Shown here piece by piece: positions 1 through 64,000 of a DNA stretch of 64,000 nt. The notes beneath the pieces were generated by a model. It was not told the DNA's origin and did not search any database. It saw only the letters and a list, made by a program, of their open reading frames with translations. This stretch comes from Perkinsus chesapeaki. Lineage: Eukaryota; Perkinsozoa; Perkinsida; Perkinsidae. The translations under genes were made by a program, and so were the position numbers. The number at the start of each line of letters is the position of its first letter. Position 1 is the stretch's first letter. The DNA lies in the NCBI GenBank assembly GCA_013115145.1, contig JAAPAO010000033.1:1-64000 (forward strand). Reading direction: 5' to 3'.

Positions 1-899
1 TGCGCGTCCGACCCTCGGCCGTTCGGCCTCTGACCGTCTTGCCAGTTAATCCAACCACACTTCCTGCCACTCTAATCCTTACAAGGACTCTCCGAGTCAT
101 TGAGAAGCATACCTTCTCGGCCTTTTCATACCCTGTCTGGTAAATAAACCTATCATAAACCTATGCCCCCGGAAAGCCCTTTAAACGCTGTTTCAGAATC
201 CATAGCTCTTTTGTATTTACGATCGATATTCGATGAGAAATAAGCAATCAAAGTTGTGCAATAAAACGGCTGACGTGTGCGTACGCGCAATATTAAGAAA
301 TACTACACCAATCTGGGTCACTGGTTCGCCAGCCCAAAAAGCACAAATTTGGTCTTGTTCAGGGATGATGCATCGTCTTAACTGGATATCCTTCATCTAA
401 TGATGGGTCGAGTGAAATGACTACAAGGGTAACGAATTAGGGGTAGCTGTAGGGGCCACAATGGGACATATACGGGGAATACACTGCGACAGCAGGCAAT
501 GAAGCTTTTATTCAGACCAGCATTAGAAAGCACCAATGCTATTCAATGCTAGCCCCTCGAGGCTGCCCCGCCCCTGCAGATTAGCATGAAACACAACATG
601 AAATAAGTAGAAACTCGTATCACTCTCTCGTCCGAATCAACTTCAAGTGGAAGGTTACCGCAGGTTAACAAGTTAGAACAGGCCACTCCTACTCAGCTAG
701 TAGCAATAAATAATTACCCACATGTTCTTACCATCATTTTGTGATAATCTATGATGTCTCCTAGGCAACCATGCTGTTCATTGCTTGGAATATCTCGTCC
801 TAGTAATATAACGCAGGGACTATTGGCGTTGATAATGTAAAAGAGCATTGCAGAGATAATGAGCCAAGTTAGAGTCACAATGCATAACGGAGCATGTAA
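1..899. other. No recognisable gene
   Basis: I see no open frame with protein-like content and no RNA gene in this stretch. It holds a few short inverted repeats, for example GGCC-GTTC-GGCC near base 18 and GACTC-TCC-GAGTC near base 87. It lies downstream of the 3' end of the exonuclease gene on the minus strand. Confidence 0.4.
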
Positions 900-1751
900 T
901 TAGCTTACGCTGGCTCTGACGATCCCCCATAAGACTGTTACAAGTAGTGGGAACCATGCATCATTGGCCGCATATTGAATTTGCTTTGGGGTGAAGACGG
1001 GCTTAGACCAATTACGAAAATTGGGGTCCCTAAACAAGAATAAGCGAGTGAGCGTTCCTTCTCTTGACTGGGGATGAAGGTTGCCGCTATAAGCATCGAT
1101 AAGGAATGTATCCGCGAAAGATGGCTTACTCTGGTTTGTTATTTCTATATCCCACATTTGCACATATTCCCATAATTCCAGGATTAGCTAGCTCTCGATG
1201 TTTAGCATGAGATACCATATCAATGAGTGTCTCTGGTGGTATAACGACGCCCATGTTCGCCAGCTTCTGCTTGTCACGACTACCATGATGTTCTGAAGAG
1301 AAATGTAACGTTTTCCGACAGCATGGTCTGCTGAGCAAGTAAATAATATTTACTGAAAGTACAATGAAATCTACTTATTGAAAGTCGTAACTTACCGGCT
1401 TTGTAAAACTTCTATGGCAGCAGGACTGAAGCGTCCATTGACCGGGCGGAAAAGAAAGACACCGTCCTTTGGGGTAGCAATCTGTATCTGAAAGAAGGGT
1501 ATAATCGGAAAAGATTGAGCGATGAGCTTACCAATGCGATAGGGTTATTTTGTCCTGCGTGTTCCCTATCCCATTCAAAGTCTATGCCGACTACGGTCTT
1601 AGCCTGCCTAGAATAAAATAGCATTCACGGGAACACAACGGAAAGAGTTTCGCGAGGTGGTATGATATTACAGTACGTTTCTACAGGCTGAAAGTTGATC
1701 ATTGCCAACAACAACGAAAGTCTTCCCCGCGTAGTTGTTGAAGTTAGACAT
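900..1751 (-). CDS. WRN-type DEDDy 3'-5' exonuclease domain protein (spliced, possibly damaged)
   Basis: The product resembles the small DEDDy 3'-5' exonucleases related to the Werner-syndrome nuclease. These remove nucleotides from DNA or RNA 3' ends using two metal ions. The first exon begins at an ATG at 1751 (MSNFNNYAGKTF). The next exon carries VVGIDFEW, the Exo I motif with catalytic Asp and Glu, followed after an intron of about 45 nt by IQIATPKDGVFLF. The last exon (to 900) has the sequence NWSKPVFTPKQIQYAANDAW, the typical Exo III region with Tyr and Asp. The middle part (TLIDM...) should carry the Exo II Asp, but its frames do not join cleanly. Around 1270-1310 the frame giving SENVTFLF and the frame giving DKQKLANMG differ, so either a splice site is missed or there is a small indel. 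Family call is good; intactness is uncertain. Confidence 0.72.
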
Positions 1752-3050
1752 GAGAATCAATAATTAAACAAAACTTGGAAGCATCCGGCCATTATTATCG
1801 TACTTTAAAAGCTATCAACTGTAACACATAGAACGACAGAGGCATTCCTATCGAAAAGTTACCCCCTATGAGTTGAAGATCTTCTCTGCACACCAGACAT
1901 GCTGGCTAGCTCATCCACAAGATTGACTCTCGAAGCATTAGTGGATTTTATAACACTTCCTTATAACCAGCGAACGCTGTAACATGGCGAATGTCAGTAC
2001 CACGTGAAGAGCTCATGGCGTAACGCTAGATTGCTCCATGTCGTACACCTAAGGATACACCTTGTGTTGAGAGATATCATTCTTGTTCAATGATCAAGTA
2101 CGGAGTTGAGGTTTGCAAACGAGAGTATACAATGATAGTATACTCCGAGAAAATAGTATGCCCAGAGTTGTCACTCCAAAACAGCTGATGGACAATAGAC
2201 GCCACATATGATACACTATACATCAGGTAAATCTTCACCCAGTATATAGCCGTTTATAGGCTTCTATAGGGTCCTTACCGCTGTAGTTGCACCAGCAAAT
2301 ACAAAACTCGTTACCGTATACTTATGATGAGGTTAACTAAACGTTAAGGGTACAATCTGAATACTCACCACGTACCACCGATTTATAGGATATCATGCTG
2401 CTATGTGGGAATAATGATATTGTATCGCAGAAGTTACGCGATTCAAGACCCGGGTTTAAGAAACCCGAATTAATTCCGTGACGGAACCAAACAGCGAGGA
2501 AGATTTGATGCGATCTTGTAAGATCAAACTGGTCAGATCGTCCTTCCCTTTCCAAGGGAGGGAGTATGGGTGGCCCACCCAGGGTGGGTCAAGAAAGGCA
2601 AGACCAGAGCTCGGCTGATTCACCGACACTGAATCCTTGAATCCCGTGACATGCATGATGCACACGCGCGAGTGACCGAAAGGCGGACTAGCTCGGATCT
2701 TACTTAAACACACTCCGTGTATCTCATATCTAACTGCAGACGACGAAGTAGTGAGAACGGCTAAACAAAACATAGTGCCATCTCGCTAAGGAGCTCAAGG
2801 TACCAGGACTAGTATGTGCGCCTTTCACGTAACCGAAATGTGAAACGACTCACGGTCTTTTAGCGATCACGCAAAGAACAGTTCTCGCGCGTCGCACTGT
2901 CTGCGTCCCTCTCTGGGCTTCCAGGTATCGTTATTTTCTCGAAAATTTTAAATCCTTCATTTCTCCCAGCGAGAAATGCTTCCCCCCGAAGAACCCGGAA
3001 AACCCGAGAAACCCGGACTCGAAGTAGGTCTGGAAGGATGTGTCATTTAA
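1752..3050. other. Gene-free stretch with many short palindromes
   Basis: No convincing exon is visible. Short frames around 2336-2773 on the minus strand do not look like protein. The DNA carries inverted repeats: 8-nt arms at 2123-2145, CGGGTTT/AAACCCG at 2451-2467, a 6+1+6 palindrome at 2568-2580, and CATTTCTC/GAGAAATG near 2958-2978. This style matches the denser palindrome zone further right. Confidence 0.5.
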
Positions 3051-3347
3051 TTGAATTTCTCAGCTGCTGCGCGAGAAATGTGTTCAGCAATAACTTTGCT
3101 GATCTTCCTCATCAATACTAAGGGAATGACTGAGGAATACAGCTTCAAAGGTTGTCACTATTGTAGACATTATGGGGTAGTGAATCAAGAAAAGATTATG
3201 TTTGGCCCTGGTTATCCGTCATTATTCTTCTCGGTAAAGGAAGCATATACTGTTAATGCTGAGGTTGGTTATACTTTTAACGACAGCACGAAGAGCCTGA
3301 CTTTGGATCACGCGTTCGACAAGCGTCCTGGTGATCATTTTTTCTAG
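3051..3347 (+). CDS. Small hypothetical protein with signal-peptide-like start
   Basis: A 98-codon frame on the plus strand that I do not recognise. If translation begins at the second Met (about residue 11), the N-terminus is a short hydrophobic stretch (MCSAITLLIFLINTKG) typical of a secretory signal. A mature part of about 70 residues follows, with a CHYC pair and an aromatic-rich middle. The frame ends at a TAG near 3345. There is no intron, and it stands alone between an exonuclease and an FG-GAP gene that are both on the opposite strand. It could be a small secreted protein, an exon of a larger unseen gene, or a chance ORF. Composition looks protein-like, but nothing else supports it. 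Confidence 0.3.
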   Translation: MNFSAAAREMCSAITLLIFLINTKGMTEEYSFKGCHYCRHYGVVNQEKIMFGPGYPSLFFSVKEAYTVNAEVGYTFNDSTKSLTLDHAFDKRPGDHFF

Positions 3348-3801
3348 CGTCTATATGGTTCAGCTGCGCACACAATTGCTCGATAACAGCAGCGAACGAG
3401 TGATTCCAGCTAGCAAAGCACTACCACGAGACTACCCAGTATATCCTGCTTCATGTAAACAAGTACGATTACCATAAACAGCTCAAGCCTTACGGCCAGA
3501 AATGTGCTGCAGTTCAACCATGGTTGAGATTTCAAACATGAAAAGGCATCATCATGTAAAACTGCATCTACTATTTTAGTAACGTAACACAAGTCCTCCC
3601 GGTGAGTATCTAATTCCTCAGCCAACGCAAGTTATCTCGTTGATGTCGAAACAATCTACGATGAAACAAGGCGTGGGAAGTTATCTACGATATAGTCGGC
3701 GAAACTCGCGATACTGCGCTCGTTTCGCAGCCTATCTTGGCTCAACCCCAAATAGAGGATCATTCGTTCACCTGATATCGGCACGGCGTTAGGAAATTAC
3801 G
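3348..3801. other. Gene-free stretch with a spliced-leader-like 20-mer
   Basis: No exon is recognised. At 3726-3745 the plus strand contains a run resembling the dinoflagellate/perkinsid spliced leader (AGCC, one extra T, then ATCTTGGCTCAA). It is not followed by an obvious coding exon, so it may be a relic or chance. Confidence 0.3.
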
Positions 3802-5830
3802 TTATCTCCCTTCTCGGCTGTTACATATAATGCCACCATAACGACGATCAATTCTTCCCATCACAACACGTGGCAGTATTGTAATGTCACTTAGCAGTTT
3901 CCTGTCACCGAGAAGCACTTTAGTGTCGAATCCTTCTGTGCCATCAAGAATCGACCTGGACGTTGTACTATCAATCTAACAGATACATAACAGATATCTT
4001 GCATAGGTTGGTGAGAGGCTACCACCGTGACACTTACGATGGCACCGATACTGCCTGTCGTGGATATAGTCACAAATAGCACCCTTCCAGATCTTGTCAT
4101 TACTATGCTAGCATCATTATCACCATCCAAATCAACCGTACCAACGAGGGAACAAGGAATATCCATTCGGGCCGGATCCCCCACTAAAGTCCCCGATTTA
4201 GCCCCCGTATCGATCGAGCAATTCGCTTCATACAGGGTTTGTGCTGCTAAAGCCGAGTCTATCGATTATGAATAATACGGTGAAGCTGTAAAAATGAAAG
4301 GCTGGCGAGTTGGTTAGCGGGAGCCGCTAAAGGAAAAACGGTGGCCTGAGTGGTAAGTGAGAAGATTCAAGGAGACGCATCCAATACAACGAGAACAAGC
4401 CTTCAGGGAAACTATTCATGATCTGTATTGCGGACATTGATATTCATTTCCATTAAGTCTCGTACTACGCACCACCAGTAACTGTGCAGGATAATAATAG
4501 AATAGATATTGAAAAGACGTCAGAGAGGCCGAGGCCATCGGTAAAGGGTTTGTGTCCGTTGGAAAAACAATCAGGTCCAAACCAAAGGCATAGTTCCAAA
4601 GCATGTACCCAGTCGCTGCAGTAGCCTGGGAATACATCCGATTTGTATAGAGTGAATCGAGAAAGTACATCTATAATGCACACTCCCAAACCGTAACCAC
4701 AGAAAGCGGCACCTAGAAGGCCCACATGGTGATGAACGAGGCAGCAGTCAAGCAAAGGCTCGCCGCTAGGGAATGAATACGATGTAGAGTTTATTCTGAG
4801 GTAGACAATGCTCCTGTCAGAATAAAAGATGTAACCACATTGCCAACTTCCTGATGATACAATGACATCGGGGGAATGTGGTAGCTCTACTCTTTCAGTT
4901 GGGGGCTGCCAGGTTTGATTGAAAAGCCCGGCCACAAATCGATGAAGAGGATCATCATGCGATGGCCTCACTTCGAACCATGTCTGCCGTTCAAAGGATT
5001 CCGAATGGATTCCAGTGCTGAGGAACTGGCATTCTCTGTTAGTAATGTGGAAGATATAATCACCATGAGCCAGTAGACTCCCATGAGTTCCAATAGATGT
5101 AGCACTCAATTCCGTATTAAGTGTACATGACCACCTTCGTATGAGTCAAACTTTCTTAACCTTATAGTATATAATACCTTTATGATGTAGTACACAAGTT
5201 ACAGACATATCTGTAGAGACTTCAGCCAAAAGGGTATCCTCCGCAGGCAACTTTCGGCTAACAAGCTGTTGACTATCTTTCAGCCATACCGCCAGCGAAT
5301 CATCATTCAAACCCTGCCCATTGAATTGACCACATGGTTCCCAGGGCTGGAAGGTTATAGACTTCGACACCGTCAGCTGAAAAGGCCTCGCATATTGCCA
5401 AGTCAGCAATCTTATGCCTTAGAGCCCCTCGTCAACTTAGTCCCTGACAATAGATATCTACATAACCACTCTCCCACGCCTTAGTTGATGGGTCGAAGTA
5501 GCAGGGATGCACGACATCAAGACTACCGTCCCCAAATGGAAACTGAAAAGACAGTGATAAGTATCACGGTACACTCTTTGTTAAGAGCCCATAAGACTCT
5601 ACACAATGATTCTAGAGTCAATTGAAACAGTAACGTGTGGAGGCGGTGGGATATACAGTAATACGGCTCTATCATTATCAATGTCACAATTGAAAATGTC
5701 GCGCCACTCGGCACTAAAAATGGCTAAAAAATGTTTTTGTCGAGTTAGAGAATTCAGGAAAAAGGAATTAGCTCGAAATTCGACATACTTATCGATATTT
5801 TTGCCCGTCCAGACCGCGCATCTCTAGATG
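3802..5830 (-). CDS. FG-GAP repeat (beta-propeller) protein, ITFG1/TIP-like
   Basis: Several exons on the minus strand read as a secreted-type beta-propeller with calcium-binding FG-GAP motifs. In order from the 5' end I see AEWRDIFNCDIDNDRA, then FPFGDGSLDVVHPCYFD after an intron of about 60 nt. Then comes an exon with ITFQPWEPCGQFNGQG at about 5400-5150, a long exon with repeated Trp/Gly strand-turn patterns at 5100-4470, and GTVDLDGDNDASIVMTRSG at about 4120. The frame closes at a stop at 3802 after GRIDRRYGGIICNSREGR. DxDGDxD and FGDGSLD are the classic FG-GAP loops of integrin alpha chains and of the T-cell immunomodulatory protein family. The start is not defined; frames continue up to about 5830 and stop being readable where the RMND1 fragment begins. 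It could be decaying like its neighbour. Assignment to the TIP/ITFG1 family is inference. Confidence 0.5.
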
Positions 5831-5872
5831 TCGCGAACTGTAAGTACCAGAATACATCAGGTCACCTGATCA

Positions 5873-6578
5873 CCTTGATACACCTGATTCAGGTGTATCA
5901 AGAACATCACTATGTGGGTTGATATTACTCCGCTGGACAAAGAGTTCACCCATCTAATAACATTAGTTGGTGCCACTTAGTGCCAGGAATTATACCATAC
6001 CTTACCTTCTTAGTAACCTCAGTTATGCCTATACCAATTTTTCCCGTTCGCGCCAGATTCTCTGGTATATTTCTTGTCCCTTGAATAGTTCTATCTATAG
6101 ACCATTCGAATGAATCTAGTTTAACAGATTGCAGAAATGCATAGCTATATGCCAAACGCTCGTACCTACAAATACTAGGGTATGAAGGCCGATAGGGTCT
6201 AAGGCTTACACGCCGTCCGTGGAAAGATGGATATCATCATTAACAATACTCGACTGATGCCTTTCCTCATCAGTCTCTTCAGTACGAGCACAAGCAAGAG
6301 TATAACTAAGAAAGGAATAGATGATTATGGTAGGGGAGAGAGTGCCAAGTTGGCGTGTTGGCACTGCCCACACGTACACCATGTAGTCATCAAAGGTTTC
6401 AACTGCCGGTTTCTTTACGTAACTATGCAGAAGAGGGTTCTAGTATTATACCATTCATGCTGCTGACTACTTACGGTCGAAGAACGTGTAGAAGTTTCCG
6501 TCCTTCCTCAGAGGTGAGGCCCCAAAATACGATACAACCAAAATCGAAAAGGATTCATATTCATATTGGACTTGCAAT
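5873..6578 (-). pseudogene. Truncated RMND1/DUF155 family gene fragment
   Basis: RMND1/Rmd1 (DUF155) proteins are mitochondrial or membrane proteins needed for mitochondrial translation or sporulation. Minus-strand exons here read, in order, FDFGCIVFWGLTSEEGRK (6570-6490), YVKKPAVETFDDYMVYVWA, EETDEERHQSSIVNDDIHL, then SYAFLQSVKLDSFEWSIDRT with RNIPENLARTGKIGIG, and finally MGELFVQRSNINPHSDVLD. The family hallmarks VxFWGLTxEE, AQSVKL, IPExLAxTGKI and LDTPxFFWE are easily recognised. Introns of about 44-66 nt separate the pieces. The N-terminal third is missing: an in-frame stop lies just upstream of 6570. The 3' end stops at LDTPE, exactly inside the 14+1+14 palindrome at 5874-5902, before the expected FFWE motif. 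Scrambled PLAA fragments follow on the upstream side. I therefore call it a broken gene copy. Confidence 0.75.
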
Positions 6579-6599
6579 TTTTCACCAATATTCAAAAAC

Positions 6600-7010
6600 T
6601 AATTTCCCATAAAAACCAATGATAATAATACCACTTCCTCACTCGACAGCTTAGCTTCAGCATCTACAGAATAACGTAGCCTCAACCCCAGTAACAGGTA
6701 TAGCATAGGTATAGCATCGTGAACCTTCTCCGGAAATAGCTCTCTTTCATTGGGTCAAATTTAGCATCCTGTCTGTTTTACACAACCCCCCCGCTCAACG
6801 ACTCTCTAGTATTCTACCTTGAGTAGTTGTCGGTCTATTAATGTCAGTTGCATATGATGCGTTGATAAACTCGTCTGATGTACACAACCTGCCTGACAAC
6901 AGATGCTATCATACCATACTCCATCGACACACGACATCGACAACACAATACTACCTTGAGCCTTCAGGCTTGACTCAAGCCTTGATTGAGCCGCTTGAGA
7001 AGAGTCTCCC
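6600..7010 (-). pseudogene. Decayed fragment of PLAA (matches the 14450-14830 part of the intact gene)
   Basis: Base-by-base reading shows clear similarity to the intact PLAA gene further right. 'cttcctcactcgacagcttag' in this stretch mirrors 'tttcctcacttgatagctttg' near 14490. A 20-base run around TCAAATTTAGCATCCTG near 6755-6775 is the same as near 14612-14630. The pattern ending CTACCTTGA(G/A)TAGT recurs at about 6820 and 14667, and GATTGAGC...TTGAGA at about 6980 recurs at about 14810. Order and strand agree with the parent, but frames are destroyed by substitutions, indels and inserted palindromes. No functional product is expected. Confidence 0.7.
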
Positions 7011-7129
7011 CAGGAGACATTGGCTGAATAGTAACTATTCAATAGTTGACTAAGATAGTAACGGAGCTGAAACAGCCGGTGGCCCCCTGAAATTCAGGGC
7101 CTGAATTGATCATCATAAAGTCTACTATA

Positions 7130-7260
7130 TTATCTGTACATTACCAGTAAAAAGCGCAGCTTATCATCTACGGATACGGTGATTGTGACACCATTATGGT
7201 GTCACCATACTTCTCCGCTTCTCCTATAGAGAAGATAATTGAGAAGATAAAGCTCGTATT
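7130..7260 (-). pseudogene. Decayed fragment of PLAA WD40 exon (matches 16525-16630)
   Basis: The stretch CATTACCAGT...TTATCATCT(A/G)CGGA...TGTGACA and CTTCTCCTATA...AAGATAAT reproduces the intact PLAA exon encoding AVTVAVSADDKLCFTG and its flanking intron. Here the exon is interrupted by a 10+1+10 palindrome (7185-7205) that the parent lacks. The fragment is separated from the 6600-7010 fragment by little DNA, although in the intact gene the two segments are about 1.7 kb apart. The intervening exons have therefore been deleted or lost beyond recognition. Confidence 0.7.
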
Positions 7261-7270
7261 ATATCGAACC

Positions 7271-7341
7271 CGAATAACTTAATAGCCGAAAGTTACTCTA
7301 TATCACTCATACAGAGTAACTTTCGGCTATTAAGTTATTCG
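7271..7341. repeat. Perfect 29-bp inverted repeat with 13-nt loop
   Basis: The left arm 7271-7299 begins CGAATAACTTAATAGCCG. The right arm 7313-7341 is its exact reverse complement, with 13 bases between them. The structure lies just outside the PLAA fragment and is the longest perfect hairpin I saw in the window. No transposase or terminal repeat is attached to it. Confidence 0.95.
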
Positions 7342-9049
7342 TTTAAATGCTAGCATCTACCCATAGCGGCTACCCAGGCTGCCTCTTCCAGATAGCACAT
7401 GCCGAGAGCGCCCGTGAATTAAAGGTTTTGATTAATAACAGGACAAGTTTCACCTTCTGCGATTGATAACAGCTTGTCAAACTGAAAGACAACATACTAG
7501 CCCGCTCATTGTTCGTGGTAGTGATACTAATAGTATTATAGTAATATACTAGTAGTACTAATAGTAGTATAGTATTGAATTAATATAATATTCAGCGTTA
7601 CAAATCCTAGAACTATAATAAAATCCCCCGAACTTGAATCAGGGAATCCCAGTTATAGTACTACAGACTGTACTAGTAACTACACCATTTCTAGAGATTT
7701 TCTAGTCTTTCTAGAAATTCTAGGCCTCTTTAGATGAAGCCCGGACCTAATTAGTGAAATCCCAGAGCACATGAATGTAGCTGAGACCAAATTAATGAGA
7801 CCTCAGAGCGAATAAATGAAGCCCATACCAAATTAATGGAGCCTCAGGAAATGGTGTAGTAGTTGTATAACACCTCTAGTCGGATAAGCTGCTTACCATA
7901 AACGACCGCCACCTACGAGTTTGAGCTACAAGCTACACCTTGCAACAAAGGATGTTCGAGAATGCAAGACAGAAGTGACGCCAATGCGCAACACCAATTC
8001 CCTTGAGTCCTGTTCACCCGTCCTGCATACCTGTATTCAGTGAATACGATATCCGGAATATCCTACTACAGTGTAGTACGATATTCACTGGAAAAAGTGC
8101 TACGATAATCGTTCCATCATTTCCAGTGAAAAGTTTTCGCCGTTATCACTTCGAAATTAGAAGTTCGAATGAGCTCTGCGTGGCTTTTACGGCTCACTCT
8201 CGAAAGACTTTCATTATACCTTGCCGACGGTAAATTGCCATTGACGCGTCGTCGATACTCTATAGGAGAGAGTTTGATACTCTGAGTATCTACATTTCCC
8301 GGATCCTGCGAATCAAGCCTATCAAAGCTACCTTAGAATTCCATTATGCAGTTAGCTAAGCTAGCAGTTAGCTTAGGAATGGCGCGAAATCTCCACCTTT
8401 GGTATCTCCGTCTATTAAGTCCTCCGTGAGTGCGGAGGTCTCCGACTCGGAGACTCAGAGTACAGGAGTCCTGTAACAGGACCCGTACCTATGGCCCATA
8501 GGTTATGGGGCTATGTAAAATTTACAAACATACTACGCGCTCACCAAAGTGCTCTCAGATTGATTGTCCAGTGATGTTCGCATATGGGCCGTATGAAATG
8601 GCCCCATGCCTGGCCCCTGAGCATAAGAGGAAAGCCCCAGTGGCTCCCCGAATAGAAGTTCTCGTTGCACGTCAGCGATGTTTAACATCGGAGTTTATTA
8701 TAATTGTGAACCCCGAATGCGAAAAGCTTCTGCCGAAAATACATGCCGCCTGAAAACGAAGCTACCTATCGACTGATCCTAGACTAGGATCAGACAAGGA
8801 GTCACTCATCATTCTATGGGCCGTAGACTATGGCCCGCTCTTTCACAATGGATTGGAGTTTAATCATTGGAGTCCAATAATTGGACATAATGCTGATCAT
8901 CACCGGGTGATGCCACCAGTGGTGGCCCACCACCGAATATTGCTCAACAAGCAATGCTCAGATAGCGAGTTACACGTACAACATAACAAAACCCACTTCA
9001 ATTTACAACTATGACATTAGAGAGTTTGCGAGAAACGTATTGAAGTTAT
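7342..9049. other. Gene-free, palindrome-rich stretch
   Basis: No coding exon or RNA gene is recognised. Short frames at 8003-8233 and 8505-8753 lack protein-like content and are crossed by palindromes. Around 7725-7860 there are loosely repeated units containing AATGAAGCCC and ACCAAATTAATG(G/A)AG(C/A)CCTCAG. A run of TAGTATTA-type AT repeats lies at 7525-7580. Confidence 0.55.
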
Positions 9050-9081
9050 TATGTTAATAACATAGTACTAGTGACACTAGT

Positions 9082-10617
9082 CTAGTGCCGAGAAGTAGAG
9101 CCCTGGTACGCCGCCATGTACTGCTCGAAGCAGCTAGCAGCCGCCTTCTTCTTCTTGTGGACATCCTTGGGAACGTTACCACCAACCAGTACCATGACAT
9201 AAATAGCTAGCAATGCCTGCTGTTGAGTAACAGGCATGCTAGAGACTCCCGAAGTCGATCCTCCACGCTGTAGGATACGCAGTGTACTGCGCACCCTGTT
9301 CACGTACTCTCGAGCTTCCACCGGATGCAGAGTCACATGATCATAACGACCCAGACTACACCGATTTCCGCTTTCGACTACATGAGCAAGAGTACTCAAG
9401 GTTAGGACGCCAGGAGTCTTAACCCTGATACGCAGCTCACAGCGATACCCACCAAGATACGTGGGATCACGACTAAGACGAGAGTCAAAAGAGTTAAACA
9501 TAACCTCAAGTTGTCGCACAAGATTGCGGTACGACGCCAGCTTCTTGGGGACATTCCACCTCAAAGCATGGTTAGTACTGCGAATCGAGTGCCACAACCG
9601 AGGATAAAATAATACAAAGGCCTCAACGGCATCATTATCGATGCCGGGGATGTCGATATCGGTCTTAAATCTTATAGATCCGCTATCGACACCACCGAGG
9701 TCGTAAAGAAAAGAACGACTACTACAAATAGAACTAGTAAACAGACAAATGTCGTTACAGAGGCCAGTACGGCCTAGGTCATATGCTCTTACAGAAAATG
9801 TCCCACAGGGGACGAGCATACTATCAAAAGTAGAAATATACAGAGAGGTTAAGGGACACTTCTGCCCGTACAACCCTAGCAAGAGTGGACCTTGGTACAC
9901 TGCTTGCAGAGCTTCCGACAGAAGCCATCCACTTAACCTAAAGGCACCTCCAATGACCGTGCCTGGGAAGGCATTGGGTACCATGGAGATGCAGTAGCGG
10001 TGACGCAGATAGTCACAGAATGCATCTCTATCGAGAGTATTCTCGACAAAGAGCATATACGGAGAATCAGCCACCGTAATGAATGATGGATCGAGTCCAT
10101 CAGGCTCGTGACTGACACCAGTTAGGTGCCAAGATTCACTAACCTTCTCAAGTACTGAGTAGTCCACTGGGACTAAGAAGTAATCTATGTCTAACCCATA
10201 CGGGAAAGTCATAGATACTCCCTCGTCATCAGCTTGTACCACAGTAGAGCCTTGAGACTCACTACCAGTAGCCGACCCACCGCTCTGGACCATCTCGTCA
10301 CCCGACAGAACCACCGTCCCTGACTCAGAGGGAGAGTCAGGGATAACAATAACCGTCGAACCACTTGTGGTGGAAGTAGGCGACACCACTGCTTCGGCCT
10401 TCACCACCTCATCCGAGATCACCACAGGACTAGGAAGGGACAGGATCGGAGAAGTAGGCTCACGATCCATATCACTAGTGCCTGCTGGCAAGCAATTGCC
10501 GCCCCTCAAATGATTCTTCATCTGAGGTTTGGCAATTAGCTTACCACATCTCGGACAAGGCTCCTTGACATACTTGCGGCCAGCGGCGGTGGACGAACGA
10601 CGGCGGGTGGCGACCAT
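9082..10617 (-). CDS. Intronless orphan protein with N-terminal C2HC zinc finger
   Basis: One uninterrupted 511-codon frame starts with MVATRRRSSTAAGRKYVKE and ends at a TAG abutting a 7+1+7 palindrome. Residues about 20-42 form a CPRCGK...HLRGGNC pattern, a plausible C2HC zinc knuckle. Residues 43-135 are rich in Ser, Thr, Val, Asp and Glu and probably disordered. About 140-480 looks globular, with Tyr/Leu/Val-rich strands. A KKKKAAASC stretch and a short helix close the protein. I recognise no known fold. Being intronless and more GC-balanced among multi-exon genes, and sitting beside the gene graveyard, it may derive from a mobile element (for example a Gag-like or DNA-binding protein) or a retrocopy. 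No terminal repeats, polymerase or transposase are visible nearby. Confidence 0.75.
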   Translation of the reverse strand: MVATRRRSSTAAGRKYVKEPCPRCGKLIAKPQMKNHLRGGNCLPAGTSDMDREPTSPILSLPSPVVISDEVVKAEAVVSPTSTTSGSTVIVIPDSPSESGTVVLSGDEMVQSGGSATGSESQGSTVVQADDEGVSMTFPYGLDIDYFLVPVDYSVLEKVSESWHLTGVSHEPDGLDPSFITVADSPYMLFVENTLDRDAFCDYLRHRYCISMVPNAFPGTVIGGAFRLSGWLLSEALQAVYQGPLLLGLYGQKCPLTSLYISTFDSMLVPCGTFSVRAYDLGRTGLCNDICLFTSSICSSRSFLYDLGGVDSGSIRFKTDIDIPGIDNDAVEAFVLFYPRLWHSIRSTNHALRWNVPKKLASYRNLVRQLEVMFNSFDSRLSRDPTYLGGYRCELRIRVKTPGVLTLSTLAHVVESGNRCSLGRYDHVTLHPVEAREYVNRVRSTLRILQRGGSTSGVSSMPVTQQQALLAIYVMVLVGGNVPKDVHKKKKAAASCFEQYMAAYQGSTSRH

Positions 10618-10974
10618 TATTAATAAGAGTATTTAGCGTGTTAATACAACTGACAGAAAAGTGAGGAAGCGTAAACTTGCCCGAACAGTGGTCACCAAAT
10701 TTATTTAATCACCCGGAGGTTCGATCATCCCTCTGAGATGGACCATCCGAGACGAGCCATCCTTCATGACCACTGGCCAGTGAAGCAACCGTAAGTGTTA
10801 ATTTTTTAGCTGTACTAAACCCAAGCTCCCAATTCTTGAAATACTTAAACGTCCTTGTTTACTTTTAACTAGTGAAGAAACTGGATCGACCCTAGACCGG
10901 GGCCTCTGGGACTAAATGATAAATTCATCGAAGTTACTTACTCCCTTATCGTAGGCGGCATCCCCGGCTCGGAA
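10618..10974. other. Intergenic region between zinc-finger ORF and kinase
   Basis: No exon seen. It presumably holds the promoter of the zinc-finger ORF and the 3' flank of the kinase gene. A perfect 12-bp palindrome CACTGGCCAGTG lies near 10777. Confidence 0.4.
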
Positions 10975-13318
<2,344 letters not shown>

Positions 13319-13705
13319 GTAAGGAATGAATAAAGACCTGGCGGAGTGGGGTAATTATTGCCACTTTAACACAACACAGCATCTTATTCAATGAAACACG
13401 AAATAATTGAGATGAACACCAGTGTTTATTGTTAACGCTGACAGGCCTGTTTCATAACATTATCCTGTTACTAATATGACTCATATTTATATGTTAACAT
13501 ATCGCTAGTATATCCGCAGCACACTCTCTGATGCGTAATTCACTACTGACCTGGCAACGCCGTAATAAGTCAACAATATCGGATGGTAGATGCTCGCAGT
13601 CCTTCGAACTCTGACAGCAGCCCAGTGATACAAGCACCTGATAGTTATATAGACATTCACATCGCATATGCATGGAAGGACGCTCATCCTGATACTAATG
13701 GCACT
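13319..13705. other. Intergenic region
   Basis: Between the kinase start and the PLAA stop, both on the minus strand. AT-rich upstream DNA lies at 13330-13500; no exon or repeat of note. Confidence 0.4.
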
Positions 13706-16700
13706 CTAAGCCTGGTAATGCCCCCTTATTACTCTGTAAAGTATCTCAGAATCACCAAGTTGAATCTGCCTTAGAGTCCCCAGAATGAAAGGTGCAACTG
13801 CTTTGTAGCTCAGCCCCAATGCCTTGTCTGGTACAGCTTCGGAGATATTCACAATAACCTGTACACCAACGCTCAACATCAAACCCCAAAATTTCCGGAA
13901 TTACCGAAGCACAGGCAATCCTTGTATGCTTGTTTGTAGATTGTGTTATAGCACAAGTGACTGCCGGCAGAACCACCTTAGGGGCCATATCACACAAGAC
14001 CGTTCGATTGGTACCTACGATACTATGCGAAGAAGGAGGGACACACACATTACTGAAGGCAGCCATATTAGCCAGGAACCTTGAACAACATATGCTCAAA
14101 GGCGATGAACATGTTGCAGGGTCCCGAAGGTATTTACTAACCATTTGCACATACACCAGTCCTCTGAAAGATATGAATGATAATCTTGATGCAAGGTAAA
14201 AAAGAGAGGAATTTTGGTGATAAACAAGCACCTCATCGTTTTTACCTGTCAGCGCTCTTGAAGACATCAGCTCCATTCTCTTCAAGTAGCATCATTCGTG
14301 CTAAGTCCACACCAACAAAGAGGCCTTGATCAGGTTTCCATGTTGGTAGTAATCTAGACCATAGAGTATAGATCGATTCGTATTGAAACTAATGATACCA
14401 TTCATGAACTATAGCCCAAACTGCTAGTATATTACCTTCTTATTTCTCGATGAAGTCTTTAAAACATCAATCATCGCATCTAGGCTGACCATTTCCTCAC
14501 TTGATAGCTTTGCTTTATCACCTGCACATTACCATATCTCCAACCCTAGCCACAATAAACTACTACCATTGGGTATAGCATCATTAAGCTCATGTAGCTT
14601 TTTCTTCATTGAATCAAATTTAGCATCCTGCCAGTTGAACATTACCTCAATAGTACTCTTACATTTTACCTTGAATAGTATCGGATCCATTAAGGGGAAA
14701 TGTTTCATATGATGAGCTGGTACACTACTCTGAGGTGTATTATTCGCCTAATAATACCATCATGTTGCCATAAACCATCTACAATACTACCTGTGATGAT
14801 GGAGGTGGTACTGATTGAGCTGCTGATTGAGACGGTACTGTGGCCGCCGAACTAGCTGATGCCCCTTGTGTATTGGTCTTTATAAAATCCATTATCTGGT
14901 GTATGTTAGATTTATCAATCTACATATATGAGGGAAGTATGATACTTTTGTAATTAAAGTAATTTATATTCTACCTGTTCACGGGCACAAAACTTCTCAG
15001 CTGTTACTAACGGATTGTCCCCATTATTAAACGGTAACTGTGCCATCCTACAACGAGCAGCAACGATGATGTTCTAACCCCACCCGAATTGTAATACCTC
15101 TCCGCAGAGCCAAGTTCAACATCAAATACATAATCATAAGAACCCGCTGGGAAGTACTGGTCACCCGGATACTGTTTCTTATCTGCTTTACCAGTTACCA
15201 CACCTAATAATCCGTGTTATTACTAAACCATACTTAAGCATTACCAATCTGTTGCCAAGCACCACTAGCCCACTGACATGCAATAACTTCATTCCCTCGT
15301 CTAAACATCTTGACTTCACCGTTTTTACGACCTTTAGTCGTATACCTATTTCAATACTAATCATAGTACACACCCTATGCCTTACATTGTATTAATATCT
15401 GGTACTGAATCGAGTGGGACAGCACTAGCACCTTTACCAGCTGCCTCAGCTGCACTTGCTTCGGCCAATGATTTCAAAGTCTCTCTTTCCTCTAATGGTG
15501 CCATCTAACACTAGATGCCAAAGAAGGGGCATCACTAATACTACCAGATCAACTTCATTTGTCCATATCCTTACAATACCATCACTACATCCAGATACAA
15601 TAACCCCTTTAGATATCTGCTTAACACACCATACCGTGCCTGGATGTAGTAACGAGTTGCCTGTTGGTGTGGTTGACTCTAACGGCGACCAGAACTGAAC
15701 GGCAACAGTAAGATTAGGCGAAGGCTGGGGAACTACCTTGACATTTCTATCATCACTGGCTGTGGTTAGTAGACCAAAATCCCAATCGCAACCAAAGACA
15801 AATCCACTATGACCAGCCAGAGTGACAGTAGATGAAGGTATGTTATATCCACATCCATCCTCCCTTAGCTCGGGTGCAGGCCACACCTACTATGAGGTAC
15901 GTTAATACCGAAACTTTATAGTCTCACCTTAACCATACAATCGTTACTGACGCTTGCAAAACTACCAGATGAGGCATCAACAGCAAATGCTCGAATGATA
16001 TCCTCATGAGCATGAGGGATAGAGCCTGCGAATGGATGTTGTGAAAATTGATGTAGAAATATATTACCAAGCAATGTCCCATCGGATATGTTCCAAAACT
16101 TGATAACACCATCTTGAGCACCTAATTACATGACCTCTAGCTAAAAATGCCACAATTTACACTTGTTGGTTGTCAGGTGACTTGTAGTATACAAGTTTAA
16201 CATTGAGATGAGTTTAATATCCTACTATTCTAGTGATATTAGCCATCATCGTAGGCAAATTCAGTTTCGCCGTTCGCTATCAGCAAAATGGTCTATCATT
16301 CTTGTAACCAGCAACAGCTTTACGAGAGACCGCGTGTGAATATCCCTGTGTTGCTGAGAGCCCGGTACCCAGTGCAACACCTGGAATGAGCAAAGTTCAC
16401 CATTTCTGCGTCTGAACTCCTGGAACAACTCTCCAACGTATGCCTCCGTGAATCACAAGGGTTGAAAGTTTTTTGTGTGTTTGGTGGAACATTCCCCTAC
16501 CCCTTCAGTGTTGTGTCCACCCGTTATTACCAGTGAAGCATAGTTTATCATCTGCGGACACTGCAACTGTGACAGCATACTTTCCTGCTTCTCCTATAAT
16601 AAAGATAATCAACAAGATAGGAGTTAGTATAAAATACCTTTCCATATTGGCTCCTCAGTTTGCCCATCTATACGCCAGCATTTAACCATACCATCCCATC

Positions 16701-17253
16701 CTCCAGAGAGCACACTACCGTCTAATATTGTCGATAATGCCTCCGATCTATCACAAGCCAAGTATTACCTTTTGAAACTGCTATCGAGCTAACAGCTCCA
16801 TCATGAGCATTAGTTACTCTCCATAACACATTTCCATCACTCACTCTAACATGTGCTATAGATTGATCTTTTGATCCGGATAGGTATGTCTCCTCAGTGT
16901 ATTGTGATGCTTGGCTTGGTACACTCGCAAGACAGTATATATATCTAAACTAGCGTGTTTACTGTTAGCGGTAATGTCAAAGACAAGGATCCTTTGAATT
17001 TCGAGTTTAATAAGTCCCGGTTATACTACTACCCATTGTTAGGTGTATGTTTTGCTGCCATTCTATATTTACCATTATCGTCTGGCTTCCATACGATAAC
17101 GGTCTTATCCAATGATCCAGATAATACACTATCAAGATAATTCACTAGTCCAATGACACAAACGGATTACGTTTTATCTTGCAGGACAGCTAAGCAGCGG
17201 ACGTCGCCAGAATGGCCCTCTAGCTGCTGCCCGATTTCATAATCAGTTTCCAT
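13706..17253 (-). CDS. PLAA: PLAA/Doa1/Ufd3: WD40-PFU-PUL ubiquitin-binding cofactor of p97/Cdc48
   Basis: PLAA (yeast Doa1/Ufd3) binds ubiquitin through its PFU domain and Cdc48/p97 through its PUL domain, steering ubiquitinated cargo. The start is METDYEIGQQLEGHSGDVRC at 17253. WD40 blades follow: VLSGSLDKTVIVWKPDDNGK, GGWDGMVKCWRIDGQTE, AVSADDKLCFTG, AQDGVIKFWNISDGTLLG, VSGCSDGIVRIWTNE. The PFU domain shows KKQYPGDQYFPAGSYDYVFD near 15150. The PUL domain includes KFDSMKKKLHELND, TRIACASV and VIVNISEAVPDKALGLSYKA, and the stop is at 13706. Introns are mostly 42-50 nt, but one, at 16122-16530, is 409 nt. The protein should be cytosolic or nuclear. It is the parent of the decayed fragments at 6.6-7.3 kb. 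Confidence 0.92.
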
Positions 17254-17505
17254 TACGACAAAAAAACTGTACTTCACATAAACCGGCAACCACATCACGC
17301 AGCGGCGCGGTGACGGTGACAGCCATCTGTATCTTGAATTCTTGATGAGCCTTGCGTTTCCCTTACAGGGTCGCAAGATTGGTGCGGCGGCGTTGTTCGT
17401 CTCTTTGGTGGTCCTCTTAGGCTACTATGCTTCAAGTAGACCCGATTGAGTAATATTTCCACTGTTAATTGAAGGATTTCGGTTATTCGCTCCGTTTAAC
17501 TCAAG

Positions 17506-18391
17506 ATGTCTGATGAACGCGAGAAGAATGTCTACATCAGCAAGCTGGCCGAACAAGCCGAGCGTTACGACGAGATGGCTGATTACATGAAAGCAGTCGC
17601 TGAAACAGGAACTGAACTCAGTGTCGAGGTGAGTATTCTATATTATGGTTATATATAATATCTCCAACTATATCCCCCTTCCATTACACTAACCATGTTA
17701 CAATCCTCAAATAATACTCTTAACATCCCCTTCATGAATGTTACGACCGTTTCGAATCACTATAATTGTCTTTTCTTAGGAACGCAATCTGCTATCCGTC
17801 GCCTACAAGAATGCTGTTGGATCTCGTCGTGCCTCTTGGAGGATCGTCTCGTCAGTTGAGCAAAAGGAGTCGAGCAAGGGCAACACTACTAATGCTGAGA
17901 TTGCCAAGGGCTACAGGGTGAAGGTTGAGACTGAGCTACAGGAGATCTGCGATAAGATCCTCAACCTCCTCGACAAGTACTTAATTCCGTCTTCCCAGAC
18001 TGGCGAGTCCCAAGTCTTCTACTATAAGATGAAGGGTGATTATTATCGTTACATTGCGGAGTTCAGCTCCGGTGATACTAAGAGCAAGGCTGCTGATGAT
18101 GCTTATCAAGCTTACAAAGAAGCTACTTCAATTGCTCAGAAGGAGCTCCTTGTTACACATCCTATCCGTCTAGGTCTCGCCCTCAACTTCTCTGTCTTCT
18201 ATTATGAAGTACTTAATCAGCCTGATGAGGCTTGTAAGATGGCTAGACAGAGCTTTGAGGACGCTATTGCTGAATTGGATAACGTCAGTGAGGATAGCTA
18301 TAAGGATTCTACCCTCATCATGCAGCTATTGCGTGATAACCTAACCTTATGGACCTCTGATCAAGATGGTGGTGAGGGTGGTGCCAACTAA
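17506..18391 (+). CDS. 14-3-3 protein
   Basis: 14-3-3 proteins are dimeric adaptors that bind phosphoserine/phosphothreonine motifs. Exon 1 (17506-17628) encodes [20 protein letters not shown] and the dimer-forming first helices. After a 151-nt intron, exon 2 (17780-18391) begins [20 protein letters not shown], the signature of the family. Basic and phosphate-binding residues (Lys in YKNAVG, Arg in SRRASW, and the RYIAEF region) are present. The second signature is seen in [12 protein letters not shown] at the C-terminus. The product is 244 residues, close to the family norm of about 245-250. It is the only plus-strand gene in the left 38 kb and is transcribed divergently from PLAA across about 250 bp. 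Codon use is GC-richer than in the right half of the window, as expected for a highly expressed gene. Confidence 0.97.
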
Positions 18392-18828
18392 GCATTGTAA
18401 GATTAATGTCGGTTGGTAAAATATTATTCCATACCGTCATTAAGTGGTGAGATGCTGAATTATGTGTCGATAGTATACCCATTTAAGGTCATACTACCGC
18501 TGCTGATGATCGTAATTGTTTAAATACTTGTCTTGTGTTAATAAGTTAATAAACCAACAAACGTTGTGAATATTTAGAGGTAATTACCACGTGTGCATCA
18601 TCTGTGAAATTGTTGTTCCATAATACCCTTATGTATTATGAAGTATATCTGTTATTCTGTGTTCATGCGTTATTTCTAGACTTGTATTCTATACACTTCT
18701 CGATAGCAACACAACTAACTTCAATCGATTCATGAAACACACTGGTTCATAAAACGTTACAAGTTATCGTGTAACATCAGTTAAAAAATAACAATATTCG
18801 CAGTTACACTAGTGTGAGATGAACGAGC
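18392..18828. other. Convergent 3' intergenic region
   Basis: It lies between the ends of 14-3-3 (plus) and tyrosine aminotransferase (minus). The DNA is AT-rich and likely holds both polyadenylation regions. No gene is seen. Confidence 0.5.
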
Positions 18829-20831
18829 TTAAGCTACTCGCTGGTGGTCAATGCAAAACTGTTTAATACGGTAACATGCTTCAACAATTTTATCCTTGGG
18901 AGGGGTAATGACTATCCTGAAGAAATCCTTGAGCTGGAAGCATTGACCAGGTAAGACAAAGACAGCTTGTTCTTCGAGGAGTAACCTAGGGGAGAAAAAC
19001 GTGTAAACTGCTGTTGTGAAGGACGGTATTACCTGCTAAAGTTGATATCATCTTTCACATTAATAACACTAGTGTCAATTCCAATCATCACATACATAGC
19101 AGCCTAATTCTATTTTTATTGACCATGAATTCATATATACCTTACTTGTGGTTCAACAACTGTCAGACCGGGTATGCCCTTTAGTGTATCCACAATAACT
19201 CGGGAATTCTCAGATAGCTAAGAATGAACAATCATCATCATAATAATAATCTTCATCACAGCATCTCTACTCAGTACCATTCGCTTGTTGCTATCATGAT
19301 AAAAAGTTGGGGTATCCTTGAGTAAGCTCGGTACCTGATGAAAAGTCGGTACAACTGTTTTAAGTGTGATGTTGAGCATCATATAACATACAACCGATTG
19401 AAGGAGACTGGCTGGCCCTAAAGTCAATGTGGAAAGATCATGTAGCCCTTGACGGACATCTTCCATCACTCCACCTAAATAGGTTAAGTTATGGCCAACA
19501 CAATAACCACCTACCTCGATCATGCAGGCATACCCAACCCACTCTCCATCCAGGGACCATAAACCTACATAATGATACACCGGCGGACATGTTACATCAC
19601 ATCATCTAACCGCTTGGCTATGCCTCCTATTGATAATATGGGTACAGTATCAGACACTGATGCAAATGGTGTAACAGGCATACCATCAAATGACTAATAA
19701 CAGGAAACATAATCAAAGAATTTAGGAACACTTACCATATCGTGGTAAATCTCATCAGCGATGATAGGTATATTATCATAACTGAAAAATAAGAGAAGAA
19801 TACTACAATTGGGAACAACCTTTTGTGTACCTCTGACATAGTTTAATAACATCCCTAATATGTTCTTGGGACCAGTTGCTACCACAAGGGTTACTTGGAT
19901 TGTTTAGTAGCACTGCTTTAGCGTTGCCTTTATTATACTCCAAGCACTTTTGTAAAGAATCCATATCAACCTATACTAGAAGCATAACATCCTCTTGTTT
20001 TACTATGTTGATTTTCACCTCAAACTTTCTATCACTTCTCAAATTATAAAAGTCAACACCGATACCCCTTGAAGAACACAGGGTATCTAAGACAGAGTGC
20101 TTATATAGTGTACACCTAGGATGACATCAACTATATAGAGGAAAGGCTGGCCGTGGAAGCAATACTGTGTCCTTTCCATTAGCATTTGCCAGAACTGCTA
20201 TTGACATATCGATTGCCTACAATAATATAAGTAGCATGGTGCTTTAGAATGTGTTACCTGACTTGCACCACATGTCATAATAACATCATCTACTGTTGGT
20301 ACAGGGTGATCTGATCGAACACTTTAAAATGAGCTGCAGGTCTCTGTTGAATACCCGAATTAACAGAGTTTTCATCAGCTACAGCTTGCCGAGCTGCAGC
20401 ATAACCACACGAATGAGGATAACCATTATAGGAGAAGGACCTGTTGGACCCACAAGTCAAAATATCTACTCTTTTCAAACGGTGTATCGATTACTGACAC
20501 TTCAACCGTTATTCGTTGGCTTACCGAACATTCTCACGTAGCACGCTGTCTACGATGTGCTGAGGGGCTCTGAAGTTACCATATACGGTCGGATCTCCAA
20601 TCGAGAGCTGTATAAATGAAGTGTAGATGGGACGCTGTGATGAGGTGCTTCTGTATTACAGGTATGGTTTCTAAACTAGGGTTTGGTGTAACCTTTAGTT
20701 GATCAACTATTTTCCTATTAGCAAGCATTAGGGTTACTTGAACGGTCAGGCATTCACCTTATCGGGTTCGAAGTCCTAGCAGCAACTAAACTCTTTGGGA
20801 TAGCCCTATGTAGATCCGGTGCTACAGGCAT
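18829..20831 (-). CDS. Tyrosine/aromatic aminotransferase (class I/II PLP enzyme)
   Basis: This enzyme transfers the amino group of tyrosine (or a related amino acid) to 2-oxoglutarate using pyridoxal phosphate. The likely start at 20831 gives MPVAPDLHRAIPKS, then TSNPIRKIVDQLKVTPNPS, LSIGDPTVYGNF, NGYPHSCGYAAARQAVADE, DDVIMTCGASQAIDMSIAVL and DTVLLPRPAFPLYS. Next come VNNPSNPCG-like and IPIIADEIYHDMVFDG (PLP-binding Asp and Tyr), then VPILSIGGIAKR with the Schiff-base Lys. The end reads LEEQAVFVLPGQCFQL and FRIVITPPKDKIVEACYRI. The order and spacing match tyrosine aminotransferase closely. About ten introns of roughly 44 nt interrupt it. The adjacent carrier gene could supply 2-oxo acids, but I see no sign that they are linked functionally. 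Confidence 0.9.
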
Positions 20832-21093
20832 GATGTCAGACAAAAAACAGATGCGGTAAAGGGGAGAAGCCAAACTAACATAGAAAGGCTGCAAGTCACT
20901 GAAGATACATTAATATAACCACAAGTAGCATAGGCAGGTAAAGAAAACGTATGTCATGTATACAGCGCTAGTTACATAACAGTTACTCCCTCAACAGTAA
21001 CTAAGTTACTTAGCCAGAGTAGTAGCCCGATGGTTGTAACAAACAGGTGGTCAAACATGATAGACATAAAACAATGATATTGATGATTCTAGC

Positions 21094-22421
21094 TCAGACT
21101 CCCTTGACAGGTCTGACTGCTGCTGCTGCTCTATCACCCAAGTATGCAGTGACTTGCTCATACACCACTAACATAATTCCACCACCTGGTCCAAGGCGAA
21201 GAATCTTTGGAGCCAGACCCTTCCATAATGCAGTTATCTATTATTTATAATACTTAGTTACAGTTGGTTAATACTCACCCCCTCAGTGCGTGCTATATGC
21301 ATCAGTAGAGGTACTGTTCTGCTAGGTACCTATCGTATTCGAATAACTGTGCTCTGATTAATGCTACCCTACAGCTGAGAGTTTTTCGGCATCCATGGGC
21401 CGAGCCTGTTTCAACGCTGATAGGTTTTGCATTCGAGTCTTAACAACATCAAGTGGTGTATTCACACAGCATCCTAGTGAACCAGCGATCGTTCCTAATG
21501 TTAATACATAACTTCATATCAGGAGGTACGGACGGTACCCGCTATGAAATTCATGGATTTACCATCCCCAGTTGTTGAAGACAACGCCGACTTTATAGCA
21601 AATATGCTACCAAAGTACGTACCTGATATTGGGATGCATTATTATTGCCAAATGAAGTGTGATATACCGTTCCAGCATGCATTCCTGAGTAGTGTACAAC
21701 ACAAGCCGGTGAATAGTGCCCCTACTCCCTCTTGTCGAATAATCGATCCTGCAGCCTAAACTAGCATTATGAAATACACGGTGTTTGCTACGTGTTATTA
21801 TACTTGCATGCTTGAAGTATATAAGCCTTTATTGTCAGGTAGTTGCATTCGGATCTTAATAAGCTCAGGAGAGCATACAATAGCTCCCTCACAGACACCT
21901 GCACCAACACCACTCATTAGTGCTAGACTCTGACCATTATATCCATACCTAAACACACCACGACGAGGAAGAGGAGGAGACACGATAATTATGAACAACA
22001 CACCTCCCAAAAGTATCCCGCAGTTCCGAGTTAGCAGAAAATTTTAATGCCCGTTTAGGTGTTTCAGAAAGGAGAGGGAAAAGCATCCCACGATATATAT
22101 GGATACGTTCATGTTTAATAGCTCTACCAAGCACCTGATGAGGAGGGACATTATTATGTACAGGTATATTAATAGGTATATGGCCCGTATACCTACAACG
22201 AACATATTCTCCTGTCGACCAGTACCTGCCATTGCTCTAGTTTTAACGACATCCAAAGGATACCTGTAAGATGAATAACAATACTTAGTAATAAATGAAT
22301 GCTACATAGCAGTTAGTTCTGTCATGCCAGCAATGCCTCCTGCAATAACACTATGAGAGAATGGCACGACAGCAGGAGGGGAAGGAGACTGGGTAATAGC
22401 TGATGATGACGATGACGGCAT
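21094..22421 (-). CDS. Mitochondrial carrier, probably oxodicarboxylate carrier (SLC25A21-like)
   Basis: Mitochondrial carrier family proteins exchange metabolites across the inner membrane. The start at 22421 gives MPSSSSSAITQSPSPP, then HSVIAGGIAGMTELTAMYPL followed by DVVKTRAMAG, the first PX[DE]XX[KR] signature. Repeat 2 shows SGVGAGVCEGAIVCSPELIK and IRMQLPDNKGLYTS. Repeat 3 shows LGTIAGSLGCCVNTPLDVVK and TRMQNLSALKQA. The end is GLAPKILRLGPGGGIMLVVY with the stop at 21094. AGMTELTAMYPLDVVKTR and CSPELIKIRMQ most resemble 2-oxoadipate/2-oxoglutarate carriers (yeast ODC1/2). The substrate is inferred from these motifs only. Introns of about 42-65 nt are present, and one exon region (21950-22200) is hard to phase. 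Confidence 0.85.
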
Positions 22422-22668
22422 TATTACAAATGGGGTATATTGGGGTGCAATAGAACAGATAAGAATATCATATATTCATTAACTCAATGGAATATTGATG
22501 CGAAACAATACTACGATATTTGTCAATGAAGCACGACAGTTAGAGTAATACTCCTTATCCTTCTCCTCCTTACTTACGCACGAGGCATTCCTATAGATAA
22601 GTCAACAATAGCGTTACTCGTGCTATCGATGTTAGCACATAAAGATCGTAACTACACAAGTGATACAG

Positions 22669-24407
22669 CTATAGAATACTGGTAAATACATTACGAAGAC
22701 CTACACTCCTAGCCCATCCATCTACAGCATATCCTTCTGTATCTAATTCACTAAATAACATATATTGTGATAGTTGGTCTATTCTAGCCTGAATAATAAT
22801 ATATAAGAGAATGATGATGAATATTCTATTAACTACTCTCAGTCTATCTTCAGATATCATATTAGATGCTAATACCTCCACTTGAGATGGTGTAGTATCA
22901 AGTATATCAGCCAAACGAGATAATGATATATTATTGTAGAGATGGGATATGGCTACTATGTTATGCTCGGTAATAGCACGAGATAGTACAGTCATACCTA
23001 CAACATACTTCATCGGTTAAGCTTTTATAAACTACAGTATGTCGCATAGAAATAAATAGAGATGCTATATCTCGTACCATCAGATCCCAATGCTAGGTGA
23101 TGTTCACTTAGACCCTTCTCGAATTCCTGTAGCTCCTTAGGATAGATAACCCTCAAGTTCTTAATCTTTAAAAGAATATCCCATTCACTAGATGGAATAG
23201 ACTTCTCGCATCTATAGAAAGGTAAAACATGTATATAAATGGTTGTTCTTGGTTGTTCTTAGTACTTGGTATCACTTATTATCATTTGTAGAATACGTCT
23301 CTTCTTTAATCCTGCTGGGGCTAAGACAACACAACGTGCAGCACCCAAGAGGAGTTGTGATATGTCATCAGCCTCGATTGATGAGCTATAAGGACCAAGA
23401 GCTACTTCCAAGTATCTGATAATTATCAATTATAGCTCATCATCATAGCAGTAACATAAGGGCCATTTTCCTGAGGATTACTTATAGGCAGCATCCAGGA
23501 ACTTTCTCCTAGCATCGAATATCCTAGCTTGACATACTTTAAACCTTAACTGAAGCCCTACATCATCTTTACCTAGATCAGGTACCTAGACATAACCAGG
23601 ATAACTATAGTAACTAGAGGAGTAGTCTATTACTATCATAGCAGCTCGTGATATATACGATTCAGCGGATACGTCATCACCTCCCTCCAAGAATAGCTCT
23701 GCTATTTTAGTAAAATGCTCACATCGCGCAGCGATGCTACGAAGGCTTCTGAAAAGTCGTGCTTAAAGTAATAGTGTATCGGTGAACAGGGTACGGTGCT
23801 GGCCCAGATCCACCTCGACCATCTGAATCTATTTGACTCAATGCCTTGGCAGCTGCTATGAAATCACCATTTGCCTGGTGTATCTAACAAGAGCAAACTA
23901 AGCATCGATATTAATACATACACGATATACCTCAGAAAGGTTAACTCTGAGTTTAACTATTTCCTCTTCAACACCAGGTGGGCAACCGGTAGTGTGATGA
24001 GGTGAGTCAAGTGATGGAGGTGATACAGGTTGGGATGATGGATCTAATAACTCAAGCATGTGAACCTGACACACGCAATTCATTAATAAGATATGCCCTA
24101 ATGATTGGAGTACTGAGAATTCTTCCAAGGCATCATTAGGTAAATCAGATGTCAAATGGCACATAGAATGGATAACCGCTCTTGTAAAGTTTTGGTTATC
24201 ACCAGAGTTAGGGGAGGTAATAACCTATATATAAATGATGATATAAGATAGACACAAGATAGCCCTTATCACCATTCGAGCAACGTCCACCAGACGATCT
24301 ACATTATGAATCTCAGAATGGATTATATTATCAATAGCTGTTGTATTGGGGTATGCTTTATTGAGAGCACTAAGCAGTGTTTCCTCTGCAGATGAGGAGC
24401 TGCTCAT
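22669..24407 (-). CDS. CSN4: COP9 signalosome subunit 4 (CSN4), PCI-domain protein
   Basis: CSN4 is a scaffold subunit of the COP9 signalosome, which removes NEDD8 from cullins. The start at 24407 gives MSSSSSAEETLLSALNKAYP. Further exons read LRVNLSEVY, LEGGDDVSAESYISRAAM, FKVCQARIFDARRKFLDAAY (a strong CSN4 block) and PKELQEFEKGLSEHHLALGS. The C-terminal PCI module has ITEHNIVAISHLYNNISLSR, LADILDTTPSQVEVLASNMI and SEDRLRVVNR, matching the HNLLxASKLYNNI region of CSN4. The gene ends ELDTEGYAVDGWARSVGLRN with the stop at 22669. Introns are frequent and short. CSN5 of the same complex lies 10 kb away on the same strand. Confidence 0.9.
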
Positions 24408-24523
24408 AATAGTAAACACGAGTTGTTAAAAACTATGTTAGATGGTGGGATGCATCAGAATCATAGAGTCCTACCCACTTCACCACTGTGACAGAACTCA
24501 AGGGTTAAGTTGAAGAAAAATAT

Positions 24524-27145
24524 TCAACCGATGCCACCATTTACTGTAGAAGATGATGATGATGACGATGGTGGTGGGGGTAATGGAGTAATGGTAATGC
24601 TAGAGTGTTTGATGTACATACTAATCACTTTATCATGAGCTCTTGATAGCCAAACAGGCCATAACTGTCTTGGTATCTTTAGAGGTAGCTGTTGAATACT
24701 ACAGGGAGCATAAAACCGCCTTGGCATTAAATTAAGGGTATAGTATACCTGAAGGAGAAGGAGTAGGAAAAAGACAGATAAAAATAATGAAGAAATGTAC
24801 ATGAGCGGGAGTTGTTCTGTCCAATCCCATCATGTTTATGTCATTACTTCCACCAGTGCCCTCGAGAAATGACGAGTCCTAAAATAAAAGATGGTGATGA
24901 TGATGTATCATACAAGTAGATTTAGTCTACTACTTCCTACCTCTGTTGTATCGAAGTCATCCGATTTCTGTGGGAAATTGAATATCGACATAATAGGTGT
25001 TGGATTATCAACCATAGGTTGTCCATTGATAAGGTTAGATGACGACGACGAGCTGGCTGATGATGATGAGTTTGCATTGTTGTTGTATTGGTTCATAGAG
25101 GAAGCATTAGCTGACAAGATGAGTACGGTAAGTGTGGATTAACTATTTGATATTATTATTATTGTGCTAGTACATCCATAGTATCCATAGTCTTGCATAG
25201 CACTCTCATTACTTCCGCGTGATGCCATCACGACAGTCTCATGTTCAGGTATCCCATCGATATTTGTACGACTTGTCCGGTGTTTAGCAGCCTCTAAACT
25301 CCTCTTATCTTCCAATATTAATTCACCCAATGACGATAATAATGTCCCTTTAAAAAGGCCAAGATATCACCACTATGTTTTCATCATACTAGGAGCAGGT
25401 ATCTTACATGTCATAGCTCTAACAGCATTACATGCTTCATTCGTTATTCCTCCTCGATAGGCAGTTGTACCATTTAACCTCTCATTAACAGTGTCCATAG
25501 TTATTGGTATCTTATTTGTATCTGATAGCCCCCTAGTACCTTATACATGAGGTTATGCTATATTGTATTACATTCCTCATTCTGCCCCTCTAAATACTGT
25601 AATGGTATAGCTAACCTTCGACGCTTATCAGTAGGGTCCGCTGGTAAGAGTACTGGCCTTCTCTTTTTCTTTTGTACTGTTCCTGCTGCTGGTCCTGTTA
25701 TTTTACCATTATCAATTGTACCCCCTCCCCTATCAGGTGACTGCTTCTCAGCATACCTAATTATTATTGATACGACAACACTAGAAGCAATAATCTTCAT
25801 AGGTATAATAAACTCACATAATCCTTAATAAAGCTTGTTCATATCCAAGATCAATACCAGCAAGTACTTTAACATCTCCACCATTACATACAGCTCGTGA
25901 TAGATGCTTTTCCTTTTCGACTGCATCCATAGGCATTGGACGACGGAGCATGTTACCTATCACATAACAATAATCAAGTGACTCAGATCATGTACAATAT
26001 GCTGCTTACTGGCAGCAATGCCTCCACGTGCGTTATCGCCAGATTGTGATGATATTGACGTTCTGGTAGTTCCTACTGGTTGAGGGGATGGAGGTGCACG
26101 TCCATAAGGCGAGGCGGCGGCGGCCTGAGCATGGCGAGTTGATGATGACGATGAAGTCATGTTTGCTTGGATAGCCGCTAGTGAGCTCACCCGCATCTGT
26201 CGCATATTAGCAGCAGCTGCCGCCGCTGCTGCAGCTGCTAACTGCCTAGGGGGCACTGATGGGCCTTGTAGTAAATTAACCGAGCGTAAGGCTGCTTGAA
26301 GTGCAGGCCTAATAAGTGAACTGCTAATATTATCTTAGTATACTACATACATTCCTATAATTGCTACCACTTCCTGTTGAATACTCTTATTTTGTGTAGT
26401 CCAATTAAGTCGATTAAGCTATAATAAAGTATAAGATTACCAATAGTATAATATAACAACTACCCTATTAAGCATATCTTGCTTTATTTCCCGAGTAGCT
26501 TGATGTGCAGATGATGCAACATACCCCTTTACCACTTGTTGTAGCATATCAATAGATACCGCTATTCGGTTACTTCCAACAGGTCTAGCTCCCCCTCCAC
26601 TAGTAGGAGCAACACCACCACCAGGGCCACCAACTGTTGATCGAGGTGTTGGTGGTCGAGGATTCTGCTGTTGATTTAAACTTGCTCGTCGAACGGCTTG
26701 TGCAGCTACTGCTGCCGCTGGTAAGCCTGAATGCGTTAGTATATTAGAGGTATGCTATAATGCCATACCACCGCCGCCACCGGCTGTGGCGGTAGTATTG
26801 TGATGTATCATCTGATTAGGATTAATTCCTTGCATAGCTGATACTTGATGACTTCCTCCTCCTGTTCCTGCTGCTGCTGATGTTGCTGCTGTGATAATCC
26901 CTGGATGCCCCATTCTTCCTGCCATGTTTCCAGTGGTAGTAGTTGGTGGTGTTGATGTTGGATGATGCATCGAGTACTGCATTCTTTGTTGTTGTTGATA
27001 CAAAGAAGGGTTTACAGATGATGCCTACCCAGAAATAAAGTACGTCGTTGCCCATAAAGACTGTGCTATCTTACAGCTTGTTGTGTTTGTTGTTGCTGAC
27101 GGTACTGCTGCTGCTGCTGTTGTTGATATTGTTGTTGCTGGCGAT

Positions 27146-27178
<33 letters not shown>

Positions 27179-27365
27179 GCTGTTGTTGCTGTTGTTGTTG
27201 CTGTTGTCCAAATTGTCCACTATTCGATGGTTGTTGAACAGAGCTTTGAGCAGGTGATGGCGTCCTTGATATCGTCCCTTTACTTAATTCTCGCTTTAAT
27301 GCTTCCATGGCATTGTCTAAGGCGCTGCTTCCCCCACCACCCAGAGGGTTACCCACATTAGACAT
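24524..27365 (-). CDS. Gln/Ala/Ser-rich protein, probable nuclear transcription co-factor (unknown)
   Basis: I cannot name this gene. It starts MSNVGNPLGGGGSSALDNAM and EALKRELSKGTISRT at 27365, followed by a poly-Gln tract. Later exons carry SIDMLQQVVKGYVASSAHQA with TREIKQDMLNRLNRLNW (amphipathic helices), a poly-Ala stretch, MLRRPMPMDAVEKEKHLSRA, a basic KKKRRP nuclear-localisation-like motif, ELILEDKRSLEAAKHRTSRT and Asn/Ser runs. The C-terminal exon reads RRFYAPCSIQQLPLKIPRQL and ends in a Ser run at 24524. Low complexity, helices and a basic patch fit a Mediator or TAF-like component, but no diagnostic domain is visible. It might be two genes; the splices are only partly resolved. Confidence 0.6.
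27138..27210 (-). repeat. CAA/CAG trinucleotide tract encoding poly-Gln
   Basis: On the plus strand this reads as GTT/GCT/TGC triplets, giving about two dozen near-continuous Gln codons in the minus-strand frame with CAA and CAG mixed. The interruptions suggest moderate repeat stability. Antisense frames give Leu and Val runs that are shadows. Confidence 0.85.
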
Positions 27366-27707
27366 CACCACAAACTAAGTAAACTGCTTAGTACTCTATC
27401 ATAAGTAGCTACTACTACCCTTCCGCTACCCTAATGACCGATCCCCAGCCTGAACAGGGGTGTAGACGATGAAACACAAGATATGACTGTCAGGCTTTAT
27501 GACCAGCGTGAAGCGATATTTATAAGACAGACGAGTTTGACATAAAATAGAGCTACCCCAGAAAATGTGCGGGCAGGTAGTAGTATTAAGGGCCGTTTGG
27601 TGATGACCACCACCATCATCATCAGTGACAATGACGGGGATTATTATGATGATACAGTTATAGAGGCACCGGCATTGTCATCCTTCTGATTTCGAGGAGT
27701 AAAGTAT

Positions 27708-28869
27708 CTAATGATTATATAATGCCCTAGCAGCAGTAAAAATAATGAAGTAATACCGGAAGTCCATGAAAATCCCTAGAGCCAGCAACAGCGCCTTCCA
27801 TCGGGGATTCTCAACTTGCCCAAATGTAACCCAATAGTTATCTTGCTCCTGAATAAGAATGAATAATGAATAATAGCAGCCCCCCATCTCACCTTAAAAC
27901 ATATTGGGCAGCAATCTCCCCACATCCAATACTTGTCTATTTTACCAACCTCTGATTTATTCCTGTAATGAATATCTTATAGTACTACTGAGGTGGTAGT
28001 AGTAGGCTATACAATACTTACATAGAGTCGGTTAATTCTACACCAATATGTTGACATGGCCCACAGGGTAAAGGGCAACACATCCCCCATTGGCAGCATC
28101 CACCTTCTCCTGTAATAACATCATTACCTGCTGCATCTTTAATCTTAAAAGTTAGGTCACAGCAAGCATAAGGATCATGTAATGTACCCAGTAACCTAAA
28201 GAGAGACGGGTTAAGAGAATGCAGGTACTGGAACAACTGCTTACTGATCAGTTGATGTTTCAGTTACATAGGCTACAGGACGATTAGCACACAGGCAGGT
28301 ACAGGAGCATGGACGATGTACAGTAAGCCAATGGATCAGATCACCATGTATTCTAAATAAACAATAAGTAGTCGTAGATGACATGTAGTTGACGGTGGTC
28401 ACCCTTTAGAGCCAAGGACGTAAATATGTAGATCCCAAGGAGCACAGTCCGCTGGGTAACAGTTCCTCTCACAGAAGTTAGATTCCTCTACTGCATAGAA
28501 TACCTCACGTCCATATTCATCTTTAATAATATATCTAATATCGACGATGGCAAGCCATATCATTAAAGTAGTATCTACTTATTGCGTTGGTCAAAACCAG
28601 TGATGGCCTCTATCATTTGACGTAGCTCTCTAATTTGTACCTTCAAAGGACACTTCACCGCATACAAGTCGTCCTTACACTATCGTTACCTTCCTTAATC
28701 CAGCTACAACTTGCATACCATCAACAACATTTGCTTGGGCTATAACTGGCATTGGATTCCCTACAAGTGTTGCCATTTGGACCTATCAATATCATATTAC
28801 TTCATGTACCATGATGAGCGCTAAGCTTACCTGACCTGGTGGCTGAATCTGAGGATTAGGATACTGCAT
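27708..28869 (-). CDS. Phospholipid scramblase family protein
   Basis: Scramblase-family proteins are beta-barrel, palmitoylated proteins linked to calcium-dependent lipid movement or signalling. The start at 28869 gives MQYPNPQIQPPGQ, a Pro/Gln-rich N-terminus typical of the family. Then come VVDGMQVVAGLRK, RELRQMIEAITGFDQRN, YIIKDEYGREVFYAVEESNF, a Cys-rich block (CSCTCLC, like the palmitoylated cluster), LTFKIKDAAGNDV and the cysteines of GGCCQWGMCCPLPCGPC. Next are VGKIDKYWMWGDCCPICFK and YWVTFGQVENPRWKALLLAL. The C-terminus GIFMDFRYYFIIF is the single hydrophobic segment, with the stop at 27708. Several introns are under 60 nt. Confidence 0.85.
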
Positions 28870-29024
28870 GATATTATTGCGTAAACTTCAACAACAAATG
28901 TACTATTTAATATCTACGTAAAGGGTAAAACTAAAGAACATATCATGCACAGAAACAACAAGCTGAAACATTGATTAGTTCAACAACATGCATGGGTAAA
29001 GGAATTGATATGAAAGGTGCTCTA

Positions 29025-32000
29025 TTATTTACAAGCTGTCATCATCATCGTCTTTAGTGGTTTAGAGGAGCTCACTAGTGTTTCAGCATCACCTTCTGTT
29101 GCTGCAGCTACTTGATGAAGGTTATTGGAGAACCTACCATGAATATACTAAAGGACAATAAGCATGTAATAAAGTACTTCTCAGATAGGTCAACAGCTTC
29201 GAATCCCATAGCACGACAGAGACCGACTAAACGTTCTTTAGCACCGGTAGACTTCAAAGCTTTCATTTTCACTAGGACAGTGGGGCCAAGGATCTACATA
29301 ATGCAGTTCATACTAGTTCCCAACTAGCATCCGCAGCACGGGCATCCTCCTCCTGCTGCTTACATCCCCTAATGATAGGCGTGCCTCTGGTATCTTATGA
29401 TATCCTGATTGAATTATCAATGTACAAAGTGATAGGAAATCTGATGGTAGTAGATGGTTAGCCTGTCGTATTGCAACTTGGCATATTAGATGACATAGCT
29501 CTGAAAAAAAGGATATTTTGCTCAGAGGGCTAAACTCTCAGAGAGCTTGGTGCTATTCAAGAAGATCCGTACTATCTCACCCCATGATACACGTAGTATT
29601 CAAAGTATATCAATTGAGGCTCAAATCAAACGTCACGATTAAAGCCTTCGTATCTACTTCACGTCACACGCTCCACTAGAAAGGTCAAGGCGGAGCACAT
29701 GCCACGACGCTCCCTCTTCCTGTCTAGTTCACGCATTCTGGAGAGCTTTGCTTATCATACTAGTGTCCCCCCTTCAACAAACAATCCCCAGTATACTTGT
29801 GTCATTTTCTTGTGTCCTTGCATTCCCTACTCCTTTCATCTGGCATAATAATGACAGCACACGACAGAGTAGTTTAGCTGTGTGAACATCTCCTTCAAAG
29901 CTGTTGTTAATACTATCCAATGCTCCAACAACCTCTAGGGCTCTATGAGCTAATCGTTCTATATGCATGGGGTAGGATGTAACCAGTGGTGTATATCGTG
30001 CCTGATTAGAACATTCCTGCATAATACCATGAATACCATATACCACTAATACCAGTAATGATAACTCTGTTATTCCCAATAGCTCAATAGATATACCTTC
30101 AAGTAGAGTACATACCAGCTTATCAGCTGCCTCTAGGCAATAGCAGCATCGTCCATGTAAATGATGTATAAGGTAGACTGCAGCCTTCTGATATGCTTGT
30201 GGTAGCCTTTTATCGTCTATGGAGCTGATGCTGCTGCCTACTTGGCCTTGATCGATACGCTTTTGAATAGTTTCACAAATGGTTGATGACACTCTACCAT
30301 AACCAACAACAGCATCTATAAGGTCCGTATCCTCTATATCATCATCATCATCAGCAGCCTATGCAGAATTATGAATTACCAAAACCTTGTTGAACATGGC
30401 AGTAGCTCGTACCTCTAGGGATTCACACAGTGCTGCTGCTGCTGCATCCTTAATAGCAAGTAATGCACCTCTTGGGAAGCCTTCCTTTGCATCAGCTGCT
30501 GATATTAATATATTAGATACCTATTAGATAGACCTCGGTATTCTATTACAATAGCCAGTGCAGGTGGTATTATGAGTTCCTACTTCCCTATTCCCTTCAA
30601 CACCTGCAGTTATCCCTATTCGTACATAGTCATCTATTTTACACAGGTTATTATCGAGACGTTGTACAATATGATTTGCAATACACCTTCTAACTGTATT
30701 GGAAGGTATATTACCAAGTATACCAGCTAAGGACTAAAGGATGAAGATTAGTGATAGCTAAGTTAGTCGGTGCTGTTGTTGTAACCTACCTCAATTGTTG
30801 TTGTAGTTAATTTACGTTGTAGATGGATAGTAGCCAATGACACTAGACTAGGCCTATCCTGCTGTAATGCGGGTAAGGTCTCTGCGGCATATATAGTACC
30901 TGTAAAAGGTGACAATACTATTAGTAGTATTATATATTAGGTTTATCTATATATCAATAAATATATCTAATATATTTGATATCCACCTACTCTATGCCCT
31001 GTACCAAAAGGGCCGTCTAAATACTTACTCGCTAAGGCACTGGATGTTTGATTTCTAACACCACGTATTGATGTACTCGCCATACGCCTCAATAAAGTAT
31101 CGATAGCCACTCTCGCTTCAGTAGGAGCATTATCCTAAGTAGTATACAATACTCATCAATGCATCCATGGTAGTAGTAGTAGTAGTACTGAGGCCAGGCC
31201 AAGGTTCAGCATTAAACTAGGTACCATCTCAGCTTGTAATAAGGGAAGGTGTTCTCCTAAAGCCATCGCTAGGGACGTTATCTACAATAACATAACGCGT
31301 AACGTGAGTAGGAGACTAAGTGTAACACACTTACCGCGGCACCTGAAGGCTTCCACCAGTTATTGAACTTATGAAGTTTCCCTAATGCTGCTGTTGTTAT
31401 AGATATTTGTTCAACTTCCATAAGAGATATCCGAGCACAAAGAGAAGAGCATGCAGCTGAGCAGCAAGGACAAAGTGCTTCATAAGGACGAAGAAGAAGG
31501 GAAGACGAACTTACCTTCAAGTACAGCCTGGTGTGGAGAGGGTGATGTTAATGGTTGAGGCATTAATGGTAATAAATTAACATATCTATAAAGTGAAGAT
31601 TGCTTGTTGGATGTGTTATGCTGCTGCCATGTCCTTACGAGCGGAATATCGTTGGTATATCCACGAGCCTTACAGATTCCATCTGATATGTCAATTCCCT
31701 ATGAAAGTTGATAACACATTATGTTAAATGTCACCACCATACCTGCTAACTGAGATCAAAGCTTCCTCATTTGTTATCTTAAGCTTAGCCATTGCTCCAA
31801 GGCATTCAGTGACTGATCTAATAAACCATATGAGAATGCTCAACAACAACAATAACCCTACCTAACATTTGATGTTGGTATCGTCTTTGATATCATTTGA
31901 ACTAGCCTTGTCAGCTCAGGTCTGCATAACGTACCACACTAAAGATGAACTGTGAATTAAAGTCTGTGATATAATAGAACATCCTCAACAGTTACCTCTT

Positions 32001-32621
32001 CACTAAAGGCAGATGCAGCCTTGAGTAGATATGCTATATCAACACCTTGTAAACGATGGATATCACGATGGCACACAGCACTATATAACACTTTAACCTA
32101 AAGACCACACTATGTAAAATAAGGGTAGTAACACTTGGTCTCACATCATTGGTATTAGCTGGCCAATGCTTAGCTATCCATAATGTACCAAATAATATAC
32201 CTACCGTATATGAAGGCTTCATCTCATTAGCCATATCTGCTGCTGCCGCAATAGCCTTGTTAAACCTAAAGCATAAGTTAGACTTCCTACGATACCCTTA
32301 TTGTCCTCTTACAATTCTTTATTATTAACCCTCAACCTAGCTGCAGTATGTATAGTATATGCTAGCTCCTTAGGTGGCTGATCTTCTACTTTCTGGTAGA
32401 GGAACTGCATTGGTATCTGATGATGATGATGACATAGATAACACTACCGTAATCCGGTCAGATCTTCTATCTACCCTCGCAGGATTAACACCAGTCTCAA
32501 TATGGTCCATGAACTCTAGCTTGTATAAGTCCTTTTTACTCTGCCTTCTAGGTGCAAAATGCCTAACACCTTTACGTCTGATACTCGAGACCGTCTTACT
32601 GCGACCAAGAAGGATAAGCAT
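29025..32621 (-). CDS. Large helical-repeat protein with mitochondrial-type N-terminus
   Basis: I do not recognise a named family with certainty. The probable start at 32621 gives MLILLGRSKTVSSIRRKGVR, an Arg-rich amphipathic leader like a mitochondrial targeting peptide. The body is a long series of helix pairs, each of about 35-40 residues, with the pattern LxxAxxxx...LaxLlxa. Examples are FNKAIAAAADMANEMKPSYT, TELTRLVQMISKTIPTSN, SLAGILGNIPSNTVRRCIAN and LCHLICQVAIRQANHLLPSD. This resembles the FASTK/heptatricopeptide helical-repeat proteins that process organellar RNA in alveolates. No RAP domain is visible at the end, which reads TVLVKMKALKSTGAKER and stops at 29025. An unusually long non-coding insert of about 290 nt splits the last third. 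The 29025-29320 part could be a separate gene. Confidence 0.5.
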
Positions 32622-33259
32622 GCTTCATGTAGTAAAAACCTTATAGACCGCGGGGTCACTTCCCGAATTAAATGAAATACTAACTCGGTAACCTTGCGAA
32701 TTGGGGAGCATTGAAAGCTTTCCAGCCCATGATACTGGGTGCGCATGGTAGTGTATACTGCAGGCTAGTACGCTCAGTACTACTATTACGGTACAAGTGA
32801 GGCAAAAGCTATCATGACAGGTAATCATACAGCCATTAATGTGCGAGACTGTCTAAATTGTGGCTCATTAAAAACCCCGGGGGGGGGCGGAGCGCACCCC
32901 CACGAGGGTAAAAGTTGCTCTGCTATATGTTGTAGCTTTCGCGACTCGAGGAATAAAAGAAGAAAACTTGATATTCCCTGAAGCTCAACTTTTTCAACTG
33001 TTAAAAGAAGGAATGTCGAATATCCCCTACATGAGTAGGGGGCAGTGCACCATGAAAAGTGCCCAGAGGGGTGGCTGCTGCTGCTGTCTCCTACTATGTT
33101 CAGTCATCCAGCTAAAATACGATATCCACCCCACAGTGTATGGTATGCACAATATTTAGATACTAACTCGATGGGTTTTAGGATATTATAACACTAGAAA
33201 TGTTACTAAGGTATAGTACTGTATTATTATCATGCATGGTATTATTATTGACGGTAAGA
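32622..33259. other. Intergenic region with a G-run/C-run motif
   Basis: It is flanked by the helical-repeat gene and the DHHC gene, both on the minus strand. At about 32873-32903 there is a run of ten Gs in CCCCGGGGGGGGGGCGG..., closed by GCGCACCCCC, which can pair. A short plus-strand frame at 32968-33159 has no protein-like character. Confidence 0.45.
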
Positions 33260-34198
33260 CTATAGATGCTTTGTTGAAGATGTCATCATCTCAATAACCG
33301 AATCCTCTTTATTATCTTCTATAACCCAGCTTACACCATCCCCAACAGGTCTAGACTTAACATTATGATGTGGTATAAACCACCATACCACACTCGACCC
33401 CATAACTTGCTCGATATTCCTTCTCCTACCAATATCATATTTAGATCGTTTACTTAGTCGAGATGACGATGATGATGATGATGTGCTCTGCCGCCGCTTC
33501 CCTCCTACCGTTTCCCCATTATCTAAATTCTCTATAGTAGTGCTATTATCCATAACCAGACCCAAATGGAACTTTATAAAATTAGTTAAAGTAGCCATGA
33601 AGAATATTGCAATGATATAACTAAGTAATATAAAAACATCGCCTACGTCTAATAGTCTAATATCAATTATAATGACCTCTCTTAAATGAATATATAATGG
33701 ATATATACCAGTAATAATATAGAGTAATAATGTAGCATATACATATAATAATAACTGTATAAAGAACTTCCTATTATAGAAACCAACACAGTTATTTATC
33801 CATGGGCAATGATGATCCATATTAAGATTACATCTATTACATATACTACAGTGGTGTGTTCTCTCAGGCTTCCATACATTACACATTTTGCAGTATCGCC
33901 GTCTCTTACTCTCCTCACCTATATGAAATCCCCAGTATAATGGTACTGTTCCTGGATCAGTAGTAACAGCCATATATAAAGACCATAATACCATTAAAGT
34001 TAATATATGAAATAATATTAATATAACCTTAGCTGATAGAGATGGTAATAGTGGAAGCCATGACAAGAATACAAATCCAATATACTCCAGGGATATAAAA
34101 CATATAACAACTAATACAAACCATAGACCATAATCATTATTAGGTTTATTAGAACGATTATAGGACTCAGCTAGTAGTAGATGTGAAGTGTCATACAT
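33260..34198 (-). CDS. DHHC palmitoyl transferase (zDHHC), single exon
   Basis: DHHC enzymes attach palmitate to cysteines of membrane-associated proteins through an acyl-enzyme on the DHHC Cys. This 312-residue frame is intronless. Two membrane segments (about 24-45 and 52-78) lead to the DPG motif (81-83). The Cys-rich domain (about 103-137) has CKMC, THHCSICNRC and DHHC at 128-131, followed by CPWINNCVG. Two more membrane segments (about 146-166 and 186-207) follow, then the TTxE motif as TTIE and a Ser-rich cytosolic tail. Length and topology are normal for a four-span enzyme of endomembranes. Lack of introns is unusual next to such intron-dense neighbours and could mean intron loss by retrocopying. 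Confidence 0.95.
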   Translation of the reverse strand: MYDTSHLLLAESYNRSNKPNNDYGLWFVLVVICFISLEYIGFVFLSWLPLLPSLSAKVILILFHILTLMVLWSLYMAVTTDPGTVPLYWGFHIGEESKRRRYCKMCNVWKPERTHHCSICNRCNLNMDHHCPWINNCVGFYNRKFFIQLLLYVYATLLLYIITGIYPLYIHLREVIIIDIRLLDVGDVFILLSYIIAIFFMATLTNFIKFHLGLVMDNSTTIENLDNGETVGGKRRQSTSSSSSSSRLSKRSKYDIGRRRNIEQVMGSSVVWWFIPHHNVKSRPVGDGVSWVIEDNKEDSVIEMMTSSTKHL

Positions 34199-34375
34199 GC
34201 TAATGTGAAGTAGAAGGAGGAGGAGGAAGAGTAACGATAAAAGATAGTGAAATGATGACTAACTAAGGATAGCTGCTATCTGATAATAATAATAATAACT
34301 CATAACTGGTGTAGTAGCAGCTCAATCCGGATAGATTATCAATGAAACGTGACACACAAGAGCAAGTACTAATGC

Positions 34376-36339
34376 CTATTGTAGCCCATGGCTGCTGCTG
34401 TTGTTGTTGTCATCATCATCAGTCATCTCCATACTATTACGACCATCGACATGTCCGAATATCATTTGTTGTGCTTTTTGTGAAGTAACGATACAGGATA
34501 CTAGTTCGATACTGGCGGATAGCTGGATGACGATGAAGAGTAATAGTATAACTACTCGTTTACTCTCCTCATTACTTACCCCATCCTGAGCAGCACTTCC
34601 TAAGGCTATACATTGCTGGGATGTTGGGCATATGAGAGATGATGATGAGGAAGACGAGGAAGCAGGCTCTAAATTACTTGATATAATTACGCTAATTGTT
34701 CATGTATACCATTTTGTAGCTCAATATTCCTCCTTTGATGTCGTCCTTTAGGCCCTCTACCAGCTAATGGTACAGCTATAGATCCTGATGATGATGATGA
34801 TTTATGTTTCTTTGAGTGTCTCTCCCCTCCAGGCTTTTGTCCATTATCCATTGACCTATATAATATACCACATACCCTATATCTATAATATATTACCCAT
34901 GGTCCCCGCCTTGTTCCTCTATCCCCCCACCAATATCACTATGCTGGTGTTGCTGTTGTTCAGTTGTTGTTATATCCTTAGATGTTGATGATGCTCCTGC
35001 TATACGTCCTCTATCTGCAGTTATCTCTTCAAGACTAGCAGCCGTCTTAGCCCCAGCATCTGCTACCAACTTACGCAAGTACCTATAATATAATATACCA
35101 TCCCGTGGTAGTTCCCAATCATTACGGTAATTGTTGGTCTGCTGTTGTTGTTGTTGTCGTTGAGGAGAAGCCTTGCCCCTGACCCTCAGTATGGTATGAT
35201 AAAGGTGCTGAGCATAATAATGATACCCAACTAGAATTGGATAATTTCGAAAGTATAAGGTTATCCAATGGCGATTTTAAATATTCTACCTAAAACTATA
35301 CAGTAATATAACCACACGTATAACTACTACTAACCTGTAGTGCATAATAGCTATTAGCATGTGCACCAAAGTCCTGTACTTTATCCAATGGTATATTACC
35401 CACAACCCTAGCAGCACCATCAGCTGCTGTACCACTAGGAGCAGATGAGCTTTTCTCATATGTTCGAAATGCTCCTAATACACATTAATCCCTATCCTCC
35501 TTTAACTACTACCTATCTCTATTCTCCTCTGTGATGTTGTCTTCACTGGGTCTATAACTACAGCCACAAATGGTTCATTAGCTCTCTGATATAATCGTTG
35601 TGTTTCAACATCTGTATAAAGTCATAGCTTACAGGGCGATAATGGTAGTAGTAGTATCATCATTATTATAGTGTACCTACCTATTCCTGATAGCCAACAT
35701 CCATATCCTGGATGACTATGATACCATCCAACTACATTATCATTAGATACTTGTGTCTCATTAGATTCCACAAAATTTATCATAAACTCATTTGCAGCAG
35801 CACCAGCATTCACACTAACAATACAGCAGCAGCATCATCGCTTCAAAGATAGCAAAGCACATTATGTATATTACCGAGTTTCAGTGCCTTCAACAGGTAA
35901 AGGGAATGCATCAGTAATAATAAAGTCATTACCAACAATACGGCCCTATATACAATTATTTCTCCTGTATACCTCCCTAACTCCTATTACCTGCATTAAC
36001 CCCATAACTTCTATATCCCCACCAGATGCAACATGTGTAACCATCTTAACTACAGCATTAGCTGTTATTCTAGCCTAATAACCAATACACTTCCTACCGT
36101 AACTGTCATACTACCTTCTTAAAAAAATTAGGATCACTTTTCCAAGGCTTGGTAGTATGAAGCCTCTCTTGTTCATCAACAGATACAGGAGCATACCTGG
36201 ATGAGTGATGGACAGTATTTATCTATAGATATCACTGCTACACATCCTGCAAGTCCTTTGCTAGAGCTCTATTGTCCCCTATCCCTTTGCATAGACCCTC
36301 AAAGTGAGTATGACACTGCGAAGTATTAATAGTTGCCAT
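34376..36339 (-). CDS. CSN5: COP9 signalosome subunit 5 (CSN5/JAB1), JAMM deneddylase
   Basis: CSN5 is the zinc metalloprotease of the COP9 signalosome that cleaves NEDD8 from cullins. The start at 36339 gives [19 protein letters not shown], then [20 protein letters not shown]. Next come [20 protein letters not shown] with VMGLM (JAMM Glu region), [11 protein letters not shown] and [19 protein letters not shown] with the HSHP...S...D zinc ligands; the Asp follows the intron. Then come [38 protein letters not shown] and [20 protein letters not shown]. The tail is longer and more Gln/Ser-rich than in animals, and a final exon reads [17 protein letters not shown] before an acidic end and a stop at 34376. 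All catalytic residues are present. Confidence 0.93.
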
Positions 36340-36576
36340 AGCCAAGCCAGAGAGGGCCAATGATGATGCTGTTGCTGTAGGGTTATTAAGGCATTACGAC
36401 TTGGTACGCGACAACAGACAGAAGAAGGAAAGTATATTAACAATAGGCACGAGAAATAGCAGAGAATTAGTGGTATACCCTGTGAAGATAAATTGATTAG
36501 ATCATCATCATTATGGAAATTATGGTGACAGCATGGTGTAGGGTAACGGAGCAACATCTTCAATAGAGAAAGAAGC

Positions 36577-38492
36577 TCAACGGAATAGTTCTGGAGCACC
36601 CAAGGAGTCAACATTCTCCCAACGCTTATTAGCATCAACCTAAACAAAGACAATCATAACAACAGAAGTTAGTAGCGTTCTAATAGTATTACCCAATTCT
36701 GTGATACAATAGGATGACCGAATGAATCATCCCTACATAACTGGAATTCAATATCACCACTAGGTGTAGGTGCCAAACAATAACTATTCCACATAAGCCT
36801 ATTATCTTCTAATTCAAAGTGTTGATTATCATTACCAATCATACACCAATAACTAACTGGACGAGCTCCTTCTCTATTAGCACTAGCTGCATCTAGACAT
36901 CTATCTTCTCCTATTGTTTTTAATATTCTACCCTTATCTTGCCAATAAAACCTTTGTGATTTATCATCAGGATTACAATTAGTTTCAACCCTAAATACAC
37001 CATTACGATGAGTTAGACATCCTTGTGATGTTTGTAACATAAAGCTCTGATAGGCCATATCATTAGCAGCAACCAATGGATCACGGAATTTAGTTAGGAA
37101 CCAATCAAAGTCATTAGGACACTTCCTATTAACTTGTGATATATCATCGGCAAGCCATTCATTAAACGGTAATGATGGTTGCCTTAACTGTGATGATGTT
37201 ACTAAATACCCTGGTCCAATGGTAACCTCTGATAACCGGGATACAATAATCTATTATTAAGTATAGGTACGGCATAAGTAGTAGTTAAATTATTATATTA
37301 CCTGTCCACCACAAAGCCATGTTCTCATACTAAGGCTTAGAGCAAGATGATCTTTTAATAATTTCTGATTAGTATCAACCTCATTGAGCCAAAACTTAGT
37401 AGTTGCAAAGACTGCTAACTGTGGTAATACTGGACTCTAAAGATAGAAATTATACTATTATTATTATAATATATAAACATACTTCATCAAGCTTATCAAT
37501 ATTAAGTGATGTTATCTGATAGCTGCTGCTCACTGCCCCTTGTACCCTAAAGTAGTTGTATACCATCCCAAATAATATTATTTATTATTATTATTATTAC
37601 CTGGTAGTTCCACTATAGTGTACTACTGGTATTGCAATACTATATTTCCTTACTAATGCCTCTCGTACAATACCATTTAACCAATCATGTGCAAGTCCAG
37701 TAACTCCTGCTTGTACCTAATATATCCTATACTCTACCCCTATTTAAAATTATCATACAAAGACTATAGTATCAGTTTGATCACTAGTACACTCCACATA
37801 CTTTGGCATTTTCTCAGACGAGCAATAGCGTACCTGTAATAACCATGAGCTACTAATAAAGATCTCATCGTTACATATGGATTGGTAGCACCTACACCAC
37901 CATCCAGTGCTATATCCTCTGGAGCATATAGAATAACTTCCTTAATAAGACTTTTAGAACTATTCTCCAAAACCTCATCAATTGTCTTAGATATATCACT
38001 AGATGTTATTTTTCCTCCTTCTAATGCACGTGGTACATATACCATAACTGATACATATGGATAACTAGCTGATCTTAACTCATCTCCAGCTTTATATTCA
38101 ACATGCTGGAATCCTTCACCTATTACGTATGTATCACTAATGTAGTGATATTGTTATTATTACTAGCTGTTGAATCCATACTATGTATCCATGCACTATT
38201 ATTGTTATAATCTCTTAAACTAACTATTAATGCTATTTGATTAGCTAGTAGCAATGCAGTTATTATAGAGAACCGCATATCCCTACGGAATATAATAAAC
38301 ACTAATAAGCTCATAGCACCCATTGCTATTGCCATACCAATGCCTGAGGTAAAGGTATATACTCTACGCCTTCCCTCCCCCTTTAATACCTGTCCATCGT
38401 AAAGGCTTTATTATCCCTAGAGCCAGAGCAGGGCCTATTAGAAGGCAAAGACGAGCCAGTATTGGGCTACCACGACCATGTTTACCAGCCAT
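36577..38492 (-). CDS. Polypeptide GalNAc-transferase-like protein with ricin-type lectin domain and multi-span N-terminus
   Basis: GalNAc-transferases start mucin-type O-glycosylation in the Golgi. The C-terminal half fits the family: VFATTKFWLNEVDTN and LALSLSMRTWLCGGQ (the Gal/GalNAc-T motif), SRLSEVTIGPGYLV, RKCPNDFDWFLTKFRDP, then a ricin B-type lectin domain with CLTHRNGVF, RCLDAASANREGARP and HFELEDNRLMWNSYCL. It ends VDANKRWENVDSLGAPELFR with the stop at 36577. The first catalytic part is odd. YPYVSVMVYVPRA and EVILYAPEDIALDGG stand where the nucleotide-binding strand and DxH metal motif should be, and no clear DxH is seen. Upstream there are at least three hydrophobic segments (for example MAIAMGAMSLLVFIIF) rather than one. 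The start and first splice are unresolved, so two genes are possible. Confidence 0.6.
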
Positions 38493-38861
38493 AGTAGAGA
38501 TAAAAAATGCAGCTAGGATAAACAGAATATGTAATTCCAGAACAAAACTTATTACAGGGCCTTAAAGATTAACCTATGATATGCATCAAAGCATCGACTG
38601 GTAGGTTCACATACAAACTGAGACTGGTAGGTAACTGGTAGCTGCGACGTTATATAAATAGTGAAAGCTTATCAATGTTATATCCGTTAGTTATTATACT
38701 AAGGATACATAATAAACACGCTCCAGTAGAAAAGTTCAAGTGCTCCATTCTCACGTACAATTGCACACGACAATAGTTTTTCTCAAGTTGATCTAACGCA
38801 TGCGTGCAATAGAATTGTGTGCTGCTGCTGACCACCACATTCGGTTGGCATTGCTCAGTAT
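38493..38861. other. Divergent intergenic region
   Basis: It lies between a minus-strand membrane protein and a plus-strand RAP-like gene, so it probably holds both promoters. A minus-strand frame (38500-38560) encodes a hydrophobic stretch that may be the true 5' exon of the glycosyltransferase-like gene. Nothing else is recognised. Confidence 0.4.
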
Positions 38862-41346
38862 ATGTTTATTAATTTATCAAGCCGACGTCGGATATCTACA
38901 ACAGCTCTAGCAGTGCGTAGGAGGCCAGCATCAAAGGGTGCTATAACAGGGACAATAACAGAGGCCGAACAAGTTGCTTTATTATCACCTAAGAATCAAT
39001 CACATTATGTAGAACGGGCAGCTATGATGATGTCAAATGCTAGTATTGGGAACGAATCTAATGAAGTAATAATAGCCATGTAGAAGGGAGGGAGCAACTT
39101 GGGTTACTCAGTTACAAGCATATACAAGCCCAATAACAGCAGAGGTCCTTACAGTAATAGCACATACTCTTATTGAACGTATTAATGAGCTTGATGGGAA
39201 GGATTGTTATAGGATGATTATGGTATAATAACATTACTATTCTTATAATATATTAATAGGTTTAGGGATTAGGAAGCCTTGGCCTTTTATCACCACCATC
39301 TTTAACATTATTAACTGCTAGACTTAATAAATCTATAAAGGATCTACGATTAGAGGAGGTAGTTGATATAGCTAAACAGATAGTAAGGGCAGGTTTAGTG
39401 GATCATGGGGTAATAATAACACTACTACAATAATATATATATTATATACCTTAGGTCCCGCTCTTTGTCCTAGTGTCTCGTACAGTAGCTATGAAATTAA
39501 GCCTTACTACTGGTAAAGATCTATCAAGGCTCATTACTGCCTTTGCTGATGCTGGTATTACTGATGTTGCATTCTTTGATCGGTATGAGGAAGTATTCTA
39601 TACTCTTCCCATTTATCTCCTCTTAGTCTCGGTATACACCTTAGCGGTGTTATCCATACCTTGACTGTTGGGGTATTAATAGATGCATTAATGGGATTTG
39701 CACGTCTACGTATGCGACATGATCTACTCTTATTAAAAGCATCTGGTAATATAACTATGTTCTACTATTACCACTCCTATTACAGATGTACTTGCTTCTA
39801 AGATTGGTCAATTGGATGCCCAGCAACTATGTCAAGTAGCCTTTGTGTATGGTCGCTTTGAACAGGTCCATCCTGCCTTACATGAGGCTTTAGAAAGGCA
39901 AATGGGGAAGGTATTAAGGTATGCAGTCATTCAACAGTTAGACTCTCCTTTTATAGGTGTTTGTTATAACTGCACCTGATGTTGCTGGTCAATTACCCCT
40001 TGCCTCTATATGTGATTTGACTATATCAATAGCTGTATTAGACTTGCAGTGGGTTGGACAGAGGGCTTACCTAGAATACATGTTAAATAACGCTGATTGG
40101 GATGAGATACCAATGCCTGGTATGACAGTATTACTCCTACTATTACATACCAGTTAGGACGTGTATGTGCATCAATGGCCCGTCTTAAAGCTACCCCTCC
40201 CTTATCAGCATTTAGACGGGCAGCATCTTGTAGCAGTATAGAAGTATGTGATTGGCTAGCTGCTTGTGGTGATATAGCTGAACGAGGATATGATATTAGC
40301 TCTGATGACTTTAAGAGTATTATAATGTAATATATCAGTGGGAGCCTGATAGCATTATTATTAGGCTCACTGCTAATCGTATGGTATCCCAGTTAGTATC
40401 TATTATATCAACCTTAACAATACGTGATGTAGCTGTAGTATTAAGAGCTATACGCCTATTACCACCATCATTTGCTAATCAATGTAATGATATCATTCCG
40501 GCACTTGAGGTAAGTCCAATGATTGTCACTTATTTACAACCATTAATAATAGTAGGCTCGTTACAGTGAGTTATGTAGTAGACTAGGTAAGGGTAGTATA
40601 CCTCCCCGTATAGCTGTATCTGTTATGTATTCAAGGCTATTATTAAATAGGCCTATAACACAAGAGGGAGTGCAAGTAAGATATTAACATATATCCTTAG
40701 TATCCTGGAGTAGACTCGTAGTATAATAGATACTTGTAGATGAGCTTCATAGCTTACCACCAGACCTTAGAGATGATGATCCTCATCAACTTGCTGTTAT
40801 ACAATACATACTTGGCTTAAATACAGGTAATACTAGGATCAATGTGGGTTAACAAGTATTATAATTAGTGTAGTTACAAACTATCAACCAACCTTAAGAT
40901 ATTCCCCACATGGACATGATATCCTACTAGCTCTGGGTGGCCCTACTAGGGATGGTCAAAGGCGTATTGGGTGTAGAGAGGGACCCTTCCAAATTGATGT
41001 TATTGACACCACGTTAGATCCAGCTACTATGTAATATCGATGTATTACTATATACTATCTAATATACAGATACATATGCCTTAGTGGTATAGACTTTGCG
41101 ATGGATGGTGATTTAAGTAACTATACTAAAGTACGATTAGAAGCCTTGCATAGTAGAGGAGGATGGCCAAGAGTTATACCAATAGCTAGTCGAAGCTGGA
41201 GAATGGCTGTTGATAAGGAAGCATTCCTACATGAAGCTACTAATAAAGGGGAGGGATGGACTAACTCGGTACGGACTACACAACCGTCCAACACTCCTGG
41301 TATAAAATCCGCATGTGTTTCTGATACTAATTCACGTTTCAGTTGA
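38862..41346 (+). CDS. Mitochondrial helical-repeat protein with RAP-like C-terminus
   Basis: The start MFINLSSRRRISTTALAVRR has the Arg/Ser/Thr-rich, acid-free look of a mitochondrial leader. The body consists of helical repeats, for example LRLEEVVDIAKQIVRAGLVD, LSRLITAFADAGITDVAFF, QLCQVAFVYGRFEQVHPALH and VVLRAIRLLPPSFANQC. The last exon reads NYTKVRLEALHSRGGWPRVI, then a Trp and DKEAFLHEATN, resembling the RAP domain that ends FASTK and apicomplexan heptatricopeptide proteins. Such proteins bind organellar transcripts or rRNA fragments. The stop is at 41346. Introns of about 40-50 nt interrupt it. It is transcribed in tandem with NSUN2, 80 bp upstream of it. The RAP call rests on pattern only. 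Confidence 0.6.
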
Positions 41347-41428
41347 CTATAGATATGACTTTAGTTGTTGTTGATATAGTGTTGTATTTATCCATATAGT
41401 AGTAGTAGTTAACCATACATTAACCGTA

Positions 41429-44344
<2,916 letters not shown>

Positions 44345-44474
44345 ATGATGATAATACTAATATCATCTAACGTATCTACTGTCTAATATAAGGATTTGTG
44401 TTAGTAATAACCCATACTACTATTTACAACAACAAACACTTATATAAATAATGAAACATACAGATATGACACTT

Positions 44475-45219
44475 TTAAGCATCTTCACACCATTTATTCT
44501 CCTCACGTAGCTGATATAACAAATAATATATAATAATAAATAATACTATTACTTGTGCCTCCTCTTCTGGTGTGAAGTCATTAACGATATTGAATTGTTT
44601 ACGAATCTCTTCAGTTGTCTTACCCTTAATCATAGATGCAACCTAGATAAAGGTATGTATCCAGTAGATGGGGAGTAATAATACCTTAGCACAAGTGAGA
44701 TCCAATAGAGGTTTAATATCCATATAGTTAGCAGCCAATATTAGTTCGAATAACATCTCCTAGTATAATAACCTTAGTAATGCTACTAATGCTCATATTA
44801 CCTGTTCAACATTAACGTATTCACAGTCCCAATCACTGACACCACATTCAGCCAAGTTAGTTGACTTAAGAGGTTTAGTTATCTCATCGGGCGGGTTATC
44901 CTTATGATGCTTACAATACTCAATCACCTACATCATATTAGGCAACTTACACTATCACAATGAAATTACCACACTACACTATAAGGAACCCATCTATATT
45001 ACCTTGGCCAATATAGCAGTCTTTACATTAGGTAAAGGTATCTCTTCATCAACACCACCATCCTCTACCATATTCTGGATAAGGTTTGACATACAAGCGA
45101 CATCCGTCTAAGAGTGAATACTCCGGCTATTAACCCCAATACCATATTACCGGAACTTCAAAGACCTCTCCTTGAGAAGACCTCAACATAACCATATCCC
45201 CTTCGTTGGTAGTAGTCAT
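44475..45219 (-). CDS. SKP1: SKP1 (SCF ubiquitin ligase adaptor), copy A
   Basis: SKP1 links F-box proteins to cullin-1 in SCF ubiquitin ligases. The start at 45219 gives [20 protein letters not shown], then the BTB-like fold with [20 protein letters not shown]. After that come [20 protein letters not shown], the loop [42 protein letters not shown] and [20 protein letters not shown]. The C-terminal F-box-binding helices are [14 protein letters not shown] and [10 protein letters not shown], with the stop at 44475. About five short introns sit at the same places as in copy B. The WCED end is the standard terminus of the family. Confidence 0.93.
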
Positions 45220-45360
45220 AGTTATATAATACAATATCTAATAATTATTATCTACTAAACTAGGATCATATTAAATAATGAGAATATGTTAGTGTGTGAA
45301 ATGTGTAGATAACAATAATTATCACATAGCATTATTATTATCCTGGAAGTTAGGTTTACC

Positions 45361-46078
45361 CTAAGCATCTTCACACCATCTATTCTCCTCTCGTACCTAT
45401 AATTAATAACATATTTCACGCACCATATTCTTACTTTAGCCTCCTCTTCTGGTGTAAAGTCATTAACGATATTGAATTGTTTACGAATTTCCTCGGGTGT
45501 TTTACCCTTAATCATAGATGCAACCTAAATATATCAATCATACATACATATATATTTAAATTAATTACCTTAGCACAGGTAAGGTCTAATAGGGGTTTAA
45601 TGTCCAAGTAGTTAGCAGCCAGAATTAGTTCAAATAGTACTTCCTAATATTATTGATAATAATTCAGTGATATATACATTATTACTTGTTCAATGTTAAC
45701 GTATTCACAGTCCCAATCACTGACACCACATTCAGCAAGACTAGTGGATTTAAGTGGTTTAGTTATCTCATCAGGTGGAGTATCTTTATGATGCTTACAA
45801 TACTCAATCACCTAGTACAGTGAGTAAGATATAACGTTTATTTATATTAATAACCCTATTTTACCTTAGCCAATATAGCAGTCTTTACATTAGGTAAAGG
45901 TATCTCTTCATCAATACCACCATCCTCTACCATATTCTGGATAAGGTTTGACATACAAGCGACTGCGGACTGAAATGATGTCAATAAAGCCACCAAGTAG
46001 ATCATGAGATATTACCTCCACTTCAAATACCTCACCTTGGGAGGAACGTAATTGTATCATATCACTGGAGGACGCCAT
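45361..46078 (-). CDS. SKP1: SKP1 (SCF ubiquitin ligase adaptor), copy B
   Basis: This second, complete SKP1 gene lies directly upstream of copy A in tandem; only about 140 bp separate the copy B stop from the copy A start. The start at 46078 gives [20 protein letters not shown]. The body is nearly identical in sequence to copy A ([38 protein letters not shown]-like, [15 protein letters not shown]). The end is [10 protein letters not shown] with the stop at 45361. The N-terminal residues, the intron sequences and many third positions differ, so the duplication is not very recent, or the coding parts are under strong selection or gene conversion. Both copies look functional. Confidence 0.93.
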
Positions 46079-46190
46079 GGTAAAAGGTCCACAACGCTGA
46101 CGGATAACAAGAATGCTCAAGTGTGATGTCCATCTATAACGGTGCTCCGCTCCGCTCAAAAGTAGCGCACGATTTGCTTTTTTGTTTTTG

Positions 46191-48189
46191 ATATCGGGTT
46201 GTTGCACTGAAATGGCATCTTATGCTCCTCCTCCTACTGCTACTCCGAATGAATCTCCTATGAATGGTATATCAGAGGCAATTGATACTATTATACATAA
46301 TAAACTATGTGCAGTAAATCCACATGATCCAACATGTAAGGGAACTCATCCATTTGGAGGTAGTATAATGATTATATATAACTTAGATATTATTAATATA
46401 TTATTAGATACAATACATAATAATCATACATGGTGGGGATATGGTAAAGGTGGTTTACAACAGGCTAATGTAATAATCATACTATTATATTATAGCGTTA
46501 CTTTAGGTAAGGAAAGATGGTGAATGTGAAGGTGTACAGCTTATACCTATTGATAAGGTTGCTGATACTAATATTATACAGGGTATACAAAGACATAGGC
46601 CATATCAAGTAATAATATATTATATTACCTTCAAGACAGATATAGGTACTACTTCAAGAACACGGTGGATTGAATCTATTATCATGTAGCATAGTGCCTA
46701 GACAGCTGGCTAAAGGGAAGTATTGTAACATGATAGATGACCATGGATTTCTATGGTATTATATAGCTGTGTTAAAGTAATGTTATTAATAGTAGTAATT
46801 ATAGGAGGAGTAATTATAATATACTACTACTCCAATTAAAGTATGATAAGTGATGGAGCATCCGCTTCTACAGCACCTATTAATCATCCAACAGTTAAGA
46901 AGAGTATTACTCATCTGACCGATAATATAGATAATCATCCTTGTCTTGCAAATAGGAGATTTATTAGGTTAGTAGTAGGTATTGTAATAAAGAGTAGGTG
47001 TTGGAATAGGTATTCTACCAGTGGTACTAATAACAAATTATCTAATATACCCGTTAAGCGATACACCGATAGGAATTTTGAAATCCAGACAGGTAGCATA
47101 CGGTGTCTGATGAGTAGAGTGGGTTATATAGGATTTCCTTCCCTTGGTCGGAATAGGAGACTATCGGACTGTATCCTAGGACAGGTAATCCAGGCAGTGT
47201 GGTAGTAGTAGAATGGTGGTATAAGTAATGGTAGTATGTAGGAACTAGCTACACCTAGAGTACATGACCTACTAACTGATAATTGTATGGCACCTAAGAA
47301 GGATCATGGTAATATTAATAATAGGTTATAGAACGATAAGAAATAGGATTAGGTGGTGGCGGTGAAAGGATAGGATTACTAGCATCACCAGCTGATTTAG
47401 CATCAAGATTTGATGAAACTCTTAATAGGATGACACCTGTATCATCTGTTAAGAAGATGACTATAGAGGAGGAAGAGAATAGTAATGAGAGGGAGGTGAT
47501 AGAGGGATAGGTCATAAGGCTACCAACCGTGCATGATGTACAGATGGAGAATGAGGCAATTGCTAATAGTCTAACAGCTAGGGCTGATGAGATGCTAAAT
47601 CACTTTGCCACCACCCAACCACCAACTAGGAGACATTTTTCGAGGTAATACTCTACTTACTCGGTATATCAAATATCTGACAAGGTATTCGGCAGCGGTC
47701 CATCCAAGTGATGCGATAAGGAAGACTAATGAAGCAGTTGCTGCTCGTACAGCACGACGTAGGAGTAAGAATGTTAAGTCGGCGGATAGATTGGATAAGG
47801 CGACCAATTGCAGCAGGTATTGGTAATTTGAACAATGAGATTGAGGATGAAGAACTAGGGTCACCTATTAATCAAGAACTCATTGATGGTGTATGTAGTA
47901 TGCCTTATATGTGAGTATATGTCCAATATGTTAGGTGGAGATGGTTAGTGATATAGCATCATCACCAAGTAGATCGGATAATATTACTATGACACCCGCG
48001 GCAGCAGCATCAGCAGCTGGTACGCCATCAGGACAGGTGAATATTGCCTAATGTTATATAATAATGTATGGTATTTAGAAGGATGATGATGATGATGCGA
48101 TATCCAAATCTTCCCCACCAACATTCAAAAGGCGTAGATCTGCCCGACTATCTGGGTCTGGTAAACGTTCTAGAATGTCTGAAAATTAG
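46191..48189 (+). CDS. Unknown multi-exon protein with basic C-terminus
   Basis: I do not recognise it. The start at 46191 gives MASYAPPPTATPNESPMNGI, then CAVNPHDPTCKGTHPFGG, KDGECEGVQLIPIDKVADTN, YYFKNTVDLNLLSCSIVPRQ, NMIDDHGFLWYYI and PINHPTVKKSITHLTDNIDN. Later come LASPADLASRFDETLNRMTP with MTIEEEENSNER, QMENEAIANSLTARADEMLN, NLNNEIEDEELGSPINQELI and a final exon SPPTFKRRRSARLSGSGKRS, ending at 48189. The last part looks like a nuclear-localisation signal, so a nuclear protein is likely. It is transcribed divergently from SKP1 copy B across about 110 bp. Splice phases in the middle are not resolved, so two small genes remain possible. Confidence 0.5.
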
Positions 48190-48633
48190 GATGATTATGA
48201 TTTAATTAATATTGATTGATATAGAATGCAAGTGTAATCATAATAACTGGTCTCTACTATCCATGCTACTACTACTATCCATGCCACTTAGTAGTGTTGT
48301 GTTGTAAGTGTTATACTACTATCCAATTGCGCCTTTGTTGTATTGCCTGTCACACCAACGATAAGTTGGCATTATTGCGCAACGCGAGGGACGGTCGCAA
48401 TACAAAGACAGCACTGCTGTTCACTACAGTACTGCTGTGTCATCACAGTGGGTCTTTGTTACTGGCGTCATGTCTGATATTGTAGTTTGATGTATGGTTC
48501 GTTATTACTAACATGACTGGTAACATAACATAATAATATCATTTAATGGATACTGTTATTCATAGCACATTCATAACATCATAGACGCATTAGACTAATA
48601 CTTATATCATACGTTAACTATAAGACTTTGCTT
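48190..48633. other. Convergent intergenic region with nested small palindromes
   Basis: It lies between the ends of the unknown plus gene and the macroglobulin gene. From 48331 to 48475 the DNA is less AT-rich than its surroundings and holds nested inverted repeats: CCAAC/GTTGG at 48355-48369 and ACAGCA-C-TGCTGT at 48408-48420. Imperfect longer arms lie at 48332-48351 and 48389-48409. It could be a small hairpin element. Confidence 0.5.
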
Positions 48634-51600
48634 TTAGTTAATCATAACTACTAATAAAAAGAAGAAGCTGAACATTTCTATTGTCCATAACAAAAAGATA
48701 TTGAATGGCAATCCCCCATTGGAGACACCGCCGCCCTGCAGATATCTCATACAAGCTACTGTTCCATCAGCCTTATTAGCCTCATCACACTCTCCTTGAA
48801 GGACAGCTGCTTGGATATCATCACATGACGACATACCACACATCCATTTACCAGATGATAGATCGCACCTTATAGTAACAGTCTTGTTGTTAGTTCAAAT
48901 GCTGCTCATTGCTTACCAACTATTCTCGAGAGGCGCCTTTCCGACACAATCTGTCCCCTCATCTCCTAATAGTGCCCTACGTGCCATATCCTCTGTTATA
49001 AGAGGTAACACTAACCCAGATAATACACCAGGCAATGTAACAGTAAACCTAGTAAGCCACGTAGCTGCTGCTGCTGTACTATAATGCTAAGATCAGACCC
49101 TTACTCATACCTTGAATGTCCTGACATACCCATATACGTAGGGTTTGTTATATCATAACATTTAGTCTGAGGTAGAGCATAATCTCCAGGCACATTAGCC
49201 GTAGCCAAATATCTGAATAATGAATACCTCAAAGGTAAGGTATTCACCCACTACTTGAATGTCATCTCTTGTGATGCTGTTATACCATCCACCTCCCACA
49301 CAACACTATCTTTCCCTGTTCGTTTAGTAACCCTTTGACAAGGTAACCACCAATGACTGTTACATGGCATTAATGTAGATGAGGAGGAGGAGGAGGAGCG
49401 TTTAGAGTATTCAATACCTAAACCTGATTATTACTATACAACTTTCCTAGATATTTCACCTGTTGCCGCGGTGTCAAGATTTAATGAATCAATATTATCA
49501 TCTAATGGTTCTAGGCCACTTGGAGTCATATCCTACAATAGTTACATGGATGTTAATGTAACATGTTAATGTTAATAGTTACTGGATGGTAATACTAATA
49601 GATGGTAATACTACTTCCAATATGAATGTTCTAACATCATCATGTGTATTAACAGTAATAGTAATACATACTAGTTGTCCTGTTATTGCTGATGTTAGCA
49701 TTTTACCGATACATTCACCATTGTTTGGGTTAAATACCTATTCCCAGCAAGCGTCATCATCTCCCAGTAATAAGTGTTATCCTTACCTGTATAAACTTCT
49801 TAACCATAAAGCCTCTATCAATTGGCCATTGGAATGGATGACGTGGTAGTATGTTGGCTGTTAGGAATGATAATGCTGTACCAGTACCAGTTACATTCCA
49901 CCTAAATGAGACCGCCGTAGGTGCTTAAGATATGATGATACACTGTAATGTTGTTACTTCAAGGTAGTGTTAAAAGGCAGGTGGGGTAAGTTAGTATATG
50001 ATAAATAGGAGGATGTTATATTCTTATTTAACTGTGTATTCCATATAATATAACCATCCTCTGATACAGTCACCTGTACAGCAGCAGCAGATATACCAGA
50101 TCATCATCCATACTTCGACATACATTCAATGATAGGCCTGCATTATCATTAGTAAGAGAGTTATCTACTGCATTAAAGGCTTGTATAGCATGGATGAGGG
50201 TCTCTGTGGATAAGCTAATATACAATAAGTTACGGTTTATCTACCTTATCACTTACCCTTTATTATATATACCCCACTTCCCCTCAATACCTCCTTGACC
50301 TACCCAAACACCAATCCTCCATAATAGTTCTATATCTAATATCAATAATACAATGTCATTATCATCTTTATCCTCCTCACCTTCGCCCTGTGCTTTAACA
50401 CTTATAGCTGCCAAATGTAAGGCCAATGCCTGTAGGTTATCAGATAATGGAGATGCTGATGCTGGATATGCTATATACCTGATAAACAACAGCTTATAAC
50501 AGTGCTACTGCTGGTAGTGGTGGTTAACCCGTACGCAGTATCACTGCTACTAATACGTATATTATTCCATAACAGTGTCTGAGCATCTTGTATTGATATA
50601 TCACTAGTAGATACTTTAACCAATAACCAGGCTGTAAGGCTGTGATCCATAGGCCCCTCTAGCATAGCGGTAAAGGATTTAATATCATCATAAGGGTGTG
50701 GTAGACCATCGAGTCTAGTAGCTCCTAACATGGAAAGATAGTTAATGGTTAACAGTAGGGAATAGCATTAGTACCAGTAGCATGATATAACCTTGCAACA
50801 TCCTCATAGGGCTTAGCATGAGGATATGTATTTATTATATCTTTAATGGCATCAACGGCAGGCTTAAGCCACAGTTGTCTAGCAGTAGCGGCATACTGTT
50901 TATATTCTTTAAATGCTAATATAGCCATAGACTGCAGCCATATGCTAGTATATGATGGCTCAGGAGAATCTATACACTTTATTAAATGGTTATTATAAAT
51001 ATATTGTTATTACTTCTACTCCACTTTAATACACCATTAACAGCAGTATGAATGTCTATAAGCTGCTGTAGTATTAACTTTGTTATTTTACCATCAATAT
51101 CATCATCATCATTATCATCATCATACCCCCCACGCATCGCCATCGGTATATCCTTTACCCTCAGCACACCTATATTATAACATTCAATAAATACACCGAT
51201 TATACTATACTACTACTTAAACAGTATGCCGCAGCTATTAGTGTATCAGTCCTTATATCATCATCCTTATCATTATTACTCCCATAATCAATATAAGGCT
51301 TAAATGCACTATTATTACAGTGATGGACTATTCTAGGATAGAAGGATGATTCGACAGATAACTGTAATGTAGATGCTGAAGGTATTAGCTCTGGTAAAGC
51401 TATCTCATCTTCCCACTGAGGATAGTAGGAGATAGGTGAAGAAATGCATTATGGTACTTCGAGTAATATATTACCAAACTTCCTTGTGCTTGTGATGATG
51501 ATGATGATGATGATGATGATGCTGGTATTGCCCTACTAGTCCCTATAACTATAGGTTGACTATGTGGCCCAATCATAATATGTATTATTATATCATCTAG

Positions 51601-54600
51601 TATGGTATCATCATCTCCATCCATTAGCCTATAATGTATCTGATATACATTGTCCACTTATCCAATAACATTAACACAGTTATATTGTCTCACCCAAGCA
51701 GTATTGAGTGTTGTGGTATTATGTTGTTGAGTATAAGCTACTACAGGCATTTTAAATAGAGCATAGGGAACACCAGCATTCCCTGGTATTATGATAACAT
51801 CTTTCCTACTCATATCATCATCCTCATCAATTGGTGAGAATACCTCCTCAGATACATTATGTATTAATACCTGCACCATAATCCATCACAGTCAGCAGCA
51901 GTGGTGGTGGTGGTGTAGACTAACCGATAGATTCATTGATATTAGTTCATCCACTGTATAATTAGGTGCTATAACAGCAACTCCCATGAAGGGCTCATCT
52001 GTGATCCTATCCACCACACCATCCTGGCATTATAATCCTCTATCTACTTTAGTTACCTTAGGGCTCTGGGGATGTATGGTTCCATATATATAGGAGATGA
52101 CACTGTTATAGTAGACTGAGTACTGGCAAGCTGAGTTATATTATCATTATCATTATACCCTATCATATAGGCATTTATAATATACCTGCATTGGATGTAG
52201 CCTTCATAATCAACATATCAACAAGTATCATGTACTACCTCTGCCGGTGTTGTGGTAAGATAAAGCTAGCTGTAGCATTACCATTACTAGTAAGATTGAT
52301 AGTAGTATAATAAACCATCTTTGGGGTATCAGTAGCTGACAACAACACAGACACAGGCTTATGGTTATGGTGGTAACAGGAGCAGCAGCAGTAAGGGCAG
52401 AAATTAATGTTGCCCCCTCATACCTTCTCTTGGAGGTGCACTGGTGGCATCTTGTCCATTAGTTGGACTGTTATTATCCTGTGCTCCTCCAGGTGACCGG
52501 TCACTCGGTGCTAAACCAGCATCGGCATCAAAGTCGAAACTGAACGGACTACATGGAATGAATCCTACCAGGCATATCCAATAGAGGGTTGTTGACGGAG
52601 CCACTCTCAAGAGGGGAGGTGTAGTACACTTCATCATCTATTCCATCCTTTTCCCTATACCCACATCGTCCATTATAACGAGGTGCAACAGCAGCAACAG
52701 GATTGTCATCACTGACAATATAATGAGATGCTAATCCTCTATAGTCTACCATTACGCCTTGTAATTGCCAGGTCCTAACTGTTGCTCAAATATAGAGGTA
52801 TTAAGGTAAGGTAGATAGTCATTATCTATCCAGTATGGGTCAAAGTCCACCTGTAAAGGCCATAATAATAAGCCTTAATGGTGGCTTGGATGGCAATAGT
52901 ATACATACATTGATCCATGGGTCATCTTCGGCAATAGACCATAGATGGTATGCGTTACTGGATAATGTCTTACTAGATGATATAAAGGAATGGGAATCCA
53001 TCATACTGCAGGTTACTGTACCCATCATACCTACTTAATACAATAGTATACCATGGAAAGGATTGACTTAACTATACCTATAACATTTTGGATAGTATTA
53101 GGGGTATTTAATGGCTTTAAGTCGAGGACTCCTTTATCCACTACAGTTAGGATAACTCTACCATTTGGTACTCCACCATTTATCGATAATGTTACCTACA
53201 TTCATCCAGTATCACGAATTACTTCTTACATACTTGCTCCTTACCTCCTCTCCAGGTAAATACTCCTCATCCTTATCAGTATGCACACTAAAGGTGTCTC
53301 TATACTTATTATAAGGTAATGCTAACTGTGATGATATATCTAGTACTGCACTACCACTAGCGTATCTAACACATCACCATATTGGGCAGATATATAAGTA
53401 AACCACCACTCTCACCTTGATCCTCCCCAATGTGGTATGATACCACTCTCCCTATCATCAGACAGTGATAGGCTGAAGGGCAACTGTGTGTTGATAGTTT
53501 GCCAAAAGTATGCCGAGAATGTAATAGAATTGCCTGTAATAAGATGGACACCATCACCACCACCCACATGCATGAGGATCGAGTAGCCTCCTTCTCACCC
53601 AGTGAAGTTAAGTTGTATACTGTAATGATTCTAGTAAAGGTGTTGTTGAGGTAATAACCCTTATCTAGGGTTAATAGACCACTATGACCGCCAGGCCAAG
53701 TTACCCTAAGGTACATATACTGCAAGGGCTGCTGCTGTTGCTAGGGTTGTTGTTGCTACTACTATCTTCCTACCATACAAAAGTATCCTCCTCTGCATTT
53801 GGGTAGGGATTAGCACAGCTAAGTTGAACTTCATTTGCACTATAACCAACCGTAGCCGCCAAACCTGAACCAATATATACACTATGTCAAGTGGTATGAT
53901 AGTTCACCATTATTAAGACTTGCTGTGCATTTAACACTTTCCATATTAAAGGCATAAGTAGTTACTTTAGGTGTTGACTGTATAACTTTACATACCTTCA
54001 CTGGTGAGGAGGAGGAGGGGCCATCGTCGTCGATGGTGTTATCCCTCTCAACCTACACTACTATACGCATGTCAAGCTGATGTGCCTACTACCTCAACCA
54101 CTATAGCATAGTCGTTTGCAATGTTGTCATCATCCAATACCATAGTACACTCAACGAGCGCATTGGCCACAGACACAGAACAGTTGCTCTTAGAGATCTG
54201 GATTAGGTCATCTTTATTAGCATCAGTACTCAAGGTAGCATCTCTACAGGTGGTACTAGGTGTAGCATAGGCCCTTTCACAAAATGGTATGTAGCTCAAC
54301 GTGACAGTATCCTACCTAGCTGAGAGTTCATCAAGTGATGATGATGACCGAGTATTGTTAGTAAAAGTGACATATGTGATAGCTTGGAATATTATACCAG
54401 GTATAGGGTTCGTGACCGATAACTCCAGTCCATCAAGGGATAGTATAGGATGTTTAATGGATATACTTCCACTACAGCTTAGTACAGCACCAAGAGGGTC
54501 TCGAGATACAGCTGTAATCTGCATAAATACATAACATGTTTTGAACCTAACTGCTGTTATACTTCTTCGCTAACTCACCTCTATAATATACCCTTCTTGC

Positions 54601-57342
54601 CAAGGCCCAGTTAAGGTGTCATCGAATAAAGTTAATCGGGCTTCACCATTCTCATCAGTATCGTACGTAACACTGTATGTGGTGTATCCCTCCTGTTGGC
54701 CTATATCGCACGGCCCTACACTATCTCTATAGGGGGGTTGGATAACTTTAACGGTAACTTGTACAGTTGTATTAGGTAATGGTGTACCACTATAGGTAGC
54801 AAGGGTTATATAAAGATCATCTGAAGTAAGGGTATCATGTGTAGTTATCACTGATGGTGGTGTGAACTCCATAATAGCTATTGGAACCCTTGGCTCTGCT
54901 ATTAAGATATCAGTAATATCCATACCAAGCAGCATACACTCAGATTGGAACACTGATGAGTTAGTGCCTGTGTGTATATAGTGCTGCCTACACGTAATAT
55001 CAACACTTGGTCTAGACCCCAGTGGTGCAGACTTTGGTACTGTAATATTAAACGGATGCACCATACCTTGGTCATCCACTAATATAGCAACCTCACCCTT
55101 TGGTAAGGATGATGATGATGACCATGTTAGTGTGGCATTGAAGACATATTGTCTGATGTTCCTAGGTTGGCATGCCAGACATGTACTAGAGGATGATACT
55201 ATCCATCCAGAGATAGTAATGACTTCACCAGGGGCATATATCGCACGATCAGACACGAGAGTCATATAGAGCCTCTGCTCTAGGTCACTAACTACATCAT
55301 GTCCAGAGCCATACATGTTATTAAAATAAATCCTTGATGGATGGATATATACAACTTCATCATCTATTAGTACAACTACAATAACGTCTGATTGCAGGCA
55401 AGTACTGGTACTGGTACTGCTGCTGCTGCATTGCGGTATAAATAGGTAACCCATTGTATTAGTATTGCCAACATAGAGTGGTCTAGCATATTCTTGTCCC
55501 CATAACTGTATTATAGCTACTAAAGGGGATGTAAGCTGTATATGTATTCCCGATATATTGCTATATACCCCATTATTCACCATTGCCCCAGCACTCATAT
55601 ATACTGGTGACACCAGAACTTGTATATCCGATCTTATAATAATACGAGGCCTGTGATACCATGGGTATTGTCTCGAGTTGTCGGTAATACTAACAACGCT
55701 TATATTAGATAACCCATTTATCTCGGTACTGTTCAACAAATGTGTTACCCCTCGCTTCAGCTGTATAGTGTGAATACTAATATCATCCTTCCTCCTACAT
55801 ATGGTAGTAGTACTGCCCCATCTAGACAGTCCGAATACAGTGTGTAATACTTCCCCTAGATTGATAGGAGTAACCGAGCATGCTGTAACATTCCACCTTG
55901 TACTATTTCGTGTAAGCATAGGATAACCTTGAGTGCTATCCTTTAGTGGGAACTGGGTTACATCATATGCATTATTGGGGTAATACATATCATCTCTCTC
56001 ATCAGCCATACGGAAGATATGTCCATATGATCCTTCAAGAGGCATACCAAGATTATCTACAAAACTATAGCTTCGTGGTACGACCTTGACCGAGTACTCA
56101 GTGCCTGGTTTGAAGTGACCACTGAGTACCACTCTAGAGCTATTCCTAACCATAGCAGTGTACCCAGGGACAGACGGTGTGGTATTAATAATAGACGTTA
56201 GGTTAGTGCCGGTACGTAGACCATGCTGAATAGCTAATGATAGACGTTTGGAGGACATATCCCCACGTTGAGAGGGAGTGTAGAATACAAAGTTAAAGGG
56301 TATAATACCACTTAATACGATAGAGACCTGTCCCCCATTCCAAGGGCCAGAATGCCTATCATATGGCATTGTACGAGAGAGGGTTAGCTTACACTCCTCG
56401 GTCGGGCCCAGTGGGGTGGATAATGTTATGTTGAAGCATGTGGTGTGATTAGTATGGCGGCCAGGTATGGCACAAGGATGGTGTGGTATTGTCTGAGGGG
56501 GCTTAGAGTAGCGTACAGAGATACCGTCACAGTATATAAACCCAGGGCGTGATACGAGAGTAGTGTCAACTGGGGCATCCGTCCATACAGTAATAATAGA
56601 ATCTGGAGGTATTTCGTATTTATTGAAATAACCAAGGTAACCCAGCTAAGAGTAATGCACTATGTGTGTTCGATAGTATACTGTATGCCTACATTGCTTT
56701 GCCATGCTCCTTCAGTAGCAGTGGTTGCTAGAGGGCTAAACACACTACTGATATAGAAATTAAGCGACTGTGTCTTCCAGGACGGGGGAGAGTCCCTGAC
56801 AGGCCTGTAAGGGATGCAGAGGCACATTGTACTATACCTTCCAAACGTAATAATGCCCCCTTTATAAGATGTAAAAGTAGTATTCATTATAGCTGTTATT
56901 GCAAGGTCTCCTGGCCATCTCTGATATAGGATCATGATGCGGTTTGCGGTTTATCTACTATTGTTATACCTCATCATTAGCATCAAACCTTAGTATGGAT
57001 GTTGTTATCCATCTCCAACTACCAAAGTCCAATGGTGATGTATCACCAGATGACTGAGAGTGCTGCACTATATTGACAATATGCTATCTGCCTTACCTCT
57101 AGTATAATAGGATACCCCTGTGACTGTGTAGTTGGGGAACTTAGATCGGTGCCAAACTTGATGATGGCCTCCGAGAATACTATTTGTATAGGCTCATAGG
57201 TTAGTATAGTATTAGAACCTGTCAGCGATATTATTATATTAAAGTATAACTGTATCTTACTGGGTGTAACTGATACTAGCTTTACTTCACCAGCTTGGCA
57301 TATACCAATAATTTGTAGGAATAATGATAGGCAAATCATCAT
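48634..57342 (-). CDS. Alpha-2-macroglobulin family protein, secreted, with C-terminal hydrophobic anchor
   Basis: Alpha-2-macroglobulins are large secreted or periplasmic protease traps. The start at 57342 gives a clear signal peptide (MMICLSLFLQIIGICQAGEV). A 599-codon exon (54570-56369) contains the MG-domain hallmarks RLYMTLVSDRAIYAPGEVI and DENGEARLTLFDD; many N-x-S/T sites fit secretion. Further exons carry DNNSPTNGQ-type bait-like disordered sequence (about 52500), MVYYTTINLTSNGNATASFI, VQVLIHNVSEEVFS (MG-like), then helical exons SIWLQSMAILAFKEYKQYAA and PMDHSLTAWLLVKVS resembling the thioester-domain barrel. I found no GCxEQ thioester motif. A GAT microsatellite (51492-51521) encodes a Ser run. 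The last exon has CDEANKADGTVACMRYLQGG, then a hydrophobic segment before the stop at 48634, suggesting a GPI or membrane anchor. At about 8.7 kb it is the largest gene here. Confidence 0.75.
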
Positions 57343-57600
57343 AAAGTGATACTACCACAAAACACATCACACGTCGTTTAAACGATATGGCACACTAATA
57401 ACACAAGTTAATAAGCAAGTACTGACCACCGTCTAACATCGATGATGCTACATAACTTACTGCATGCTATTTTCCCCAACACCTTTTAACATCGGCTACA
57501 GACATCCTAATAAAGATATCAGCGGTTTCCACACATTTTGGGGCGCGCGCTGAATAAACTGCGCTGAGTTTCAAACCGACCGTTCCGAAGGAAGTTGTTA

Positions 57601-59538
57601 TGACTGGAGGGGGGTATGGCTCAACTGCTACTGGTGGTTATTCTAGACAAGGTATGGTATATAATAGGTAAGGGGAATGATGGGTTGGTAGGTAACAATA
57701 GGAATAGATCAACATCGGTATCATCATTTATACCATGTTTTCGGTGGTTGGGGACTGCTACACAGAATCCTGATGGGCTATCATGGATGACTTGTTATAA
57801 AAGGGATAAACAATACGATACAGAGGAGGATAAATCAATTAAAGGATCTATACGGAGGGTAGGGGTTGGACTATATAGGGTAATAATAATATATTATTAG
57901 GATGTTATATCACCTACTGGCTCATTACCATCATCTTCATTTATTATATTACCTCCACCTAAACCATATGATTCATCAGGTTAGTACTCCTTAAAGTATA
58001 GTATATTGGTGCATCTATAGGTGCATTGAATATCCAACAGTTCAATACCCAACATCTACATAATGATGATGATGACAATGAGTTACCATTATTATTGCCA
58101 GATAGTAGTCAGTGTAGTGTGGGGGAACTATCATCACCAGCTGTATCTGGATATATTAGCGGTGGCAGCTCTGAAGGGTAATACTACTATATGTTATATA
58201 AGATGGGTTTATAGATATCTCACGCCCGTAGAAGAATCAATAACAGGAGTTATGTTACGGTTACAAGAGAGTAGAATGGCTTATAATATTACCTTAGCAA
58301 TGAGCCTAGGGTATACACTAAGTACAAAGATAGATGGTAATATAGAAGGGAATAATACTAACAATACAGTCCTATTGACATCTAATATGATGGTTGGTGG
58401 TGGGGGAGTTAATAAGGATAACAAAACAATAGGTAAAGGGGAACTAGGTGGGGTTCGGTATGGTTATATAGATACATGGGATAGTAGGAATGATGATTTA
58501 AAAAGCCTTGGTAATGCTCTATATGATGCAGCAATAGCTGCATCTAATACTGATCCTTATGAGTAAGAGCACCGTCCTCTATATTAATATTAAGGATTTA
58601 TATAGGGATACCCTTCTAGCCTACTCGGAGAGTATGTCATGGCCTGTGATACCTATAGGGGCACGTAGGCCACTGTGTTTGAGAGTAATACCTACCTACA
58701 TACTATATCATCTACTACTATGTGGTTTAGATATGGAAAAGGGACCTTCATCCACAAGGGTTCCTTATCAGAGGGGAGTTCTATGTAGAGGCTACTCCAA
58801 GGGCATTTTGCGAGTTTAGTAGGTATACCACTTTAATATCAATTCAGTGTCGTAATAGGTGCTAATAATCTACCATCAAGTATAGTTGAGGATATAGGTG
58901 ATGGTATTGATATAGTATATACTGAATCTACACCAATAACAGCAGCAGCAGCAGCAGCAGGAGGAGGAGGCATAGATGCAGAAGATGTAATAGGGTGGTG
59001 GTGATGGTGGTGGTTGTAGGGGGTAGGATGTTAGTGTATTAGATATTACCAAGGAATGGTGTATTATTAAGAGTAGTGCGATCTGGTCATTCTGATACCC
59101 ATATAACAGCTGCATGTAGTATAGATCATCCATTATATGTTACTAATCAACCAGAAGGGATGGTAATAATACTAGTACTACTTTAATCCAGCCTTAGGCT
59201 GATGATGATATACACTACTATATCAGATACGAAGTGATATAAGTATGTCATGGTTTATAGCACATCCAATATATAATGGTAATACTTATTATTAATATAT
59301 AATAATATTAATGTTAGGGGATATTATAATGGGTTCAAGAGTAGAGTTCCTTGTCCAATGTGAGGATGGTCCTAGACTATTACCACTAAGTAGTATATAT
59401 TATATTAATATCATATCATATATCCAATTATAAGGTGCATTAAGGCATGCTATAACACATATTATACCATCAACAATACTTGAATTAGTTGAAGGCCTTT
59501 ATTCAGCTGCAGCAACAACAAGAACAACAACGTCATAA
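57601..59538 (+). CDS. Unknown multi-exon protein
   Basis: I do not recognise it. The start MTGGGYGSTATGGYSRQ is followed, after an intron that I read as 40 nt, by NNRNRSTSVSSFIPCFRWLG and QNPDGLSWMTCYKRDKQYD. Later exons read DVISPTGSLPSSSFIILPPP, LNIQQFNTQHLHNDDDDNEL, YLTPVEESITGVMLRLQESR, KSLGNALYDAAIAASN, GANNLPSSIVEDIGDGIDIV, RNGVLLRVVRSGHSDTHITA, MGSRVEFLVQCEDGPRLLPL and HIIPSTILELVEGLYSAAAT. It stops at 59538. The gene is divergent from the macroglobulin across 258 bp and in tandem with U2AF. There is a run of Ala then Gly codons (GCAGCA...GGAGGA) near 58940. Several splice sites are ambiguous. Confidence 0.45.
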
Positions 59539-59711
59539 TCGATCATACCTCCTCATGCTCCTCCTCATTCTCCTCTTGCTTAACCCATTTGGGTATTATC
59601 ATGTTAACCATGCTTATGTTGGTCATCTTTGACCGGAAAGGGTTATATGTTTGTTTCGTTCAAGTATACATATGTTTCATACCGCTCCTTTGCTAACAGT
59701 TGCATCTTTAT

Positions 59712-62597
59712 ATGGGCACATCACGGGATAGGAGGAGCCTTACTCCTACCGATGATGATGAAGATACTCGGGGATCTAGAGGACGCGATCGGAAAAGTGA
59801 TGATGATAAAGTAGAGGAAGATGAAAGGTGGCACAGATCAAAGGATGAGGGTAGTCCTACTAAGAAGGAAGAGAAGGGTGATGGTGATAGGAAGAGGGAC
59901 CGTGATGATGGTGATAGAAAGAGGGACCGTGGTGATGGTGATAGAAAGAGGGACCGTGATGATGGTGATAGAAAGAGGGACCGTGGTGATGGTGATAGGA
60001 AGAGGGACCGTGATGATGGTGATAGGAAGAGGGACCGTGATGATGGTGATAGGAAGAGGGACCGTGATGATGGTGATAGAAAGAGGGACCGTGATAATGT
60101 TGATGATAGGAGTGAACGCCGCCATAGCTGTAGACGTAGAGGGGATGATGATAGAAGGGATGATAGACGTAGAGGAGAAGATAGGAGGAGAAGTAGTAGA
60201 AGTAGAGGTAACACTATAGAGAGAATAGATGTAATGTATCATATAATCAGATCGCCGTGGTGGGGGACATCATCGTGGTGCTCGTGGGCATCATCATCAT
60301 GATGATGATAGAGATAGGTCTAGGCGCAGGAGTCCTAGTCGTAGACGTAGATCTAGAGAACGGAGGCCGACCAATCGAAGGAGTAGGTGGAGCCGATCTC
60401 CAGAGAGACGTAAACCTTTTAAGTAATAACAGTAGTATAAGGCATAATACATGTTTATTATTATTATGTGCTATCAGATTTGATTCACCACCAAAGGAGT
60501 TAGCAGCTACCTTAATGGGGAACGGTGGCAGTGGGGGTTTGGTAATAGGGAACTTGATAGATTATAGATGATAGGGTTGTTATTATTATAGTTACCACAA
60601 ACAGTAGTGTCATCATCATCCACTATAAAGGAGGCATTCAATGCTACCTTAGCAGCTGAAAGGCAAAAGATAGCTCGGGAGCTATATATAGGGCAGATAC
60701 CGCCTGGGGTAATAGAAGGAAGCACTTGGAACCAGTATGTAATAGTAATAGTATACTTATTATTAGATATCAGCTGGAGTATTGATAGATGTACTTAATG
60801 ATGGTTTAATGAATATGGGGGCTAATGCAATGCCAGGCAGGCCTATTGTTCATGGATGGCTAGGTAATATATAATAAGTAGTATTATTAAAGAGTAATAC
60901 ATCAGGTGGAGATGGCTTATTTGCTTTCGTTGAGTTTCGTACAGCAGAGGAGGCCAGTATAGCCCTTGATCGTCTCAATGGGCATCAATTGAAATCCTAT
61001 GGTAATAATAATAATATATTATAAATGACTCATACGTGGGTACGTCAGGAGTAACTATAAAGGTGGGGCGACCTAAAGGGTATATGGGGCCAGCACCTGA
61101 GGATTCAGCTAATGCATATAATGCTGGTAATAATAAAGGACCATCAGCAGCAGAAGGTAGTACTTGTTTATATTAAGTATTCAGTAGTAGTAATTATTGT
61201 TATTTTATTAGTATCATCTGATACTAATAGATTATGCCTCATTGGTTTCCCGTTGGATTCTAGTGAGCATTCTATTAAGAAGGCCTTACGTACTGCTGCT
61301 AAGGGGGATATAAGGCATCTAGAGCTACTTAAACATATATGGAATAATAAGCTTATTGTAATATATTACATAATACTGCTTCTACTCACTCATCATCATT
61401 CATTAGGTACTGGCAGTTTTCGAATGTGAAGATCCAGAAAGTGAGTTACGATTGAAGAGGAAGGGTGAGGTTGAAATACATGGTAAAAGGGCTAAGATAA
61501 TCAATCCAAGAGATGCCATTGTTAAGGGGTAATAAGAGTAATGGTGATAAATATACTATAGGGGTATACTAATAGGTATATGAATCTAGACGGTGAGATA
61601 ATAAAAAAGGGTATGGGATTGGCTATAGTACCATCGAGGATACTTGTAATGACTAACTTTGCTGGTAGTGTTGAAGAGTTATTAGATGATGTTAATTATA
61701 ATGATTTATTAGAGGTAATAATAAGAGTAACCTATATTAGGCATTACCCTTTATAGGATATCAAATTGGAATGTAAATCGATAACTGGTGGAGTTGATGT
61801 TCGCAGTATACTAATACCGCGCCCAGAGACAAGTACAGCAGGAGGAGGAGGAGGAGGAGGGGTTAATACGCCTAATGGGGTTAATGGTAGTAGTAGTACT
61901 ATCCATCATGATTCTGCTACAATGGATGATAATATGGTAAATATAGGTTATAATAGCAACTAGTCCTATTGTGATGGTGCTTAGGATGACCACAACAACA
62001 CCCCATCATCGGCAGCAGCAGCAGCAGTGCCAGCCGTGGATATGCAAGTCCCCGGTCTAGGATGTTGTTTTATGGAGTTCCGTAATGTTGAGGAAGCTGC
62101 TCAGGTTAAAAGGATAATAGATGGACGTAATGTGGTTTGGTGTTGGTGTTGGGGTTGTTATTATCCTTCCGTAATAAGAGGTATATTATTAGGTATATTC
62201 GGAGGTCATGAGGTATTTGTTACTTACTTCTCTGAGACACGTTTTAAGAGGGGTGACTTTGCCAATCCAATGCCTAATACTGATGAGCCAGGTACTAGTT
62301 AAGGGACTAGTTAATTATATAATAATGTATTTTGCTCAGAGGTTGGATTGAAGGATATTGGTCCGAATCCACCACCAATAGATGATGGCATGGATGATGA
62401 AGAAGATGATGATGATGATATGGATGTAGAAGGGAGTGATAATGGTATGGATATATTGGATACCAATGATACCAAGGTAACAATAACATATAGAAAGGTA
62501 AAGAAGTTAATACTGGTATTGATAGGTGCGTAAGAAGGCACCACCACAAGCACCAGCCGTCCCATTAGCTGCAGAGGACCTTGAGATAATAGATTAG
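59712..62597 (+). CDS. U2AF2: Splicing factor U2AF large subunit (U2AF65)
   Basis: U2AF65 binds the polypyrimidine tract and recruits U2 snRNP to the 3' splice site. The start MGTSRDRRSLTPTDDDEDTR leads into a charged RS/RD domain containing eight DGDRKRDRD repeats, then RRRSPSRRRRSRER. RRM1 shows RELYIGQIPPG, then after a 58-nt intron ISAGVLIDVLNDGLMNMGAN, and GDGLFAFVEFRTAEEASIAL. RRM2 begins NRLCLIGFPLDSSEHSIKKA but is short of the usual RNP1. The C-terminal UHM shows LVMTNFAGSVEELLDDVNYN, DIKLECKSITGG, DVRSILIPRPE, VPGLGCCFMEFRNVEEAAQV and EVFVTYFSETRFKRGDF. A final exon adds an acidic tail, and the stop is at 62597. Introns read at about 42-66 nt. Confidence 0.92.
59880..60095 (+). repeat. 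Eight 27-bp tandem repeats coding for DGDRKRDRD/G
   Basis: Each unit is GATGGTGATAG(G/A)AAGAGGGACCGTG(A/G)T, eight copies in a row and in frame within the U2AF65 gene. The copies differ at only two positions (AGG/AGA, GAT/GGT), so the array is young or homogenised. It lengthens the Arg/Asp domain by 72 residues. Confidence 0.97.
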
Positions 62598-62740
62598 GAA
62601 TGATAATAAGGAAGCAGCCATTACGTTTATTGTAGTATTACTCAACCATCACGACCCTTTTCACTAATAGAAGTGTCGGTGTTTTATTATTATTAGTGCT
62701 GTTATTATTCGATAACGCTTAGGTTTGATTATTTATCATA

Positions 62741-64000
62741 ATGAGTTCTTCTCCCTCTCCAACTGAACAACAACCACTACTCTCTGGAGAGAATAACAAC
62801 AATGCCAATAATAATAATCTAGAGTCGGCATTCGAGGGCCAAGAGGAGGATGCTGAGATGAAGTCGTTATTAGAGGACTTGAATAATATGAGTAGACGAC
62901 CCCTTAACTAGTACTAGAGCATAGTAGTATTGGTGCATGGTTAGGTACTGAGGGTATACAGCAGAGGACAAGGCTTATTCAAAATGATATTAGAGTCTAT
63001 AAGTCAGAGGTACAACGTTTAACACATGAGTTAAACTCTATTAAAGAGAAGATGAAGGATAATCAAGTAAGGGGATAGTTGGTAATAGTAGTAGGGTTGT
63101 TGTATTTAAGGAGAAGATAAACCTAAATCGTCAGCTACCCCATTTAGTTGGAAGTGTTGCTGAGATATTACCAGCTGATGAAGATGAGGCTGATCTACCT
63201 GAAGCAGGTAAGAAAGGACGAGAACGGAGAGGGAGGAGGAGGATAATAGTGATATCATTGTAGGATCTGCTATAAGTACTCTACAACGGAAGTCAAAGAA
63301 GGAAAAGAAGTCTATGGTAGTTAAGACTACTACAAGGCAGACAATCTATCTACCTGTTATTGGATTGGTATTAATAATAATAATACGTTATAATATGAGT
63401 TATATTATTAGGTGCCTGTAGAGGAGTTAAAGCCTAATGATCTAGTAGGGCTTAATAAAGATTCATATCTAGTATTGGATAAACTACCTCAAGATTTTGA
63501 TTCTAGAGTTAAGGCTATGGAAGTGGATGAGCGTCCTACTGATCAGTAACACAACAGTACTGAGCATTGATGATAATATTACGATTAGGTATTCTGATAT
63601 TGGTGGTTGTGATAAACAGATTCAAGAGATGATAGAGGCTATAGTATTACCAATGACACATAAGGAGAGGTTTGATAAGATTGGTATATCCCCACCTAAA
63701 GGACTACTACTTTATGGACCACCAGGAACAGGTAGAGGATAGTAGTAGTGATATCGCATATACTGTATAACAGGTAAAACGATGATGGCACGTGCCTGTG
63801 CAGCTGCAACTAATGCTACATTTCTTAAACTTGCTGGACCACAACTTGTACAAATGTTCATTGGTGATGGTGCTAAAATGGTAAAGGACAAGCATGGTAT
63901 GTACCTCCTTAATGCATGCTCCTATATTTAGGTTCGTGATGCATTTAATCTGGCTAAAGAGAAGGCCCCAGCTATCATATTCATTGATGAGATAGATGCT
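62741..64000 (+). CDS. RPT5: 26S proteasome regulatory ATPase RPT5 (PSMC3), partial
   Basis: RPT5 is one of six AAA+ ATPases in the base of the 26S proteasome; it unfolds ubiquitinated substrates. The start [20 protein letters not shown] leads to an acidic region, then a coiled coil ([32 protein letters not shown]), and [20 protein letters not shown]. Next come [37 protein letters not shown] and [14 protein letters not shown]. The AAA core has [20 protein letters not shown], Walker A GPPGTG/KT split by a 42-nt intron, [20 protein letters not shown] and Walker [10 protein letters not shown] at the window edge. [16 protein letters not shown] is the RPT5-specific stretch. The remaining C-terminal half is outside the window. 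Confidence 0.95.

Follow-up and report, generated by a model that had tools for sequence, protein, structure and literature searches.

Palindromes folded around a single base

What has filled a few kilobases of a Perkinsus chesapeaki contig with perfect palindromes, nearly all of them folded around one unpaired base? The window analysed here is the first 64 kb of the 122,482-base contig C257, which belongs to an assembly of 35.4 Mb in 884 contigs; coordinates are unstranded and refer to the window unless another contig is named. An earlier note on this DNA had counted at least a dozen such palindromes, which is true but too low, as we find that 5856–9081 contains 24 of them having one central base and arms no shorter than 7 bases, against a mean of 0.23 and a maximum of 2 in 200 dinucleotide shuffles of 5801–9100, bearing out the excess over chance that had been claimed. 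Every palindrome listed there is present in the sequence, including the imperfect 15+1+15 at 8056, for which 14 of 15 pairs were confirmed, and only the arm length of the one at 7026 needs correction, since it is an 8+1+8 palindrome starting at 7025. The emphasis on a single central base was likewise justified: spacers of 0 and 2–8 bases together give just 4 palindromes over 5801–9100 versus about 1.4 in shuffles, which is a mild rise.

The suggested comparison with shuffled sequence was run on the entire window, where 38 palindromes with spacer 1 stand against 6.45 (20 shuffles, maximum 11) and 28 of them fall within 5.8–12 kb, and on ten stretches of the same genome picked without regard to homology, where 29 stand against 8.0 in 91,853 bases without N. 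Most of the excess at spacer 3 on contig C526 comes from a 34-bp tandem repeat.

A 22-base unit and an eight-base rule

Many neighbouring palindromes are not the separate events for which they had been taken; they are two halves of one unit, their centres lying exactly 7 bases apart, as in the window pairs 7025/7033, 7085/7091, 7185/7195, 8461/8468, 8912/8919 and 11703/11710. From this fixed distance follows a unit of 22 bases, T[1–7]+rc(T)+T[2–8], in which T can be any 8-mer and which we call class A. An empty paralogue holds one copy of T and the filled site three (T, rc(T), T), the outer copies each being one base short.

Exact units number 29–35, depending on the low-complexity filter, in about 250 kb of this genome, with about 0.001 expected. 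The exact-unit scan covered 247,125 bases (the window, the remainder of C257, C526, part of C170 and ten stretches of other contigs) at target lengths k of 5–14 with 0–3 bases trimmed at each side. Trimming one base returned 29 units at k=8 (0.0009 expected), none at k=7 or k=9–14, and 7 and 1 at k=5 and 6 (3.8 and 0.24 expected), and the three matches that k=10 yields when three bases are trimmed prove to be class A units extended by a pair per side. When the length of the middle was left free under another filter, the gap was 8 in 35 fully explained cases (shuffles 0), zero cases were found at gaps 5–7 and 9–25, and gaps 1–4 occurred 3, 8, 8 and 2 times versus 4.0, 4.0, 3.4 and 1.0. For k=9, gaps 2 and 3 gave 6 and 3 cases versus 1.0 and 1.0, and for k=7 gap 1 gave 24 versus 12.6; short products are thus at most slightly raised.

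The same length emerges from a scan for two 1-base centres at most 120 bases apart that imply the same T with one mismatch allowed. At k=8 this centre-pair scan found 45 pairs, namely 39 class A units, 5 far pairs and 1 pair overlapping a class A unit, versus a shuffle mean of 0, and at k=6, 7, 9, 10 and 11 it found 5, 5, 1, 0 and 0, all 11 of which carry one mismatch. Over 258,125 bases, with contigs C665 and C305 added, units with 0–4 mismatches number 32, 26, 36, 76 and 387 versus 0, 0, 2.0, 28.3 and 278.3 in shuffles, a series which indicates that the scars grade from perfect to decayed.

Units in the window

Perfect class A units lie at 2567..2588 (T=TGGGTGGG, of low complexity), 7026..7047 (T=GAATAGTT), 7085..7106 (T=CCCTGAAT), 7188..7209 (T=ACACCATA), 8461..8482 (T=TACAGGAC), 8912..8933 (T=GCCACCAC) and 11703..11724 (T=ACCATCAG). 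One mismatch is carried by the units at 8149..8170, 8269..8290 (T=AGAGTATC), 8439..8460 (T=TCTCCGAG), 8488..8509 (T=CCTATGGG), 8813..8834, 8865..8886 (T=TATTGGAC) and 9067..9088 (T=ACTAGTGT), the last of which overlaps the stop codon of the open reading frame at 9082–10617, and two mismatches by those at 8676..8697 (T=CGATGTTA) and 8891..8912 (T=CGGTGATG).

Among the 24 palindromes of 5856–9081, 10 sit in five perfect units, 5 in one-mismatch units, 2 in two-mismatch units and 2 in the class B event described below; five (6966, 8033, 8064, 8773 and 9050) fall outside both classes. Among 20,000 random 7+1+7 palindromes generated with all bases equally frequent, 2.4% came within two mismatches of a unit. 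The distribution along C257 is uneven, with 12 units of at most one mismatch in 7.0–9.1 kb and none listed between 11.7 and 112 kb, so that the contig has hot zones and cold zones.

Long palindromes copied from the flank

Class B is made up of the five far pairs at k=8, each of which implies an identical T at its two centres. One of them joins the palindromes at 5856 and 5874, which had been listed separately and belong to a single event at 5856..5902, since both centres imply T=ATCAGGTG. It consists of T1–7 (5856–5862), rc(T) (5863–5870), the filler CAC (5871–5873), a copy of the right hairpin (5874–5888), T2–8 (5889–5895) and right flank up to 5902. The other four lie on C526 with 0-based centres at 7063/7098, 9480/9514, 10721/10760 and 12278/12312.

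These longer palindromes obey the 8-base rule with an inverted copy that extends into the flank, as the 14+1+14 at 5874 does and others with arms up to 24. In all five pairs at least one arm (13–24 bases) passes beyond T, and the copied sequence is therefore flanking DNA, as expected of a chromosome end closed by a hairpin. Judged from the arms, 14–25 bases were copied on the right-hand side and 5–22 on the left-hand side. Empty copies are available for three class B events, and T is exact in two of them and has one difference in the third.

Empty sites and the age of the scars

Paralogous stretches to the window are found on C305 and C665. At the counterpart of the 5856–5902 scar, C305 is empty and reads ATAC-ATCAGGTG-TATCAAG, and T had been deduced before the C305 sequence was looked at. 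On C665, the unit at 7026 corresponds to a 14-base gap and exactly 14 bases are missing at 7188; for the unit at 8439, a 14-base gap is given by BLAST and not reproduced by other aligners. In the sampled DNA, a paralogue spans the site for 11 of the 57 units that carry one mismatch or none. The empty form scores better for 8 of these, five of which lie within one C526 duplication and one of which (8149) is weak, and the filled form for the other 3, which we read as older shared scars. Across five paralogous pairs there are 22 indels of at least 8 bases, 7 of them exactly 14 long and any other length occurring at most twice; the indels of 41 and 46 bases are class B scars.

The direction of change can be read at one site. 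The unit at C526:11276 interrupts a tRNA-Ala copy, which ARAGORN leaves uncalled, and the empty paralogue at C526:21483–21555 is called as tRNA-Ala, a contrast that suggests an ancestral empty state even though the interrupted copy also differs elsewhere. Scars common to paralogues are those at 7085 (with 3 additional bases on C665), at 8676 (also on C665) and at C665 827 together with window 8581; they are older than the duplications and were inherited, some of them being common to paralogues that have diverged by about 20%. In our main reading, the scars are inherited, differ in age and lie in the nuclear genome of a Perkinsus-like organism.

Target preference and density

The T set comprises 62 sequences (57 from class A units carrying no more than one mismatch, 5 from class B), and 62 of 62 are distinct. 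With orientations pooled, position 2 holds T and position 7 holds A in 50% of sites versus 27.8% in the background (p=1.9e-7), which amounts to the consensus nTnnnnAn. The view that the arms are unrelated and follow no binding consensus consequently holds insofar as there is no common sequence family, and has to be amended by this weak target consensus. Perfect units number 7 and one-mismatch units 8 in the ten stretches (91,853 bases), and a single stretch holds 9 of the 15; naive extrapolation to the whole assembly gives about 2,700 perfect units, a figure that is rough because the units cluster.

Probable excision of a hAT-type transposon

We consider the units very probably to be excision scars of a transposon of the hAT superfamily, left where hairpin-sealed ends were rejoined by the 8-base rule. 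The exact, gap and centre-pair scans all reveal the 8-bp target duplication of a hAT-type excision footprint, and the palindrome centres are comp(T8) and comp(T1), that is, the complement of the base that adjoined the lost element, which corresponds to an offset of one base. Hermes prefers 8-bp 5'-nTnnnnAn-3' targets (PMC10368747), and the T sequences of the scars show this Hermes-like preference. The systems thus share target length and consensus, with the difference that no intact element has been identified here.

From these patterns we infer the identity of the transposase, the nick and hairpin chemistry, the annealing repair and the nucleases in the following scheme. Insertion would duplicate the 8-base target T, and at excision the transposase would nick one base beyond each element end, whereupon the flanking 3' end would attack the opposite strand and seal both chromosome ends as hairpins, the single unpaired tip base being the complement of the base adjoining the element; on the left, T1–T7 would be joined to T8', and the right end would be built correspondingly. 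Opening of the hairpins far back from the tip would yield self-complementary 3' tails. Two hairpins opened no less than 8 bases back would expose complementary copies of rc(T), and since each tail holds rc(T), the pairing between them would span exactly 8 bases. The class A product, with 14 bases gained in all, would follow after trimming and fill-in and would not depend on where exactly the hairpins had been opened. Tails joined elsewhere would give class B, with long palindromes around 1-base centres, with or without filler, and copied lengths of 5–25 bases. The latter are consistent with opening some distance back from the tip. Mre11 complexes nick blocked ends at a distance close to these copied lengths. 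The 10+1+10 palindrome at 8773..8793, counted outside both classes, may perhaps stem from a one-sided event in which the left hairpin was copied and the right target copy was lost.

Footprints of known hAT elements are heterogeneous and mostly short P-nucleotides. This heterogeneity is absent from the present scars, where the 8-base product stands almost alone. Heterogeneous short P-nucleotides are the usual outcome of repair and not the transposase reaction itself.

Among the known systems close to the proposed scheme is Ac/Ds in plants, Saccharomyces cerevisiae and Candida albicans. Its footprints are either deletions or inserted palindromes whose centre is the complement of the element-adjoining base, with palindrome arms of up to 20 bases in S. 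cerevisiae and copies of at most three bases in C. albicans (PMC5873905). The likeness lies in the rule for the palindrome centre, the long arms in yeast and a hairpin followed by end joining; many products arise there, whereas here one rc(T) product dominates and the scars are spread across a natural genome (PMC5873905). Kat1, a domesticated hAT transposase of Kluyveromyces lactis, forms hairpins that mostly lie 1 base away from the TIR, and shares hairpin-capped breaks and the 1-base offset with our case, but it serves mating-type switching and not many scattered sites (PMC4763223). In mPing, TSD homology guides repair as it would here, yet its 3-bp staggered cuts restore the site, whereas annealing across 8 bases between inverted copies would lengthen it by 14 (PMC4561436).

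The hAT excision footprint is a known kind of scar, and what is new is the near-uniform product, its great numbers and the few recognised hAT elements. Our literature search had partial coverage, in which we noticed neither genome-wide scars like these nor any in Perkinsus, and hence we make no claim to priority. As a tentative idea only, the strict 8-base product could reflect a dedicated hairpin resolution of this lineage (open far back, anneal, trim, fill), possibly with a domesticated or very low-copy hAT transposase, given thousands of uniform scars and almost no elements.

The responsible element and competing explanations

Among the best candidates of a search that ignored introns, hAT domains occur in the genome as PF05699 at 4 places and PF14291 at 2, contig C379 having both; no second copy of the 214-aa hAT piece on C379 was found. 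No intact element stood out when about 260–280 kb were searched for TIRs with an 8-bp target duplication, and a search for intact elements with TSDs of 6–10 bp and TIRs gave no excess at 8. TIR-like pairs were no more frequent at k=8 than in shifted controls, and at k=9 one class peaked without a shift, at 48 versus 10–39. Since the element behind the scars was not found in the sample, its assignment to a transposase family rests on the scars. A 43-bp repeat ending at 5842 was examined as the responsible element and rejected, as its four copies with both ends in view, to which the test was confined (C94, C11, C845 and C329), have no 8-bp flanking duplication; together with its ends TA-CAGT..ACTG-TA, this makes it look Tc1/mariner-like.

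Scars of another superfamily with a TSD near 8 bp, such as MULE, Merlin, KDZ, P or a relative of Dada, are the best surviving alternative and nevertheless improbable. The MULE domain has 9 matches in the genome and thus more than hAT, but TSDs of MULEs are longer. To our knowledge, none of these superfamilies combines nTnnnnAn with a flank hairpin offset by one base. A KDZ search gave no match, its control being without a match anywhere as well. One scar does lie inside a tRNA copy, and Dada elements, published in Perkinsus marinus, target tRNA genes; their TSD is, however, 6–7 bp.

Polymerase template switching, in which copy-back on the nascent or opposite strand makes each palindrome, comes close to the local copying proposed in the earlier note. 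Each tract does bear its own inverted copy, the inverted copies have 1-base centres, and class B fillers could be products of such switching. From copy-back one would expect variable lengths and no preference for a target, and the free-running process then proposed gives way to a fixed rule: exact units at 8 bases with none of 7 or 9, a gap of 8 only, two separate long palindromes with one common T, and the preference nTnnnnAn. We therefore regard template switching as very unlikely. Library preparation can give rise to short palindromes, but a sequencing or assembly artefact is hardly conceivable in view of gradual mismatch decay, scars common to paralogues about 20% apart and a target preference of T. 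Functional hairpins or protein-binding palindromes under selection, to which the three units common to paralogues might point, are just as implausible with all T sequences distinct, an empty paralogue for 8 of 11 units and units that decay.

Returning to the hAT excision scars, a loss of Ku that would force annealing repair is not supported, as a Ku-domain match is present, though it carries three in-frame stops and perhaps an intron. Mre11 and one A-family polymerase were matched too, so gene content does not decide the pathway.

What the signature records

With the 22-base signature, past excisions can be recognised even where the element has gone and no reference is available; it yields the target sequence, lower bounds for hairpin-opening lengths and, by way of mismatch decay, a relative age, and it shows which repair route was chosen. 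The near-uniform product suggests that this protist lineage opens and joins hairpins differently than yeast and plants do. The scan is applicable to any genome for counting hidden hAT activity, and the scars explain one origin of short hairpins in nature and of 14-base insertions that shift the reading frame.

As for other content of the window, a DHHC protein encoded at 33260–34198 is 65% identical across its length to a Perkinsus olseni protein. Within the best 120 of 967 hits to it, the further names legible in full were P. olseni once more, P. chesapeaki and Alexandrium catenella, the majority of hits carrying no name of an organism, and the source is accordingly most likely a Perkinsus-like alveolate. 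Rfam and tRNA scans of the window gave no match, and a 511-aa open reading frame matched solely itself in the protein collection among the best 7999 candidates by shared words that were scored.

Results and Discussion

The scars, mostly 22-base units and most likely left by hAT excision, are strongly zoned into hot and cold stretches along C257, the contig of the window. Twelve of the listed scars with at most one mismatch fall within 7.0–9.1 kb of the window, versus none of them in about 100 kb of the same contig, from 12–64 kb of the window on to 112 kb.

On C526, another contig of the assembly, an internal duplication comprises two copies (9317–11396 and 19633–21589) that are 82 % identical by BLAST and 92 % identical outside gaps in a global alignment. 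Scars make up seven of the ten gaps of at least 8 bases, and all seven lie in the first copy, as if this copy had been struck by scar events far more often than the second. On the same contig, a tRNA-Ala copy is interrupted by a scar (C526:11276; 1276–1297 in L011 coordinates), whereas in its paralogue the site is empty and a tRNA-Ala gene is called. The 34-bp tandem repeat at C526 13756–14041 (L011 3756–4041), in which a palindrome with a three-base centre occurs eight times, is unrelated to the scars.

Within the window, the scar at 9067–9088 overlaps the stop codon of a 511-aa ORF on the minus strand (9082–10617) that begins with a CxxC...HxxxxxC motif. Searched against the protein collection, with the 7999 candidates sharing most words being scored, this ORF matched only itself. 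Relatives were found in the same genome, namely an 852-aa frame on C526 (29 %) and, on contig C170, a 401-aa frame carrying an OTU protease domain (82 % over 55 residues).

Positions 5694–5842 of the window hold a fragment from the end of a repetitive element whose terminal inverted repeat is TACAGTACGCGACATCTAGAGATGCGCGGT; two-ended copies of this element (approximately 0.2–2.4 kb) occur on contigs C94, C11, C845 and C329. It looks like a Tc1/mariner-like element with a TA target. A long imperfect inverted repeat at 7271–7341 (opposite-strand self-match of 93 % over 71 bases) belongs to a 57-base insertion that shows in the comparison with the paralogue on contig C665, and differs in type from the palindromes with a one-base centre. 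Finally, ORFs on both strands overlap a tandem repeat at 59879–60104 (27-base unit, 8.4 copies, 95 % matches).
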